Assembly (NCBI RefSeq): GCF_026226615.1
Contig: NZ_JAJAPB010000001.1
Span: forward strand, 1-64,000
Source of the DNA: Geovibrio ferrireducens
GTDB lineage: Bacteria > Chrysiogenota > Deferribacteres > Deferribacterales > Geovibrionaceae
Direction: 5' to 3'
Length of the DNA: 64,000 bases
The notes beneath the pieces are model-generated. The model had not been told where the DNA came from. It saw nothing but the letters and a program-made list of their open reading frames with translations, and made no database searches. Each line of letters starts with the position of its first letter. Position 1 is the stretch's first letter. Positions 1-64,000 of the stretch are shown here, one piece after another. The position numbers and the translations under genes were made by a program.

Positions 1-6
1 AAGGTA

Positions 7-60
7 GTTATAAGAAATTCCACTAAGGAAGTCAACTACTTTTTTTAAAAGTTTTATCAA
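7..60 (-). promoter_or_regulatory. Tandem promoter P-a (nearest the unseen gene)
   Basis: TTGACT (complement of 30-35), 17-nt spacer, TATAAC (complement of 7-12), with T/A tracts upstream at 37-60. The -35, spacer length, -10 and the following CTACCTT are shared with P-c; P-b differs by one base. It lies 147 bp from P-b. Three strong promoters with UP-like DNA in a row are typical of rRNA operons, so an rrn or other stable-RNA operon probably begins to the left. That part is inference. Confidence 0.8.
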
Positions 61-153
61 CTGCCTTAACGACTTATTCTTCTGTCAAACACTTTTGGAA
101 AACTAATCCCTCTCCCTTCTGCGGCACTCAAGCCCGTCCCGGAGAGGAAGGTT

Positions 154-210
154 GTTATAAAGAAAGCTGCGAATTAAGTCAACATGTTTTTAAGAAAACT
201 TTTAACATTT
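154..210 (-). promoter_or_regulatory. Tandem promoter P-b
   Basis: TTGACT (complement of 177-182), 17-nt spacer, TATAAC (complement of 154-159), with an A/T-rich upstream stretch at 184-210. Downstream of the -10 box the transcribed leader has complementary arms CCTCTCC / GGAGAGG (about 109-147), so a short hairpin could form between this promoter and the next. It lies 122 bp from P-c. Confidence 0.8.
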
Positions 211-275
211 ATTTCGTCTTTCTCATCAGGGCTTTAAACCCTTCCGCCACCCGGTCTCCCGTGCAGCGGAAGGTA

Positions 276-340
276 GTTATACGAAAACGGCAGGAAGAAG
301 TCAACCGTTTATTTTGAAAAATTTTAACTTTTTTATTTAC
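276..340 (-). promoter_or_regulatory. Tandem promoter P-c (upstream-most of three)
   Basis: On the minus strand there is TTGACT (complement of 299-304), a 17-nt spacer and TATAAC (complement of 276-281), a near-consensus housekeeping-sigma promoter. The DNA upstream of the -35 box (306-345) is A/T-rich with A and T tracts, as in an UP element. It is the right-most of three promoters of the same design pointing left. It lies between the binding-protein gene stop at 362 and the next promoter. Its target is outside the window. Confidence 0.8.
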
Positions 341-361
341 TGTACATTATTAGTAGTTTAT

Positions 362-1480
362 CTATTCAGCGAGAACGAATTTGCCGTTTTTAATCTCAAC
401 TATCACAAATGCATCCTTTGTAAGCCCGGTGTGATCAGAGGGTGACATATTGAATTCTCCGGCTATGCCGATGAATCCCTTCACCTTTTCTATCTCTGCG
501 GGAAGCTTGTTCAGGTCGCCCTTGGATCTTTCATAGGCTATCTTAAATATATGGAACGCATCGTAGGCATGTCCGCCGAAAGCGCTTACAGGAGCATTGA
601 ATCTGGATTCAAAGTTCTTTTTGTAATCCATCAGCACCTTTTTGTATCTGTCACCTTCGGGAAGCTGGTCAGCGACTATGATTCTGCCCGCGGTGAGCTT
701 TATGCCGTCAGCCGCATCACCAGCAAGTTCAATAAACTTGGCGGAGGCCGCACCCTGTGTCATATATATATTGCCCATGCCGAGAGCCTTGGCATTACGT
801 GCTATAATTGCAGGAGCAGGTCCCACTCCCCAGCAGATTACCGCATCCACATCAGCCGCTTTGATTTTAGCAAGCTGGCTCGTCATATCCTTATCCGTAT
901 CACGGAACTTTTCCTCAATAGCTATATTGACACCGTACTTAGGAGCAACTTCCAGAAGGGCATCTCTGCCTGTCGTGCCGTAGCCGCTCTGCTCGGTGAT
1001 GATCGCTATCTTCTTCTTGCCGTTTTTGACAAGGTGCTCGAACAGTTTTTCCACCACGAGGGTATCTGACTGAGCAGTTTTGAAGACATATTTATTTACA
1101 GGTGTAACAATCTGCTGGCTTGTGGCGCAGGAGATGAGAGGAAGCTTAAACCTCTCCGCAAGGTCTTTTATTACCAGAGTTGAGCCGGTTCTGGTCGGGC
1201 CGAGGACAGCAACAACCTTATCCTTTGTGGCAAGACGCTTGAAGTAGCTGAGGGTTCTGTTCTCATCCCCCTGGGTATCATAGAACACAAGCTCTATCTT
1301 ATTGCCGTTGATTCCGCCTGCGGCATTCACCTGATCCACCAGCATTTCCACTGTCTGTTTTTCGGGAAGACCGAGATAGCCCGCGGGGCCTGTCACTGAA
1401 AAAAGAGCCCCAAGCTTGATTGTTCCGGCGAAAGCCGTCGCTGAAACCAGCAGCAGTGCGAATACCAATAACTTTTTCAT
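362..1480 (-). CDS. ABC transporter periplasmic binding protein (LivJ-like)
   Basis: 372 residues, starting with a clear signal peptide (charged MKK, hydrophobic core, cleavage near residue 18 after ATAFA). The rest follows the type I periplasmic-binding fold of branched-chain amino acid receptors (Peripla_BP_6). GALFSVTGPAGYLG near the N terminus and later AVLGPTRTG and TEQSGYG are the usual ligand-cleft segments. Such proteins bind an amino acid, amide or small organic acid and deliver it to LivHMGF-type permeases. No permease or ATPase gene is adjacent, so it may serve a transporter encoded elsewhere. It lies 15 nt downstream of ispF on the same strand and may be co-transcribed. The ligand cannot be read from the sequence. 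Confidence 0.88.
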   Translation of the reverse strand: MKKLLVFALLLVSATAFAGTIKLGALFSVTGPAGYLGLPEKQTVEMLVDQVNAAGGINGNKIELVFYDTQGDENRTLSYFKRLATKDKVVAVLGPTRTGSTLVIKDLAERFKLPLISCATSQQIVTPVNKYVFKTAQSDTLVVEKLFEHLVKNGKKKIAIITEQSGYGTTGRDALLEVAPKYGVNIAIEEKFRDTDKDMTSQLAKIKAADVDAVICWGVGPAPAIIARNAKALGMGNIYMTQGAASAKFIELAGDAADGIKLTAGRIIVADQLPEGDRYKKVLMDYKKNFESRFNAPVSAFGGHAYDAFHIFKIAYERSKGDLNKLPAEIEKVKGFIGIAGEFNMSPSDHTGLTKDAFVIVEIKNGKFVLAE

Positions 1481-1495
1481 ACCAACCTCAATAAA

Positions 1496-1975
1496 TTATA
1501 TTTTTTCTATAAGAACGGTCGCAGAAGCGGCAATACCCTCGCCCCTTCCGGTAAAACCCATCTTTTCCGTTGTTGTCGCCTTAACACTTACCTCATCTAT
1601 ATATACACCGAGATCATCAGCTATATTCCTGCGCATATCATATATATAGGGAGCCATTTTCGGCATCTGCGCTATTATAGTGGAGTCGGCGTTAACAACT
1701 CTCCACCCTTCCCCTGCGGCCAGACGGACGGCCTCCCTCAGGAGAATGCGGGAATCTATCCCCTTATATTTACTGTCAGTATCCGGGAAGAGTCCGCCTA
1801 TATCAGTATGGAGAGCAGCGCCGGCTATGGCATCCGTAAGCGCATGAAGAAGAACATCAGCATCACTGTGTCCGGCAAGCCCCTTTTCATAAGGGATCTC
1901 CACGCCGCCGATGATCAGTTTTCTCTCCTCTGCAAATCTGTGGGCATCAAACCCGCTGCCGACCCTTAATTTCAC
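1496..1975 (-). CDS. ispF: 2-C-methyl-D-erythritol 2,4-cyclodiphosphate synthase
   Basis: 159 residues, the normal length for IspF. It converts CDP-methylerythritol 2-phosphate to the cyclic diphosphate and CMP in the MEP isoprenoid pathway. The zinc ligands D10, H12 and H44 are present in GFDAHRF and [12 protein letters not shown], and the CDP-binding segment [19 protein letters not shown] is intact. The start codon is GTG at 1975 with AAGGAG 8 nt upstream. In many bacteria ispD precedes or is fused to ispF; here the gene stands alone, divergent from the rhodanese gene. The identification is secure. Confidence 0.96.
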
Positions 1976-2139
1976 TTCTCAATTCTCCTTAAACGGAATG
2001 ATACATGATTTTAATAGGAACCGCAAAATCTGTACATTATTTTTTTAAAAACCTTTTTTATTAATACGTTCATTTCCGCTTTATTTTTTAAGATCATTTG
2101 TGCATAATTAATTAAGAGCGTGTGTTCACGGGGTTTATT

Positions 2140-2553
2140 ATGATAAACAGCTTATTAACAGGTCTGGGAGGAGCTTTAGTGCTTGTGTGCCTCTCATATA
2201 TTTACACGCATATGACCCGCAGAGAGGATATTGAAAACGGTGCAATCGATTTCGGAGATCTGATGCATATGCTCAAAACAAAACAGAATCTCCGCCTGAT
2301 CGATTTATCGGACTCAGCGCATTTTAAAATGCATCACCTCAAAGGGGCTGAAAATATACCGCCTCAGGCCTTCCGTAAACTTGCGGAAAGCATTCTTGAC
2401 GAAAGGAAAACTGTTCTTTACTGCAAGTCGGGCAGGGAGTGCAGACTGGCCTACCAGTTCCTTAAGGAAAAAGGTTACAAAACCGATAATTTGTACTATC
2501 TTGACGCACAGATGATTTATACTTCCGTGTATAAACCCAAGGAGGCAATATGA
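2140..2553 (+). CDS. Membrane-anchored rhodanese-domain protein
   Basis: 137 residues from the ATG at 2140; a GTG at 2122 in the same frame is an alternative start. Residues 5-23 form one membrane helix, followed by a single rhodanese domain. The catalytic cysteine is C95 in LYCKSGRECR, a loop that fits sulfur transfer. Such proteins move sulfane sulfur or bind thiols at the membrane; the acceptor is unknown. The stop overlaps the ATG of the cupin gene (ATGA at 2550-2553), so the two are translationally coupled and probably work together. Confidence 0.82.
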   Translation: MINSLLTGLGGALVLVCLSYIYTHMTRREDIENGAIDFGDLMHMLKTKQNLRLIDLSDSAHFKMHHLKGAENIPPQAFRKLAESILDERKTVLYCKSGRECRLAYQFLKEKGYKTDNLYYLDAQMIYTSVYKPKEAI

Positions 2554-2894
2554 TAGTACGCGTAAGCGATATTGAGGCTAAGCACATCGAAAAACCGAGG
2601 GGAGGAACGGGAACCGCAGTTCAGATTCCCTATGAAGCGGCGAAACAGTACGGAGGGCAGATTATGGCCTTCGCTTTCATGGATCTCCCGCCGGAAGCAT
2701 CTGTAGGCTATCACTACCACGAAAAGGATATGGAGATTTACGTTCTTCTGGACGGATTCGCCGAAGTTAACGACAACGGACGGGAAGACGTACTCACTCC
2801 CGGCGACATGATGATCACCGCCAGAGGCGAGGCGCACTCCATAGCCAATAAAACTGACAAAAATCTGTCTTTTATAGCACTGATACTGGAATAA
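2550..2894 (+). CDS. Small cupin-domain protein
   Basis: 114 residues forming one cupin barrel. Motif 1 is GYHYHEKDMEIYVLLDG (H55, H57, E62) and motif 2 is PGDMMITARGEAHSI with H96, so the usual 3-His/1-Glu metal site is complete. Small stand-alone cupins act as metal-dependent isomerases, oxygenases or sensors; the substrate is not evident. An AGGAGG ribosome site lies within the end of the overlapping rhodanese gene. A hairpin at 2912-2937 follows. Confidence 0.82.
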   Translation: MIVRVSDIEAKHIEKPRGGTGTAVQIPYEAAKQYGGQIMAFAFMDLPPEASVGYHYHEKDMEIYVLLDGFAEVNDNGREDVLTPGDMMITARGEAHSIANKTDKNLSFIALILE

Positions 2895-2910
2895 AAGAAA
2901 ATTTCATCAT

Positions 2911-2950
2911 AAAGGGCGGCTTTTTCCAGGCCGCCTTCCCCTTTTCCCTT
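2911..2950 (+). terminator. Probable terminator after the cupin gene
   Basis: Arms GGCGGC (2915-2920) and GCCGCC (2930-2935) enclose a T-rich loop and are followed by a pyrimidine-rich tail. It separates the rhodanese-cupin pair from ndk. Confidence 0.6.
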
Positions 2951-2969
2951 TAAATTCCGCCCGAAACGG

Positions 2970-2999
2970 TTGATTTTTCCACTCAGTTCTGTTTATATA
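2970..2999 (+). promoter_or_regulatory. Candidate promoter for ndk
   Basis: TTGATT at 2970-2975 and TATATA at 2994-2999 with an 18-nt spacer, ending 27 nt before the ndk ATG and just after the hairpin that closes the preceding pair. Confidence 0.5.
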
Positions 3000-3026
3000 G
3001 CTTGCTTTAGTATATGGAGGTCTGAA

Positions 3027-3443
3027 ATGGAAAGAACTTTCGCAATCGTAAAACCTGATGCAACTGCCGCCGGCAACACAGGCAACATCCTTGCCCGCAT
3101 CGAAAAAGAAGGCTTCAAAATTGTTGCCCTCAAAAAAATATTCATGTCAAAAAAAGAGGCTGAAGGCTTCTACGCAGTTCACAGCGCAAGACCCTTCTTC
3201 AACGACCTCACCAGCTTCATGAGCAGCGGCCCCTGTGTGGTTATGGTTCTTGAAAAAGAGGGAGCCATTAAAGAATGGAGAAACCTCATGGGCGCAACTA
3301 ACCCCGCAGAAGCGGCAGAAGGCACGCTCAGAAAAGAGTTCGGCAAAAACATCGACAACAACGCAACTCACGGTTCCGATGCACCCGAAACCGCAGCAAC
3401 AGAAATCGCATACTTCTTCTCTGCTCTTGAGCTTGTAGGTTAA
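3027..3443 (+). CDS. ndk: Nucleoside diphosphate kinase
   Basis: 138 residues, normal for Ndk. It transfers the gamma-phosphate between nucleoside di- and triphosphates through a phosphohistidine. The active histidine is H115 in [10 protein letters not shown], and K9 lies in FAIVKPDA. The ATG at 3027 is preceded by TGGAGG at a good distance; a longer reading from 2970 would add residues unlike the family and would include the promoter. It is followed 5 nt later by thrC. Confidence 0.97.
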
Positions 3444-3448
3444 TAATT

Positions 3449-4825
3449 ATGAGATACGTAAGCACACGGGGGAAAGTTCCCGCTGTTTCTTTTAAAGACG
3501 CGGTTATGATGGGGCTTGCCGATGACGGCGGTCTGCTTGTGCCTGAAAGTGTTCCCGCATTCACTGCGGATGAGCTGACAAAGCTTTCGGCGCTGGGGTA
3601 TCCCTCGCTTGCTTACGAGATCATAAGCCGCTTCGCCACGGATATTGAGCCTACGAAGCTGAAAGAGATTATAGAAAAAAGCTACGCCGCTTTTGACACG
3701 GAGGAGGTTATCCCCGTTGTCAAAAAGGGCGGACTGTACATAGCGGAAATTTTCCACGGCCCCACTTTCGCCTTTAAGGACATAGCTCTTCAGTTTCTCG
3801 GAAACCTGTTTGAGCATATACTTGAGAAAAGGGGCGAGAAGCTCAACATAGTCGGAGCCACCAGCGGCGACACCGGCAGTGCGGCCATCTACGGCGTGCG
3901 CGGCCGGAAAAATATCCGCATCTTCATTCTGCACCCCAAAGGCAGGGTCAGCCCTGTGCAGGAGATGCAGATGACCTCAGTAACCGATGAAAATGTCTTC
4001 AATCTCGCTCTAAGCGGCACGTTTGATGACTGTCAGGACATTGTTAAAGAGATCTTCGGCGACCTGAAATTCAAGCATGACTTCTCACTCGGTGCTGTAA
4101 ACTCCATAAACTGGGCAAGGGTTCTGGCGCAGATAGTATATTACTTCTGGTGCTCGTTCCGTGCGGCGGAAAACGGCAGAAAGCCGGTCTTCATAGTGCC
4201 CACAGGCAACTTCGGCAATATTTTCGCCGGATATTATGCGAAGCTCATGGGACTGCCTGTTGAGAAATTCATACTCGCTACAAACGAAAACAACATCCTC
4301 AGCCGCTTCATAAACGATGGGGATTACACCTCCAGAGAGGTTGTGGCAACATACAGCCCCTCAATGGACATACAGATAGCAAGCAACTTTGAGCGCTACC
4401 TTTATTTCTTCTATAATCAGGACGCTGCCAAGGTTGAAAGCCTTATGAAAACACTGAAAACGGAGAAAGGAATAAAATTCCCCGAAACTGACATAGCAAA
4501 AGTTCAGCAGGAATTCGGCACATACTCCGCCACAAACAAAGAGACAGAGGATGTCATAGCCTCATTCTATAAAACCACAGGCTACACGCTGGATCCCCAC
4601 ACCGCATGCGGAGTGGCGGCAGGGCTCAGGCTTGAGACAGAATCCCCGATCATATGCCTCTCAACGGCGCATCCGGCAAAATTCCCCGACGTGGTTGTGA
4701 AAGCGACAGGCAAAGCGCCTGAAAAACCCGCCGGAATAGTGAAGCTGGAAGGTCTGCCGAGAAAAGTTTCTGATATGCCTAATAACGCAGAGGCGGTTAA
4801 GGAATTCATAAGACGGAACGTTTGA
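3449..4825 (+). CDS. thrC: Threonine synthase
   Basis: 458 residues. It converts O-phosphohomoserine to threonine with PLP. The PLP lysine is K110 in HGPTFAFKD, and the phosphate-binding SGDTGSAA follows. The N terminus (MRYVSTRG) and length match the long bacterial form. Its stop overlaps the queA ATG by one base (TGATG at 4823-4827), so the two are coupled although functionally unrelated. Confidence 0.96.
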   Translation: MRYVSTRGKVPAVSFKDAVMMGLADDGGLLVPESVPAFTADELTKLSALGYPSLAYEIISRFATDIEPTKLKEIIEKSYAAFDTEEVIPVVKKGGLYIAEIFHGPTFAFKDIALQFLGNLFEHILEKRGEKLNIVGATSGDTGSAAIYGVRGRKNIRIFILHPKGRVSPVQEMQMTSVTDENVFNLALSGTFDDCQDIVKEIFGDLKFKHDFSLGAVNSINWARVLAQIVYYFWCSFRAAENGRKPVFIVPTGNFGNIFAGYYAKLMGLPVEKFILATNENNILSRFINDGDYTSREVVATYSPSMDIQIASNFERYLYFFYNQDAAKVESLMKTLKTEKGIKFPETDIAKVQQEFGTYSATNKETEDVIASFYKTTGYTLDPHTACGVAAGLRLETESPIICLSTAHPAKFPDVVVKATGKAPEKPAGIVKLEGLPRKVSDMPNNAEAVKEFIRRNV

Positions 4826-5841
4826 TGAAGACCCCTGCGGAACTGTTCGATTTTCCGCTCCCGGAAGAACTTATAGCTCAATACCCTCCTGAGACAAGGG
4901 GCGGCTCACGCCTGCTCCTTGCGGACAGGAAGGGTTCTGCCCGTGATCTGCTTTTTCATAATATTACCGAACTTATAGATGATGAATATTTCATTGTTAT
5001 CAATAACACCCGTGTAATGAACGCCCGCCTTGAAGGCTTCAAACCCACAGGCGGCAGGGTGGAGATATTTCTGCTGGACAAAATTTCCGATTTCTCATTC
5101 ACAGCCCTCACAGGAGGTAAGGTGAAGGAAGGAACGGAGGTTAATGTGGGCGAAGCGGTAATAAAAATCGAGAAATTTCTTGATGAAGGGCTCCGCATAG
5201 TCCGCTTCCTCACTCACACACCGGAAGAGGTGATGGAAAAGTGGGGGCATGTTCCCCTTCCTCCGTATATCCGCAGGGATGACAGCGAAGAGGACAAAAT
5301 CCGCTATCAGACAGTGTACGCCAAGGAGGCAAGGTCAGTAGCCGCACCCACCGCAGGGCTGCACTTCACTGACAGTACTCTGGAAAAACTGCGGAACAAG
5401 GGTGTGCAGATACTTGAGGTTTCCCTAGATGTGGGCATAGGAACCTTCCGCCCCATGAAGGCAGATCATCTGGAAGATCACCGCATGCACTCAGAGCGCT
5501 ACCATGTGAGCGATGAAACTGCGGACAGAATAAACAGCCTCAGAAACGAAGGGAAAAAGCTGATCTGTGTGGGTACAACAGCCATGCGGACAATGGAGTC
5601 CGTAACTGACGAAAAGCGCATAACCCGTGCAGGAAGCGGCGAAACGGACATCTTCATTAAACCCGGCTACTCCTTCAAGGCGGCGAACGCTCTCATAACG
5701 AACTTTCACCTGCCCAAATCCACACTCTTCGTTCTCGTCTGCGCCTTTGCCGGGCGCGAGTTTATGCTGAACACATACGCACATGCAGTAGCGGAAAGAT
5801 ACAGGTTTTTCAGCTACGGCGATGCCATGTTCATAAAGTAA
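4825..5841 (+). CDS. queA: S-adenosylmethionine:tRNA ribosyltransferase-isomerase
   Basis: 338 residues from the ATG at 4825. It adds the epoxycyclopentanediol moiety from SAM to 7-aminomethyl-7-deazaguanine in tRNA to make epoxyqueuosine. Family signatures include the N-terminal FDFPLPEELIAQYP, then PLPPYIRR, RSVAAPTAGLHFT and DVGIGTFRP, and the C-terminal NFHLPKSTLFVLVCAFAG. tgt follows 38 nt downstream, so two queuosine steps are linked. Confidence 0.96.
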   Translation: MKTPAELFDFPLPEELIAQYPPETRGGSRLLLADRKGSARDLLFHNITELIDDEYFIVINNTRVMNARLEGFKPTGGRVEIFLLDKISDFSFTALTGGKVKEGTEVNVGEAVIKIEKFLDEGLRIVRFLTHTPEEVMEKWGHVPLPPYIRRDDSEEDKIRYQTVYAKEARSVAAPTAGLHFTDSTLEKLRNKGVQILEVSLDVGIGTFRPMKADHLEDHRMHSERYHVSDETADRINSLRNEGKKLICVGTTAMRTMESVTDEKRITRAGSGETDIFIKPGYSFKAANALITNFHLPKSTLFVLVCAFAGREFMLNTYAHAVAERYRFFSYGDAMFIK

Positions 5842-5879
5842 AGCTACCTGAAATTTGAAAATATCAGACAGGAAATATA

Positions 5880-7001
5880 ATGCTCAAATTCACACTGGAA
5901 AAAACAAGCGAAAAGTCAAAAGCACGCGCAGGGCGCATTGTCACTCCCCACGGCGAGATCGAAACGCCCATTTTCATGCCTGTGGGCACTGTGGGCTCGG
6001 TCAAGGGGGTTGCCCCACGTGAGCTGGATGAAATAGGCGCTCAGATAATTCTCGGCAACACCTACCACCTTCACCTCCGCCCCGGTGAGGACACTGTGGC
6101 ACATTTCGGCGGGCTGGCGAAGTTTAATTCATGGAATAAACCCACACTGACAGACAGCGGCGGGTTTCAGGTTTTCAGTCTGGCTAAGCTGAACAAGATA
6201 AATGAGGACGGGGTTGAGTTCCGTTCCCACCTTGACGGCAGCAAGCTTTTCCTCTCACCTGAGAAATCAATGGAGATACAGCAGAAGATCGGCGCTGACA
6301 TAATGATGGCGTTTGATGAGTGCGTGCCCTACCCCAGCGAGAAGATATACGTGGAAAAATCCCTTGAGCTTACCACACGCTGGGCGGAAAGATGCCTCAA
6401 GGCGAAAACCAGAGAGGATCAGGCGCTGTTCGGCATAATTCAGGGGGGCGTTTTCCCCGACCTGAGAAAGCGCAGCGCGGAACAGATATGTGCCCTCCCC
6501 TTTGACGGATTCGCAATCGGCGGCCTCAGCGTTGGGGAAGATATACCCACGATGTATGAGATCACGGATTTCATAACCGACTACATGCCTGCGGACAAGC
6601 CCCGCTACCTTATGGGGGTCGGCACACCGGAAGACCTGCTGAACGGGATAGAGCGCGGTGTGGATATGTTCGACTGCGTGATGCCCACGAGAAACGCCCG
6701 CAATGCGCTTCTTTTCACAAACAACGGCAAGCTGCACATAAAAGCAGCCAGACACAGGCTTTCTGACGCACCTGTGGACGAGGAATGCGGATGTTACACA
6801 TGCCGCAACTTCTCACGCGGGTATCTGCGACACCTGTATAAATCCGGTGAGCTTCTGGCTCTCAAGCTCAATTCCATCCACAATCTGCACTTCTATCTTT
6901 CTCTTGTAAAACGGGCAAGAAATGCTATAAATAATGGGTTCTTTGAGGATTTCAAAAAGGAAATTCTGGATAAAATCAGTTTCGGAGGAGACAATGTTTA
7001 A
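5880..7001 (+). CDS. tgt: tRNA-guanine transglycosylase
   Basis: 373 residues. It exchanges guanine-34 in GUN-anticodon tRNAs for preQ1, the step before QueA. TDSGGFQVFS carries the active aspartate, and IQGGVFPDLR and FAIGGLSVGE shape the base pocket. The zinc site is complete: C303, C305, C308 and H334. Its last 8 nt overlap the start of yajC, the common queA-tgt-yajC-secDF arrangement. Confidence 0.97.
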   Translation: MLKFTLEKTSEKSKARAGRIVTPHGEIETPIFMPVGTVGSVKGVAPRELDEIGAQIILGNTYHLHLRPGEDTVAHFGGLAKFNSWNKPTLTDSGGFQVFSLAKLNKINEDGVEFRSHLDGSKLFLSPEKSMEIQQKIGADIMMAFDECVPYPSEKIYVEKSLELTTRWAERCLKAKTREDQALFGIIQGGVFPDLRKRSAEQICALPFDGFAIGGLSVGEDIPTMYEITDFITDYMPADKPRYLMGVGTPEDLLNGIERGVDMFDCVMPTRNARNALLFTNNGKLHIKAARHRLSDAPVDEECGCYTCRNFSRGYLRHLYKSGELLALKLNSIHNLHFYLSLVKRARNAINNGFFEDFKKEILDKISFGGDNV

Positions 7002-7311
7002 CGGTACTATGTTGGCTGCAAACGCACAGCCCGGACAGGGCGGAGCTTTAATTCAGCTTCTACCCCTTATTCTCATTTTCGCGATATTCTACTTTCTGCT
7101 TATCAGACCCCAGCAGAAAAGACAGAAAAAACACGCTGAAATGCTCGATGCGCTTAAAGCAGGTGACGAAGTGATCCTCGCCGGAGGTATCTACGGTAAA
7201 ATTGACAGAGTCGCCGACCAGAACACTTTCATCGTCGAAATAGCTGACGGCGTTAAAGTCAAATCCGCTAAAAGCGGTGTGGCCAGCGTAGCTTCAGCCG
7301 GGGAGAAATAA
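6994..7311 (+). CDS. yajC: Sec translocase accessory subunit YajC
   Basis: 105 residues from the ATG at 6994, preceded by GGAGGAG. A hydrophobic helix (about 17-35, with LILIFAIFYFLLIRPQQKR) is followed by a basic cytoplasmic domain containing GDEVILAGGIYGKI. It associates with SecDF. A longer reading from 6934 would run deep into tgt and lacks family similarity. secD begins 5 nt after its stop. Confidence 0.94.
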   Translation: MFNGTMLAANAQPGQGGALIQLLPLILIFAIFYFLLIRPQQKRQKKHAEMLDALKAGDEVILAGGIYGKIDRVADQNTFIVEIADGVKVKSAKSGVASVASAGEK

Positions 7312-7316
7312 ACCTA

Positions 7317-8861
7317 ATGAAACTAAGGACCAGATGGATCATCATTTTGATTGTAATGGTCTGGGCTGTTATTTCCGTTTTGCCCTACGGCAAAAACATG
7401 AAACTCGGACTGGACCTTCAGGGCGGTATGCATGTCGTTCTCGGCGTGGATACCGAAAAGGCGGTTGAGGGAAGGCTTGAAAGCTTTGCGGTAAAAATTA
7501 GAAAGGAACTCGCCGCAGAATCGGTCAACTTCGGCTATGTGCAGATGGATGACAGAGGCAGAATCAACATCGCCCTCAACAACACGGACGATGCTGAGAA
7601 GGTCAAGAAAATCATCTCTGACAGATACGATACCCTTGAATCTGTGGCATCATCCGGCAGCAATATCCTCAGCTACCGTTTTAACAATGCCGCTGTTAAA
7701 CAGATTAAGGAATACGCCGTTGATCAGTCGCTTGAGGTTGTCAGAAACAGGATCGACCAGTTCGGCGTTACCGAACCGGTTATCCAGCGTCAGGGTCAGA
7801 ACCAGGTTGTGGTTCAGCTTCCCGGCATAACTGAACCCGAAAGGGCAATCAGCCTCATAGGCAGAACGGCTCAGCTTAAGTTCCACATCGTAAACGAAAC
7901 AGTTAACCCCGAAGACGCTGTCAGAGGAAATATACCCTTTGACTCAGTTCTTCTTTATCAGAAAACCACAGATAAAAACACCGGCAAGGTGCTCAGCAGT
8001 GTTCCCTTTGTTCTTAAAAGAGAGGCTGTGCTCACCGGAGACTACCTTGTGGACGCTTCCGTTTCCTTCACGCAGAACAACCTTCCCGCAGTTCAGTTCA
8101 CGCTGGACTCAGCCGGAAGCAAGCTGTTTGAAGAGGTTACAGGTCAGAACGTAAACAGAAGAATGGCTATCGTCCTTGACGATAATGTTTACTCCGCACC
8201 TGTGATCAAATCAAAGATTGCGGGCGGCAGCGCCATAATCGACGGAATAGGCACACTTGAGGAAGCCAAAGAGATAGCAATCGTTCTGAGAGCGGGCAGC
8301 CTTCCGGCTCCTGTAAGCATCGAAGAAAACAGAACGGTAGGCCCGTCACTCGGTCAGGACTCCATCAACTCCGGCCTTAAGGCAGCAATCGCAGGTATCG
8401 CCGCTGTTATCATATTCATGGGAATTTACTACAGGATTGCAGGACTCATCGCAAACGTTGCGGTTCTTTTTAACTTCCTGCTTATCTTCGCTGTAATGAG
8501 CCAGTTTCAGGCCACGCTCACCCTGCCGGGTATAGCGGGCATGATACTTACCCTTGCTATGTCGGTTGATGCCAATGTTCTTATTTATGAGCGCATAAGA
8601 GAAGAGATACGCATAGGCAGAACATCGCTTAATGCTGTGGAGTACGGCTATGAAAAAGCTCTTTCCACTATCCTTGACTCGAACATAACAACAATCATCG
8701 CAGCCGTGGTTCTCTTCCAGTTCGGAACAGGCCCCATTAAAGGCTTTGCGGTAACGCTCTCCATCGGTATTCTTGCGTCCCTTTTCACGGCGCTGTTCTT
8801 CACCAGAACCGTTTTTGCCACCATTCTCGGCGGAAGCGAAACAAAATCCGTGAGCATATAG
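7317..8861 (+). CDS. secD: Protein translocase subunit SecD
   Basis: 514 residues. An N-terminal membrane helix is followed by the large periplasmic P1 region (LGLDLQGGMHVVLGVD near the start) and a C-terminal block of five helices of the RND/SecDF type. The conserved AMSVDANVLIYERIREE lies in that block. SecD uses the proton gradient to finish protein export with SecF. It is co-transcribed with yajC and secF. Confidence 0.97.
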   Translation: MKLRTRWIIILIVMVWAVISVLPYGKNMKLGLDLQGGMHVVLGVDTEKAVEGRLESFAVKIRKELAAESVNFGYVQMDDRGRINIALNNTDDAEKVKKIISDRYDTLESVASSGSNILSYRFNNAAVKQIKEYAVDQSLEVVRNRIDQFGVTEPVIQRQGQNQVVVQLPGITEPERAISLIGRTAQLKFHIVNETVNPEDAVRGNIPFDSVLLYQKTTDKNTGKVLSSVPFVLKREAVLTGDYLVDASVSFTQNNLPAVQFTLDSAGSKLFEEVTGQNVNRRMAIVLDDNVYSAPVIKSKIAGGSAIIDGIGTLEEAKEIAIVLRAGSLPAPVSIEENRTVGPSLGQDSINSGLKAAIAGIAAVIIFMGIYYRIAGLIANVAVLFNFLLIFAVMSQFQATLTLPGIAGMILTLAMSVDANVLIYERIREEIRIGRTSLNAVEYGYEKALSTILDSNITTIIAAVVLFQFGTGPIKGFAVTLSIGILASLFTALFFTRTVFATILGGSETKSVSI

Positions 8862-8872
8862 GGGAGGCTGAA

Positions 8873-9787
8873 ATGTTTGAGATAATTAAACCCGGAACAA
8901 AAATAGACTTTCTCTCCTACACTAAATATTACTTCACAGCGAGCATCATACTCACTGTGATATGCTTCGGAATCCTCCTGTCAAAAGGCTTTAACTACGG
9001 CATAGACTTCGCCGGAGGAACTGTTATACAGGCTCATTTCGAAAAGGATCCTAACCTTGATGAGATCAGAAAAGCCATAAGCGGCGCAGGGATAGGCGAT
9101 GCTATCATCCAGAACTTCGGTGACGGTGACGATGTGCTGATCCGTCTGGAGAAGCTGGATAAAGAGCTTGATGTAATATCTAAAAATGTTCAGAATGCAC
9201 TGATCCAGACTTTCAACGATGAAAAGGTTGAGATAGTAAGAATTGAGCAGGTCGGCCCTCAGGTCGGCGAACAGCTCAAATCAAAAGCCTTTTACGCCGT
9301 TATCTACGCTCTTATAGGCATGCTGATCTATATTGCGGTGCGTTTCAGACCTATCTATGCGGTAGGCGCTGTGGCTGCTCTCGCTCATGATGTTATAATA
9401 ACACTCGGAGTTCTGAGCATCACAGGCAGAGAGATTGACCTCACGATTGTTGCGGCTATCCTCACTATCGTGGGTTACTCCATCAACGACACAGTTATAG
9501 TTTTTGACAGGGTGCGTGAAAATCTTAAAGCCGAAGGCGGTTCATCCCTTTCAGTTAAAGATATTCTTAACAGAAGCCTTAACGAAACACTGACCAGAAC
9601 CGTTATCACCTCCGGCACTACACTGTTTGCCGTAATCGCCCTTTACTTTCTCGGCGGTGAGGTTATCAACGGATTTGCCTTTACACTCCTTATAGGTATC
9701 GGCTTCGGAACCTACTCATCAGTATGCGTGGCAGCAGCCATCGTCTATATACTAATGACAAGGAAAGCCACAGGCGCAGTTGCCTGA
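8873..9787 (+). CDS. secF: Protein translocase subunit SecF
   Basis: 304 residues with six predicted helices. The N-terminal motif GFNYGIDFAGGTVIQ and the later GYSINDTVIVFDRVREN are the SecF counterparts of the SecD motifs. The ATG at 8873 has GGGAGG upstream. It is the last gene of the queA-tgt-yajC-secDF group and is followed by a strong terminator. Confidence 0.97.
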   Translation: MFEIIKPGTKIDFLSYTKYYFTASIILTVICFGILLSKGFNYGIDFAGGTVIQAHFEKDPNLDEIRKAISGAGIGDAIIQNFGDGDDVLIRLEKLDKELDVISKNVQNALIQTFNDEKVEIVRIEQVGPQVGEQLKSKAFYAVIYALIGMLIYIAVRFRPIYAVGAVAALAHDVIITLGVLSITGREIDLTIVAAILTIVGYSINDTVIVFDRVRENLKAEGGSSLSVKDILNRSLNETLTRTVITSGTTLFAVIALYFLGGEVINGFAFTLLIGIGFGTYSSVCVAAAIVYILMTRKATGAVA

Positions 9788-9811
9788 GCTTCTGTAAAAA
9801 ATTAAGACTTC

Positions 9812-9846
9812 AGGGCCGTCTCCGTAAGGGGGCGGCCTTTTTTTTT
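9812..9846 (+). terminator. Rho-independent terminator after secF
   Basis: Arms GGGCCGTC and GGGCGGCC pair around a short loop and are followed by a run of about ten T. Confidence 0.88.
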
Positions 9847-9905
9847 GCCTCATAGTATTGAAACAAAGCTATCCGAAGAGTAATATAAATAGATCGGAGG
9901 ATATG

Positions 9906-10208
9906 ATGTCATACACTACAAAATACTGCTCTGAGTGCGGAGAAGTGATAAGACGGAATGCTGAAATATGTCCGAAATGCGGAGTAAGGCAATATCCGCA
10001 AAGAGGAAGAAACAGGCTTGCGGCTGCTCTTCTGGCATTTTTTCTCGGCGGATTCGGCATACACAAGTTTTATCTGGGGAAAACAGGCTGGGGAATCTTG
10101 TATCTGCTTCTGTGCTGGACGTTTATACCAGGACTGGTGGCAATAGTTGAGTCTGTATTTCTGATTCTTATGAGCGATCAGGAATTTGACATCAAATACA
10201 ATAACTGA
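9906..10208 (+). CDS. Zinc-ribbon plus TM2-domain membrane protein
   Basis: About 100 residues. An N-terminal zinc ribbon (CSECGEVIRRNAEICPKCG, two CxxC pairs) is followed by a TM2 domain: two helices with FFLGGFGIHKFYLGKTGWGILYL. ATG codons at 9903 and 9906 both follow GGAGG (9896-9900); the second has the better spacing. TM2 proteins are widespread small membrane proteins without a settled role. It stands alone between two terminators. Confidence 0.85.
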   Translation: MSYTTKYCSECGEVIRRNAEICPKCGVRQYPQRGRNRLAAALLAFFLGGFGIHKFYLGKTGWGILYLLLCWTFIPGLVAIVESVFLILMSDQEFDIKYNN

Positions 10209-10212
10209 CATC

Positions 10213-10245
10213 AAAAAGCCCCGCTTCAAGCGGGGCCTTAGTAAT
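10213..10245. terminator. Bidirectional terminator
   Basis: A near-perfect GCCCCGCTT / AAGCGGGGC hairpin (about 10219-10237). Read on the minus strand it is followed by CTTTTTGA, a good terminator for the IclR-type gene, whose own stop is at 10249, just before it. On the plus strand the tail is T-rich but interrupted, serving the TM2 gene. Confidence 0.78.
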
Positions 10246-10248
10246 CTT

Positions 10249-11034
10249 TTATTCGTGGTAGCCCAAGCGCTTGCTTATCTCGCGGGCATATTTTCTGGCC
10301 ACAGGGAGAATCTGGTTCATGATCCTCTCATCCGTCATGCGGCAGGCAGGGCCTGTCACACTGAGAGCGGCAACGGGGATTCCCAGATAGTCCTTCACAG
10401 GGACAGCGACGCAGCGCACCCTCTCTTCAAACTCCTGATTATCCAGGGCGTAGTCATTTTCAGCAACCCCTCTCAGGTCTTTTTTCAGAACCGGGAGAGA
10501 TGTGATTGTGTTGTCGGTATATCTCTTGAGCCTTGCGCCCATATAGATTTTGTTTATTTCCTCTTCCGAGGAGTACGCAAGCTGAACCTTGCCTATAGCG
10601 GTGCAGTATGCGGGTACATCCTTGCCCACGCGGGAAACGACACGCACAGGGAGGCTTGTTTCAACTATATCAAGGTAGATAACATTGCCTTCGCGGAGTA
10701 TGCCTATATAGACCGATTCGTTAACCTCAGCGACAATTTTCTCCATGAAGGGTCTGGAAAGCTTAAGTATGCCGAGCTTGCTGACGAACTTCTGACCGAG
10801 GTTGAATATTCCTATCCCCAGACGGTAGTTTTCAGTGTTGAAGTTCTGCTCTATGTAGCCTCTGGAAGCGAGGGTGGCAAGCAGCCTGAATACATTGTTT
10901 TTGTGCAGTCCCAGTGACTTGCTGAGTTCGGTAACTCCGAACTCGTCTTTATTTTCCGCAGTTCTGAACACTTCAAAAAGCTGAAGCGCGTGGTAAACTG
11001 ACTGGACAGGCTTTACATCCGGCTTATAAACCAT
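10249..11034 (-). CDS. IclR-family transcriptional regulator
   Basis: 261 residues from the ATG at 11034, which has AAGGAG at the right distance. A longer reading from 11058 would place that ribosome site inside the gene. An N-terminal winged helix (about residues 10-75, with VTELSKSLGLHKNNVFRLLATLASRGYIEQ) precedes the IclR ligand-binding domain (IGKVQLAYSSEEE, YALDNQEFEERVRCVAVPV, ALSVTGP). Such proteins sense small organic acids and usually act next to their targets. No catabolic operon adjoins it; the neighbours are a TM2 gene and the motility region. A palindrome upstream may be its own operator. Confidence 0.9.
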   Translation of the reverse strand: MVYKPDVKPVQSVYHALQLFEVFRTAENKDEFGVTELSKSLGLHKNNVFRLLATLASRGYIEQNFNTENYRLGIGIFNLGQKFVSKLGILKLSRPFMEKIVAEVNESVYIGILREGNVIYLDIVETSLPVRVVSRVGKDVPAYCTAIGKVQLAYSSEEEINKIYMGARLKRYTDNTITSLPVLKKDLRGVAENDYALDNQEFEERVRCVAVPVKDYLGIPVAALSVTGPACRMTDERIMNQILPVARKYAREISKRLGYHE

Positions 11035-11080
11035 AAAATACTCCTTAAAAATACCCATTGACGGGCTAATGAAACATGTG

Positions 11081-11098
11081 TTGTGCGAAACTGCACAA
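11081..11098. promoter_or_regulatory. Candidate operator palindrome upstream of the IclR gene
   Basis: TTGTGC (11081-11086) and GCACAA (11093-11098) form a perfect 6-bp inverted repeat with a 6-nt centre, 47 nt before the regulator start. IclR proteins usually bind such palindromes near their own promoter. There is no direct evidence of binding. Confidence 0.35.
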
Positions 11099-11213
11099 TC
11101 ATAACGTTTATTCTTATAATAACAGGCTAACGTTTGAAAGAATATAAAATATCGTTATAAACAAAACAAGTTTTTTCTTTGTTATCAGAAAAAATAATTA
11201 CTGCTTGTTTTAA

Positions 11214-12449
11214 TCAGCCGTTAATCTGTTTAATGCTAAGTTTATCTGCCAAGTCTGAGATGTCGTAACCGCTGGGATTCTGAAATACCCTTAAATCGAA
11301 TTCCCTAACAGCGGCAAGCAGATGATCGAAAATATCCGACTGAATGCCTTCGTAGCTCACCCAGTTTATATCATTGGAAAAAACATAAACCTCAAGGGGC
11401 AGACCTTCAGCAGTCGGAGCCAATTGTCTTACCAGAAAGGTCATGCTCTTGTCTATCTCTTTTTTTTGTCTGAGGTATTCGAGGATATACGCCCTGAAAG
11501 TGCCTATATTGGTCAGTCTGCGGCCGTTTACGCTGCATTCGCCGGAAACGCACTTATTGGCCTCTGCCAGTTCATCCTTTTTCCGCTGGAGATAGTCTCT
11601 GAGAACGTCTATCCGTTCGAGATTTTTAATATCCTGTTCCGTCAGGAAGCGTATGCTTTTTTGATCTATCAGGATAGAACGCCTTATCCTTCTTCCGCCG
11701 GATTCCCGCATTCCTCTCCAGTTACGGAAAGAACCGTCTATCAGCTTATGGGTGGGGATGGTGACTATGGTGTTATCAAAGTTCTTCACCTTTACAGTGT
11801 GCAGAGCCATTTCGGTCACGGTTCCGTCGGCTCCTGTTCCGGGAACCTCTATCCAGTCACCTACATGGACAAGGTCATTAAAAATAATAAGGAGGCTTGC
11901 CACAAAGTTCATGATAGTGTCCTTGAACACCAGCATGATTATCGCAGTCATTGCTCCTATTCCGCTCAGTATAGCCCATGGTGATTTGCCAAGGAAGAAG
12001 CAGACAACAAGAATCGCCCCCATGATAAACAGGAATATCTCAATGAGCTGCACATATCCTTTTATGGGTCTTGTTACTGCCACAGGGAACTGCTCGTAAA
12101 CCTCAACGGCGGAGCGCAGGAGCCGTCTGGCGAAGACCACTATCATAACAGTTATATAAACATTCAGAAGTCTGATAAGCGGAGTCTCAAATGCCGGGAA
12201 AAACTGCATTCCGTAATGTATAACGAATACCGGAGGCAGTGTGAAAACTATGTTAAATACCTTATTCTTAAGGAAAACATCATCCCACTCCGCTGCGCTG
12301 CGCTTAACTGCGGCATGAATGAGCCTCAGTATAAAAAATCTCGGTACAGCGTAAGCAAGGAAAACAAAGAAGAGAATCACACCCGCTTTAATCAGACCTT
12401 CCAGCGGTATATTCATGTAGGAAAGTATTTCAATCATTTTTTCTTTCAT
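11214..12449 (-). CDS. MscS-family mechanosensitive channel (YbdG-like)
   Basis: 411 residues. Four or five membrane helices are followed by the MscS pore and beta domain. The pore helix region reads LSGIGAMTAIIMLVFKDTIMNFVASLLIIFNDLVHVGDWIEVPG, and GTVTEMALHTVKVKNFDNTIVTIPTH is the usual beta-domain core. An insertion between beta and C-terminal parts (about residues 255-345) and the total length resemble E. coli YbdG (MscM). It releases solutes on hypo-osmotic shock. Its ATG overlaps the stop of the FliK-like gene (ATGA at 12446-12449), so it is the last gene of the late motility cluster. Confidence 0.88.
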   Translation of the reverse strand: MKEKMIEILSYMNIPLEGLIKAGVILFFVFLAYAVPRFFILRLIHAAVKRSAAEWDDVFLKNKVFNIVFTLPPVFVIHYGMQFFPAFETPLIRLLNVYITVMIVVFARRLLRSAVEVYEQFPVAVTRPIKGYVQLIEIFLFIMGAILVVCFFLGKSPWAILSGIGAMTAIIMLVFKDTIMNFVASLLIIFNDLVHVGDWIEVPGTGADGTVTEMALHTVKVKNFDNTIVTIPTHKLIDGSFRNWRGMRESGGRRIRRSILIDQKSIRFLTEQDIKNLERIDVLRDYLQRKKDELAEANKCVSGECSVNGRRLTNIGTFRAYILEYLRQKKEIDKSMTFLVRQLAPTAEGLPLEVYVFSNDINWVSYEGIQSDIFDHLLAAVREFDLRVFQNPSGYDISDLADKLSIKQING

Positions 12450-13588
12450 GCTGTGGCGTCAAAACCTCCCAAATGTAATGCTGAATCCTTTTTTACTTCG
12501 AAAACCGCCTCGTCCTTCTGTTCATATTTTTTCCAGCGGATGAGGGCGCTTTCAACCTCTGCATTTTTAAGCATTTCCGATATGTCGGTCTCGCTTTTCA
12601 CCAGTATATCAAAAACATCACCGATCTGCCTCACGGTGATGAATGTTTTGCCTATTTTGCTGAATTCAAGGGAGATATACATGATTCCGCCCCCCTTGTC
12701 ATCCTTTTTGTACCTGACAAGGGCATCGCTTACATCCTCGTCCTTTGTTTTAAGATAGCTCACCAGACCATCCGCCATGAGAACATTCACAAGCTGGAGC
12801 CTTGTTATTGCTTCCCTTGCGGGAACATCCTTCTCTGTGTATGCGCGGAACTTTTCATCACCTGTGACCTGTTCATCGTTTGCCAGCTTATTCTCAAAGA
12901 AAATGCCGCTCTCTTTTATGGCCGCCTTTATGTCATCCGCGCTGAGATTCAGCAGGCTGAGGCTTGAGAATTTCCCTGTGCTTTTCAGAAGTGCCGCGAA
13001 ATCAAACTTGCCTACCTCGGTTTTTACACTCAGCGGATCTAGGTTTTCTATGGGGGTTTTCATCACCATGAGTTCAAGGAAAGGATCTGTTTTAAGAATC
13101 TGCGCCTTAAGGGTGTTCAGCACTGTCTGGCCTATGTCAGCCTTGAAGAGGTAGCCCAGCGCATCCAGCAGCTTAAGCCCGTCCCCCATTGTGCGCACTA
13201 TATTGAGATTCAGAGTGTCACCTTCTTTAACACCGGGCACAGTGCCTTTCAGCAGGCGGAATATCACCGCATCCGCACCGTCCTCTGTCTGCACGCCGGA
13301 CTGCGCCGCGGGTTTCACCACTGCGGAATTAAAACCGTCTTCAAAATTTCTGATTATTTTAAGTTCGACCTGAGAACCGCTGCGGACCACCTGAGCGCGG
13401 AAGCGGGTGCTTTCGCCAAGCTCAGTGTCAAGGGTTGCGGTAACCTGACGGCCTTTAAGATTTATAAGATACATTCCGTTGTTCATTCTGCGCACAACGG
13501 AACCGCCCAGCTTCTCACCCTCCATCAGTTCCAGAAGTTTTCCGCTCTGGTCTGTCAGACCCGGCTGCCCGCCGGAACCTACCTTCAT
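12446..13588 (-). CDS. FliK-like flagellar hook-length control candidate
   Basis: 380 residues. No strong match is recognised along most of its length. The C-terminal part (about residues 300-360, with GGIMYISLEFSKIGKTFITVRQIGDVFDILV followed by a helix) has the beta-beta-alpha pattern of the FliK C-terminal domain. The N-terminal part contains a small beta barrel-like stretch (GMYLINLKGRQVTATLD). It lies between a DUF2802-like gene and an MscS gene, overlapping both by 4 nt. Known FliK proteins measure the hook and switch export specificity. The FliK assignment is inference from context and a weak pattern. Confidence 0.5.
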   Translation of the reverse strand: MKVGSGGQPGLTDQSGKLLELMEGEKLGGSVVRRMNNGMYLINLKGRQVTATLDTELGESTRFRAQVVRSGSQVELKIIRNFEDGFNSAVVKPAAQSGVQTEDGADAVIFRLLKGTVPGVKEGDTLNLNIVRTMGDGLKLLDALGYLFKADIGQTVLNTLKAQILKTDPFLELMVMKTPIENLDPLSVKTEVGKFDFAALLKSTGKFSSLSLLNLSADDIKAAIKESGIFFENKLANDEQVTGDEKFRAYTEKDVPAREAITRLQLVNVLMADGLVSYLKTKDEDVSDALVRYKKDDKGGGIMYISLEFSKIGKTFITVRQIGDVFDILVKSETDISEMLKNAEVESALIRWKKYEQKDEAVFEVKKDSALHLGGFDATA

Positions 13589-14001
13589 GCGCCCATGCTG
13601 CGCACTATCTTAACCTCGGTGGTGGAGATGCCCAGTTTTCTGGCTATTTCAGAATCGGGCATGCCGTCTTCGGCAAGCTCCCTTATCTTTTCCTTAAGGG
13701 TCTTCTCCGGTTTTGCCTTTTCCGCTGCCCTGCCGTAATCGGCCAGTTTGGAATCCGCAAGCACCGTGAGGTCTTCCAGCACGCTCTCCCTTTCTCTGAT
13801 GGAGTTTTCAAGCTTTGTGGCTATGCGCTCACTCTCTATCACAAGCTCCCTGAGTTCCTCTATAAACGGATACAAATCGGAGGGTGTGACTTCTATAAGC
13901 TTCTTCTCAAGCCTGCGCACCTTCGCAGCAAGAGCCGCAATAACCAGCACAAGAACAAGCAGAATAATATATGTTATTATCAAGAGAGCGGATGTTGTCA
14001 T
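13585..14001 (-). CDS. DUF2802-like membrane protein with C-terminal HTH
   Basis: 138 residues: one N-terminal membrane helix (about 4-26), a coiled coil (about 28-100), and a C-terminal helix-turn-helix-like segment (IRELAEDGMPDSEIARKLGISTTEVKIVRS). This layout matches the DUF2802 family found in flagellar gene clusters of other bacteria; its role there is unknown. Overlaps of 4 nt with both neighbours place it firmly in the operon. Confidence 0.68.
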   Translation of the reverse strand: MTTSALLIITYIILLVLVLVIAALAAKVRRLEKKLIEVTPSDLYPFIEELRELVIESERIATKLENSIRERESVLEDLTVLADSKLADYGRAAEKAKPEKTLKEKIRELAEDGMPDSEIARKLGISTTEVKIVRSMGA

Positions 14002-14783
14002 TTATCCCTCGCTTCTTTTAAAAGCTCTCTGTCCTTTTCAAAAACGTATCTGATGATATTTTCCTTAACAGCTTCTTCCATATCGGTAAATTCCAGATCC
14101 GCCAGTATGCCCAGCTTTGTCTTGCGGCCGCCTGCCACTTTACCCACAGCAGAAAAGCGCAGCCTGCCCCCTGTGTCGAAGGATCTGGCTTCCAGAAAGA
14201 TAAGCTCGCCCATTTTCAGCGTTCCGTCAGTGAAAAAGCCGCAGCCTTCGCTGCTTATGTAGAGCGCTTTAACCGTCTGGAGATCGGTTTCCTTATTTTC
14301 GGCATCAGCAAGGTATACAAGCTTCTCCAGTTTGGAATCCATTTCGATAAGGAAGCGGAAAAGATGCTGATTGGTTATGCTTTCGTTCGGGATAATCGAC
14401 TGAATCTTGTTTACCATACTGTTCTTATTGGAAGCGTTATTCCTTTCCGCCCTTCTGGCATAGGAGGAGTACTCATCGGCCGATATTTTTTTAATGTCAA
14501 AAAAGCCTTTATACTCCACTCTGTGGGCGCATTCCGCTTTCCCGCGCAGGTCTTTGACAACTTTGAGAAATACCTGTGTCCCTTCGGCCTTGGTGAACTC
14601 AACCTGAACACACTTCGATGCGCCGGCCTCATGCCACTGGAGCGTCATCTCAAGGCTGTCAGACATCATTGCGGGGGAGTATGAGGCAAGCTGTAAAACA
14701 AGGGGAGCCTTGGAGGTAAGCTGGCCGTAAACTGTTCTTATATCATCAGGATATATAATGCTGAGCCTTGCGCGGACTATCAC
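13998..14783 (-). CDS. PilZ-like protein with degenerate motif
   Basis: 261 residues. The C-terminal half ends in LRFSAVGKV..LGILADLEFTDMEEAVKENIIRYVFEKDREL, the typical last strands and helix of a PilZ domain. The c-di-GMP signature is weak: the place of (D/N)xSxxG reads YISSEG, and no RxxxR precedes it, so it may not bind c-di-GMP. The N-terminal half could be a YcgR-N-like barrel. It sits in a motility operon, 3 nt after a 93-residue gene, where PilZ proteins commonly act as flagellar brakes. A regulatory role is inference. Confidence 0.6.
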   Translation of the reverse strand: MIVRARLSIIYPDDIRTVYGQLTSKAPLVLQLASYSPAMMSDSLEMTLQWHEAGASKCVQVEFTKAEGTQVFLKVVKDLRGKAECAHRVEYKGFFDIKKISADEYSSYARRAERNNASNKNSMVNKIQSIIPNESITNQHLFRFLIEMDSKLEKLVYLADAENKETDLQTVKALYISSEGCGFFTDGTLKMGELIFLEARSFDTGGRLRFSAVGKVAGGRKTKLGILADLEFTDMEEAVKENIIRYVFEKDRELLKEARDK

Positions 14784-14786
14784 TTA

Positions 14787-15068
14787 TTACGCCTCTATAT
14801 CTATAAAATGCCCCGTTTGGCTTTCCGGCGGGGCTTTCCGCTTCTTCTTTCCCTCATCCCGTTTTTTGCGGTTTCTGTCATCGATATTGGGATTTTCGGA
14901 GCGGGGTACATTTGTGACCGAACGGGCATTCTGCTCATTCTGCCTTGCCATTTCAGAGGCAAGGTGAGCATGGCGCTGTTCCGCGTTTCTTTCCATAACT
15001 TCCTGCACCTTTTCGGTAACAGGGGTTTTGTTCATGATGACCTGAACATCAATCGGACCGGGAGCCAT
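14787..15068 (-). CDS. Small charged hypothetical protein, first of the late motility cluster
   Basis: 93 residues, strongly basic and Asn/Arg-rich with a helical middle (VTEKVQEVMERNAEQRHAHLASEMARQNEQNA) and a low-complexity lysine-rich C-terminal part. No domain is recognised. GGAGGTG sits at a good distance before the ATG at 15068. It begins a run of five tightly packed genes ending in the MscS gene. Its helical charged nature fits a chaperone or adaptor, but this is only a guess. Confidence 0.6.
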   Translation of the reverse strand: MAPGPIDVQVIMNKTPVTEKVQEVMERNAEQRHAHLASEMARQNEQNARSVTNVPRSENPNIDDRNRKKRDEGKKKRKAPPESQTGHFIDIEA

Positions 15069-15119
15069 ACGTTCACCTCCGACTTATATGATGCTGAATC
15101 TGCGGCTGTCCTGATCTTC

Positions 15120-15127
15120 TTATCGGC
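15120..15127 (-). promoter_or_regulatory. Candidate sigma-28 (FliA) -10 element
   Basis: The minus strand reads GCCGATAA, the exact consensus -10 of flagellar sigma-28 promoters, 51 nt before the 93-residue gene. The -35 region at the expected distance (TTATATAA) is a poor match to TAAAGTTT. fliA is encoded at 28377-29117. Confidence 0.35.
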
Positions 15128-15199
15128 AGCAATCCGTATTATATAAGTTAGGCCGCAATTCGTGAAAAGCCATGAATTCCTTATCTTGTTTAGGGCTGT

Positions 15200-16030
15200 T
15201 TATTTCAGGTACACTATACCGCCGCCGAAGTTTTTCATCTGGAATTTATCGCTTATCTTGTTCAGGGTTTCGGAGTGGCCGAGGAACAGATAACCCGGAT
15301 CGTTCAGTGTTTTATGGAAGGTCTCAATCACCTTGATCTTGGCTTCCATATCGAAATATATCAGCACGTTGCGGCAGAAAATTATATCAGCTTTGCCGAA
15401 CTTGGAGGCGACCATAGGGCTGAGCAGGTTGCCCTGAAAAAACTTGACCTGAGAGGCTATCGCCGGATCAAGCTTAAACGAAAACCCGTCCTTGGTGAAG
15501 TACTTATCAACTATCTGCTGGGGAACCCCTCTGAACGATACACTGCGGTAAACGGCCTGTCTTGCCGTTTCCAGTACCTCGGTGTTGATGTCCGAAGCGT
15601 ATATCTCAATGCTCATCCTGTTCAGGAGACCCGCCTCGTTAAGCAGAATCGCCATTGAATAGGCTTCCTCGCCGGATGAACTGGCAGAAGACCATATCCG
15701 GATACTTCTTTTCCCCTTTGCCTGAAGCTCAGGGATTACAGTTTTTATCATGTAATCCATCTGGGCGCGCTCACGCAGGAAGTAGGTTTCATTTATTGTC
15801 ACGAGATTGAGAAGAATCTCCATCTCCTCTTTCTTCTTAACGTTGTACTTAAGGTAATAGATGTAGTCTTTGAAGCTGCTGAAGTTCAGTTCCTGAAGCC
15901 TTTTCGTCAGCCTGTTTTCAAGCAGATATTTTTTGCTGTCCGAAAAAGATATGGCGGAACTGTTGTAGATGATGTCCTTCAGCTCAACAAATTCGTCATC
16001 CTTTATTTTGATCGTTCCGATTTGAATCAT
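15200..16030 (-). CDS. cheR: Chemotaxis methyltransferase CheR
   Basis: 276 residues. An N-terminal helical CheR_N domain is followed by a SAM-dependent methyltransferase. Landmarks are VTINETYFLRE, IRIWSSASSSGEEAYSMAI (SAM loop), ASDINTEVLETA, IIFCRNVLIYFD and LFLGHSETL. It methylates glutamates of chemoreceptors using SAM, opposed by CheB (27296-28384). No receptor gene is in the window. It overlaps the STAS-HEAT gene by 4 nt, so it belongs to the phosphatase/STAS module rather than sitting next to cheB. Confidence 0.95.
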   Translation of the reverse strand: MIQIGTIKIKDDEFVELKDIIYNSSAISFSDSKKYLLENRLTKRLQELNFSSFKDYIYYLKYNVKKKEEMEILLNLVTINETYFLRERAQMDYMIKTVIPELQAKGKRSIRIWSSASSSGEEAYSMAILLNEAGLLNRMSIEIYASDINTEVLETARQAVYRSVSFRGVPQQIVDKYFTKDGFSFKLDPAIASQVKFFQGNLLSPMVASKFGKADIIFCRNVLIYFDMEAKIKVIETFHKTLNDPGYLFLGHSETLNKISDKFQMKNFGGGIVYLK

Positions 16031-17445
16031 AACACTTCCAGTATATTCTGAATCTTTTCACGGACATACTTGTTCTCTTCCGCTGTGAGTCTGCTGCGGA
16101 GAATATCCTTGTAGCCCTGAGGCTTTATGGTGTCCAGAATTTCCACAGCTTTAAAGCGCACAAGCCAGCTTTCATCAGAAGCAACCATCACGGCTGCGGT
16201 TTCCGCCGCGCTTTCAGGCTTGATTTTCATAAGGGCTCCCAGAACCTCCTTGCGGACATCCTCGTTGTCATCCTTAACCAGCCCCTGCAAAAATGCAGAG
16301 GAATCATACCTGATTTTGCCCAGTGCCTCGATTATGGCAAGCCGTACATTCTCTTCGACAGCGGCGTAAGCGCTTATGAGCTTTTCTGCGCTGACCTCGC
16401 TGTGCATTTCGCCCAGCGCCTTCACCGCGAAGTAACCCACCCAGCTGTCTTTATCTGTAATCCGTTTAAGTATTTCGTCAACCTTATCCTTGGCTTTGAT
16501 GCGAACAAGGCCGCCTGCGGAGGCTTCCCTTACCTTAAGTGATTCGTCATCAAAACCGGCAAGGAGAATGTCCGCCACGCCGGGCTTATTGAACCCTGCG
16601 AGGCTCTTTACGGTAAATGCCCGCACATCCTCATTTTTCTCGGCTTTAAGATGCTCAAGCAGGATGGCGTAACTTTTAGAATCGTTGATAAGAGAAAGAG
16701 CCTGGGAAGCTACTATACGAAGCCGGGGGTTTCCGGCCATGAGAAGAGAGCCTATCTTTTCCGCATCGCTGTCATCAGCCAGAAGGGCAATGGAACCGGC
16801 AGCAGCCTCAGCAACATCGCTCACACTGCTTTTAAGGAACTCATACAGCCTTTCCTTAACAGAAAGCTCGCCGAACCAGCCTAAAACAAGTATAGCCGCG
16901 CGGACTACGGAGCCTGAATCGCTGTCGAGACACTCTCTGACCCTTTCCGTGGCATCGTAGTCATGCGCTTTTCCTATGGTAAGCACTGCGTACTCCTTAA
17001 GCAGAGGATCATCCCCCTCAAGCACATCGTACAGCCTTGCCTTTATATCGTCTGTGTAATTTTCCGCTATGTAGTCGGAGACTCTGTCCGCCTCTTCGGG
17101 GTCGAATAACTTTTCCAGAAGCTCATCCGCATTAAACGAAGTGTAGTCCTGAGAAATATTGAACAGCGGAAGCAGGTTTGTCATATCAAAAAGCTGATGC
17201 ACCTCTTCACTGACGTTTACAAGGAGAAGTTCAGCCTTCTTTTTCTGCACCTCTTTCTTGAAAGCCAGAATGGTGGCCAGAGATTTACTCTGCAAAAACA
17301 GGCAGTTTTTAAGATCAAGGATAACTTTATAGATCTCTGTTTCCGCCCTTACAGCCGCCAGACCTTCGTTAAGCCCTTCCACATGTTCATCAGCGCCTAT
17401 TACGACGCGGAGAGTGTCTTTGTTTCTGGTAAGTTCAACGCCCAT
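16027..17445 (-). CDS. STAS-HEAT repeat fusion protein
   Basis: 472 residues. The first about 105 form a STAS-like domain (VILDLKNCLFLQSKSLATILAFKKEVQKKKAELLLVNVSEEVHQLFDMTNL). The rest is a string of about ten HEAT/Armadillo repeats of roughly 31 residues, with recurring patterns such as VRAAILVLGWFGE, LRIVASQALSLIND, VREASAGGLVRIK, VRLAIIEALGKIR and VRKEVLGALMKI. The STAS part lacks an obvious phosphorylatable serine at the usual place (QSKSLATI is the nearest). STAS domains act in partner switching with kinases and phosphatases; HEAT arrays bind proteins. It lies between a pure STAS protein and cheR. Confidence 0.8.
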   Translation of the reverse strand: MGVELTRNKDTLRVVIGADEHVEGLNEGLAAVRAETEIYKVILDLKNCLFLQSKSLATILAFKKEVQKKKAELLLVNVSEEVHQLFDMTNLLPLFNISQDYTSFNADELLEKLFDPEEADRVSDYIAENYTDDIKARLYDVLEGDDPLLKEYAVLTIGKAHDYDATERVRECLDSDSGSVVRAAILVLGWFGELSVKERLYEFLKSSVSDVAEAAAGSIALLADDSDAEKIGSLLMAGNPRLRIVASQALSLINDSKSYAILLEHLKAEKNEDVRAFTVKSLAGFNKPGVADILLAGFDDESLKVREASAGGLVRIKAKDKVDEILKRITDKDSWVGYFAVKALGEMHSEVSAEKLISAYAAVEENVRLAIIEALGKIRYDSSAFLQGLVKDDNEDVRKEVLGALMKIKPESAAETAAVMVASDESWLVRFKAVEILDTIKPQGYKDILRSRLTAEENKYVREKIQNILEVL

Positions 17446-17448
17446 TTC

Positions 17449-17769
17449 CTACCCCAGTGCCTGCGCCTCTGTTTCATAAATTTTAAATACTTTATCAAGA
17501 CCGGTGAAGGCAAACATCTCTCTTATATCAGCAGACATTTCGCAGAGTCCGAGTTCCTTTTTCATTTTGTTTGCGTTTTTGAGCAGGTCAATTATCTCTC
17601 TGAGCCCGGAGCTGTTCATATACACAACGCCTTTGAAAGAGAGAACCGCGGCATTGTTTGAAGCAAACATATCCAGAACTTTCTTCTTAAGCTCCCCGCC
17701 TGTCTGCGCGTTAACTTCGCCTTTGATGTAGACTACCTGCTTTCCGTTTTTACCCTGAACGTCGAACAT
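17449..17769 (-). CDS. STAS-domain anti-sigma factor antagonist
   Basis: 106 residues, a complete STAS domain. VVYMNSSGLREIIDLLKNANKMKKELGLCEMSADIREMFAFTGLDKVFKIY includes the serine of the D/NSSG motif, the site that a partner kinase phosphorylates and a PP2C phosphatase resets. It lies 9 nt after a SpoIIE-type phosphatase gene and 3 nt before the STAS-HEAT gene. No RsbW-type kinase is nearby. Its target could be an anti-sigma factor or another binding partner. Confidence 0.92.
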   Translation of the reverse strand: MFDVQGKNGKQVVYIKGEVNAQTGGELKKKVLDMFASNNAAVLSFKGVVYMNSSGLREIIDLLKNANKMKKELGLCEMSADIREMFAFTGLDKVFKIYETEAQALG

Positions 17770-17778
17770 TGCTGCCTC

Positions 17779-19353
17779 CTAAATCTTTTTGAATGCCAGT
17801 ATGGTTATATCGTCCTCGAACGGCACTCCGTCGGCGAATAGCTTAACATCGTCCATAATGTTTCTAATCATCTCGCTCACGGACAGTTCGCTGAACATCA
17901 TTATTTTTGAAATCAGTCTGTCATAGCCGTACTGTTCCCTTTGCCCGTTCATGGCCTCGTTCAGTCCGTCCGTGTACATGAACACAATATCGCCAGAATC
18001 GATCTCAAATCCGCCCTGCTCATACTCCACACTGTCAAACGCACCGAGGAAAAGCCCCTGAGCGGTAACCTTGCGGACAAGCATCTCAGATTTGTCGTAA
18101 AACAGCATGGGGTTGTGTCCCGCGCTGGCGAAGTTGCATCTGCCGGTTCTGGAATCCAGCACCACGTAAAACATGGTAACGAAGTCATTTGTATGTATAT
18201 TGTCGCAGAGGATTTCGTTTACCATGGCAAGCGCCTCGGAAGAAGCCACTATGTCATAGGTGTACGACCTCATTATTGCTCTTGTTATAGCCATTATAAC
18301 AGATGCGGGGATTCCGTGCCCGGAAACATCAGCAACTCCCAGACCCCAATATCCGTTGCTCATCTCTATACAGTCGTAATAATCACCGCCGGCATGCTCT
18401 GCCGGGGTGTAAAAAGCACCGAAGTCATAACCGTTTATGGCGGGCAGAACCTCCGGAAGCAGGCTGGCCTGTATCTCGCCCACCTGTCTGAGCTCCTCGT
18501 CAATTATCCTCTGGGCTTCCTTGAGCCTTTCATTCATACGCAGAAGGTCTTTATTCAGCAGAGACATCTGCCTCTGCTTCTCCTCAAGGACTGACTGCTG
18601 GCTTTTTATCTCGTCTATGAGCTTAAGCTCTTTGGTGGTGTCTCTTATGCTCTCCACTATGTACTGGTCAAACCTGTTGAAGCTCACGGTGAGCTTTTTG
18701 CCGAAGGCTTCCCGGAATGAGCGTGTCACTTTCTTGTCCAGCATGGGACAGTCCCTGCACTGCTCAGTGTAACCGTACATTTCATAGCATTTCGCAGGTC
18801 TGCCCTCAGATTCCCTCTGTCTGGACATTTCCACCAGATTCTGGTTGGCAATGTTCACGGACATATCAGGGTTAACAACCATGACCCCCTCATTGAGAGA
18901 GTTTACAGTGTTCATGATGAACTTGTGCTCCTTTTCCGTCTCCTTTCTGCGGAGATTGAGGATCACGTTCGAGGCTTTGAGCTCCTTTGTATGGTGTGTA
19001 AGCTTGTCTATAAGCTTCTTTGTGCTTGTTATGTCGTCCATGATCTCGGCGTACATTCCGTCCGAGAGTTTTTGGAATTTTGAAGAGAGCAGCTTGCGGA
19101 AGCCCCTGTGGGTTATTGTATCATGCTCTATATCCACGGCCATTTTGCCGCTTTTAAGTAATTCAAGCTGACAGTTGGGGCAGGGCTCAAGCCTGTTGAA
19201 TATGACAAGATGGCATTTCTTGCCTATCAGCCTGTCAGAAGGTTTCCCCGTAATATTTTTCATCGGGGTGCTGCAGAACATGATTTCGTATCTGTCATTA
19301 ACTACCATGACTATTTCGTTCATGTAGTTGAGAATTTCCTGGTTAAACTCCAT
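17779..19353 (-). CDS. SpoIIE-type PP2C phosphatase with two Cys-rich PAS domains
   Basis: 524 residues. Two PAS domains (about 5-115 and 145-245), each with a cysteine cluster: C47, C58, C61 (KKCHLVIF..PCPNC) and C189, C199, C202 (AKCYEMYGYTEQCRDC). A coiled coil (245-295) leads to a SpoIIE/PP2C domain with AGGDYYDCIE and VADVSGHGIPAS supplying the metal-binding aspartates, and a late FMYTDGLNEAM. It should dephosphorylate a STAS protein, most likely the one encoded 9 nt downstream. No membrane segment is seen, so the PAS-Cys clusters would sense a cytoplasmic signal, perhaps redox or a metal. Confidence 0.92.
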   Translation of the reverse strand: MEFNQEILNYMNEIVMVVNDRYEIMFCSTPMKNITGKPSDRLIGKKCHLVIFNRLEPCPNCQLELLKSGKMAVDIEHDTITHRGFRKLLSSKFQKLSDGMYAEIMDDITSTKKLIDKLTHHTKELKASNVILNLRRKETEKEHKFIMNTVNSLNEGVMVVNPDMSVNIANQNLVEMSRQRESEGRPAKCYEMYGYTEQCRDCPMLDKKVTRSFREAFGKKLTVSFNRFDQYIVESIRDTTKELKLIDEIKSQQSVLEEKQRQMSLLNKDLLRMNERLKEAQRIIDEELRQVGEIQASLLPEVLPAINGYDFGAFYTPAEHAGGDYYDCIEMSNGYWGLGVADVSGHGIPASVIMAITRAIMRSYTYDIVASSEALAMVNEILCDNIHTNDFVTMFYVVLDSRTGRCNFASAGHNPMLFYDKSEMLVRKVTAQGLFLGAFDSVEYEQGGFEIDSGDIVFMYTDGLNEAMNGQREQYGYDRLISKIMMFSELSVSEMIRNIMDDVKLFADGVPFEDDITILAFKKI

Positions 19354-19387
19354 CTATTCCAGCCGTGACCCTTTTATTTTTATACAA

Positions 19388-19439
19388 AACTGCCGCAGGC
19401 AGTTAGCCTGATTATAATATAATGCTCCGTCAAAGTTAA
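19388..19439 (-). promoter_or_regulatory. Promoter and overlapping palindrome before the phosphatase gene
   Basis: On the minus strand TTAACT (complement of 19434-19439), 17-nt spacer, TATAAT (complement of 19411-19416). Just downstream, near the expected start of transcription, is AACTGCC-GCA-GGCAGTT (19388-19404), a perfect 7-bp inverted repeat that could be an operator or leader hairpin. It would drive the phosphatase-STAS-STAS/HEAT-cheR genes separately from the cheA group. Confidence 0.5.
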
Positions 19440-19558
19440 CAAATAATACCACTCTTATCAGGAATTTTCAGGATTTTCCTTCTGCTGCTGTCAAGCCTTG
19501 CTTAAAACATGTTATAACAAAATTCACTATCATTATAAACAGTTAAGATCGTTTCCCC

Positions 19559-20530
19559 TCATTCCGTCATCATAATAAGGAAGAAAGAGGCGAAAAAAAC
19601 TATTACTGCTATGGACATATAAAGAAGTTTCCACGCTATTTTCTGCGCTTTCTCCATCAGGGAAACCTTGTATTCATCCACCGTACCTTCCAGACTTTCC
19701 AGAAACTGGAGGTCAAGCTCCACCTGTTCGCGGCTGCGCTTCATCTCATCTTCTGATTCATATTCAATAATCGCACCCACATAGATCAGCAGGTACTGCA
19801 TCAGTGAGAAGAGCCTGATTTTCACATCGGTAAATTTATCGGTAAAGCTAAAGACTGATACTTTCAGAATTTCGGGCAGAATGTCATGCTGAATTTTCTT
19901 GAACTTGTCCCTGATTTCCGGAGTGATATTGTTTATATCCTCCATCCGGTCGATCTCATCAAGAATTTCCCTTGTCATTTTGGTATATTTCTCAGCAACC
20001 ATAGTAACCTTGCTGGTGGGCACTGTTACTGAGCCGCGTTCAGTCTGTCTGCCTTTGAGATAGTTTTTAAGGAGTGTATAGCCGCTGGGAACCCCTTTTG
20101 ACTTCCTTTTTTTCTGATGTTTATACTTTTTCTTTTTATCAAGGGCGTTTATGGTCTCCATTATATCTGTGGGGGTAAAGATATAATGATCCCTGCCGTC
20201 CAGAACTTCCTTTTCCTTTTTTTCCAGGGAACCGTTGGTGAAGAAGAAAAGCTTAATCACATTCTCTTCATTCATGGTGCGCAGAACATCGGTGCTTATG
20301 TAGGGGTCGAGATCCTTGCCGGAATCCACAATCTCCAGCCAGACAAGGGCATTGTCATTCTCATCCTTGGAGGAGCGCCAGATCTCAATCCGTCTTTTAC
20401 CCTGACCGTCATAAACGGATCTGTGCACTGCAAAATGAAAGTCATGGAGGATTTCCGTTACCAGCTCATAGAAGTTTTTCAGGCTGATATTATAAAAATC
20501 CTCATACTTTATTCTGTCATCTTCGGCCAT
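19559..20530 (-). CDS. Tail-anchored protein with a restriction-endonuclease-like N-terminal fold
   Basis: 323 residues, not recognised as a named family. Residues about 10-130 have the strand/helix order of Mrr-type nuclease folds: FAVHRS..RRIEIW, ALVWLEIVDSGKDL, DVLRTMNEENVIKLFFFTNGSLEKKEKEVL, then a strand. The usual catalytic ExK/QxK is not kept (LEIVDSG), so it is probably not a nuclease. A basic linker (KKKKYKHQKKRKSK) and a helical middle follow, then one C-terminal membrane helix (about 300-320). It overlaps the OmpA-like gene by 14 nt and ends the cheA group. Its role is unknown. Confidence 0.55.
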   Translation of the reverse strand: MAEDDRIKYEDFYNISLKNFYELVTEILHDFHFAVHRSVYDGQGKRRIEIWRSSKDENDNALVWLEIVDSGKDLDPYISTDVLRTMNEENVIKLFFFTNGSLEKKEKEVLDGRDHYIFTPTDIMETINALDKKKKYKHQKKRKSKGVPSGYTLLKNYLKGRQTERGSVTVPTSKVTMVAEKYTKMTREILDEIDRMEDINNITPEIRDKFKKIQHDILPEILKVSVFSFTDKFTDVKIRLFSLMQYLLIYVGAIIEYESEDEMKRSREQVELDLQFLESLEGTVDEYKVSLMEKAQKIAWKLLYMSIAVIVFFASFFLIMMTE

Positions 20531-21239
20531 AGAGATCCGCTCTCCTGTTCATGGGCTGACCGTTCTTCATATTTTCCGCAGCGGGCATAAGTGTGCCCAT
20601 CCCCTTTGCGGCAATATTGACGGAGGATATTCCGTCAGCAGTCAGCACTGATTTAAGAAATTCCGCCCTTTTGCGGGCAAGATCAAAGTTCGTGTCAAAA
20701 CGGTTATTTTCCATAACGCGCAGCGTGTCGGTGTGCCCCAGAATCAGGTATTCCCCGGAATCCCTGAGGGAGGAAATTTTAGCGCTGAGTTCCGGCGGAA
20801 CATCTGCCTGAAACTCGCCTATATTAAAATACAGTGTGCCTATGTAAGTGTAGTTGTCATCAGTGAGAATGGCAGGTGAACCTGCCGGAAGAGCAGAGCC
20901 TAGAGAAGCAGCCTGCTGCGGCGGGAGGGTTTCGGCGGTTACGGATTTATCACGGACAGTCCCTGCGGCGGGTTTGTTATCACCGGTATAGCGGAATTTA
21001 TGATCGGCCGGAAAGGGTTCTGCGGCCTCTTTTTCTTCAATACGGATAAGCTTCCAGCCGTTCAGCACAATCTGACTGCGCGCCTCCTCTATATCCTCGG
21101 CACGGACATGCATAGTGGTAACGGCGGAACTCCCCTCGCGGGTTATGTGGATGAGGAAAAGTTTGCGCCCGTCTGCGGCGGCTTTCTCAACGCCACCAAA
21201 TAAAACGTATATAATTAGAATCGGCAGGAGGAGTTTCAT
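20517..21239 (-). CDS. OmpA-domain periplasmic/outer-membrane protein
   Basis: About 240 residues from the ATG at 21239 (MKLLLPILIIYVLFG, a signal peptide or anchor); starts at 21263 and 21323 are possible. The N-terminal third has no known domain; a Pro/Ala linker follows. The C-terminal 110 residues form an OmpA peptidoglycan-binding domain with YFNIGEFQAD, LGHTDTLR, NFDLARKRAEFL and NRRADLYGRR. The aspartate of LARKRA is shifted, but the arginine of NRR is kept. It lacks MotB features, so it is not the stator. It overlaps both neighbours and is co-expressed with cheA. Confidence 0.75.
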   Translation of the reverse strand: MKLLLPILIIYVLFGGVEKAAADGRKLFLIHITREGSSAVTTMHVRAEDIEEARSQIVLNGWKLIRIEEKEAAEPFPADHKFRYTGDNKPAAGTVRDKSVTAETLPPQQAASLGSALPAGSPAILTDDNYTYIGTLYFNIGEFQADVPPELSAKISSLRDSGEYLILGHTDTLRVMENNRFDTNFDLARKRAEFLKSVLTADGISSVNIAAKGMGTLMPAAENMKNGQPMNRRADLYGRR

Positions 21240-21513
21240 AAAGAAGCGGACGGTAGTTGGCATTCCCAAGTCTGTTTTCCTCCAGAGCTTTATTAAAATC
21301 ATTTCCGGGATATTTCTGAACAATTTTCAGGTTTTTGATTATGTCGCTTCCGCCGTTATGAAACAGAAAAGCTTTCGGACCGAGCATGGAGGCGGTCTGA
21401 AAGCGGCGGCTCACGGTTGTAACCTCATAGACATAAACAGCGGAGTACGCTTCCCCCGCGAACAGGAGAAGCGCGGTAATGCTAATTAGAAGCTTTCTGG
21501 GCAAGGAGCTCAT
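21187..21513 (-). CDS. Small secreted hypothetical protein
   Basis: About 108 residues from the ATG at 21513. It has a signal peptide (PRKLLISITALLLFAGEAYSA) and a short mature part with VYEVTTVSRRF and a closing YIRFIWWR. No family is recognised. The start lies inside the last codons of cheA, so translation is coupled, and the end overlaps the OmpA-like gene. With that gene it may form an envelope pair. Confidence 0.55.
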   Translation of the reverse strand: MSSLPRKLLISITALLLFAGEAYSAVYVYEVTTVSRRFQTASMLGPKAFLFHNGGSDIIKNLKIVQKYPGNDFNKALEENRLGNANYRPLLYETPPADSNYIRFIWWR

Positions 21514-23590
21514 CAATCTTATCAAGCATTGTCTGCAGATTCAGCGGTTTAAGAAGGAAAGCGTTTATCCCTGCGGCGCTTACCTTTTTTCTGTCCGTAA
21601 CTTCGGATCTGCCGGAAACTGCAATAATCGGTTTTTCATACCCCCTTTCCCTTATCATTTTGGACAGGTCATACCCATCAAGATCGGGCATCATAATATC
21701 TGTGACGATTATATCGGGGTCATTGCTCTCAAGGTATTTAAGCGCGTCCCTTCCGGCGGATACTTCATCAACGTTTATCCATCCTGTGGAGGAGAGGAGG
21801 CGGTTCATTATCTTTCTGTCCGTAGCGGAGTCATCCACAACAAGAACATTTACACTGTTGGCATTTTTCTTGACTGCTCCGGTTTTCTTTTTCTTGCGTG
21901 AGCGTCTGGGCATTTTGCCTGCGATGTCGATTACACCGGCAACGTCAATAATCAGCCTTACGCGCCCGTCACCCATAATTGTTGCGCCCGCTATGCCCAC
22001 ATTGCCGCCGAGGTATTCGCCGAGGGATTTGATAACTATCTCCTCCTGCCCCACAAGCTTGTCAACTATGAAGCCGAGCTTCTTCTCGGCAAGGCCGACA
22101 ACAACTACGTATATATCATCTTTGTACGAGCCTTCGAGTTCGTATATCTCGTCAAGACGGAGCAGACTGAGAACAGAGTCCCTGAGTTTAAGAACTTCCC
22201 TGCCCTCGAAATTATGAACTTCCTTGAGGTTGATACGCACTGTTTCAACAACGGAAACAAGGGGAATAGCGAAAGTCTCTCCTGAAACATCCACAAGCAG
22301 TGCCTGAATGATGGCAAGCGTAAGGGGAAGTTTAAGGCGGAAGCGTGTCCCGTGTCCCAGTTCAGACTCTATATTTATGATACCGTTCAGTTTTTCTATG
22401 TTTGTTTTAACAACATCCATCCCAACGCCGCGGCCGGAGATGCTTGTAATTTTCTCAGCAGTGGAAAAGCCCGGCTTGAAGATAAGATTGAAAGCGCCTT
22501 CGTTATCAAGGTTTTTGGCTTCCTCAGCAGAAATAACCCCTTTTTCTACCGCTTTCTTTTTGAGCTTTCCGGGGTCCATCCCCTTTCCGTCATCCCTGAT
22601 TTCAACCACTATGTGGTTTCCTTCATGATAAGCAGAAAGATGAACCGTGCCCTTCACAGGCTTACCTGCTTTCCTTCTTTCCTCAGGGCCTTCCACACCG
22701 TGGTCAACGGCATTTCTGATCATGTGTATAAGCGGATCGCCTATTTCCTCAACAACGGATTTGTCAAGCTCTGTCTCTTCACCCGTGATGACAAGCTCTA
22801 TCTCCTTGTTTTTCTCTCTGGAGAGATCGCGCACCATACGGGGGAATTTGTTGAAAACCTTGCCGATGGGAACCATTCTTGTTTTCATCACCGCAAGCTG
22901 AAGCTCCGTAGTAATGAGCCCAATCTGCGAAGTGGTTTCCATAAGCTGCTCTATGAGGAACTCGCCTTCAAACTTTTTCTCAAGTTCGCCGGAGATCTGC
23001 CCTATTCTGTTTCTGCTGAGAACAAGCTCACCCACAAGGTTCATGAGAGAATCAAGCCTTGAAACATCCACCCTGATAGTCTGTTCGATGGACATGGCAG
23101 CTTTTTTGACCTGATTTACATCATTATCGGCACGCCTGCCTGATGGGGCGGGAGTGCCTGATTTGCCGGATGATTCGCCGCTGCCGTCTATTTCATCAAA
23201 ATTGCCTTCATTGGCAAGTTTCAGTTTTTTAACAGTTTCATCTATTTTCACAGTGTTTTTGCCGGCTTTTATGTCGGCAAGGATATGCTTGGTTACGTCC
23301 ACAAATTCAAGGAGTATGTCCATGATCACGGCGTTAACCTGCATTTCGTTTTTACGGAGCTTGTTAAGAATCTCCTCCGCATGGTGGGTGAGGTTCGCCA
23401 TTTTATCAAATCCGAGGAAGGATGAGGCGCCTTTCATGGTGTGAGCGGCGCGGAAGATTTTATTAAGGAGATCCAGATCGTTTTTGCTGTTCTCAAGCTC
23501 AACAAGGTCATGGTCGAGACTTTCTATAATTTCATCTGTTTCAAGAATAAAATCCTGTACAAGATCCTGCATGTCGCCGATGCCGTCCAT
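21482..23590 (-). CDS. cheA: Hybrid chemotaxis histidine kinase CheA with C-terminal receiver
   Basis: 702 residues. Domains in order: Hpt (phosphorylated H50 in FRAAHTMKGASSFLGF); dimerisation helices (LDSLMNLVGELVLSRNRI); HATPase with HMIRNAVDHGVE, RDDGKGMD and GRGVGMDVVKT; a CheW-like coupling domain (about 430-560); and a receiver domain (about 580-698) with VVVDDSATDRKIM and IIVTDIMMPDLDGYD. The Hpt is followed directly by the linker, with no P2 CheY-docking domain. AAGGAGG precedes the start. A separate cheY and cheZ lie upstream; cheW and receptors are not in the window. Confidence 0.96.
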   Translation of the reverse strand: MDGIGDMQDLVQDFILETDEIIESLDHDLVELENSKNDLDLLNKIFRAAHTMKGASSFLGFDKMANLTHHAEEILNKLRKNEMQVNAVIMDILLEFVDVTKHILADIKAGKNTVKIDETVKKLKLANEGNFDEIDGSGESSGKSGTPAPSGRRADNDVNQVKKAAMSIEQTIRVDVSRLDSLMNLVGELVLSRNRIGQISGELEKKFEGEFLIEQLMETTSQIGLITTELQLAVMKTRMVPIGKVFNKFPRMVRDLSREKNKEIELVITGEETELDKSVVEEIGDPLIHMIRNAVDHGVEGPEERRKAGKPVKGTVHLSAYHEGNHIVVEIRDDGKGMDPGKLKKKAVEKGVISAEEAKNLDNEGAFNLIFKPGFSTAEKITSISGRGVGMDVVKTNIEKLNGIINIESELGHGTRFRLKLPLTLAIIQALLVDVSGETFAIPLVSVVETVRINLKEVHNFEGREVLKLRDSVLSLLRLDEIYELEGSYKDDIYVVVVGLAEKKLGFIVDKLVGQEEIVIKSLGEYLGGNVGIAGATIMGDGRVRLIIDVAGVIDIAGKMPRRSRKKKKTGAVKKNANSVNVLVVDDSATDRKIMNRLLSSTGWINVDEVSAGRDALKYLESNDPDIIVTDIMMPDLDGYDLSKMIRERGYEKPIIAVSGRSEVTDRKKVSAAGINAFLLKPLNLQTMLDKIDELLAQKASN

Positions 23591-23673
23591 ATAGGAACCT
23601 CCTTAATGTTTAGCTGTGTCAGATTTCCGCCGGGCGGATATTTTTGTGTCTGAAAGTAAAATAACAGCCGGGA

Positions 23674-23701
23674 AAATTACTTCAAGACAATTTACAGTCA
23701 A
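23674..23701 (-). promoter_or_regulatory. Candidate promoter for cheA
   Basis: On the minus strand TTGACT (complement of 23696-23701), 16-nt spacer, TAATTT (complement of 23674-23679), 84 nt before the cheA start. It lies downstream of the inserted repeat, so cheA may be expressed independently of cheZ. Confidence 0.4.
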
Positions 23702-23729
23702 AATTTACTCAAACGCACTTAAAAGATCT

Positions 23730-23759
23730 GAGATTGCTTCGCTTATGCTCGCAATGACA
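23730..23759. repeat. ATTGC/GCAAT palindromic repeat
   Basis: Arms ATTGC (23733-23737) and GCAAT (23751-23755) with TTCG-type inner bases and a trailing GACA. Short repeats of this look (GAGATTGCTTCG...CGCAATGAC) are seen between genes in many unrelated bacteria. It directly adjoins the cheZ repeat element. Confidence 0.55.
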
Positions 23760-23765
23760 AAGTTC

Positions 23766-23807
23766 TGTGCCTCGTTTATATGCCGAACTCCTTAAGCAGT
23801 TCGTCAA
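23766..23807. repeat. Extra copy of the cheZ 3' end (42-bp direct repeat)
   Basis: Identical to 23904-23945 over 42 bp. It carries the last codons of cheZ, the stop and 10 nt beyond, but lies outside the gene, separated from it by a 96-bp hairpin-rich element. It looks like a long target-site duplication. Confidence 0.88.
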
Positions 23808-23903
23808 ACATGATAATGCCAAATTCGCCATCCATGGGAATTTGACATACACGCTCGCGCCTTGCCAAGCAAGGCTTCGCTACGCACGGCGACGGCACAT
23901 TCA
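23808..23903. mobile_element. Repeat element E1 inserted at the cheZ 3' end
   Basis: 96 bp made of hairpins. Its complement carries CGTGCGTAGCGAAG, a GCCTTGC/GCAAGGC stem and CGCGAGCGTGT, the core shared with E2 and E3. Next to it is a CAAATTC/GAATTTG stem whose loop has CCATGGATGG. It is flanked by 42-bp direct repeats of the cheZ end. No ORF or transposase is present, so it would move in trans if mobile. Confidence 0.65.
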
Positions 23904-23945
23904 TGTGCCTCGTTTATATGCCGAACTCCTTAAGCAGTTCGTCAA
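23904..23945. repeat. Genuine cheZ 3' end (42-bp direct repeat)
   Basis: The in-frame copy of the 42-bp sequence repeated at 23766-23807. It includes the true cheZ stop (23914-23916) and 10 nt after it. Confidence 0.88.
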
Positions 23946-24552
23946 CGAGGTTCTGATTTTCCATTATACCGTCTTTTGATTTGAGTTTCTCAAGGGTTTC
24001 AACATCAATTTTTCTATCTTTAACCCCAAGCATAAGCACGAGGTGTGTAAGTCTTTCCTGAAGGTCGTAAATAATCTTGATCAGCTTATCAATTTTCTGT
24101 TTGGTTATATCCTGAAATTCGAGGGAGGCTATTATATCGAAGCTGACATCCTGCCCGGCCAGCCCTTTATCGCGCAGGCGGTCAAGAACACCGTTTATCT
24201 TGCTGAAGTCCCCGCTCTCGGCATATTTTCTGAGAGAAGAGAGGTTTTCCTTTATATCGTCTATGTTGAAGTTGATTTTATCCACACATTCAAGAACGTT
24301 TTCGGAAGCTTCCTTAGAGTCTTTGATTACGCTGTGAAGAACGCTCTCGAAACCGGGCAGATCTTCATAGGCATCCTCAACAGCACTGCTGACTGTTTTA
24401 AGCTTGTTGACAGCCTTGCTGAAATATTCTGCGATGTGAAAGAGTTCGCTCTCAGGGTTGACATCGATTCCTACAACGTCATAGTTTCCGTTACTGATGT
24501 TTCTTGCAATATCAAGAAGCTCATTAACGTCCTTAAAATGGTTCATAATCAC
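23914..24552 (-). CDS. cheZ: Chemotaxis phosphatase CheZ
   Basis: 212 residues, nearly all helical. The catalytic glutamine is Q147 in LEFQDITKQKIDKLI, with the acidic partner D148, the CheZ signature. The C-terminal peptide NLVDELLKEFGI is the CheY-binding tail. It removes the phosphate from CheY-P. The start is GTG at 24552 (overlapping the cheY stop) or ATG at 24546. Its 3' end is duplicated downstream by a repeat insertion that leaves the protein intact. Confidence 0.88.
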   Translation of the reverse strand: MIMNHFKDVNELLDIARNISNGNYDVVGIDVNPESELFHIAEYFSKAVNKLKTVSSAVEDAYEDLPGFESVLHSVIKDSKEASENVLECVDKINFNIDDIKENLSSLRKYAESGDFSKINGVLDRLRDKGLAGQDVSFDIIASLEFQDITKQKIDKLIKIIYDLQERLTHLVLMLGVKDRKIDVETLEKLKSKDGIMENQNLVDELLKEFGI

Positions 24553-24926
24553 AGGCCCAGAAGTTTGTCTATCTTCTCTTTAAGAGTATCGGGGGTAAAG
24601 GGTTTTACCACATAGTTATTCACACCGCTTCTGAGTGCAGTGAGTATGTCTTCCTTGGCAGCTTCAGTCGTTACCATAAGGATCGGCATTGTTTTGTACT
24701 CTTCCTTGGATCTAAGAGTTTTTACAAAAGTAAGACCGTCCATCTCCGGCATGTTCCAGTCGGTAATAACAACATCAACCTTGTTTTTCGCCATGACATC
24801 AAGAGCTTCCACACCATTCCCAGCTTCCAGTATGTTTGAGAAGCCGAGCTTGAGAAGAGTGTTTTTAATGATTCTTCTCATAGTGGAAGAGTCGTCCACT
24901 GTTATTACAACGTGATGATGCGCCAT
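24549..24926 (-). CDS. cheY: Chemotaxis response regulator CheY
   Basis: 125 residues, a lone receiver domain. The phosphorylated aspartate is D56 in VVITDWNMPEMDG, the acidic pair is D11/D12, the switch threonine lies in MVTTEA and the lysine in VVKPFTPD. CheY-P binds FliM/FliN to change flagellar rotation; both partners are encoded just upstream and cheZ just downstream. Confidence 0.96.
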   Translation of the reverse strand: MAHHHVVITVDDSSTMRRIIKNTLLKLGFSNILEAGNGVEALDVMAKNKVDVVITDWNMPEMDGLTFVKTLRSKEEYKTMPILMVTTEAAKEDILTALRSGVNNYVVKPFTPDTLKEKIDKLLGL

Positions 24927-24957
24927 TCAATCCTCCGCCTTGAGATGTCATAATACC

Positions 24958-24987
24958 ATATTATTTATATTATAACACCAAAGTCAA
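24958..24987 (-). promoter_or_regulatory. Candidate promoter for cheY-cheZ
   Basis: On the minus strand TTGACT (complement of 24982-24987), 18-nt spacer, TAATAT (complement of 24958-24963), 32 nt before the cheY start and at the very end of the fliN/fliY gene. Confidence 0.45.
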
Positions 24988-25910
24988 TCCTTTAATTTCT
25001 TCAATCTCTCTGCCCTGCTTACGATTTCCTTTATGCGGAAACCAAAGTAGCCGTCAACTATGACCACCTCTCCGCGGGCTATTACCTTATTGTTAACAAC
25101 GAGTTCAACCGGTTCATCCGCAGATTCGTCAAGCTCCACAATGTTTCCGGAACCCATAGTAAGTATATCCTTAAGAAACATCCTTGTGGAGCCCATTTTA
25201 ACACTTACCGGAACATCAATATCCAGCAGCATGTCCATGTTCTGCACGCCCGATACGGAGGATGAGCCCATGGAGCCTATCGGATCGCCCATTCTGTCGT
25301 CCGGATCATCCGGAAAAGTGAACGCTGTGGCGAAATCCGGTTCATCATCAAGGGAAGCACCGGAGCTTCCGCTCTTAGAGGAAAACAGCGAAAGAAGATC
25401 CTCGTCCATAAAAAAGCGCATTGCAGTTTTGCGATCCCCTATGGTGAACTTCATATCGGCTATAAAATAGCTCTCAGACTGAAAGAGAGCGGAGTTCTCA
25501 TTCTTGATTACATCGTCAACCTTGAAGCTGACCTTTTTGCCGAGCCTTTCCTCCAAGGGAACGCTGAGTGAGGAGAGAACCTGCTGGCAAAGCTCCTTTA
25601 CAGCATCCGGGTCATCCTCACCAAGCTCATCTGTGCCTTCCGAATCCATCATGAGCATCAGCGCGGCGAGCATTGTTATATCCTTTGTATAAAAGAATAA
25701 GCCTGCATCAAAGCCGGACTTCTCCTCAGTTACGGATACCACGGTCTGCCCCTCGTACCCGTACATAAGCTCATCCGCATTACCGGCATAAGCATCGGAC
25801 ATGGAAATACTTATCTCTTTATCAAACATGCTGCCGAAGGTAGAGGCAAACATATCTGTTATTACTCCAGTAAAAGCGGCATACCTGCCTTTATCCAGTT
25901 CTTTCCTCAT
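24984..25910 (-). CDS. fliN: Flagellar switch protein FliN/FliY
   Basis: 308 residues, longer than a plain FliN. The N-terminal about 190 residues have a CheC/CheX-like look (TGVITDMFASTFGSMFDKEISISMSDAY, GLFFYTKDITMLAALMLMM, DAVKELCQQVLSSLSVPL), as in FliY. An acidic, serine-rich linker follows. The last 80 residues form the SpoA domain (MLLDIDVPVSVKMGSTRMFLKDILTMGSGNIVELDESADEPVELVVNNKVIARGEVVIV). It forms the C-ring with FliM. Whether the N-terminal part dephosphorylates CheY-P is unclear, because a cheZ is also present. It overlaps fliM by 20 nt. Confidence 0.9.
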   Translation of the reverse strand: MRKELDKGRYAAFTGVITDMFASTFGSMFDKEISISMSDAYAGNADELMYGYEGQTVVSVTEEKSGFDAGLFFYTKDITMLAALMLMMDSEGTDELGEDDPDAVKELCQQVLSSLSVPLEERLGKKVSFKVDDVIKNENSALFQSESYFIADMKFTIGDRKTAMRFFMDEDLLSLFSSKSGSSGASLDDEPDFATAFTFPDDPDDRMGDPIGSMGSSSVSGVQNMDMLLDIDVPVSVKMGSTRMFLKDILTMGSGNIVELDESADEPVELVVNNKVIARGEVVIVDGYFGFRIKEIVSRAERLKKLKD

Positions 25911-26901
25911 TACCTTCTTCCGTTATTATTTCATTTATTCTGACAGCCTTACGCACACCAAGCGTTCCTATGTGGCCGAAAAATTTCTTTTTGTTATTAA
26001 TATGTATGTTTGAAGGAGTGCCCGCTTTCGCGTCCATCATAACAAGGTCGCCTTCCTGAAGATTCATTATCTCTTCTATCGTCAGCGTAGTGTGCCCCAG
26101 AGAAGCGCGGAAGGGAATCCTTATCTCCTCCAGCATATCAAGGATATGCTTTTCATTGTCCCCGAACCTGCCCTTTTTCGCACCGATCAGCCAGTCCTGA
26201 CTGCTGATTTTGCCGAGAACGGGCTCAAGAACTATGGCAGGAATACACAGATTCATCATCCCCGTGGCCTCGCCGAACTTTATCTCAAACACCACAAGGA
26301 TCACAACCTCGTTCTGAGCAACAATCTGAATGATATGAGGGCTGTTCTCGCTCAGTTCCTTCTTGAAACGTATATTCTGGACAATCTGCCGCCATACCTC
26401 CTCAAGATCCTTGAGAATCAGGCTTATTATCCCCTCGATTATATGCTGCTCAAGGCTGGTAAGCTCACGGGTCTGGAACAGAGGCTGGCCGGGGCCGCCC
26501 AAAAGCTTGTCAACTATGGGAAACACCAGCGAAGGGTTTATCTCCAGAACCGCGTTCCCCTCCATGGGTATCATACTTATAATGTTGAAACTGGTGGGGT
26601 CAGGCAGAGACATAAGAAACTCGCCGTATGTCATCTGATCCACGCTCACCAGAGTTATGTCTGTGATGGTCCTCAAAAAGTTTGACAGAGAAGACGAGAA
26701 GTTGCGCGCAAACTTATCATGAAGGTTGCGGATCGAACGAAGCTGCTCCTTTGAAACCCTGTCCGGCCTGCGGAAATCGTAAACCGAAATCTTCTTGGGC
26801 ACAAAGTCAAGCTGCTGTATCGAATTGTCCGATAAATCATCCTCCGTTGACACGGTGGACAATAGAGCATCAATCTCTTCCTGACTTAAAATATCTGCCA
26901 T
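25891..26901 (-). CDS. fliM: Flagellar motor switch protein FliM
   Basis: 336 residues. The N-terminal peptide MADILSQEEIDALLS is the CheY-P docking site; the middle domain contains MIPMEGNAVLEINPSLVFPIVDKLLGGPG; the C-terminal SpoA domain includes LTIEEIMNLQEGDLVMMDAKAG. It builds the C-ring with FliN and FliG. The present start lacks a strong ribosome site of its own. Its first 44 nt are repeated at 27050-27093, where a good AGGAAAGCAG precedes the ATG; the upstream copy is probably the ancestral start. Confidence 0.95.
   Translation of the reverse strand: MADILSQEEIDALLSTVSTEDDLSDNSIQQLDFVPKKISVYDFRRPDRVSKEQLRSIRNLHDKFARNFSSSLSNFLRTITDITLVSVDQMTYGEFLMSLPDPTSFNIISMIPMEGNAVLEINPSLVFPIVDKLLGGPGQPLFQTRELTSLEQHIIEGIISLILKDLEEVWRQIVQNIRFKKELSENSPHIIQIVAQNEVVILVVFEIKFGEATGMMNLCIPAIVLEPVLGKISSQDWLIGAKKGRFGDNEKHILDMLEEIRIPFRASLGHTTLTIEEIMNLQEGDLVMMDAKAGTPSNIHINNKKKFFGHIGTLGVRKAVRINEIITEEGNEERTG
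26858..26901. repeat. First 44 nt of fliM (direct repeat, in-gene copy)
   Basis: Identical to 27050-27093 over 44 bp, beginning exactly at the fliM ATG. The two copies are separated by 148 bp containing a hairpin-rich element. Confidence 0.9.
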
Positions 26902-27049
26902 ATATTAATCCGTTACTCCGTTTATAACCGTATATTGTCCACAGGCGTTCCCACGGATGGGAACACGCCGTGCGAAGCGAAGCCGCATACATGCGGCGCG
27001 AGCGTGTGCGGAAAAAAGACAGGAAGTGCTTTTTTTCCGTATCAAGACA
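26902..27049. mobile_element. Repeat element E2 inserted in the fliM 5' end
   Basis: 148 bp between 44-bp direct repeats. In order on the plus strand: a GTTCCC/GGGAAC stem with loop ACGGAT (about 26947-26964); the shared core CGCCGTGCGAAGCGAAG, CCGCAT/ATGCGG, CGCGAGCGTGTG; and a CGGAAAAAA/TTTTTTTCCG stem with loop GACAGGAAGTGC (about 27009-27039). The core matches E1 and E3. It carries no transposase. Confidence 0.68.
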
Positions 27050-27093
27050 GACAATAGAGCATCAATCTCTTCCTGACTTAAAATATCTGCCAT
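26905..27093 (-). CDS. Leader ORF: duplicated fliM start running through element E2
   Basis: 62 codons. The first 15 residues equal those of FliM, then the frame continues through the element without a stop (Arg/Ala-rich, no known domain) and ends with TAA at 26905-26907, three nt before the fliM ATG. The original ribosome site (AGGAAAGCAG) precedes its ATG. Ribosomes that finish this ORF could restart on fliM, keeping expression after the insertion. Whether the peptide matters is unknown. Confidence 0.4.
   Translation of the reverse strand: MADILSQEEIDALLSVLIRKKSTSCLFSAHARAACMRLRFARRVPIRGNACGQYTVINGVTD
27050..27093. repeat. Duplicated fliM start (direct repeat, upstream copy)
   Basis: The copy of 26858-26901 that lies next to the probable original ribosome-binding site. 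Only the flanks differ. Confidence 0.9.
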
Positions 27094-27141
27094 CTGCTTT
27101 CCTGTTTAAATATTTAAATTCCAGTTTTTGGGGAAGAGCCT

Positions 27142-27241
27142 GAGAAACACTTTTTTTTCGTTAAAAAAGGGTTTCTCGGTTTAGCTTTAAAAAAAATATT
27201 TTTCTCAAGCCAAGGGAAACTTTTTAGGAACAAAGTTTCCC
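27142..27241. terminator. Two hairpins after cheB
   Basis: One hairpin pairs GAGAAAC (27142-27148) with GTTTCTC (27171-27177) and has inner T and A tracts. The second pairs GGGAAACTTT (27214-27223) with AAAGTTTCCC (27232-27241) perfectly, loop 8 nt. They fill the gap between cheB and fliM. On the minus strand the second is followed by a long T tract around 27190, so some termination after cheB is plausible. They may also be dispersed repeats. Confidence 0.5.
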
Positions 27242-27295
27242 TCTAACCCTTCAAAAACTCTTCTGCTTCGCAACATACAAATACTGCTCTGTGCA

Positions 27296-28384
27296 TTACC
27301 TGCAATGGAATATTATCCTGTTAAATATATCGTCAAGGGAAACAATTTCATCAGCTATTCCCGCTTCGACCACAGCGCGGGGCATTCCGTAGACTATGCT
27401 TGATTCCTCATCCTGCGCTATGACGTTTCCGCCTTTTAGTTTAAGGAGCTGGAGCCCTTTTTTGCCGTCAGCGCCCATGCCGGTCATGATGACGCCGAGG
27501 GCATCTTTTCCGGCGGCTTCCGCCACAGAGGCCGCTGTTACGTCCACGCTGGGCACATGAAGGTGTCCGCCTGCGTCTGAATTAAGCTCTGTGACGTAGT
27601 TTGCGCCTATTTTTTTTATTCTCAGGTGCTGCCCGCCTTTTGCTATGTAAACAGTGTTGGGCTCAAGTTTTTCATTCCCCTGAGATTCTATAACATTCAG
27701 CTTGCTCAGTGAGTTGAGCCTCTGCGCGAGTGACTGAGTGAAGTTCGGCGGCATGTGCTGCACAACAACTATCGGCACTCCGATGTCGCCGGGCAGTCTG
27801 GGTATAACCTTCTGGAGTGACTGGGGCCCCCCGGTGGAGGTTCCGATTATCACTATGCGCTTATGGCCGGGTTTGGAAACGGTTTTTCCTGCGGGAGCAG
27901 CAGGAGCCTGAAGTCCTCCTGACGGAGCTCCCGCAGCAGCGGGTCTTGCAAATGATGCAGGGCGCAGCCTGCGCATGAGGTTTGTTCTTCTGGCGAACTG
28001 CTTTATCTTATTGCGCAGATCGTCTTCTATATTCATAACGCCGAAGCTGGCGAATGATTTCTCTTTCGGTATGAAGTCCACCGCGCCCAGATCAAGGGCT
28101 TTCATAGTAGCTTCCGCACCCTCTGTGGTAAGGGAACTGACCATAATGACGGGCAGAGGATTCTCGCTCATTATTTTTTCAAGAGCGCTCAGTCCGTCCA
28201 TTCTGGGCATTTCAATATCGAGGGTCATTACATCGGGTTTAAGGTTTCTCGCCATTTCAACGGCATCCAGACCGTTGCGTCCCTGCCCGACTATCTCAAT
28301 CTCTGAATCCTTGGCGAGCATGGATTCAATGGCTTTTCTCATAAATGCGGAATCATCAACAATAACAACCTTGATTTTATTCAT
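27296..28384 (-). CDS. cheB: Chemoreceptor glutamate methylesterase CheB
   Basis: 362 residues. An N-terminal receiver (D56 in VMTLDIEMPRMDG) and an Ala/Pro-rich linker lead to the methylesterase domain. The catalytic serine is in GTSTGGPQSLQ, the histidine in VVQHMPPNFT and the aspartate in VIMTGMGADGKKG. It removes methyl groups added by CheR. Its start overlaps the fliA stop by 8 nt. Confidence 0.96.
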   Translation of the reverse strand: MNKIKVVIVDDSAFMRKAIESMLAKDSEIEIVGQGRNGLDAVEMARNLKPDVMTLDIEMPRMDGLSALEKIMSENPLPVIMVSSLTTEGAEATMKALDLGAVDFIPKEKSFASFGVMNIEDDLRNKIKQFARRTNLMRRLRPASFARPAAAGAPSGGLQAPAAPAGKTVSKPGHKRIVIIGTSTGGPQSLQKVIPRLPGDIGVPIVVVQHMPPNFTQSLAQRLNSLSKLNVIESQGNEKLEPNTVYIAKGGQHLRIKKIGANYVTELNSDAGGHLHVPSVDVTAASVAEAAGKDALGVIMTGMGADGKKGLQLLKLKGGNVIAQDEESSIVYGMPRAVVEAGIADEIVSLDDIFNRIIFHCR

Positions 28385-29117
28385 AGAACTCTTTCAGCCT
28401 CCTTTTGAGTTTTGTCACGGCCGCAGAGTGGATTTGTGAAACCCTCGATTCTGTAATGTTAAGAACCTCTGCAATCTCCTTCATAGTCAGCTCTTCGTAA
28501 TAATAAAGGGTAATGGCGTATTTCTCTTTTTCGGGGAGGCTGTCTATCTCCTCGCCGAGCCTTTCTATGAGCTTATTCTTCACCGCCTCGTCTTCCGGGG
28601 TGAGTCCCTTGCTTTTTATAAAATCGATCAGGTTGTTTTCCCCTTCGCCGCCGACAGATTCGTCAAGGCTGAGGAGTTTGTCATTATCCTGAAGTTCAAG
28701 AAGGCGGTAGACCTCCTTCGCTTCAAAGTCGCTCCCGGCGACTATTTCCTCCACGGAGGGGCGTGAGCCCTGCTCCCGGTAGGTTCTCTCTATAAATGCC
28801 TCAAGCTGCTTAAGCCTGGTGCGCACGTTTCTGGGAAGAAAGTCAAGGCTCCTCAGAGTATCAAGGATTGAGCCCTTGATCCTCCTTTCGGCAAAGGTGT
28901 AGAAATTCACATTTCTGTCCTTGTCAAAGCGGTCCATGCTTTCTATCAGCCCGACGCAGGCTGAGGAGTAAAGGTCGTCAAGATCAACGCTGTCAGGAAG
29001 AGACGCACTCATACGGATAACCCAGGACTTTATCCTGGGCATAAACTCCTGAATGATTTTTTCCCGCTCTTCGGGGGAAAACCTGTTTACAGCGCCGCCT
29101 GCCTCATAGTGCATCAA
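28377..29117 (-). CDS. fliA: Flagellar sigma factor FliA (sigma-28)
   Basis: 246 residues of the FliA/WhiG type. Region 2 contains DLYSSACVGLIESMDRFDKDRNVNFYTFAERRIKGSILD; region 4 contains KEKYAITLYYYEELTMKEIAEVLNITESRVSQIHSAA. It directs RNA polymerase to late flagellar and chemotaxis promoters. A GCCGATAA element at 15120-15127 could be a target. It overlaps the 67-residue gene and cheB. Confidence 0.95.
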   Translation of the reverse strand: MMHYEAGGAVNRFSPEEREKIIQEFMPRIKSWVIRMSASLPDSVDLDDLYSSACVGLIESMDRFDKDRNVNFYTFAERRIKGSILDTLRSLDFLPRNVRTRLKQLEAFIERTYREQGSRPSVEEIVAGSDFEAKEVYRLLELQDNDKLLSLDESVGGEGENNLIDFIKSKGLTPEDEAVKNKLIERLGEEIDSLPEKEKYAITLYYYEELTMKEIAEVLNITESRVSQIHSAAVTKLKRRLKEFYE

Positions 29118-29317
29118 AGTATCTTCCTGTAGTTAATCATAATCTTGTCTATGTAGAGGAAAAGTTTTTCGGTTACGTAATAAATAATGAAAAACATTAT
29201 AATATCCCTCGTCACATAAGTCAATTTTACCTCAAGCAGAAAGAACTTGTAAACAAATGAAGAAACAAAGGCCACAGTGGCCAGCATAAGCGCTATCTCC
29301 CTGTGGAGGAAACTCAT
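29114..29317 (-). CDS. 67-residue membrane protein between flhG and fliA
   Basis: Two predicted membrane helices (about 7-28 and 36-57) and a basic C-terminal tail. No family is recognised. Overlaps of 4 nt with flhG (ATGA at 29314-29317) and with fliA (29114-29117) show it is a real, coupled gene. Its position in the regulatory part of the operon hints at a link to flagellar placement or FliA control, but nothing in the sequence proves this. Confidence 0.65.
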   Translation of the reverse strand: MSFLHREIALMLATVAFVSSFVYKFFLLEVKLTYVTRDIIMFFIIYYVTEKLFLYIDKIMINYRKIL

Positions 29318-30159
29318 TTGAACACCCCCTTAAGAAGGCTGTAGAGTCCTTCCTTCCGGGTGTTTTCGGCGGGGAGCCCCAGAATATTTCTCGCTATATT
29401 GTAAATATCGCGGGAGTATGCGCCGTTCTGGTTTATTTCGCACACGGGCTTCTGAAATTTTACAGAGCTTATCACCTGCTTGTCCTCGCGCAGGTGTCCG
29501 AGAAGGTCAAGCTCAACATCGAGAAACTTCTTCGCAACGTTTTTCATGCTCATGTAAATATTTTTTACGCCGTTCACATCGTCCACCCTGTTGAGCACGA
29601 AGCGGATGCGGTTTATTCCGTGGTCAAAGTGCACCACCTTCATAAACGCGTATGCATCGGTAATCGCAGTGGGCTCAGGCTGGGTGATCACTATCACAGT
29701 GTCTGCTATGGCTGCGAATTTCGTTACGGTTTCAGATATGCCCGCACCGGTATCAAACAGTATGTAGTCGTAAGCTCCGTCAAGATTTACGAATATTTCC
29801 ACTATTTTTTCAAACTCGCTCTCGCTGAGGTTGGTGAGGTCGGAAAATCCGCTGGAAGCGGGGATTACATCAAATCCGTAAATATCTTTCTTGATTACAT
29901 TTTCTATCTCCGCTTCCCCCTGCATATATTTCCGGATTGAAGCGGTTACGGTGAGATTAAGCAGTATATCAACATTGGCGAGCCCTAAATCCGCATCGAA
30001 AACAAGAACTTTTTTCCCCATTTTCGCCAGCCAGTAGGCAAGGTTTACCACAAAGTTGGTCTTGCCGACCCCTCCCTTGCCGCTGGAGACGGAAATATAC
30101 TTTGCCCGCCGCTTTTTATCCCATGCTTTTCGTCTTAAATTGTGCGCCTGATCTGTCAT
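29314..30159 (-). CDS. flhG: Flagellar number regulator FlhG (MinD-like ATPase)
   Basis: 281 residues. The deviant Walker A is SSGKGGVGKTNFVVNLA; DADLGLANVDILL and FDTGAGIS follow as in FlhG/FleN/YlxH. It sets flagellar number with FlhF at the pole. A C-terminal amphipathic segment (about 265-281) could bind the membrane. Coupled to flhF by a 4-nt overlap. Confidence 0.94.
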   Translation of the reverse strand: MTDQAHNLRRKAWDKKRRAKYISVSSGKGGVGKTNFVVNLAYWLAKMGKKVLVFDADLGLANVDILLNLTVTASIRKYMQGEAEIENVIKKDIYGFDVIPASSGFSDLTNLSESEFEKIVEIFVNLDGAYDYILFDTGAGISETVTKFAAIADTVIVITQPEPTAITDAYAFMKVVHFDHGINRIRFVLNRVDDVNGVKNIYMSMKNVAKKFLDVELDLLGHLREDKQVISSVKFQKPVCEINQNGAYSRDIYNIARNILGLPAENTRKEGLYSLLKGVFK

Positions 30160-31493
30160 CTTTCACTCCAGAACCCCGGAATATCCCTGAGGATCTGACT
30201 AGCAATCTTCCTGCCATCGGGAATTTCCATATCATCAGGGACATTCTGACCTGTGGAAAGAAGGAGAACAGGAGTTTTCTTGCGGATGGGAAGGTTCACC
30301 ATAGGCCCGAAGTATTTTGTTTCATCCAGCTTGGTGAACACCACATATTCCGGCATGAGCGCGCTGTAATTTTCAAAGGTTTCGGCCATTTCCGCGTGGT
30401 TGCTGCTCATGGACATAACAAGGGCAACGGTCATCCTGTCCCCTGCGCTGAGGAATCTGCGGAGATCGCCTATCTGCTCAGTGTCGAACTGGCTTCTGCC
30501 CATGGAATCCACAAAAACGTAATCATAGCCTTCCGTGCGGGCGAGTATAGCCTGAAGCTCTTCCGGGCTGGAGGCAACCTGAAGGGGTATATCCACAATC
30601 TCAGCATAGGTCTTAAGCTGTTCCACTGCGCCTATCCTGAAATTATCTATGGTGATGAGGCTCACTCTTTTTTTCAGTTTTAGGGAAAGATTGGCTGCAA
30701 TTTTCGCCACAGTGGTGGTTTTGCCCACTCCTGTGGGGCCGACAAAGGCAACAATCTTCCTGTTGAGGGATGAGAAATAGTCCTTCTCGATGGGGATGAG
30801 ATCCCCAAGCAGCTGGACAATGAGGTTGCGTATCTGGCTTTTGGTAAGCCCTGCTGTGGCGCGTTTTTCTATACGTTTAAGGAATTTATATGCGATAACG
30901 TCATCCACGCCGTTCTTCACCATAAGGGAGTAAAACTCCTTAAGCTGCTCCGGCAGGTCGACTACTATGTTCTCGGTGAGGACGCTTTTCATCTCAAGCA
31001 TCTGCTTCTTGATCTCGGCCACGTCAGAGATAAGGCTTTCAAAGCGGTTCAGCCCAAGGGTGTTTATGAGTTCCGCCAGTTTGTCCACCCCGCCCTGCTG
31101 GTAGGTTTCGGGTTTAATCTGCTTTGCCTGTCTGGATGTTTCTGATCTGTAGACTGTTTCCTGTGACGGACGGCGTATATCAGAGGCGAAGGTTTCCGGC
31201 CTGAACTCATCATCCTCCTTCGGTGCTGCCATTTTGCCGAAACCGTTATAAGTGGAGCCTGAACCCTGCGGCTTGGGTCTGGCGGCCTTTGCCTTGGCGG
31301 TTTTTTCCATGAGAATCCGCTCGTCCATATCCACCGCGGCTGTAACCTCAATAAGAGGCTTGGAGAAAAGACCGAAGCTGTTGTTTTTAACGACTTTTCT
31401 GGTGGAGAGAATGACAGCCTCGGAGCCGAGCTCCTGCTTGATCATTCTCATCGCTTCAGCCATGTCGTATGCTTCGTACTTTTTTATCTTCAT
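30156..31493 (-). CDS. flhF: Flagellar GTPase FlhF
   Basis: 445 residues. The N-terminal B domain (MKIKKYEAYDMAEAMRMIKQELGSEAVILSTRKV) is followed by an unstructured linker, then the SRP-type NG domains with P-loop VGPTGVGKTTTVAKIAANL and DSMGRSQFD, FTKLDET. It places the flagellum at the pole. Overlaps flhA by 4 nt. Confidence 0.95.
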   Translation of the reverse strand: MKIKKYEAYDMAEAMRMIKQELGSEAVILSTRKVVKNNSFGLFSKPLIEVTAAVDMDERILMEKTAKAKAARPKPQGSGSTYNGFGKMAAPKEDDEFRPETFASDIRRPSQETVYRSETSRQAKQIKPETYQQGGVDKLAELINTLGLNRFESLISDVAEIKKQMLEMKSVLTENIVVDLPEQLKEFYSLMVKNGVDDVIAYKFLKRIEKRATAGLTKSQIRNLIVQLLGDLIPIEKDYFSSLNRKIVAFVGPTGVGKTTTVAKIAANLSLKLKKRVSLITIDNFRIGAVEQLKTYAEIVDIPLQVASSPEELQAILARTEGYDYVFVDSMGRSQFDTEQIGDLRRFLSAGDRMTVALVMSMSSNHAEMAETFENYSALMPEYVVFTKLDETKYFGPMVNLPIRKKTPVLLLSTGQNVPDDMEIPDGRKIASQILRDIPGFWSER

Positions 31494-33571
31494 ATCTTAA
31501 TCTCCAGCATGCCGAGGCTTTCTATCCTGACATTCTCGCTTATTTCATTGTGGGATATAACATTAATATTCTTAATGAACTTCTCCGCAAAACGCCTCAT
31601 GGCCGAACGCAGGGGCGGCGAAATAACAAGAACGGGGCTGAACCCCTTCTGTGACACCTCATCCACCTTGGCTATCATCTTGGAAAGTATCTTCTGTGCC
31701 GCAAGGGGATCTATAAGTATATCCCTTCCTTCGTCACCCTGCTGTAGATTTTTCGCCAGAAGCTGCTCAATCTCGGATGGCAGAGTAAATACATAGAGCG
31801 CTCCGTCCGGTGCGAGGAGGCTTTCCGTTATCTGCCTTCTCAGAGAGAGGCGCACCCTCTCCGTTAGGTTTTCCACATCCTTGGTCTGCACCCCGTAAGA
31901 AGCGAGAACTTCCAGAATGCTCCGCAGGTTGCGGATGGAGATTCTTTCCCTCAGCAGGTTCTGCAATACCCTGTTCACAGTGCCCAGATCCAGTATGCCG
32001 GGAACGAGATCCTCCACCAGCTTCGGAAATTTTTCCTTAACGCCGTTGACAAGCTCAAGGGTTTCCTGCCTTCCGATGAGTTCGTTGGCATAGGACTTTA
32101 TCACCTCCGTGAGGTGGGTTGCAATCACCGTCGCGGGGTCAACTATGGTGAAGCCGTTAAGCTCCGCCTTCTCTTTCTGGCGTTCATCCACCCATTTGGC
32201 GGCAAGCCCGAAGGCAGGCTCCTTGGTGGGTATTCCGTCTATCTTGTCCACGCTCCCTTCCGGGTTCATCACAAGAAACCTGTCGGGGAAGATTGTTCCC
32301 GTGGCGACCTTTACACCTTTGAGGAGTATGTTGTATCCGTTTCCGTCAAGCTGGAGATTGTCCCTTATCCTCACGGGAGGAACTATAATCCCCATCTCAA
32401 GGGCAATCTGCTTGCGTATTGATTTTATGCGGTTAAGCAGGGTTCCGCCCTGAGCGGAATCCACAAGGGGGATAAGGCTGAAACCTATTCCAAGTTCCAT
32501 TGTATCCATTTCCAGCAGCTCCCTGACCTCTTCCTCCTCAGTCGCGGGCTTGCGCTCCTCCTCCTGTTCCTCTTTCTCCTCCTCCGGCTGTTCAGCACCC
32601 TTCTTCACAGAGTAGGCTATGCTGAAAAAGATAGCGGAGAGGAAAAGGAACGGGAAAAACGGCATTCCGGGAACAACAGCAAAGAAAAGGAGAATGCCTC
32701 CTGTTATGTAAAGCACTCTGGTGCTGCGGAAAAGCTGCCTGGCAAGCTGTCCGCTGAGGTCTTTGTCCCCGCCGCCCGCTCTGGAAACTATGAGACCGGC
32801 CGCAGTGGAGACTATGAGTGAGGGTATCTGGCTCACCAGACCGTCACCCACTGTAAGTATTGTAAAAACACCAGCGGCTTCGGCCACTTCCATTCCGTTC
32901 TGGAGAACGCCTATGGCAAGACCGCCCGCGATGTTTATGCCTGTTATGATAAGACCCGCAACGGCATCACCGCGGACGAACTTGCTCGCACCGTCCATGG
33001 CTCCGTAGTAGTCTGCTTCCTGCTGAATTTTAGCTCTCTTCGCCTTCGCCCCTGCCTCGTCGATGAGCCCTGCGTTGAGGTCAGCATCGATACTCATCTG
33101 TTTTCCGGGCATGGCATCCAGCGTGAATCTCGCTGCGACTTCCGCTATACGGCCTGAACCCTTGGTGATAACCATGAAGTTAATCAGCACAAGGATAAGG
33201 AATATGATAACGCCCACCGTGTAGTTTCCGCCCACAACATACTGCCCGAATGCCTGAATCACGTTTCCTGCTGCGCCTTCACCCTCCGAACCGTTCAGGA
33301 GGATTCTCCTTGTGGAGGCAACGTTCAGCGAAAGCCTGAACAGGGTAATGATAAGCAGCACAGACGGAAATGTGGAGAACTTAAGCGGCTCATCCGCGTA
33401 AATCGCCACCATGAGGATAAGAACGGAAAGGGCAATGCTGCACACAAGGAGAAGGTCGAGAATAACGGCGGGCACTGGCAGAACCATGACGATGATTATG
33501 CCGATAAAAAACAGACCGAAGCCTATTTCGCCCTGTTTTATCAATTTTGTCATAAGACTGGACTGCGCCAC
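31490..33571 (-). CDS. flhA: Flagellar export protein FlhA
   Basis: 693 residues. About eight N-terminal membrane helices (to about residue 325) carry the FHIPEP signature region RFTLDAMPGKQMSIDADLNAGLIDE. An acidic linker (EEEKEEQEEER) and the large cytoplasmic export-substrate ring domain follow. It is the proton-driven core of the flagellar type III export gate. Confidence 0.97.
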   Translation of the reverse strand: MAQSSLMTKLIKQGEIGFGLFFIGIIIVMVLPVPAVILDLLLVCSIALSVLILMVAIYADEPLKFSTFPSVLLIITLFRLSLNVASTRRILLNGSEGEGAAGNVIQAFGQYVVGGNYTVGVIIFLILVLINFMVITKGSGRIAEVAARFTLDAMPGKQMSIDADLNAGLIDEAGAKAKRAKIQQEADYYGAMDGASKFVRGDAVAGLIITGINIAGGLAIGVLQNGMEVAEAAGVFTILTVGDGLVSQIPSLIVSTAAGLIVSRAGGGDKDLSGQLARQLFRSTRVLYITGGILLFFAVVPGMPFFPFLFLSAIFFSIAYSVKKGAEQPEEEKEEQEEERKPATEEEEVRELLEMDTMELGIGFSLIPLVDSAQGGTLLNRIKSIRKQIALEMGIIVPPVRIRDNLQLDGNGYNILLKGVKVATGTIFPDRFLVMNPEGSVDKIDGIPTKEPAFGLAAKWVDERQKEKAELNGFTIVDPATVIATHLTEVIKSYANELIGRQETLELVNGVKEKFPKLVEDLVPGILDLGTVNRVLQNLLRERISIRNLRSILEVLASYGVQTKDVENLTERVRLSLRRQITESLLAPDGALYVFTLPSEIEQLLAKNLQQGDEGRDILIDPLAAQKILSKMIAKVDEVSQKGFSPVLVISPPLRSAMRRFAEKFIKNINVISHNEISENVRIESLGMLEIKI

Positions 33572-33576
33572 TTACA

Positions 33577-34638
33577 CTACCTTCTCATATGCTTAAATTT
33601 CCCTACAAGGGCAAGTATTTCTGCTACTGCTTTATACAAATTCTCAGGTATTTCATCACCTATGTCAACTGTTTTGAAAAGCGTTCTGGCAAGGGGCGGA
33701 TCCTCATGCACAAGCACCCCTTCCCGCTTGGCAAGCTCCTTTATGCGCAGTGCCAGAAGCCGCTGCCCTTTGGCAACCACCGTGGGCGCCTTATCCTCGC
33801 CCGGACGGTATCTCAGCGCCACGGCGAAGTGGGTGGGGTTTGTAACCACGACATCAGACTTCGGAACATCAGACATCATCCTCTTACGCGCCATCTCCCT
33901 CTGCATACTTCGGATCTTCTGCTTGATCAGAGGATCGCCCTCCATCTGTTTGAACTCCTCCTTGACCTCCTGTTTTGTCATCTTGAGGTCTTCGGTGTTC
34001 TGCCATTTCTGATACATGAAGTCGATAACGGCAAGTATAAGCACCAGAACACCTATCTTAAGGAAAAGCTCGAACATGAGCATGAGAAAAAACATTATGC
34101 TGTCTATGGGTTCCGAATCACCGAGGCGGAGGATAGTGGGAATTTTCCCTTTTATGATATAGTAGGCGGAAAGCCCCACAACGAAGATCTTGAACAGAGA
34201 TTTAAAAAGCTCAACCAGACTGCGTTTGGAAAATATTTTACCGAAACCCTTCACAGGGTCAAGCCTGTCGAACTTGATGGCAAGCGCCTTCGGGCTGAAA
34301 ATAAAGCCGAACTGCATTACATTTGAAACAATATTCACCACAAACAGCATCACAAGCACAGGGGCAAGGAGCTTTGTCATAAAAATTATGACGAAGAACA
34401 TAAGCTTTATGACGCTTTTCTCATCAAGCGCATAATCAAGGGACATAAAAGACTCACGCATGAACTTCATGAGTTCGTCCGCCATTGTGGAAATGTAAAA
34501 ATACATGAATATGGCAGTGGCAACAAAGGTTACAGCAGCGCTGAGCTCCCTTGTTTTGGCAACGTTGCCTTCCTCTCTGGCTTTCTGAATCCGCCGCCCC
34601 GTGGGCTGTTCGGTCTTCTCCGAATCGTTGTCAGCCAT
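33577..34638 (-). CDS. flhB: Flagellar export switch protein FlhB
   Basis: 353 residues. Four membrane helices, then a cytoplasmic domain with the self-cleaving NPTH at residues 267-270 (VVTNPTHFAVALRY). The cleavage sets the switch from hook to filament export, in concert with a FliK ruler (candidate at 12446-13588). Starts with MADNDSEKTEQPTGRR. Its ATG overlaps the fliR stop by one base. Confidence 0.97.
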   Translation of the reverse strand: MADNDSEKTEQPTGRRIQKAREEGNVAKTRELSAAVTFVATAIFMYFYISTMADELMKFMRESFMSLDYALDEKSVIKLMFFVIIFMTKLLAPVLVMLFVVNIVSNVMQFGFIFSPKALAIKFDRLDPVKGFGKIFSKRSLVELFKSLFKIFVVGLSAYYIIKGKIPTILRLGDSEPIDSIMFFLMLMFELFLKIGVLVLILAVIDFMYQKWQNTEDLKMTKQEVKEEFKQMEGDPLIKQKIRSMQREMARKRMMSDVPKSDVVVTNPTHFAVALRYRPGEDKAPTVVAKGQRLLALRIKELAKREGVLVHEDPPLARTLFKTVDIGDEIPENLYKAVAEILALVGKFKHMRR

Positions 34639-35420
34639 CAGTTACCGCCGAAGATATAAAATAATGTCGCAACCCGCATGAAATACTCATGGAGGAGCTT
34701 TTCGAACACAATAAAGAAATAGTTCAGGCTTATGCTGAGAATGGAAAGCCCCACAGCTATCTGGAGCGGAAAACCGACGATCATGAGGTTAAGCTGCGGC
34801 ACAAGCCTGCCCATTATCCCCATTATAACGTGGGTGCAGAGCATTACCACAAATATGGGGGCCACTATCTTAAGCGCGGTCAGGAAAGATGCGCTGAGCA
34901 TTTTTGTGATATACAGAAACCCCTCAGCCTTGAGAGTGAACACACCCAAAGGTACAGCACGGAAAGATTCGCTCATTGCCCCTATCACCATAAGATGCCC
35001 GCCAAGGGCAATGAAGAAGAGTATCATCGCTATGTTTTTAAGCTGGGCTATGATGGAAAGCTGCATGTTCATCGAAGGGTCAAAAGAGTTCACCATGCTG
35101 AACCCCATCTGAAAACCGGCAAGCTCCCCACCGATCTGCACACCTACAAACAGAAGCTGAGCCATCATCCCCGTGGCTATACCGAGAAGAATCTCCTTTG
35201 TTATAAGCAAAATAAGCAGAAGAGGATGGATATTGGAAAGCCCTATGGACTGGACATTGGGGAAAACCACAACGGCAAGCACAAGGGAGGCAGCAACTTT
35301 AACATTGTCCGGAATAAGCTGGCTGCTGAACATGGGGGCGCTGAAAACTATGCCCGAAATGCGGAAGAAGACCATAATAAAAGTCAGCAGCAGATCCGTC
35401 TGATACAGGAACTCAAACAT
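34638..35420 (-). CDS. fliR: Flagellar export protein FliR
   Basis: 260 residues and six predicted helices, with FFRISGIVFSAPMFSSQLIPDNVKV near the N terminus and GFQMGFSMVNSFDPSMN in the middle, as in FliR. It is part of the export gate core with FliP and FliQ, which are not in the window. It is the first flagellar gene here; 55 nt separate it from the glycosyltransferase gene. Confidence 0.96.
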   Translation of the reverse strand: MFEFLYQTDLLLTFIMVFFRISGIVFSAPMFSSQLIPDNVKVAASLVLAVVVFPNVQSIGLSNIHPLLLILLITKEILLGIATGMMAQLLFVGVQIGGELAGFQMGFSMVNSFDPSMNMQLSIIAQLKNIAMILFFIALGGHLMVIGAMSESFRAVPLGVFTLKAEGFLYITKMLSASFLTALKIVAPIFVVMLCTHVIMGIMGRLVPQLNLMIVGFPLQIAVGLSILSISLNYFFIVFEKLLHEYFMRVATLFYIFGGN

Positions 35421-35475
35421 AGGGCAGTGTAATACTTCCGCCCTGTTTATACAAGGCTAAAGCTTTTGTGCCTTG

Positions 35476-36246
35476 CTACTCTCCGGAGGCGATGTAAAGC
35501 TTAAGGCTGTTTTCCTGATCCGCCCTGTATTCATAGCAGGATATGGAGATATACCTCTTCTTCATCCAGTACACCCCGAAAAGATCCGTTATACCCACCC
35601 ACAGACGGCTGTTTATACCCGCACCGTATTTGCTGGTTCCCTTGTTTCTTGGTCTGTGCCGCACGGGCATTTCAGCGACAGTATAGCCTGCCATCTGCAC
35701 GAGAGCAGGGAAAAACCTGTGAGCATTGCGGAAAAAGCGGAAACCTTCCAGACATTCACGCCTGAACCCTCTGCTTGAACACCCGACATCGCTTATATTG
35801 TCACCGAGCAGCCGTGATCGGAGCCTGTTGGCAAGTCTGCTTGAAAGCCTGCGGACAAAATTATCATTTCTTTCAGCCCGTACCCCGCACATCATATCCA
35901 CACCAAGCTCCAGCATTTTTCCCAGAATAAGGGGTATATCTGCCGGGTCATTCTGTCCGTCGCCGTCCAGAGTAAACACATACTCACCTCTGGCTGCGCT
36001 GAAACCTGCAAAAAGCGCTGCGGACTGCCCCATATTTCTGCGAAGATGGACAGCCCGGAAGCAGGCTTCTTCCGTCCATTGATTTATTTTATCCCCTGTG
36101 CCGTCAGTGGAGCCGTCATCAACAAGCACCGCCTCCCATCTGCGGTTTAAGGATGAATCAAGCACGGAACGGAGTTCCGCGCATACTGTGTCAATATTTT
36201 CTGCTTCGTTGTAAAACGGAATAACCACTGAAATTTCCGGTCTCAT
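35476..36246 (-). CDS. Family 2 glycosyltransferase (dolichol-phosphate mannosyltransferase type)
   Basis: 256 residues from the ATG at 36246, whose codon overlaps the stop of the upstream gene (TGATG). GT-A fold landmarks: SVVIPFYNEAENID, VLVDDGSTDGT and TLDGDGQNDPADI (donor/metal aspartates). VRHRPRNKGTSKYG is typical of polyprenyl-phosphate sugar transferases; no C-terminal membrane helices are seen. It likely makes a lipid-linked sugar for the GT39 enzyme encoded next to it. Confidence 0.88.
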   Translation of the reverse strand: MRPEISVVIPFYNEAENIDTVCAELRSVLDSSLNRRWEAVLVDDGSTDGTGDKINQWTEEACFRAVHLRRNMGQSAALFAGFSAARGEYVFTLDGDGQNDPADIPLILGKMLELGVDMMCGVRAERNDNFVRRLSSRLANRLRSRLLGDNISDVGCSSRGFRRECLEGFRFFRNAHRFFPALVQMAGYTVAEMPVRHRPRNKGTSKYGAGINSRLWVGITDLFGVYWMKKRYISISCYEYRADQENSLKLYIASGE

Positions 36247-37844
36247 CACTTTTTCCTGCTGACTATATAAAAGTTCCATTGCTTCCCTGCCTCCGGTGAA
36301 TATGTTCTGAGATGCTCCATCGAAAAGCCCTTGCTGCTGAGCTCCTGCCCGTTCAGATCACCCTGAGTTATAAAAACCGCTGTGTCCCTTGTTCCATTGT
36401 CAATAAATTCATCAACGGGACGCACTTTCCGCCCCACCGCCCAGATCTCCTTAATGCTGAGATCTCCGTAAAAGTCACCGTCATATGCATGCACCGTTTC
36501 TGCTCTTGCCTGTTCCAGAATCCTGAAATCTTTATCAGGCACAAAAGACTCCGCCGCGGGCACAGCAACAATCACCGAAAGACAGAAAACCGCCACGGAC
36601 CGGGGGATATATCTGTGAGTCTCACGTCTGATAAAGCTCAGAGAAAGAGAAACAACAGAGAAAAGCACAAGCGCCTCCCCCGCTAAAAAAAACATGCTGT
36701 CATAAGCCGCAAACCATACCTGCACCACAGCGGCTGATATGAACACAAAGACTCCGAGAGAAAAAGAGATGCCGCTCCATATTCCGAGGACAACACTGTC
36801 AGCCGTTGTCTTTTTAAGGTTCCCGGTCAGGAGACTCACATACTCACCTATCATGAGCGCGGCAGGAATAATAACCGGCAGAAGGTAGCGATCCTTTTTC
36901 TCAGGTATTACGGAAAGAAGAATAAACGAAACAAATATCCATATCAGATAAAAGGCTGCCCTCCGCCTGCCGAGACGTGCGGAAGAAAACCCCGGAACAA
37001 GCAGAGGGAGCAAAAACACAACCCAAAGACCGGACATGAGCGGAAACTGGAGATAGTACCAGAAGGGTTTGACATGTCTGTCAGCCCAGGCTGACGCCTC
37101 TGCGGCGGCAGTGCTGAGCGCTGAGTGTGTTTCATGGAAATATATATACACCGGCCACAGGAGGGATAGTGCAGCCGCAACAGCCACAAGAACGGTCAAA
37201 CCGTAAAAACTGACCGGTCTGAGCCTGAAAAGATAAAACCCAGCAACAAGAAAAGGCACAAGCAGCCCGTAAAATGCAACCGGGCCCTTGCTCATAAAAG
37301 AAAGTGCCGCGAAAAGCCCGGCAAGCGCATACATAAGAATTTTCTCTCCCGTTGTTCCGGCAGGAAGAGCACGGCAGTACGCAGCTATGGAAGCAGTCAT
37401 AAAAGCCTGTGCGTAGATGTCCCATGTGTTTTTACGGGTCATGTAGAAAAACAGATAACTGGTGCTCAGGACTATTACCGAATAAAAAGCCGCCCTTTTC
37501 GACTTTGTCACATGGAGGGAAATGAAATAGGCTCCTGCAAGCATAATAAGCCCGGCAAAAGCCGAAGGAATCCGGTTTGCAGCAAGATCATTATCGGTTC
37601 CCGCAAGCATGAACACGAATGCCGTTATCCATGTTGGAAGAGGCGGCTTGGCTATTCTCAGCTCACCGTTAAGGGTCGGGAAAAGCCAGTTCCCGTCAGC
37701 AACCATCTCCCTTGCGGTTATGTAGTTCCGCGCCTCCATAATATCCACTGAAAGAACATCACGATAGGCAAAAGCACCTGTATAAACAGCAAGGATAAGA
37801 AGAACTATCAGACTCTTGTTCAGGGTAAATCCTGTATCTCTCAT
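36246..37844 (-). CDS. GT39/ArnT-type membrane glycosyltransferase
   Basis: 532 residues with about 11-12 membrane helices. The first periplasmic loop has DVLSVDIMEARNYITAREMV and LNGELRIAKPPLPTW, the catalytic region of ArnT/PMT-like enzymes, although the usual DE pair reads DIME. A periplasmic C-terminal domain follows. It would pass a sugar from a polyprenyl carrier to lipid A or another envelope acceptor. Confidence 0.85.
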   Translation of the reverse strand: MRDTGFTLNKSLIVLLILAVYTGAFAYRDVLSVDIMEARNYITAREMVADGNWLFPTLNGELRIAKPPLPTWITAFVFMLAGTDNDLAANRIPSAFAGLIMLAGAYFISLHVTKSKRAAFYSVIVLSTSYLFFYMTRKNTWDIYAQAFMTASIAAYCRALPAGTTGEKILMYALAGLFAALSFMSKGPVAFYGLLVPFLVAGFYLFRLRPVSFYGLTVLVAVAAALSLLWPVYIYFHETHSALSTAAAEASAWADRHVKPFWYYLQFPLMSGLWVVFLLPLLVPGFSSARLGRRRAAFYLIWIFVSFILLSVIPEKKDRYLLPVIIPAALMIGEYVSLLTGNLKKTTADSVVLGIWSGISFSLGVFVFISAAVVQVWFAAYDSMFFLAGEALVLFSVVSLSLSFIRRETHRYIPRSVAVFCLSVIVAVPAAESFVPDKDFRILEQARAETVHAYDGDFYGDLSIKEIWAVGRKVRPVDEFIDNGTRDTAVFITQGDLNGQELSSKGFSMEHLRTYSPEAGKQWNFYIVSRKK

Positions 37845-37897
37845 GCACTGAGTTATACAGTATTAAAATGAAGACTTGATGAAGCTGGCTGATTTTT

Positions 37898-39313
37898 TCA
37901 GACAGCGGGCAAGATAACTGTAACTGTAACGGATTCACCGTAAGCGCTTTCAATTTTCACTTCGCCTTTGTGGAGTTCCGCTATTCTTTTAACAATGGCA
38001 AGCCCCAAACCGGAACCGCCGTATTTTGAGGATCTGGACTCCTCAACCCTGTAAAACTGCTCGAACACTTTGTCCAGAGACTCCGGAGGAATACCTGCGC
38101 CTGTATTAAAAACTTTTATCTCAATGGTTTCGTCCGTGCGTATTGCCGTAATTCTGATTACCCCACTGTCATCCGAGTATTTTACAGCGTTGTCGAGAAG
38201 GTTGGAAAAAGCCCTGAAAAGCTTTTCATAATCGCCTTTCATTGTCATATTCCCGCTGTAGCCGGATGAAAGGCTTATGCCCCGTTCACAGGCAAAAAGA
38301 GAGTAGTCCTCTTTCAGCTGCTCCAGGATTTTTTTCAGATCCACAGTCTCAGCGGCGATGCTGCTGTCCAGTTCAAGGGAGGAGAGGTTCAGTATGTTCT
38401 TCACCAGCCTCTCCATACGCAGAACCTGACCTGAAAGCCTTCCTGCATCATCTGCCGATATGCTGCCCGCCGCATTGACCTCATCAGTTATGAGCCGCAT
38501 TATGCTCAGCGGAGTCTTAAGCTCGTGCGAGGCATCGGCTATCAGCCTTTTCTGTTTATTAAAGGCATTCTCAAGACGATCAAAAACACCGTTCAGCGTT
38601 ACTGCCAGAGAATTAAACTCATCAGATTCTCCGGCATCTTTTCTAAGGGGTATTCTCAGACTGAGATGCCTTTCTGTGATATTTTTTGTCCGTGCATTCA
38701 TAAGCCGCACCGGACGGAGTATATAGCCTGCTATTATATAGCTCACCGCAGTGAGAACTATCATCGAAAGCAGAAGCCCCGCTGCAACGCTGAGAACAAG
38801 GTCTGTTATTTCATCACTTACCCTTTCTGCGGACAAGGCGGCATACACAATATATTTATGCCCGTCGCTGTCATAGCTGCCGCCGTAATCGCTGTCATCG
38901 TCAAAGATGCCTGTCTTCTCCTTTTCGATAACAAAACGGCGCATTCTGAAAGCGGTTTTCCCGTGGGAGTCATGCTCCACATATGACAAATCATTAGGCA
39001 CATATGCATAAGCAATTGTTTTTCTTCCGCTGCCCTCCGGCAGGTCAATTTTCTCCGCCAGATGAGAAATATACAAAGGCTCTGTCTCTCCCGGTCTGTA
39101 TATTTTGAGCCAGTAGCGCCTGCTGTCCCTCAGCCCGCTCTTCCCTGCCTGATCAAATGATATTACGGATTCATAGGCCACCGTGCGAAGTTCAGCATCC
39201 ATCACCCTGAAAGGCTGCTCCAGCATCTCAAAAAGAACAGAGGCAGAAAAAATAAGGGCTGAAATGAGACCTGCCGAAGCAATAAGAAGTGAGATCTTAA
39301 GACGTACGCTCAT
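37898..39313 (-). CDS. Two-component sensor histidine kinase
   Basis: 471 residues. Membrane helices at about 10-30 and 172-196 enclose a periplasmic sensor region, followed by HAMP, the phosphoacceptor H263 in DASHELKTPLS, and HATPase with NLLDNAVKYSDD, VFNTGAGIP and GGSGLGLAIVKRI. Its start overlaps the stop of the response regulator by 4 nt. The envelope-sugar genes downstream could be targets, by position only. Confidence 0.94.
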   Translation of the reverse strand: MSVRLKISLLIASAGLISALIFSASVLFEMLEQPFRVMDAELRTVAYESVISFDQAGKSGLRDSRRYWLKIYRPGETEPLYISHLAEKIDLPEGSGRKTIAYAYVPNDLSYVEHDSHGKTAFRMRRFVIEKEKTGIFDDDSDYGGSYDSDGHKYIVYAALSAERVSDEITDLVLSVAAGLLLSMIVLTAVSYIIAGYILRPVRLMNARTKNITERHLSLRIPLRKDAGESDEFNSLAVTLNGVFDRLENAFNKQKRLIADASHELKTPLSIMRLITDEVNAAGSISADDAGRLSGQVLRMERLVKNILNLSSLELDSSIAAETVDLKKILEQLKEDYSLFACERGISLSSGYSGNMTMKGDYEKLFRAFSNLLDNAVKYSDDSGVIRITAIRTDETIEIKVFNTGAGIPPESLDKVFEQFYRVEESRSSKYGGSGLGLAIVKRIAELHKGEVKIESAYGESVTVTVILPAV

Positions 39314-39993
39314 TCCTGACTGTCCCTGATGATGTACCCGACACCCCTTATGGTTTTCACCACTGATTCACCATCGCCGGAGCTTATTTTTTTACGCAGA
39401 TTTTTTATGTGAACATCCATGAAGTTGGACATGCTGAAAGGCTCAAAATCATCCCCCCAGACATGCTCGGCAAGACTGAACCGGGATACCGAACGGTTTT
39501 TATTGTACATAAGAAACTCAAGGATGGAAAACTCCCTCTGGGTGAGTTCAACCAGTTTGCCCTCCACAGTGACCTCACGCTTTGCCGTGTCAAGACAGAG
39601 GCTCCCCGCACTCAGGACAGAGGCATTCTGCCCCCCTGCGCGCCGGAGAAGAGCGCGGACTCTGGCCAGCAGTTCATCGGTGGAAAACGGCTTCGTGAGG
39701 TAATCATCAGCGCCGGAATCAAGCCCTTTAATTTTATCATCGGTTCCGGTTCTGGCGGTGAGCATGAGAACCGGAGAATCAGCACCCATATTTCTTGCTT
39801 CGCGCAGCACTCCGAAACCGTCAAGCTTCGGCAGCATAACATCCAGAATAACAAGATCATAAGGCACTTCCGCCAGCCTGTCCAGAGCCTGTTCACCGTC
39901 ATAGGCACTGTCGGCTGAATACCTCTGCGCTTCAAGAGTGCGCCTCAGCTGCTCATTAAGTTCCGGTTCATCTTCCACAATCAGGATTCTCAT
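39310..39993 (-). CDS. OmpR-type response regulator
   Basis: 227 residues. The receiver has D51 in DLVILDVMLPKLDG and K in TKPFSTDEL; the C-terminal winged helix carries LTQREFSILEFLMYNKNRSVSR and HIKNLRKKI..VKTIRGVGY. It partners the kinase encoded downstream. It diverges from mqnC across 163 nt. Confidence 0.95.
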   Translation of the reverse strand: MRILIVEDEPELNEQLRRTLEAQRYSADSAYDGEQALDRLAEVPYDLVILDVMLPKLDGFGVLREARNMGADSPVLMLTARTGTDDKIKGLDSGADDYLTKPFSTDELLARVRALLRRAGGQNASVLSAGSLCLDTAKREVTVEGKLVELTQREFSILEFLMYNKNRSVSRFSLAEHVWGDDFEPFSMSNFMDVHIKNLRKKISSGDGESVVKTIRGVGYIIRDSQE

Positions 39994-40087
39994 TCTTCAC
40001 CGCTGACTGAATATAAACTTTTTTGTTCACTTTTTAAATACCAAGAAAAGACAGGAAGCCGCGCCGAAAGTTAAAAAACTCTTTTAA

Positions 40088-40116
40088 TTGCCCTCCTGAT
40101 ATGCAATATTTAATAT
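40088..40116 (+). promoter_or_regulatory. Candidate promoter for mqnC
   Basis: TTGCCC (40088-40093), 17-nt spacer, TAATAT (40111-40116), 40 nt before the mqnC ATG. Confidence 0.5.
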
Positions 40117-40156
40117 TAAACAGTTTTATAAAACGGACAAACGGCAGATATAAATA

Positions 40157-41188
40157 ATGACAAAAAAGCGGTTAACAAAACAGGATGCAGTCAGAATGCT
40201 TGAAACGGCTGACCTGTACGAACTCGCCCGCGAAGCGGACGGAATAAGAAAATCCCTCCATCCTGAAGGGGTGGTGACTTTTGTAATAGACAGAAACATA
40301 AACTACACAAATATCTGCACATGCAAATGTTCGTTTTGTGCCTTTTACCGTGAAGCGGATGAGGAAGGCGCTTATGTTCTTGATAAGGATGAGCTTAAGA
40401 AGAAAATAGACGAAACAAAGGCTCTCGGCGGAACACAGATACTGCTTCAGGGCGGGCTCCACCCCACACTCGGAATTGAGTTTTACGAGGAGATGCTCAC
40501 CTACATGAAATCCCTCGGAGTATGGCTGCATGCATTCAGCCCGCCTGAGATTCACCACATAGCGAAGATAAGCGGCCTCAGCACAGCCGAAACAATATCA
40601 AGGCTCGTTAAAGCGGGGATGGACTCTATCCCCGGCGGAGGGGCGGAACTGCTGGTGGATGAGGAAAGGCTCCGCATAAGCCCGAACAAAATACTCTCGG
40701 ATAAATGGCTGGGAGTCATGGAAGAGGCGCACAGGCAGGGTCTTAAGACCAGCGCCACCATGATGTTCAAGGCTGATGACGAATATGAGAAAATAGCGGA
40801 GCACTTTGACAGAATCCGCACACTGCAGGACAAAACCGGCGGATTCACAGCATTTATCCCATGGCCGTTCCAGCCGGACAATACGGAACTGGGCGGAAAA
40901 AAGGCCAGCCCTGTGGAATATTTAAGGATATTTGCCGCTGCGCGCATTTATCTGGACAATATAAAAAACCTTCAGGTTTCATGGGTTACTCAGGGACCCA
41001 AAACCGGCCAGACGGCGCTCCGCTTCGGCGGAAACGACTTCGGCAGCCTTATGATAGAGGAGAATGTTGTGGCTTCCTGCGGGGCATCCTTCCGCATGAG
41101 CGTGGAGGAGATTGTCCACAACATTGAACGCGCCGGCTTCAAGGCCGCCCAAAGAGACATGCAGTATAATATAGTCAAGCGTTTCTAG
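40157..41188 (+). CDS. mqnC: Cyclic dehypoxanthine futalosine synthase
   Basis: 343 residues, radical SAM. The cluster ligands are C54, C58 and C61 (CTCKCSFC), followed by AFYREADEEGAYVL. GGLHPTLG, HAFSPPEI and GMDSIPGGGAELLVDEER are MqnC landmarks that distinguish it from MqnE and CofH. It forms the cyclic product in the futalosine route to menaquinone. Other mqn genes are not in the window. The ribosome site before the ATG is weak. Confidence 0.93.
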   Translation: MTKKRLTKQDAVRMLETADLYELAREADGIRKSLHPEGVVTFVIDRNINYTNICTCKCSFCAFYREADEEGAYVLDKDELKKKIDETKALGGTQILLQGGLHPTLGIEFYEEMLTYMKSLGVWLHAFSPPEIHHIAKISGLSTAETISRLVKAGMDSIPGGGAELLVDEERLRISPNKILSDKWLGVMEEAHRQGLKTSATMMFKADDEYEKIAEHFDRIRTLQDKTGGFTAFIPWPFQPDNTELGGKKASPVEYLRIFAAARIYLDNIKNLQVSWVTQGPKTGQTALRFGGNDFGSLMIEENVVASCGASFRMSVEEIVHNIERAGFKAAQRDMQYNIVKRF

Positions 41189-41196
41189 TATACATA

Positions 41197-41290
41197 CAGC
41201 CCCATGGAAGGGGCTGCGCCGTGCGGAGCGAAGGCTTGCTTTGCAAGGCGCGAGCGTGTGAGGAAACGGACAGGACGTACCGTTTTCGAA
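41197..41290. mobile_element. Repeat element E3 after mqnC
   Basis: CAGCCCC/GGGGCTG stem with loop ATGGA (41197-41216); the core CGCCGTGCGGAGCGAAG, GGCTTGC/GCAAGGC, CGCGAGCGTGTG; then a GAAACGG/CCGTTTTC stem with loop ACAGGACGTA (to about 41288). Same order as E2. No duplicated flank is visible. Confidence 0.65.
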
Positions 41291-41372
41291 CTATATAAAA
41301 CAACTTAATGTACTAATAAATACAACAGAATATCCGATAACATAATTATAAATAATTATCAAAGGTTGAGAC

Positions 41373-42524
41373 TTGAAGAACGATTTGCTGGAAGTTCTGG
41401 TCGAGATTTCCGAAAAGATGAACAGTATTTTCGATGTAAACGATCTTCTTCCCTCCATTATTTCCATCGCAAGGGAATACCTCGGAGTGAAGCGGTCATC
41501 CCTCATGCTCATCAACGGGCACAGACTCAGCATATCCGCCCATTCGGGCTTTGAAATAGACCCCGGCAACATTGAGATAGCCCTCGGTGAAGGCATAGCG
41601 GGCAGAGTCGCCGAGACAGGTGTGGAGACCGTGGTAAACCTTTCTGAGGAATCCCGCGAGGAGATGGGCTACAGAGCTTCCTCCTTCATGTCTGTTCCGG
41701 TGAGGACAAACAATAAGGTCATAGGCGTGCTCAACCTCACAGACAAAGAGCATGACTACTTCACCGAAGACGATGTACGCATAGCCCGCTACATCGCCTC
41801 CCAGTGCGCGCTGGGCATTGAGCGGTTCAACCTGATGAAGGATATGCGCAAGAGCGAGAACCTCCGCGTTATAGGCATGCTGAACAGCTCCATAGCACAT
41901 GACATAAAAAACCTGCTGAATATAGTGCAGAGCTATCTTGAACTGATAGACATAACCGAGCTGGACGGCGAAGTGGCGGACTATATAGAGTCGATCCACT
42001 CGGAAGTTAAGAGGATACACGGCCTCACGCTGGATCTGCTGGATTTCTCAAGGCAGAAGGTGTCCATAAACCTCGTCCGGTTCCGCGTGTCTGACCTGTT
42101 TAAAGATCTGGCAAAACAGTTCCGGGTTCTCACCAGAGATACGAAAGTTACAGTGGAGTTCATCAACGAAGCAGATCCCGAACTCTGGCTGGACAGGGAA
42201 AAAATATTCAGAATGCTGTTTAACCTCATAGGCAATGCTGTGGATGTTCTGGCAGAGAAGGGAACGGTGCGCGTCAGTGCCGCCGTTACCGACTGCTTCT
42301 GCGAATTTAATATATATGACAACGGAAAAGGCATTCCGCAGGATATGATAAACAAAATTTTCGACCCCTTTTTCACTTCGGGGAAGATAAAGGGAACGGG
42401 ACTGGGTCTTGCCATCGTTAAGATGATTGTCGAGGCTCACTCCGGCTTTATATGTGTTGATTCTAAACCGGGTGAATACACGGTTTTCAAAGTTAGGGTG
42501 CCGTTGCGATATGAACCAACTTAA
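41373..42524 (+). CDS. GAF-domain sensor histidine kinase
   Basis: 383 residues. A GAF domain (about 15-152) is followed by a HisKA segment with H176 in NSSIAHDIKNLLNIV and a HATPase (NLIGNAVDVLAEKG, DNGKGIP, GTGLGLAIVKMI). No membrane helix, so it senses a cytoplasmic ligand. The start is TTG at 41373 with AAAGG 7 nt upstream. No response regulator adjoins it. It overlaps the next gene by 17 nt. Confidence 0.9.
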   Translation: MKNDLLEVLVEISEKMNSIFDVNDLLPSIISIAREYLGVKRSSLMLINGHRLSISAHSGFEIDPGNIEIALGEGIAGRVAETGVETVVNLSEESREEMGYRASSFMSVPVRTNNKVIGVLNLTDKEHDYFTEDDVRIARYIASQCALGIERFNLMKDMRKSENLRVIGMLNSSIAHDIKNLLNIVQSYLELIDITELDGEVADYIESIHSEVKRIHGLTLDLLDFSRQKVSINLVRFRVSDLFKDLAKQFRVLTRDTKVTVEFINEADPELWLDREKIFRMLFNLIGNAVDVLAEKGTVRVSAAVTDCFCEFNIYDNGKGIPQDMINKIFDPFFTSGKIKGTGLGLAIVKMIVEAHSGFICVDSKPGEYTVFKVRVPLRYEPT

Positions 42525-44049
42525 AAACCACACACAAAAAAATGAGACAGAGTTCAAATATCTTCTGTCACAGAAGTATGATCTGACCCCGGCTGACTAT
42601 ATCCTCAAAAAAGAGGACGGGGTTCTCATCGCCAAAATCACTACCATGGAATCAGCCGATTCCATCATTGACATCAGTGTTACCGCAGACGGACTGCGCG
42701 CCTATATCTCCCTTTACCCCGCAGTGAATGACGGTGAAACCTATACCCTTGAGCGCGTGATGAGCCTGATTGCTGAAAACGGCATAAGCGTTAACCTCAA
42801 AACAGAGATAATCAAACAGGCCTTTGAGATCTATTCCGAAGGCGGAATAATAGAAAACATGATGTTTGCGGAAGGGATCAAACCCATAAACGGTTCCGAT
42901 GCTCAGGTCATGCTGAACTTTGACCCTGTAAACAGCCAGCCCCGCCTCCTGTCTAACGGAAGGGTGGACTACAAAAATATAGATAATATACGCCTCACCC
43001 GAAAAGGCGACCTTCTCCTTACCAAACGCCCGTTCACAAACGGAGTCAAAGGACTTACCGTGCGCAACGAAGAGATCCCGGCGGAAAAAGGAAATGATAT
43101 TAAGCTTGTTCTGGATGACGGCATTACCACTGATGCACATGAAAAAGAATACTACGCCACAGTGGACGGCTGCGTCACCTTCCATAACAATAAGCTCGGA
43201 GTAAGCCCCATATACAGTGTGCCCGGCAATGTGGACTACTCCACAGGCAACATCGTTTTCAACGGTGTTGTGCATATAAGGGGGGATGTGCTCAGCGGCT
43301 TTTCCGTAAAGGCGGAGAAGGACATCATGGTGGAAGGCATAGTGCAGGATGCCACCATGGTCGCCGGAGGCAGCATAGTAATCAAGACAGGCATCAAGGG
43401 CGAAGTAAATAACAATGTGATTGCCGCAGGTGATGTAACAGTGGGTTACGCGGAAAAAGGGAATATCGCCGCCAGAGGCAATGTGGAAATACTGAAATAC
43501 GTCTACAACACCAATATAAAAGCCGGCGGATACGTTCAGGCTACAGGCGCTCCGGGGATCATAGCAGGCGGAAAGATCACCGCATTCTCCGAAATCAACA
43601 TTAATCAGTCCGGCACAAAGGGGAATACAAATTTCCTGATGTGCGTCGGAACCAAGTATTACTTTGAAGATGAACTGAAAATTCTCCAGGATAACAAAGA
43701 TAAATACATTCAGAATCTGGAAAAGGTTGACGAATTCCTCAGTAAGCTTGATACTTCCAACAAGGAAATTTTAAAAAATCCGAAGGTGAAGCAGCTTCTC
43801 GTCCTGCGCAAGCAGGTCATGGACAATATGACGAAAACTGAGGAACAGATCCAGAAACTTATAAAATCAGCCCATCACCGCAAACCGAAAATTAAGATAA
43901 GCGGAACCATGTTCGAAGGGCTGGATGTTCAGATTTTCAGAGAAAAAATAACCATGAGAGAAAAAAAGGAGAAGGTTGTCTTCATCTACGATGAAAAATA
44001 TGAAAGGATAATCTGGGTATCGCTGGATGACAAGACACAGTACGAATGA
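42508..44049 (+). CDS. FapA-family (DUF342) protein
   Basis: 513 residues from the ATG at 42508, within the end of the kinase gene. A central parallel beta-helix of glycine-rich short repeats (FNGVVHIRGDVLSGFSV, GIVQDATMVAGGSIVI, GDVTVGYAEKGNIAARGNVEI) is typical of the DUF342/FapA family. A C-terminal coiled coil follows (about 400-450). The family is linked to envelope and polar or flagellar organisation in some bacteria. Its stop overlaps the uvrA start by 23 nt. Confidence 0.82.
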   Translation, partial: DMNQLKNHTQKNETEFKYLLSQKYDLTPADYILKKEDGVLIAKITTMESADSIIDISVTADGLRAYISLYPAVNDGETYTLERVMSLIAENGISVNLKTEIIKQAFEIYSEGGIIENMMFAEGIKPINGSDAQVMLNFDPVNSQPRLLSNGRVDYKNIDNIRLTRKGDLLLTKRPFTNGVKGLTVRNEEIPAEKGNDIKLVLDDGITTDAHEKEYYATVDGCVTFHNNKLGVSPIYSVPGNVDYSTGNIVFNGVVHIRGDVLSGFSVKAEKDIMVEGIVQDATMVAGGSIVIKTGIKGEVNNNVIAAGDVTVGYAEKGNIAARGNVEILKYVYNTNIKAGGYVQATGAPGIIAGGKITAFSEININQSGTKGNTNFLMCVGTKYYFEDELKILQDNKDKYIQNLEKVDEFLSKLDTSNKEILKNPKVKQLLVLRKQVMDNMTKTEEQIQKLIKSAHHRKPKIKISGTMFEGLDVQIFREKITMREKKEKVVFIYDEKYERIIWVSLDDKTQYE

Positions 44050-46843
44050 CAACATAATCATCAAAGGCGCAAGGCAGCACAACCTAAAAAACATCGATCT
44101 TGAAATTCCTAAAAACAAACTTGTGGTAATAACCGGAGTCAGCGGCTCCGGCAAGTCCACCCTTGCCTTTGACACACTCTACGCCGAAGGGCAGAGGAGA
44201 TATGTGGAATCTCTCTCCGCATATGCGAGGCAGTTCCTTGAACTCATGGAAAAGCCCGATGTGGATTCAATCGACTTCCTCTCCCCCGCCATAAGTATAG
44301 AGCAGAAATCGATCAGCAAAAACCCCCGCTCCACGGTGGGGACAATAACCGAGATTTATGACTACATGCGCCTCCTTTATGCCCGTGTGGGGGATGTACA
44401 TTGCCCGTCCTGCGGCAAAAAGGTGGAGAGCTACTCTGTTCAGCAGATAGTGGACTTCATAACCTCACACCCTGACGATGCCAGAGTGGAGATATACTCC
44501 CCCATAGTCAGAGGTAAAAAAGGCGAATATAAAAAGGTATTCGAAAAACTCCTCAAGGACGGCTTCGTCCGAGTACTGGTTGACGGTGAGCAGAGAAGGC
44601 TTGAGGAAGAGATAGACCTTGATAAAAAAATAAAGCACTCAATAAGCGTCTCCATAGACAGGCTTAAGCTGAAAGAAGGCCTCCAGCGCAGACTGGCTGA
44701 TTCGGTGGAGACCGCCCTGAAGCTCTCCGAAGGGCTGGCGGAGATAGATGTCAACGGCGAAACACGCCTTTTTTCAGAGAAATTCGCCTGTCCCGAATGC
44801 AATATAAGCATAGAGGAGATAGAGCCCCGCAGCTTCTCATTCAACAACCCTTTCGGCGCATGTCCGGAATGCGAAGGTCTGGGTGAGAAATCGGTCTTTG
44901 ATATGGACGCTATTGTCCCTGACCCTTCATTAAGCATTAGGGACGGCGCGCTCAAGCCATGGGAGCAGTTTGACAACTTTCACCATTACAACACACTGGT
45001 AGCCATATCCCAGCAGTTCGGCATTGACATGAACAAACCCTTCTCAAAGCTTACAGAGGCGGAAAAGGAGATAATGCTCAACGGAAGCGAAACTCCCCTT
45101 AAGCTGGAAACATTTCGAGGCGAAAAGAAGGTTCAGTACGAGAAAAAGTTTGACGGTGTTGTGGGTTGGCTCCGTGAAAAGCTCTACTCCGACAACATGA
45201 CCGACAGGGAAACGGCGCGCAGATTCATGGCCTCCATGGACTGCCCTGTATGCAAAGGGGCAAGGCTCAAGCCAACCAGCCTTGCAGTAACCGTGGGCGG
45301 CAGAAATATATACGACACATCAGAGCTTAACATCACGGAAGCTCTGGACTTTTTCAATGGGATCCACCTTGAGGGCTTTAAAAAAGAGGTGGCAGACAAA
45401 ATCAACACAGAGATAAAGCGCCGCCTCAGCTTCCTTAAGGATGTTGGGCTCGAATACATAACCCTCTCAAGGAAATCATCCACACTCTCCGGCGGAGAGG
45501 CGCAGAGAATAAGACTCGCCACCCAGATAGGCTCAGGGCTGACAGGTGTTCTCTATGTTCTGGATGAGCCTTCCATAGGGCTTCACCAGCGTGACAACGA
45601 TATGCTTATCGCCACGCTGAAAAACCTCCGCGACATAGGCAACTCTGTCCTCGTGGTTGAGCATGACGAGGACACCATAGCCGCCTGTGACCATGTAATA
45701 GACATGGGCCCCGGCGCAGGGCGCAAGGGCGGCCACATTGTTTTCAGCGGCAGACCGGAGGAGATACGCCACTGCGAGGCATCCCTCACCGGGGCTTACC
45801 TCAGCGGAGTCAAAGAGATAGAGGTTCCCAAACGAAAAAAGGCCGATAAAAAGCGTATCCTCGCACTGAAAGGAGCCAAGGAGCACAACCTCAAGGATGT
45901 GGATATTGAAATACCCCTTGGGCTGATGGTCTGCGTAACAGGGGTGAGCGGCTCCGGCAAGTCAACACTCATAATGGACACACTTTACCCCGCGCTGATG
46001 AAACGCCTCCACGGAACAGGGATGCGCGGCGGGGTATTCACCGAAATCACAGGGACGGAGCACATAGACAAAGTGATCGACATAGATCAGAGTCCGATCG
46101 GGCGCACGCCCCGCTCTAACCCATCCACCTATACGGGAATTTTCACCGATATGCGCGATCTCTTCGCCCAGACGCCGGACGCGAAAAAACGCGGCTACAA
46201 GGCGGGAAGGTTCAGCTTCAACGTCCGCTACGGACGCTGCGAAACCTGTCAGGGTGAGGGGTACATCAAAATTGAGATGCACTTCCTCCCGGATATGTAC
46301 GTTAAATGTGATGCCTGCGGCGGGAAGAGATACAACCGTGACACGCTGGACATCCGCTATAAAGATAAAAATATCTCAGATGTGCTTGATATGACAGTGA
46401 ATCAGGCATTTGAGTTTTTCGAAAATGTGCCGAAATTAAAGAATAAGCTTGAGGTTCTTGTCAATGTAGGTCTGGGCTATATTAAGCTCGGCCAGCCTGC
46501 AACAACCCTTTCCGGCGGAGAAGCCCAGAGGGTGAAACTCGCAAAGGAGCTGATGAAGCGCCCCACGGGAAAAACAGTTTATATTTTTGATGAACCTACA
46601 ACAGGGCTGCATTTCGATGATATAAACAAGCTTGTGAAAATTTTCAGGGCTTTGACCGAAAGCGGAAATACTGTTATCATCATTGAGCATAACCTTGATG
46701 TTATCAAATGTGCCGACCATATTATCGACCTCGGACCCGAAGGCGGCGACGGGGGAGGAACAATAATTTTCAAGGGTACTCCCGAAAAGTGCGCCGAATG
46801 CACCGAATCCTACACGGGAAGATACCTGAAAAGGAAACTGTAG
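44027..46843 (+). CDS. uvrA: Excinuclease ABC subunit A
   Basis: 938 residues. Two ABC ATPase modules with Walker A GVSGSGKSTLAFDTLYAEGQRRY and GVSGSGKSTLIMDTLYP, signatures TLSGGEAQRIRLA and TLSGGEAQRVKLA, and zinc fingers beginning CPSCGKK, CPECN.. and CDACGG. It finds DNA damage for nucleotide excision repair. Confidence 0.98.
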   Translation: MTRHSTNDNIIIKGARQHNLKNIDLEIPKNKLVVITGVSGSGKSTLAFDTLYAEGQRRYVESLSAYARQFLELMEKPDVDSIDFLSPAISIEQKSISKNPRSTVGTITEIYDYMRLLYARVGDVHCPSCGKKVESYSVQQIVDFITSHPDDARVEIYSPIVRGKKGEYKKVFEKLLKDGFVRVLVDGEQRRLEEEIDLDKKIKHSISVSIDRLKLKEGLQRRLADSVETALKLSEGLAEIDVNGETRLFSEKFACPECNISIEEIEPRSFSFNNPFGACPECEGLGEKSVFDMDAIVPDPSLSIRDGALKPWEQFDNFHHYNTLVAISQQFGIDMNKPFSKLTEAEKEIMLNGSETPLKLETFRGEKKVQYEKKFDGVVGWLREKLYSDNMTDRETARRFMASMDCPVCKGARLKPTSLAVTVGGRNIYDTSELNITEALDFFNGIHLEGFKKEVADKINTEIKRRLSFLKDVGLEYITLSRKSSTLSGGEAQRIRLATQIGSGLTGVLYVLDEPSIGLHQRDNDMLIATLKNLRDIGNSVLVVEHDEDTIAACDHVIDMGPGAGRKGGHIVFSGRPEEIRHCEASLTGAYLSGVKEIEVPKRKKADKKRILALKGAKEHNLKDVDIEIPLGLMVCVTGVSGSGKSTLIMDTLYPALMKRLHGTGMRGGVFTEITGTEHIDKVIDIDQSPIGRTPRSNPSTYTGIFTDMRDLFAQTPDAKKRGYKAGRFSFNVRYGRCETCQGEGYIKIEMHFLPDMYVKCDACGGKRYNRDTLDIRYKDKNISDVLDMTVNQAFEFFENVPKLKNKLEVLVNVGLGYIKLGQPATTLSGGEAQRVKLAKELMKRPTGKTVYIFDEPTTGLHFDDINKLVKIFRALTESGNTVIIIEHNLDVIKCADHIIDLGPEGGDGGGTIIFKGTPEKCAECTESYTGRYLKRKL

Positions 46844-46844
46844 C

Positions 46845-48680
46845 GTGAAGAAGAAAAACCTTTTACTGATTTTAATTCTGCTTGCATCCTTCGCATCCGC
46901 GTTTGCGGAGGGGCTGATTGACAAGTACAACTCGGCCAAGAATGACCTCGCCTACATAGAAAAGTCTTCCAAAGTCACACGAAAATCCTATGAGAATGTG
47001 GCTGACAGGTTTTTCCAGATATATTCCGTTCAGCCCTCAGGGGCGCTGGCGGATGATGCCCTGCACTACACAGCGCAGACATACTACAGAAGCTACAAAC
47101 GCTTTAACAGCAGGGATGATCTCCTGAAAACAATCAGAAACCTCAACCTGCTGGCGGTTAACTACAACACAAGGCTGGCATCCCTTGCGTATATCCAGCT
47201 TGCCGACATCTACATAGCAAGCAAGGATTACCCCTCGGCTAGATTCACTCTGAACAAGATGCTCATTAAGTTCCCTAAATCGGAAGACACTCCGGCAGCA
47301 AAGAACAAACTGGAGCAGATAAACGAACTCATAGCCGCGGCGGAAAGAAAGGACCGCACAGTTGTACCGCCTGCCGCACCCCCTGTTCTGGCTTCGCTTC
47401 CTGAGGAAAATCTTCCTCCCGCAGTGCCCGAACTCAAGTCAAACCCGGCCTCAGCAGCTGGCACAGTTTCACAGCCCGCAGTTAAAAGCACAGACAGCTT
47501 TTACACAGATCAGGCTGCATCAGACCAGAAAGCAGGTGAAAATTACTACGGCGTTAAGGCGGGCGGAACCAGCGACAAGGTGGTGAAAAGCATACGCCAC
47601 TTCGCCGCAAGCGACTACACCAGAGTGGTCATAGACCTGAACAAACCCACGGAGTTCATGAAGCACTGGCTCAGGGAAAACCCTGAGTTCAACAAGCCGC
47701 CGAGGCTCTTCATAGACCTCCAGACCGACTCAATAGATGCCTCCATCCCTAAGGAGATAGACATAAAAGACGGCCTGCTCCGCTCTGTGCGCTGGGCTCC
47801 GAACCGTCCCGGCGTTACACGCATTGTTCTGGACAGCGACAATGTTAAGGACTTCACTGTCTTCGCCATGAGCAACCCGGACAGAATAGTCATAGACGTA
47901 AGCAATCAGGGTATAGACAACAAACAGCCGGAAACACTGAGAACAGCGGAGAGAAACATAACCAATGACCGTGATCTCTCAAAGACGACTCTGGCAAGTG
48001 TTTTCGGTCTTAAGGTGCGCCGCATAGTGATCGATGCCGGTCACGGCGGAAAAGACCCCGGAGCCTCATATTACGGGCTTAAGGAAAAGGATATAGTCCT
48101 CGACATCGCCCTTGAGCTTGAAAGACTGTTCAAGCAGAACACAGATCTTGAGGTGCACCTCACCAGAAGGACGGATGTGTTCATCCCGCTTGAAGAAAGA
48201 ACAGCCATAGCGAACAGGCTTAAGGCGGATATTTTTGTATCTGTGCATGTCAATGCCAGCAGAAACAAAAACAGCAGCGGGCTTGAAACCTTTGTGCTTA
48301 ACGTAACCAAAGATCAGTCGGCTCTGGAAGTCGCTGCGGCGGAAAACATGGCCACGGAAAAATCCATGAGCGACCTTCAGGGAATCCTGAAAGATATAAT
48401 GCTGAACTCCAAGCTTGAGGAATCGCTCCTGCTCGCTGCCAAGGCACAGGAATCACTCACTCAGTCGGTTTACGGAACGGCAAACCACAAAAACAACAGA
48501 GGGGTCAAACAGGCTCCGTTCTATGTTCTTGTCGGTGCGAAGATGCCCTCCATACTGGTTGAGGCGGGCTTCATCTCAAACAGGGAGGAAGCTGAGATGC
48601 TGAAAAGCAGTGCCCACAGAAAGAAGATAGCCTACGGTATTTTTCAGGGCTTACAGAACTATATAGAACTTCATAAGTAA
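46845..48680 (+). CDS. N-acetylmuramoyl-L-alanine amidase (AmiC type) with TPR-like N-terminal region
   Basis: 611 residues, GTG start one base after the uvrA stop. A signal peptide (cleavage near residue 21) and a tetratricopeptide-like region (about 25-165) precede a Pro/Ala linker, an AMIN domain (about 245-350) and an Amidase_3 domain (about 385-608). The zinc site begins IDAGHGGKDPGASY and continues with LHV/SVHVNA; the late glutamate lies in SILVEAGFISN. It cleaves septal peptidoglycan. The YbgF-like repeats fused at the front are less usual. Confidence 0.9.
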   Translation: MKKKNLLLILILLASFASAFAEGLIDKYNSAKNDLAYIEKSSKVTRKSYENVADRFFQIYSVQPSGALADDALHYTAQTYYRSYKRFNSRDDLLKTIRNLNLLAVNYNTRLASLAYIQLADIYIASKDYPSARFTLNKMLIKFPKSEDTPAAKNKLEQINELIAAAERKDRTVVPPAAPPVLASLPEENLPPAVPELKSNPASAAGTVSQPAVKSTDSFYTDQAASDQKAGENYYGVKAGGTSDKVVKSIRHFAASDYTRVVIDLNKPTEFMKHWLRENPEFNKPPRLFIDLQTDSIDASIPKEIDIKDGLLRSVRWAPNRPGVTRIVLDSDNVKDFTVFAMSNPDRIVIDVSNQGIDNKQPETLRTAERNITNDRDLSKTTLASVFGLKVRRIVIDAGHGGKDPGASYYGLKEKDIVLDIALELERLFKQNTDLEVHLTRRTDVFIPLEERTAIANRLKADIFVSVHVNASRNKNSSGLETFVLNVTKDQSALEVAAAENMATEKSMSDLQGILKDIMLNSKLEESLLLAAKAQESLTQSVYGTANHKNNRGVKQAPFYVLVGAKMPSILVEAGFISNREEAEMLKSSAHRKKIAYGIFQGLQNYIELHK

Positions 48681-48689
48681 TCACAGGCA

Positions 48690-48719
48690 GCACAGCCGCA
48701 GGTATTTTTGCGGCTGTGC
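48690..48719 (+). terminator. Hairpin after the amidase gene
   Basis: GCACAGCCGCA (48690-48700) pairs perfectly with TGCGGCTGTGC (48709-48719). No clean T run follows, so termination may be weak or rho-assisted. Confidence 0.5.
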
Positions 48720-48780
48720 CCGCCTTTATCCCACCCTTTCCATATTCATAACCCTATTCATTTTTTCATGTATTTTTCTC

Positions 48781-48844
48781 TTGATTTTTTCGCCCGCGAT
48801 CTATAAAAATAACACTGTTGGCACTCAACACCCCAGAGTGCTAA
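48781..48844 (+). promoter_or_regulatory. groESL promoter and CIRCE operator
   Basis: TTGATT at 48781-48786 and TATAAA at 48802-48807 (15-nt spacer) form a plausible promoter. Just downstream, TTGGCACTC (48818-48826), nine bases, and GAGTGCTAA (48836-48844) form the CIRCE element, one base off consensus. CIRCE is bound by the HrcA repressor; hrcA is not in the window. Confidence 0.88.
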
Positions 48845-48890
48845 TAACCTGATTAGGGCAATTAAAACAAAAAATATAAGGAGGAAGAAG

Positions 48891-50842
<1,952 letters not shown>

Positions 50843-50883
50843 TCATCACGCAACCTGTTCAGCAAATTTAAATAAGTCTCACA

Positions 50884-50925
50884 AAGCCCGCAGGCCTCAC
50901 CGGTTTGCGGGCTTTTTTTATTTGA
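50884..50925 (+). terminator. Rho-independent terminator after groEL
   Basis: AAGCCCGCA and TGCGGGCTT pair around a 13-nt loop and run into a T tract. Confidence 0.88.
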
Positions 50926-51223
50926 TATTTTTTTCGGCAAGTTGTGTATATTTATGGGTATAATGGAGCAGCAGTTTAGGCTGGAAACATTCTGAGATTA
51001 TGGAATAGATGAAACAAAGATGAATTGGGGCAAAAATGGACTGTGCAAATTTTGCATATACCACGCAGTACGTCTTGTATAATTAATTGAAGCACCTTTG
51101 GGAATCGGGCTTACTGCTTAATTAACCCTTTGAACTTTTAAATTGCTGATCGTATAAATTAACGTTAAGCTTATGATTAGACATAATTGAATAATGTTGT
51201 TGTGTCATAAAATAAGGATAGAT
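50926..51223. other. AT-rich intergenic stretch
   Basis: No coding frame of note. It holds a TGCAAA-T-TTTGCA palindrome (51044-51056) and a larger inverted repeat, TTAATTGAAGCA (51083-51094) against TGCTTAATTAA (51115-51125). Composition is clearly more AT-rich than the neighbours. Confidence 0.6.
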
Positions 51224-51826
51224 ATGGAATTCAAATTCGAAATTACTAACTTGTTGAAAAAAGCTCAAACAAAGACTAAAAAACATATTGATGGCGTAAC
51301 AATCAATTTGCCTTTTATTTCATTCACACTAAAACCAACGGATATAGAAAAATCAGTAGCAAGAGAGCTATTGATACGCCTTTCAGACAAAAGAGTCTTA
51401 AGCTCAACAGAATGCTGTGATAATTGCATTGATAATTCTTTAACTTCATTGCAGGAAATTCGTAAGGTCTTAATTGATTCACAGGTTAAATTATCTGATT
51501 ACTATGACGGTGGTTTATATCTATTAATAGAGCTTATAGCAGAGGGAGTTCGTCAATTTATCACTTATGAAGAATATTTAAGAACAAAAATGGAAGAGGA
51601 TGTTATTCATAGAGAAAATTATAGATCTCCGCATATTCGAGAGCAATACTTTAGTATTCTAGAACAGCTTCGAACTCACATTCGTAGTTGCCTGACACAG
51701 ATTGCCATGATTGCTGATATGGAAACACCTAAAACAGAAAGCTATTTAAAAGCAGACAATAAGTGGCTACTTTCAATATATAAAAAACCAGAAAATTTCA
51801 AAACTAATAAAGGCATGATAAAGTAA
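51224..51826 (+). CDS. AT-rich hypothetical protein, possibly DUF6650-related
   Basis: 200 residues from the ATG at 51224 (AAGGAT upstream). Base and codon use are strikingly AT-rich next to groEL and the glycosylase gene, a sign of transfer. The middle, VARELLIRLSDKRVLSS..CIDNSLTSLQEIRKVLID, followed by an aromatic/acidic helix, recalls DUF6650 proteins; this is a recollection, not a search result. No signal peptide, membrane helix or catalytic motif is visible. The terminators on both sides isolate it. Confidence 0.6.
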   Translation: MEFKFEITNLLKKAQTKTKKHIDGVTINLPFISFTLKPTDIEKSVARELLIRLSDKRVLSSTECCDNCIDNSLTSLQEIRKVLIDSQVKLSDYYDGGLYLLIELIAEGVRQFITYEEYLRTKMEEDVIHRENYRSPHIREQYFSILEQLRTHIRSCLTQIAMIADMETPKTESYLKADNKWLLSIYKKPENFKTNKGMIK

Positions 51827-51839
51827 ACTTAACAACACA

Positions 51840-51875
51840 AAGCCCCTGCCCTTAAAAGGCGGGGCTTTTTTTATT
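51840..51875 (+). terminator. Rho-independent terminator after the AT-rich gene
   Basis: AAGCCCC-GCC pairs with GGC-GGGGCTT around a short loop and continues into a T run. Confidence 0.85.
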
Positions 51876-51901
51876 TCGCTTATTCCGCTATCATCATCCT
51901 T

Positions 51902-52516
51902 ATGAAAAAGCTTGAAGAATCGTTCTTTGACCGTACGCCGTGCGAAGTAGCCCGTGATCTTCTGGGGAAGGTGATATTCCGCCTCTATGAGGGCATATGG
52001 CTCAGGGCGCAGATTATCGAGACCGAAAGTTACTACCTGCATGAAAAGGGAAGCCACGCCTCCCTCGGCTACACCGAAAAGCGCAAGGCGCTGTTCATGC
52101 CCGCCGGAACAATATATATGTACTATGCCCGCGGCGGGGACTCGCTGAACATGAGCTGTCACGGGGAAGGAAATGCAGTGCTGATAAAATCCGGCTATCC
52201 TTACGGGGATGATGCGGAGATGATACGCATGATGAAAAAGCTCAACCCCTTCAAAAGCGACGGGCGGGAGCGGGAAACCGGAAAACTGTGCAGCGGGCAG
52301 ACCCTTATATGCAGCTCACTGGCATTGAAGGTTCCGCAGTATGACGCAAAAACATTTGACGAAAGCTTCTTCATGGCGGATACGGGCTACAGGCCGGAAA
52401 AGATAGCCCAAGCCCCGCGCCTCGGCATTCCGGAAGGGCGTGATGAGCACCTGCCCTATAGATATATAGATGTAAAATATATGAATTTCTGCACAAAACC
52501 GCTAAAAAATCCATAA
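51902..52516 (+). CDS. 3-methyladenine (alkyladenine) DNA glycosylase, AAG/Mpg family
   Basis: 204 residues. FDRTPCEVARDLLGKVIF at the start and IIETESYYLHEKGSHAS (catalytic glutamate region) with IYMYYARGGDSLNMSC are family landmarks. It excises alkylated and deaminated purines. The last segment (RLGIPEGRDEHLPYRYI) matches the family end. Confidence 0.92.
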   Translation: MKKLEESFFDRTPCEVARDLLGKVIFRLYEGIWLRAQIIETESYYLHEKGSHASLGYTEKRKALFMPAGTIYMYYARGGDSLNMSCHGEGNAVLIKSGYPYGDDAEMIRMMKKLNPFKSDGRERETGKLCSGQTLICSSLALKVPQYDAKTFDESFFMADTGYRPEKIAQAPRLGIPEGRDEHLPYRYIDVKYMNFCTKPLKNP

Positions 52517-52557
52517 AATCTGGTATAATGTCTTCAAAAAGAATCTGCGGTGGAAGT

Positions 52558-53040
52558 ATGAAAAAAATTCTGGTCGCGGTTCTCCTTACGCTGTTTGCTG
52601 CATATGCCGCATACGCAGAGGAAAGCCACTCCGACTCGCTTTCAGGTCTCACTACGGTCAGGGCAGTTATTGATTTGAATCAGGGCAAGGCAAACCTTCT
52701 GGATCTCCGCCTTGTCGCCATAAGAAAAACCATTGAAAACTTAAAGAGCGAAGGTGTGAAACCCTTATTCATAGTAATCATCAGGGGTGACGCATCCGCC
52801 TTTATGACAGAGTCGGACAAATATATCAGCAGCATGGACACAGGCCTCAAGAAAATAATGCACAAGCGGATAAACGAACTCAGGGATATGGGAGTGCGCT
52901 TTCAGCAGTGCGGCCTTTCGCTGGCGTACATGAAGATAGACTCAGCAAATATCATAAGCGGCGTGGAGATAGTGAAAAACGGCTATATCAGCCTTGCGGC
53001 GTACCAGAACAAAGGCTACGCCCTGCTGCCGATGGACTGA
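52558..53040 (+). CDS. Secreted DsrE/DsrF-like protein
   Basis: 160 residues from the ATG at 52558. A signal peptide (MKKILVAVLLTLFAAYAAYA) precedes a single domain with ATTVRAVIDLNQG-like start, IRKTIENLKSEGVKPLFIVIIRG and a C-terminal GVEIVKNGYISLAAYQNKGYALL, the layout of periplasmic DsrE-like proteins. The conserved cysteine of DsrE is represented by C124 in FQQCGLSL. Sulfur handling is possible but not shown. Confidence 0.72.
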   Translation: MKKILVAVLLTLFAAYAAYAEESHSDSLSGLTTVRAVIDLNQGKANLLDLRLVAIRKTIENLKSEGVKPLFIVIIRGDASAFMTESDKYISSMDTGLKKIMHKRINELRDMGVRFQQCGLSLAYMKIDSANIISGVEIVKNGYISLAAYQNKGYALLPMD

Positions 53041-53050
53041 CGCTTAATAC

Positions 53051-53275
53051 AAAAAGCCTCCCCGAAGGGAGGCTCAATTTGTTGATAAAGTCCTTTTAAA
53101 AGGGAAAAAGTTGCATAAATCCTTCCCCAGCCCTCCTTTAAGAAAGGAGGGTGTTTTGCTTTTAACAGCAATAGCTTCCCCCTTTGCAAAGGGGGACAGG
53201 AGGGGGATTTTATATGAACAGAGCCGGCTAATGTCTTTGTCATCAGTCTGCCCCCTCCCCGGAGGGAGGCTCTAA
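53051..53275. repeat. Stack of hairpins between the DsrE-like and ferritin genes
   Basis: AGCCTCCC-CGAA-GGGAGGCT (53055-53074), which on the minus strand ends in TTTTTG and so can terminate the ferritin transcript; CCCTCCTTT/AAAGGAGGG (about 53132-53152); CCCCCTTT-GC-AAAGGGGG (about 53177-53195), followed by GACAGGAGGGGG; and CCTCCC/GGGAGG (about 53255-53272). Such CCCTCC/GGAGGG repeats are common between genes in many bacteria. Confidence 0.6.
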
Positions 53276-53280
53276 ATTTA

Positions 53281-53796
53281 TTAAGCTGTTGCAGCGGCAG
53301 GAGGAGTGAAAACCCTCGTGGCAAGCTCGGCATCCAGAAGGAATATGCCGTTGCCGTTGCCCTGAACAAGTTTAAGCTTATCTATAATCTGGTTAACGGA
53401 TGACTCCTCCTCAATCTGCTCGGTCACAAACCACTGAAGAAATGCATTTGTTCCGTGGTCTCTTTCGTCAAGGGCAAGGTCAACGAGCTTGTATATCCTT
53501 TTCGTAACTTCCCTTTCATGGACAAGAGTCTCCTCGAAGATCGAAAGAAGCGTATCGTAATCTTTTTTAGGTTTTTTTATGGCCTCAAGCTCCACTTCCG
53601 CACTCTGGTCAAGTATGAAGTTATAAAACTTCATGGCGTGCATCATCTCTTCCTGATACTGCACATTAAACCAGTTGGCGAAGCCCTTGAGCCCCTTGCT
53701 TTCACAGTGGGCGCTCATGGCAAGGTAAACATAAGCCGAATACATTTCAAAGTTAAGCTGTTCGTTCAGCGCTTTTTCCATTTTCTTGGAAATCAT
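53281..53796 (-). CDS. Ferritin (FtnA type)
   Basis: 171 residues, four-helix bundle. Ferroxidase residues are visible: E17 in LNFEMYSAYVYLAM, E50 and H53 in YQEEMMHAMKF, a glutamate in ETLVHEREVTKRIY, and Q in WFVTEQIEEE. No heme-binding bacterioferritin methionine is seen. It stores iron. The start has GGAGG and lies 17 nt after the branching-enzyme stop, so it may be co-transcribed with glycogen genes. Confidence 0.94.
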   Translation of the reverse strand: MISKKMEKALNEQLNFEMYSAYVYLAMSAHCESKGLKGFANWFNVQYQEEMMHAMKFYNFILDQSAEVELEAIKKPKKDYDTLLSIFEETLVHEREVTKRIYKLVDLALDERDHGTNAFLQWFVTEQIEEESSVNQIIDKLKLVQGNGNGIFLLDAELATRVFTPPAAATA

Positions 53797-53813
53797 GGTT
53801 TCCTCCGTTTTGT

Positions 53814-55388
53814 TCAGGCATATACCCTGAAATCTATTTCGGGAAATATACTGTTTTTTGTTTCAAGCTTCGTGAGGAAATCATAATCGAAATCCCTGTT
53901 GTCCACAAGTTCCCTGAGCCTGAGAAAATTATGTATATGTTCCTTTGTTCTTCTTGTTGAGTACTCAGTGGCTGTTTCCGTGGTCATAAGGAAAGCCCAG
54001 TCGCTGCTTTGCGCCAGAAAAAGCTCTCTTGTCATCTGGTTCAGCGCACGGTTGATGAAGTCTTCCTTTGTGCTGCTGTGTTTTCTGGCAAGGCTGACCA
54101 TTGCATCCGCCATGAAATGCAGGTGGCGGTAAATCCACTCGTTTCCGTTATTAAGCCACACATCATAATAGCCCTTGTCACCCCATGAGGACGGATTCAC
54201 CTCAACCATCTGGTTGGTGGGAAACTCCGCAAGATACTCCATAGGGGTTACGGCGGTTATTTCAGGGTTTTTATCTATCTCACGGAAAACATTTGCGAGA
54301 AAATCGGGCCCCTCAAACCACCAGTGGCCGAAAAGCTCCGCATCGTAAGGCGAAACCACCAGAGGCTTTCTGTCCATTACGCCGTTGAGTTCTTTTATCT
54401 GCTTCTCCCTCTCCGCAACAAAGTGGGCAGCGTGTTCCGCTGTTTTGCTCTTTGCCGCTTCGGGTTCGTAGATCTCCTTGTGCTCACTGCTTCCGGTTAT
54501 TTTATGATACTTCATGCCCGTAAAAACCCTTGTTCCGTCTGGGCTTATGTAAGGCGCAATATATTCCGCGTCCAGATCGTAGCCTATGTCACGGTAAAAA
54601 TCCCTGTAGCATGTGTCTCCGGGGTAGCCTTCCTTGCTGCTCCAGACCTGCTTTGAGGAATAATAGTCACGCCCGAAGGCGGCCACTCCGTTTGATGTGT
54701 ATACGGGAGCGTACACGCCGTAACGCGGTCTGGGTTTGGAGTAGAGAACCCCGTGTGTATCAACGAAGAAATATCTTATGCCGTAATCGGAGAGAATTTT
54801 CTCAAGTCCGGCGTAATAGGCGCATTCCGGCAGCCATATCCCCTTGGGCGGTGTGCCGAATTTCTTTTCATGGCTTTTAACCGCAAGCTCAATCTGCGCG
54901 CGAACCGCATTGTCGCCGTTCATCAGCGGCAGAAAACCGTGGGTGAACCCGCAGGTGATTATCTCCAGACTGCCTTTATTCATAAAATAACGGTAGCCGT
55001 TCAGCACGCTCCTGCCTAAAAAGCCTGTGTAAAACTCCTTAAGCCGCTCAAAGCGCTCAAGATACATCCACGCAACACGGTTCTGTGTGCGGTCGTGTGC
55101 GGTTCTCTCTTTTTCTTTGTTTGCAAGCTCTATAAGCCTGTCCAGATATTTCTCGAACCTCTGCATAAGCATGGTATCCGAAAGCATATCGGCCAGAGGC
55201 GGAGTCACCGAAACGGTAATACGAAACGGAACTCCTTCCTCTTCAAGCTTTTTCATGTTCATCAAAAGAGGCAGATATGTTTCGCTTATCGCCTCGTACA
55301 GCCAGTGCTCTTCCAGAAAGTAATCAAATTCAGGATGCTTCACAAAGGGAAGGTGCGAGTGAAGAACCAACATCCAGCAGCCGGACAT
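53814..55388 (-). CDS. GH57 1,4-alpha-glucan branching enzyme
   Basis: 524 residues. LVLHSHLPFVKHPE (H10, H12), GFTHGFLPL and the nucleophile E188 in GIWLPECAYY match GH57 branching enzymes of the TK1436 type, whose nucleophile is at a similar position; the acid/base aspartate lies in PYDAELFGHWWFEG. A C-terminal helical DUF1957 domain follows. It makes alpha-1,6 branches in glycogen, in keeping with glgA upstream. Confidence 0.9.
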   Translation of the reverse strand: MSGCWMLVLHSHLPFVKHPEFDYFLEEHWLYEAISETYLPLLMNMKKLEEEGVPFRITVSVTPPLADMLSDTMLMQRFEKYLDRLIELANKEKERTAHDRTQNRVAWMYLERFERLKEFYTGFLGRSVLNGYRYFMNKGSLEIITCGFTHGFLPLMNGDNAVRAQIELAVKSHEKKFGTPPKGIWLPECAYYAGLEKILSDYGIRYFFVDTHGVLYSKPRPRYGVYAPVYTSNGVAAFGRDYYSSKQVWSSKEGYPGDTCYRDFYRDIGYDLDAEYIAPYISPDGTRVFTGMKYHKITGSSEHKEIYEPEAAKSKTAEHAAHFVAEREKQIKELNGVMDRKPLVVSPYDAELFGHWWFEGPDFLANVFREIDKNPEITAVTPMEYLAEFPTNQMVEVNPSSWGDKGYYDVWLNNGNEWIYRHLHFMADAMVSLARKHSSTKEDFINRALNQMTRELFLAQSSDWAFLMTTETATEYSTRRTKEHIHNFLRLRELVDNRDFDYDFLTKLETKNSIFPEIDFRVYA

Positions 55389-56116
55389 TATCTTCCCTCT
55401 CTTTTTGCTGTTTCGCCGGAGGATACGGATTTCTCAAGAAATCTCATCGCCTCCTGAAATATACGAACGCTTCCCGGAACGGACGAGTCAAGCTCGTTCA
55501 CACCGGAAAGACGGTATATGTCCTCAATTTTTTCCCCAACTGTCATCCAGGTTTCCTCATCAATAATTTCGCTTATTTTATCAGACGGCATACGTACCTT
55601 GCGTGAATGCGCCACGGCAAAGTAGTTGCCCTTATTGTCCATCAGCCCTATTTCAGCCCAGATCAGCCTCTCCGGCACATAAAGGTCAAAAAACCAGTTG
55701 CCGTACCTGCCCACGCGGACACTGGCAAGCTCTTCCGAATCTTCCCCGCTGGTGCTGCCGAAGATTTTCAGTACAAATGCCGCATCCGGGCTGCCGTGCT
55801 CCGTCCTGAAACGGTTTACGGTATTATCCGAAACTTCCCAGTAAACATATTCCTTGCGGGGGTTTATGGGAAGAAGAACCGCAGTGTCTATCTGATACCT
55901 GTTCGGTATGGGATATTCGGCAGGGCGCACCTTCTCAGGCATGGAGTGAGCCACCTCAGCCTTATGCTGCTCCGTACTGGAATAAACTTTCTGTTCGGAC
56001 ATAGCCGCAGTGAGAGCCGCTGCCAGCTCTTCTCTGGTCATTTTTGACCTGTTTTCCACATTGAGCTCCACAGCAAGCCTGTAAAGCTCTTTCTTACTCA
56101 TTTCAGAGAGATTCAT
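55388..56116 (-). CDS. SAP/Rho-N-like and DUF4912 protein
   Basis: About 242 residues. Start at 56116 has GGAGG six nt upstream; the ATG at 56122 (overlapping the glgA stop) is an alternative. The N-terminal 40 residues (MSKKELYRLAVELNVENRSKMTREELAAAL) form a SAP/Rho-N-like helical motif. The DUF4912 domain (about 70-190) has KEYVYWEVS.., GNWFFDLYVPERLIWAEIGL. The family occurs beside GH57 branching enzymes; its role is unknown, perhaps glucan binding. It shares a base with the branching-enzyme start. Confidence 0.8.
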   Translation of the reverse strand: MNLSEMSKKELYRLAVELNVENRSKMTREELAAALTAAMSEQKVYSSTEQHKAEVAHSMPEKVRPAEYPIPNRYQIDTAVLLPINPRKEYVYWEVSDNTVNRFRTEHGSPDAAFVLKIFGSTSGEDSEELASVRVGRYGNWFFDLYVPERLIWAEIGLMDNKGNYFAVAHSRKVRMPSDKISEIIDEETWMTVGEKIEDIYRLSGVNELDSSVPGSVRIFQEAMRFLEKSVSSGETAKREGR

Positions 56117-56118
56117 GT

Positions 56119-57531
56119 TCATCCTCCGTCCGGTGACAGATAAATTTCGAGGTACTGTGCCGCTGCTCTCTCCCATGAAAAATCAGCGCAACATGAGGAT
56201 TCCATAACCTTCTGCGTTAAATCGCCCGTGCTGTACATCTTTATAGCTTCATCAACCTTGTTTAACAGTTCCGCCACAGTGTATTCCTTCATCACCAGCG
56301 CGCAGCCGTTCTCGGCAAAATATTTAACAGTGTCCTCCACCCCGCCTGCGGGGTTGACAAGGGGCACTGCGCCGTAACGTGTTCCTATGAGGTGGGACGA
56401 ACCGAAAGGTTCATACACGGACGGAGCCAGTATAAAGTCCGCCGCGGCAAAAAGCCTGTGCGCCAGCGCATGGTCATATCTGGTATGTATAAAGAAATTG
56501 CCGAAACTTCCGGCCAGCTTCTTTATAATACGCACATACATCTTGTCGCCGTGGCCGAGTATGAAAAAATCGGCCTCCTTCTGCGCAAGATCAGGCGCTG
56601 CGTCCAGCACAAGCTCCAGCCCTTTCCTGTTGCTCATCCTGCCTATCATAACAAAAAGAGGTCTGTCCGGATTTATGCCGAAATCCTTTGCCAGCTCCTT
56701 TTTGCATTCTTTTTTCCAGTTTTTCCCGTTGCCTATTCTGCATGAAACATAGCAGTCATTACCGGGGTTCCATACATTATAATCTATTCCGTTGAGGATT
56801 CCTTTCAACTTGTATGAATATTTTGTCATAACACCTTCCATCCCCCCGGCGAAGCCTTCGGTCTGTATGTCCCGCGCATAGGCGGGGCTTACGGTTGTTA
56901 TGAAGTCAGAGTAAACTATCCCCGCTTTGAGGAAGCTTATCTGTCCGTAAAACTCTATTCCCTCAATGTCGTACACTTCCCACGGAAGGTTGAGTTCTTC
57001 AAGATCCATCCGCTGGAAAAGCCCCTGACACTGGACATCGTGCACTGTGAAAACCGTTTTCCATTTCATATCCCTGAAAAGCAGGGAATTGTAAAGAGGC
57101 ACAAGCCCCGCCTGCCAGTCATGGCAGTGGAGAATATCCGGTGATGAGCAGCCGCCCGCAAAGTAAAACAGGCACGCCTGAGAAAAAGCCGCATACCTGA
57201 GATCATTGTCGGAGTAGTCAAAATCGCCTGAGCCGTATATGCCGCCCCTGCTGAAAAGCTCCGGATTGGCAAAAAACAGATACTCAACGCCGGAAACAAG
57301 CGCGGAATGCACTGCAAACTCATATTCCCTGTCCCCTGCGCTGACGTTTATCCTTACCTCAGTGTCCCTTATCTCCCCTGCGTCCCTCTCGGTGAGCAGA
57401 TAAAGCGGAATGCAGACCCGCACAATGTGCCCGGCTGCGGCCTGTGCGGCGGCCAGTTTCTCAACGAAGGTTCCAAGACCGCCTGTCTGTACAAAGGGGG
57501 CTGCTTCGCCTGTGATATGCACTATGTTCAT
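56119..57531 (-). CDS. glgA: Glycogen synthase (GT5)
   Basis: 470 residues from the ATG at 57531, which overlaps the galT stop (ATGA). The GT-B fold has MNIVHITGEAAPFVQTGGLGTFVEKLAAAQ at the front and MIGRMSNRKGLELVLDAAPDL, APSVYEPFGSSHL and GAVPLVNPAGGVEDTV in the donor half. It extends alpha-1,4-glucan from ADP- or UDP-glucose. The glycine-rich loop QTGGLG replaces the common KTGGL. Confidence 0.9.
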   Translation of the reverse strand: MNIVHITGEAAPFVQTGGLGTFVEKLAAAQAAAGHIVRVCIPLYLLTERDAGEIRDTEVRINVSAGDREYEFAVHSALVSGVEYLFFANPELFSRGGIYGSGDFDYSDNDLRYAAFSQACLFYFAGGCSSPDILHCHDWQAGLVPLYNSLLFRDMKWKTVFTVHDVQCQGLFQRMDLEELNLPWEVYDIEGIEFYGQISFLKAGIVYSDFITTVSPAYARDIQTEGFAGGMEGVMTKYSYKLKGILNGIDYNVWNPGNDCYVSCRIGNGKNWKKECKKELAKDFGINPDRPLFVMIGRMSNRKGLELVLDAAPDLAQKEADFFILGHGDKMYVRIIKKLAGSFGNFFIHTRYDHALAHRLFAAADFILAPSVYEPFGSSHLIGTRYGAVPLVNPAGGVEDTVKYFAENGCALVMKEYTVAELLNKVDEAIKMYSTGDLTQKVMESSCCADFSWERAAAQYLEIYLSPDGG

Positions 57532-58571
57532 ACGCCCCCCGCCTGCCTGAGGTATTCCGCCGCCTCTTCGGGACGAACGGGATTGATGTGGAAGCCTGTC
57601 CCCCACTCAAAACCGGCGTAGCCTGTGAGTCTGGGCGCTATTTCTATATGCCAGTGGTAATCAAACTTTATGCTGTGCCAGAAGTCCGGCTTGCCCGGAC
57701 GGTAATTCAGCGGGGGCGAGGTATGTATAACCATATTCAGCGGCGGGTCTTCCAGCACCTTGTCCAGCCTGTGGAAAATCTCCGTTATCATGTCAGCGAG
57801 GCTGGTCAGCCCGCTCTCGGTGATCACTGCGAAGCTGTGCCCGTGCTGTCTGGGATAGATGGACAGTTCAAACGGGAAGCTTGAGGCATAGGGGCAGAAG
57901 GCGATGAAGTCCTGATTCTCGTACACTATGCGGCTGTTATCCTTGTGCTCCTGCTCAAGTATGTCACAGAAGATGCAGCGCTCCTTTCGCCTGTAGTGCT
58001 CCTTGGCGCTTTTCAGCTTGGTTTTGAGAATGTTCGGCACAACAGGGAGCGCTATCACCTGCGAATGCGGATGGGTGATGCTGGTTCCGAAGCCGAGTCC
58101 GTAGTTTTTAAAAGGCATTATGTAGCGGAACCTTGTATCGTTTGAGAGATCCCGCACCCGCTCCCTGAATGTGTAAAACAGGTTGTAAACGGTCATTCTG
58201 TCGTAAGTTTTAAGGCGCATGGAGTGCACGGGGGTGTCTATTATGACTTCGTGTGCGCCTATTCCTGTCACTGTGTCGTATATCCCGCTGCCGCTCCTTT
58301 TAAGCTCACCCTCAATGCCGAAGGCGGGGTACTTGTTGGGGACAACACGGGTGAGCCAGTTGGCATCGTTCTTTTTGCCGAATGCGCGCATGGCGTAAAT
58401 TTCATGGGGGGTGTGAACCTCATTTCCGTAGCAGAAGGGGCAGTTTATATGAGTTTTTTCGCCCTGAGCGTACTCCTGACGCTCCACGAGGAAATCGTGG
58501 GGTCTGCGGCTGCGTTCGGTGGCGATTACGCTCCATTTCTGTTTAACAGGGTCAAACCTGAGTTCCGACAT
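57528..58571 (-). CDS. galT: Galactose-1-phosphate uridylyltransferase
   Basis: 347 residues. The HxH active site lies in SITHPHSQVIALP, and zinc ligands in CPFCYGNE and CIFCDI. It belongs to the HIT superfamily and swaps UMP between UDP-glucose and galactose-1-phosphate. In glycogen clusters of this kind a variant that uses ADP-sugars is also possible; the sequence alone does not decide this. Confidence 0.9.
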   Translation of the reverse strand: MSELRFDPVKQKWSVIATERSRRPHDFLVERQEYAQGEKTHINCPFCYGNEVHTPHEIYAMRAFGKKNDANWLTRVVPNKYPAFGIEGELKRSGSGIYDTVTGIGAHEVIIDTPVHSMRLKTYDRMTVYNLFYTFRERVRDLSNDTRFRYIMPFKNYGLGFGTSITHPHSQVIALPVVPNILKTKLKSAKEHYRRKERCIFCDILEQEHKDNSRIVYENQDFIAFCPYASSFPFELSIYPRQHGHSFAVITESGLTSLADMITEIFHRLDKVLEDPPLNMVIHTSPPLNYRPGKPDFWHSIKFDYHWHIEIAPRLTGYAGFEWGTGFHINPVRPEEAAEYLRQAGGV

Positions 58572-58640
58572 TTTGCTCCCTTTTATTATTCAAACCGTAT
58601 GAATATAATAATATACCTGTACTTTCAGGCGATCAACCGA

Positions 58641-60656
58641 TCATTCCGCCCTGAGTCTTCCTGCGAAGCCCGCCCTGCCCTTAAACCTGACAGGGATAAA
58701 CAGGGAAACTCCCTGCGCAGTGAGATCAACGCCTTTCTCCGACTGGGAAACAGTGGAGAAAATATCAGAGGCGGCACTTCCCGCATCAGTCTCAAGGATT
58801 ATTCTGCCTGTGATTCCGTCGGTTATTTCAAACGAACCGCCCTTATGGCACATGCCGCACTCTTCACCGTTCACGGTGATACCCGTCATGTCCCAGAGGT
58901 GGAAGTTCATCTCGCAGACGTAAGTCAGCTCCGCCGGGCACTCTGTCACAAGCTCCGTCTCAAACTCCACTGCTTCATCTGTGAAGCTGTATCTCTTTAT
59001 TATCTCCGCATTGTATGTCACGCCGCTGTGGTATATGCCGCCTTTGCGCCTAAAAGTGAGAGAATCCGCCTCCGCAGTCATCTCCGCAGGCTGGTTTGTA
59101 AAGTCCGAAAGCTCCGCAAAGGAGCATGAGGCAAACTTCTCTGCCTCAAATTCAGACACTACGTGATCTATGAACGAGTTTTTGTTGTACCAGTCATAAA
59201 CGAGCATGGCTTTCATCTCGTCCGTTATTTCCACATTAAGATCATGTATGGTGGATATGCCGCTTTTCTGTTCATCCTCGTTTTTTTCTTTCAGAAGCAT
59301 GGCGTGGTACGCCTCTTTTCTTCTGGATATTGTATTGATAAGGTTAACGTTATTTCGTTTAAGCTCAAGGGTGGTCATCTGCCCGCAGTCCCTTGAGGTG
59401 AAGCTGGCGTTAAACAGACTCATACGGACATAGGCATCGTCATAGCCGTCATAATCCAGATCAGCGGTCTCCACCATAGGAAGATTTCCCGCAAGGCGCT
59501 CATACTCCTTCTCCGCCTCGATTATGAAGCTCCATGAGTTGTTGCGCAGGTTCGGCAGGTAAAGCCCGCCGAATATGCCGTGCCACAGGGCATCATTGCA
59601 CTGCGCCTTGTAAAGAGCCTCAGTCAGCGCTTCGTCCTGCATCTCTGCCGCATAGGTGCTTAGCCTCAGTGCGCGTTTATGAATACGGTTGCTTTCCGGG
59701 TACTTGGCAAAGAAATTTTTCCATATGCCCCCCTTAACGAAAACCTCCGCAGCTTCATCCTGCCACTCTTCCCTAAGGTGCTCCTGAAGCTTCTCCATCT
59801 CCTCTATCCTGCCTGCAAAGAGCGACCATTCCCCCATTTCATGGTATGAGGTTATCGGCAGATACGCAAGCCCCGCAGGCTTCACCCTGTCGGCGGTTTC
59901 GCCGAAGAACGCGAACTCGCATTTACCTGATGAGATAACCACATCAAGGAACCTTTCCAGCCAGCCATCTTCATACACCCATTCATAGGTGTGAGGCCAT
60001 ACGCCGAACTTCTCGCCGTCATCGAATATCACAGAGCATTTCCCGCCGCTGTCCGCGGTTTTTTCCAGATACTCCGCTATAGCCGCCTCCTCCTTAAACG
60101 GAATGAGGTAGCGCAGATTCTTATCTATAGGGAAGAGGTTTACCCTCCTGCCGTCCTGCTCGGATATGTAGTAGCCGTTCAGCATCTCTTTATAATACCC
60201 TGCGGAAATGAAGTGATAGTCATCCACAATCATATTCCGCACACCGACTTCTGTGACATCAGTGATAATCGCCGGGTCCCAGACACGCTCAGTGAGCCAG
60301 AGGCCGTCCGGCATCTGCCCGAAGTGGTTGTTAATGTAGCTGCTGAGCTTCTCTATCTGCCCCCTTCTGTCCTGCGAGGGGATGGCTGAAAGCACGGGCT
60401 CGTAATACCCGCCGGTGAAAAACTCTATCTGGTTATTATCCGCCAGCTTCTTCATACTGCCGAAAACGCCCTTGTGGTGCTGCCTGATGTAATCAAGCAG
60501 CCAACCGCTGTAATGAACCGCGAAGCGGAACTGCGGATAAAGCAGCGCCGCCTCCATAAAAGGCGCATAGCAGCGCTCCACAGCCTCGTCCACAACATGG
60601 CTGAAATTCCCCACCGGCTGGTGGCAGTGTATTCCGAAAAGAAACGGCATCTTCAT
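58641..60656 (-). CDS. GH57 4-alpha-glucanotransferase / alpha-amylase
   Basis: 671 residues. FGIHCHQPVGNF (catalytic-site histidines), the nucleophile E123 in GLWLTERVWDP and the acid aspartate at 212/213 in SVIFDDGEKFGVWP match the Thermococcus 4-alpha-glucanotransferase, whose nucleophile is also E123. A C-terminal beta-rich DUF1925/1926-like region completes it. It remodels or breaks down glycogen chains. Confidence 0.9.
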   Translation of the reverse strand: MKMPFLFGIHCHQPVGNFSHVVDEAVERCYAPFMEAALLYPQFRFAVHYSGWLLDYIRQHHKGVFGSMKKLADNNQIEFFTGGYYEPVLSAIPSQDRRGQIEKLSSYINNHFGQMPDGLWLTERVWDPAIITDVTEVGVRNMIVDDYHFISAGYYKEMLNGYYISEQDGRRVNLFPIDKNLRYLIPFKEEAAIAEYLEKTADSGGKCSVIFDDGEKFGVWPHTYEWVYEDGWLERFLDVVISSGKCEFAFFGETADRVKPAGLAYLPITSYHEMGEWSLFAGRIEEMEKLQEHLREEWQDEAAEVFVKGGIWKNFFAKYPESNRIHKRALRLSTYAAEMQDEALTEALYKAQCNDALWHGIFGGLYLPNLRNNSWSFIIEAEKEYERLAGNLPMVETADLDYDGYDDAYVRMSLFNASFTSRDCGQMTTLELKRNNVNLINTISRRKEAYHAMLLKEKNEDEQKSGISTIHDLNVEITDEMKAMLVYDWYNKNSFIDHVVSEFEAEKFASCSFAELSDFTNQPAEMTAEADSLTFRRKGGIYHSGVTYNAEIIKRYSFTDEAVEFETELVTECPAELTYVCEMNFHLWDMTGITVNGEECGMCHKGGSFEITDGITGRIILETDAGSAASDIFSTVSQSEKGVDLTAQGVSLFIPVRFKGRAGFAGRLRAE

Positions 60657-60753
60657 AATTATTCTTCCTGTTTGTTTATGCTACACATGCGGAGCAGATT
60701 AAGGTTTCCCAAAAAAATATTTCAAAAACTTTTAACCCGCTTCGCAAAAATAT

Positions 60754-62853
60754 TTATACTATCCAGTCGTCACCGAAGTTATCGGAGAGATCGACCTCGA
60801 CCATATTATACTGCGGTGCGCGTTCCACCGCCTCGCCGTCCTTAAGCAGGCGGAATATTATATAAAGCCTTCCGGTGTTGTCGGGCATATTTCTGTGCGG
60901 CAGGGCAATTTCCGCTATGCGGTTTATGCCCCATTTTATGCCGCCGCCGTTTTCCCCTCTTCCTGTTTTCAGGGGGATGCGGAACTTGGCAGGGCTGCTC
61001 CCCGTTACCTCTGTCTCTATCTCATAGCCCTTGTCCATCGCTCCGTTAAAGGCGCCTTCTATTCGCAGGTACAAATTTTCCGCATCATACCCGAAGAAAA
61101 GTCTGCGGAGCACATTTGATGAGGCGTGCATAGCCCCTGAGTCAAACTTGAGATCAAACTCCCCTGCGCTGAGCCATTCGAAAAAGCTTGTCACCTCGCC
61201 GTCCGGAACGGCAGTGAGAAAATACTTCGGTTTTCTTATAAGCCCCGATTTGTAGGAACGTTTTATGGGGATATAAAGCTCCTGCGGTATGCCGGTTCCG
61301 AGGATTCTGTACGCATTGATCAGATACCCCCTGAACAGCTTGTCGAACACATCCGCCTGAAGGCTGAAATGGTCATCGCCGAACCACCAGAACCAGTCGC
61401 TCCCTTCGGCGATGTGTATCTCGTTCATTGCTTTTTCTTTTTTATCCGTATCCTGCATCCTGTCAACGGTCTGTCTTGCCGCATTGAGCAGCCTCCATGC
61501 CTCGTTCTTTTCCCTGTGACCGAGCCATGTGGTAAAGTTGCCGTATATCCATGAGCCTGCACGGATTTTATCAAGCTCTGCCTGCGGCACATCAGCAAGT
61601 TCCGCAGCCTCAGACATGGTTACGGTGTTTATCCATTTTTCACGCCCAATCCGCTCATAGAGGGCACGGAAGAACTTCTCTCCGTTTTCGGGGTAGTATT
61701 CCCATGCGTTTTCCCCGTCCAGAATCACAGGAACTACACAGGATTCATCCACAGAATCGTATATAACCTTAAGCTTCGCCACAAAGTCGTCCGCTGCTTT
61801 TGCCGCATCCATACCGCTGTAGGTGAAGCCGATCAGATCGCTTAATATTTTGTCACGGAAGAATATATTTATCTTCCCGCTTGCTGTTTCGTAATAATGC
61901 CTGCGGTAGAGCTTTTTCCTCTCCGCCGAAACGGAGAAATTCAGCCCTGATGAACCCGCCAGAACATCTTCGTCACTGGCTATCCATTTTACTCCGTTAG
62001 CGGAAAAAAGCTCCGCCGCCCGCCCGCTGATGCTCCCTTCCGCCGGCCACATACCGGAAGGTCTGCTGCCGAAAACATCTTCATAATATTTCACTGCCGC
62101 TTCCACATGCCACTGAGGGTCACGTCCGAAATCGCCGAAGGCGGCGGGCATGGGTATCTCCGGCAGGGCTTCCTTGGCGGAATCCAGATCTATGAGCAGG
62201 GGCAGTATGGGGTGGTAAAACGGAGTGGCGGAAACTTCTATGCTCCCCGCATCCTGCAGTTCCCTGTAAAGAGGGATGATCCGCTTCACCGCTTCGCACA
62301 GGGTTTCCATCAGGCTGATTTTATCTTCCTGAGTGTAGCCTTTCCCTTTTGCGATAAGGTTTTCAATGAGCGGGTATTCCCTGCGGAAGAAGTTCCCTGT
62401 CCAACTGAGCAGGTAAAGCACCTGCAAGTCCAGTATCTCCGCATCACTGAACAGCCTTTCCGTGTTCTCAAACATGCCGCTGCGGCTGTTTTTGCTGTAC
62501 AGTTCCGCATACCTCCGGAAAGGGGCGATCATGTTGGCGAAGTTTGCCATGAAAAGCTGCGGCACAAGCCCGCATCTCTCCTCCGATGTGAGTTCGGAGG
62601 GCTTTTTCAGCATGGTTCTGAAAAAAAGGTCATCAACATTTATATCTTCATAGTCCTTAAGCTGGACAAGAAGAGAGGGGACAAGGTTAAAGGTCTGCCT
62701 TATCCCCTTATATTCTTTCAGGTAGGCGGGAATCTCGTAGTAATCCTTCACGGCGTGCAGGAACACCCACGGCATGTGGTATGTTCCGTCCTGCCCGTCC
62801 TTGTAGAAGGGCTGGTGCATATGCCATAAAAAAGCGAGATTCAGTTTCTTCAT
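60754..62853 (-). CDS. GH57 alpha-amylase-like protein
   Basis: 699 residues from the ATG at 62853, two nt after the stop of the upstream gene. LAFLWHMHQPFY and QTFNLVPSLLVQL are GH57 starts, MWPAEGSIS supplies the nucleophile glutamate (about residue 263), and PVILDGENAWEYYPENGE the acid/base aspartate. The C-terminal third is beta-rich. It is a third GH57 paralogue, of the group sometimes annotated as amylopullulanase-like; its exact bond preference is unknown. Confidence 0.85.
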   Translation of the reverse strand: MKKLNLAFLWHMHQPFYKDGQDGTYHMPWVFLHAVKDYYEIPAYLKEYKGIRQTFNLVPSLLVQLKDYEDINVDDLFFRTMLKKPSELTSEERCGLVPQLFMANFANMIAPFRRYAELYSKNSRSGMFENTERLFSDAEILDLQVLYLLSWTGNFFRREYPLIENLIAKGKGYTQEDKISLMETLCEAVKRIIPLYRELQDAGSIEVSATPFYHPILPLLIDLDSAKEALPEIPMPAAFGDFGRDPQWHVEAAVKYYEDVFGSRPSGMWPAEGSISGRAAELFSANGVKWIASDEDVLAGSSGLNFSVSAERKKLYRRHYYETASGKINIFFRDKILSDLIGFTYSGMDAAKAADDFVAKLKVIYDSVDESCVVPVILDGENAWEYYPENGEKFFRALYERIGREKWINTVTMSEAAELADVPQAELDKIRAGSWIYGNFTTWLGHREKNEAWRLLNAARQTVDRMQDTDKKEKAMNEIHIAEGSDWFWWFGDDHFSLQADVFDKLFRGYLINAYRILGTGIPQELYIPIKRSYKSGLIRKPKYFLTAVPDGEVTSFFEWLSAGEFDLKFDSGAMHASSNVLRRLFFGYDAENLYLRIEGAFNGAMDKGYEIETEVTGSSPAKFRIPLKTGRGENGGGIKWGINRIAEIALPHRNMPDNTGRLYIIFRLLKDGEAVERAPQYNMVEVDLSDNFGDDWIV

Positions 62854-62855
62854 AC

Positions 62856-64000
62856 TCAGGCCTGTTCCTCCAGCCATGACTGAATTTTATCTATGTATTC
62901 ATCCTGAAGCGCCTTGCCGTCCGCCTCGGACATGGACTCCACATACACATGCACATTTGCCGAATACTGATCAGGAACCATATGCACCCAGCCTCTCGCA
63001 CCGAGGAGTATTTTTATTCCGTCAAGGAAAGAGGCCTCCTTATCCATCGCCTCCTCGCTCATCTTGCGCATCAGGAAGCCCTTGAGTTCAAGCGGGCAGT
63101 TGATCACATTATGCACGAAGTAGTATGTGGGGATAAGCTTCATAATATCCGAAACGCTTAAGCTGACCTTCGCCAGCAGTTCAAGGATTTTGATGGAGGC
63201 AAACATCGAGTCGGTGTTGGTTCCGTTGTCGGTGAACATATAGTTATTACTGAGGTTCCCCACAAAGTCAAAGTTACGCAGATACTCGCTCTTGAGCCCT
63301 GCGATCTTTCCCCTTACTATCTCCACATTTCTGAGCTCCTTATCAAGCACAGTGGGAGCATAAGCGGGCAGGTACACCCTGTTCTTCTTCTTTGCTGTGA
63401 GATCCATAAGCTTCAGGATGAACATCAGCGCCCTGTCGGAGCGGAAGCTTTTCCCCTCGTTGGTGATTATGTTCAGCCTCTCGCCGTGCGGATATATTAC
63501 AAAGCCGAGGTCGGCCTCCATAACCTTCACAATCTCTGACACTTCCCTGATGGATGTGGCAAGCTGGTGGATGGTTTTGGAGAGCTTCTTCTCGTCCTGA
63601 TATGCGTTGAGGATTACCGAATCCGTGCCTGTTTTGTTGAGGATTTCGGGGTAGACGTTATCCGTTGTGCCGTTCATAAGATCCACAACAAGCTTGAACC
63701 TGCGGGTTTTCACAAGGGATATGTCTATGTTGCGCATGAAGCTTTCCCGGTAGAACTCCTTCACCATGGGCTGCTCGTATATTTCGCCTATCTCCTCGTG
63801 GGAGGCGCGGCGGAAGTTCTCGCGGAAGAAGACGCGCTCTATATTTTTCTCAAAGTTGGAGTCGATGGGGCTTCCGTGCTCATCAAAGAACAGAATCTCT
63901 GTGTGGGTGGAATCGGTCTGTGACTGACGGAAATACACGCCCGCAACCTCCCCGAAGGTGGAGAGCTTGTGCGTCATCACCGGTACGGGGGACATGCGCA
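62856..64000 (-). CDS. Nucleotidyltransferase/phosphomannomutase-like protein, C-terminal part
   Basis: Partial: the frame is open to the window edge, so the N terminus lies beyond 64000. The visible about 380 residues are a phosphohexomutase-type module with GGIxxR-like GVYFRQSQTDSTHTEILFFDEHG, FFRENFRRASHEEIGEI, LVVDLMNGTTDNVYPEIL, ADLGFVIYPHGERLNIIT and FVGNLSNNYMF. Full-length relatives carry a mannose-1-phosphate guanylyltransferase domain in front. The catalytic phosphoserine, if any, is upstream and not seen. It is the first visible gene of the glucan cluster. Confidence 0.8.
   Translation of the reverse strand, partial: RMSPVPVMTHKLSTFGEVAGVYFRQSQTDSTHTEILFFDEHGSPIDSNFEKNIERVFFRENFRRASHEEIGEIYEQPMVKEFYRESFMRNIDISLVKTRRFKLVVDLMNGTTDNVYPEILNKTGTDSVILNAYQDEKKLSKTIHQLATSIREVSEIVKVMEADLGFVIYPHGERLNIITNEGKSFRSDRALMFILKLMDLTAKKKNRVYLPAYAPTVLDKELRNVEIVRGKIAGLKSEYLRNFDFVGNLSNNYMFTDNGTNTDSMFASIKILELLAKVSLSVSDIMKLIPTYYFVHNVINCPLELKGFLMRKMSEEAMDKEASFLDGIKILLGARGWVHMVPDQYSANVHVYVESMSEADGKALQDEYIDKIQSWLEEQA

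Follow-up and report, generated by a model that had tools for sequence, protein, structure and literature searches.

The start of fliM is repeated in a tandem array with a dispersed three-hairpin element in Geovibrio ferrireducens and two congeners

An unusual characteristic of fliM in Geovibrio ferrireducens is that the start of the gene is present in more than one copy, with a hairpin element involved, an observation that is supported in all three species compared here. The duplication is real, old and conserved, and it falls within a general pattern, the tandem amplification of a dispersed element together with its flank, in which a repeat family multiplies with slices of adjacent genes and the gene is not destroyed. 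The process is general and mostly known; the unusual part at fliM is that the slice holds the start codon and the CheY-binding segment. An earlier note, made from the sequence of the window (the whole 64,000-nucleotide stretch analysed here), knew of no described case of this kind. This is too broad, as clusters of REPs are known to reiterate flanking DNA of variable length in tandem (PMC3733652), but a case with a copied start codon was not found.

As summarised in Table 1, the 44-bp sequence GACAATAGAGCATCAATCTCTTCCTGACTTAAAATATCTGCCAT has two copies in the window that are 100% identical at a spacing of 192, which cannot be chance. They enclose the hairpin-rich insert of 148 bp that had been described, although this insert is not a hairpin element throughout: the modelled element covers part of it, and only the stretch listed for the element belongs to the dispersed family, the 45-nt tail being outside it. 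The number of units in the window may be underestimated. The window genome (G000) is a 46-contig draft in which a collapsed repeat could hide a second fliM unit, and six of its contigs (C6, C9, C13, C14, C18 and C26) have element copies as their first bases, so that arrays probably break or collapse in assembly.

Table 1 Features of the fliM region and further copies of the element in the window, with positions and strands.
Feature	Position	Strand	Remarks
fliM, intact, outermost copy	25891..26901	-	336 aa; Pfam FliM match
fliM start, downstream 44-bp copy	26858-26901	-	encodes MADILSQEEIDALLS, the N-terminal CheY-P-binding segment (EIDALL motif)
fliM start, upstream 44-bp copy	27050-27093	-	modelled element begins within its last 2-3 nt
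148-bp insert between the 44-bp copies	26902-27049	-	element plus 45-nt locus-specific tail
Dispersed three-hairpin element	26939-27052	-	covariance-model match, 97.7 bits
Hairpin 1, variable stem	27009..27039	-	loop ACTTCCTGT; + strand ACAGGAAGT
Hairpin 2 and conserved core ACGCTCGC-stem-TTCGCTTCGCACGGCG	26966..27005	-	
Hairpin 3, GTTCCC-ATCCGT-GGGAAC	26947..26964	-	loop on + strand is ACGGAT
45-nt tail, from hairpin 3 to fliM ATG	26902-26946	-	SD-like GGAG at 26916-26919
5′ arm GTGGACAATA of 10-bp stem around fliM start	26933..26942	-	
3′ arm TATTGTCCAC of this stem, fliM codons 13-16	26855..26864	-	duplication breakpoint inside arm
Leader ORF, 62 aa	26905-27093	-	stop TAA 26905-26907, then TAT, then fliM ATG
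SD-like AGGA, upstream (ancestral-context) start	27100..27103	-	
cheB-like gene (receiver + methylesterase), upstream neighbour	27296..28384	-	named from sequence
Second window copy of the element	23803..23918	+	at stop codon of ORF 23914-24552 (-)
Third window copy of the element	41190..41304	-	covariance-model match

The nearest named records for FliM are in the Deferribacterales (Deferri_01 at 96% identity; Seleniivibrio and Denitrovibrio at 77-79%), and we compared the window genome with two congeners, G001 and G002, at ~80-84% DNA identity, the G002 assembly being one 3.0-Mb contig. Comparison of related genomes, suggested earlier as a check, gave a divided answer: other genera are without the arrangement, having no element at fliM and in the nearest ones simply cheB, a short spacer and fliM, whereas both congeners share it. 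The array comprises one unit in G000, two in G001 (195 bp each) and two in G002 (191 bp each), and the breakpoints are identical in the three species, with the duplicated piece running from the A of the ATG to the end of TTGTC. The idea of a one-off insertion absorbed by a re-created start is therefore not supported, the arrangement being a genus-wide array of tandem units formed by amplification of element plus flank. Within a species, copies of the fliM array are identical or 1 nt apart; between species the element in the array differs by 9-16%, and the 44-bp piece differs at two synonymous sites that are common to all copies within a species. This likeness within species despite the difference between them amounts to concerted evolution of the fliM units, and element arrays stay homogenised within each species.

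The ribosome sites at the upstream fliM start in the three species (GGTAGCAA, GGTAACAA and GGAAAGCAG) look ancestral; the site before fliM in the outgroup G003 is GGGGTGTAGCAG. An SD-like site is kept at both the upstream and the downstream start in all three species, and the claim that the upstream copy has the better one is not clear-cut, as its SD is weaker and well spaced whereas the downstream SD is stronger and lies 12-13 nt away. The motif of the 45-nt tail is confined to fliM across the three genomes, and we rejected on these grounds an import of tail and SD from another gene. In the arrays of G001 and G002 (L033 and L032), the element start CTGACTTAA is the reverse complement of TTAAGTCAG inside the 44-bp piece, an inverted match of 9 bp that adjoins the junction; the element start differs in G000. 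A second inverted repeat, GAGAAACACTTTTTTTTCGTTAAAAAAGGGTTTCTC, is located at 27140-27180 between cheB and the upstream fliM start, and hairpins like it, of different sequence, occupy the corresponding position in both congeners.

The element family has a 115-position consensus with three hairpins. BLAST gives 50, 64 and 103 matches in G000, G001 and G002, and a covariance model finds 84 matches in 824 kb of syntenic stretches from the three genomes; extrapolated copy numbers are about 200-500 per genome (~200 in G000 and G001, ~480 in G002). In an alignment of 61 copies, each from a different locus, 92.9% of cells are paired and 24 of the 28 base pairs have two-sided changes, with a covariation score of 0.672 vs. 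at most 0.143 when the partners are slid. The stems vary, whereas the core ACGCTCGC...TTCGCTTCGCACGGCG and the TCC loops are nearly invariant. Searches of Rfam gave no relevant match in the window region or at 20 array loci, and none to CsrB, RsmX or RsmZ at E <= 1, and a known RNA family was therefore rejected as the identity of the element. Two other repeats often adjoin it (for example at G000:C1:76080-76420 and 224940-225480; L203 and L211): a longer related one, with a hairpin-1-like start followed by CACTCGCAGCCTGCG...GGTACGCACTCCACGGGCACATCC, and one of the form CATTGCGAAC...GTGAAGCAATCTC. In G002, an FMN riboswitch (Rfam RF00050, 120 bits; L171:2677-2817, - strand) lies near an element array.

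About half of the sampled element clusters (55 of 107) hold at least two copies, and the array period is locus-specific because each unit carries a piece of the local flank; the loci were chosen by element matches and their genes called by a simple hexamer script, so these array fractions are not genome-wide rates. Apart from fliM, 13 arrays have a repeated flank that includes the final 9-60 nt of an adjacent gene. It is always the 3′ end of the gene that is duplicated there, with the intact gene as the outermost copy, and fliM is the sole case of a duplicated start codon among the sampled arrays. Orthologues without the element show that the flank in the arrays is native gene sequence. At locus L164, for example, G000 has no element, G001 has a single element with no duplication of the flank and G002 has F(EF)3. 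The first copy in 11 arrays departs from the others in hairpin 1 but not in hairpin 2, a pattern that suggests recombination or a template switch at the boundary between these hairpins. Another mosaic array, at L180:1004-1554, is a 184-bp tandem repeat that ends inside hairpin 1 of the element. Inverted complementarity at the breakpoints was rejected as a general mechanism: among 11 arrays examined, fliM alone stands out and the ten others have nothing similar.

Taken as a whole, the explanation that we consider probable is an old tandem array driven by the element, in which the leader ORF is mainly a by-product. The fliM 5′ region is a small array of the form F-(E-U-F)n-fliM, with F standing for the first 44 bp of fliM, E for the 115-nt dispersed repeat and U for the 45-nt tail with its SD-like site. 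The array would have originated in a single event before the split of the genus, when recombination or a template switch joined E-U and a second F after fliM codon 15 and left the ancestral ribosome site before the upstream F copy. The unit count would have changed since, to one in the window genome and two in both congeners, with recombination between the repeats keeping the units alike within each species. The same process would have duplicated the ends of other genes adjoining the element, and the genes would tolerate it by virtue of an undamaged outermost copy. The last ATG is the most likely start of FliM synthesis; translation of the leader may occur, and its termination near the fliM start may modulate fliM. 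Some observations count against parts of this explanation. F comes first in the fliM array but E in most arrays, which leaves room for a single insertion with a long target duplication. The kept SD-like sites and a leader end no more than 20 nt from an ATG are not required of a pure by-product, and the stem between the tail and codons 13-16, with its compensatory pair, suggests selection at the fliM locus.

The main alternative to a by-product is coupling or attenuation, in which ribosomes loaded at the upstream start would cross the element and end near the fliM ATG, so that fliM translation depends on the leader and its level is set by the tail stem and the element hairpins. We regard this as possible, if clearly the lesser prospect. 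The upstream ATG does open the 62-codon frame reported before, through the element and to within 3 nt of the fliM ATG, and the distance from leader stop to next ATG is 3, 3 and 20 nt in the three species (20 nt in G002), close enough to resemble translationally coupled leader ORFs; unlike those, the fliM leader is a duplicated gene start with an unconserved tail. The SD-like sites kept at the upstream start in all three species also speak for coupling, as does the beginning of the tail, which is complementary to fliM codons 13-16 over 10-11 bp in all three species, with one compensatory pair between species (T-A vs. C-G); only 5 of 3000 shuffled tails reach the same complementarity. This complementarity suggests a locus-specific structure around the fliM start, although the predicted probability of the stem varies from 0.01 to 0.9 with the context folded, and the predictions disagree. 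Against coupling, the downstream start is preceded by an SD-like site of its own, and the leader tail lacks conservation and differs in reading frame among the three species. Moreover, the element is often open anyway: among 95 distinct copies, the three frames on the leader strand are open in 49%, 41% and 16%, and at least one is open in 75%. Given the common open frames and the unconserved tail, the leader ORF is probably an incidental by-product. A conserved leader protein was rejected, as a Pfam search of the ORF gave no match and the frame of the tail shifts between species. Translational regulation at fliM is nonetheless possible, since the kept start sites, the near leader stop and the conserved stem would permit it, and in any event the array is a defined natural case of repeated gene starts in which to consider translation reinitiation.

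A simple mobile-element insertion that duplicated 44 bp of target site, with later unequal crossing-over between the F copies, appears unlikely. It would account for F on both outer sides at fliM and at L164 of G002, and for the ancestral ribosome site that precedes the upstream F copy. However, most arrays start with E and have no F to the left, no duplicated F accompanies the single E of the L164 orthologue in G001, and the 11 arrays whose first copy differs in hairpin 1 and not in hairpin 2 also argue against it. As regards a MITE, which would call for terminal inverted repeats and a regular target-site duplication, no long inverted repeat spans the insert, F-E-F is found at few loci and the single E in G001 has no duplication beside it. 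Y1 transposase (RAYT, PF01797), expected with REPs of the GTAG class, is absent from G000, G001 and G002 in searches that detected the controls, which speaks against a simple insertion and led us to reject a RAYT/IS200-driven REP. REPs and BIMEs (GTAG and CGTC super-families) are high-copy palindromes, mostly extragenic and near the 3′ ends of ORFs (PMC3733652, PMC2817692). The element resembles them in its many dispersed, mostly extragenic palindromic copies and in its tandem clusters with flanking DNA of variable length. It differs in being a 115-nt three-hairpin unit vs. 20-40 bp, and its consensus has no unpaired GTAG or CGTC tag. The element is therefore REP/BIME-like in copy number, position and clustering with flank, and is not filed as a member in view of the triple hairpin and the absence of tag and Y1 transposase. 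Rickettsia palindromic elements (RPE) and REPs can also sit inside ORFs (PMC3733652); at fliM a palindromic repeat has likewise become part of a reading frame, with the difference that it lies between a duplicated start and an intact gene and not inside a protein. Literature searches on repeats in Deferribacteres returned nothing direct.

Least of all do we expect functional decoys, small leader proteins that titrate CheY-P through the FliM segment MADILSQEEIDALLS: the EIDALL segment of FliM is a conserved CheY-P-binding motif (PMC9126983) that any translated leader would carry, as the duplicated 44 bp encode it, identically in all copies of the three species, but homogenisation accounts for this identity, the breakpoint reflects recombination rather than domain need, and the leader tails differ.

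The element family merits attention of its own, in particular for its loops on the opposite strand. Those of hairpin 1 read ACAGGATGT, ACAGGAAGT or ACAGGACGT and those of hairpin 3 are mostly ANGGAN, with GGA in hairpin 1 of 59 and hairpin 3 of 52 of the 61 aligned copies. The sites described for CsrA comprise CAGGA(U/A/C)G, RUACARGGAUGU and ANGGAN hexaloops, and CsrA-binding RNAs of the CsrB/RsmZ type have the GGA motif in hairpin loops (PMC7652899). The element is like these in its opposite-strand loops, CAGGA(U/A/C)G in hairpin 1 and ANGGAN in hairpin 3, and unlike them in being dispersed and mainly intercistronic or in 3′ UTRs, not a single sRNA, and in having no Rfam match. Between genes of the same direction, the GGA strand is sense at 39 loci vs. 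antisense at 15 (binomial p = 0.0015), and sense elements frequently lie directly at the upstream gene's stop codon; counts of G-U vs. A-C wobbles (11 vs. 13) do not decide the functional strand. One csrA was found in the genome, beside a FliW-like ORF, and a FliW-CsrA system is likely present, judging from gene content. At this locus (L246), the 77-aa csrA adjoins the 159-aa FliW-like ORF and a flagellin-like ORF.

Together, these features suggest a tentative and rather doubtful reading in which the family would be genome-wide, Deferribacterales-wide predicted CsrA-binding units, each with a core hairpin between two GGA-loop hairpins, acting through the GGA strand in 3′ UTRs and between cistrons, with the fliM leaders and their CheY-P-binding peptide as possible decoys. 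CsrA recognition would keep the loops while the stems diverge, and tandem amplification, including that at fliM, would change the dose of CsrA sites. At fliM itself, among the minority cases, the GGA loops are antisense to the operon, and CsrA would therefore not act on fliM mRNA through them. Direct reports on CsrA together with REPs were not found in the literature. If the reading is true, it would provide a function for a REP-like repeat and a dispersed family of CsrA sites outside Gammaproteobacteria, in genomes that carry a FliW-CsrA pair. Four more genera, Mucispirillum among them, have divergent relatives of the element that differ in stems and cores and share the loops, a recurrence that is biased in that the search model itself favours GGA loops. 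Such relatives in other Deferribacterales genera (L247-L275; G003, G007, G011, G023 and G050) are also tandem, and their plan on one strand is a GGA-loop hairpin, a core hairpin containing CGCT and a second GGA-loop hairpin. In G007, most of them directly precede the SD of the following gene and have the GGA strand in sense orientation.
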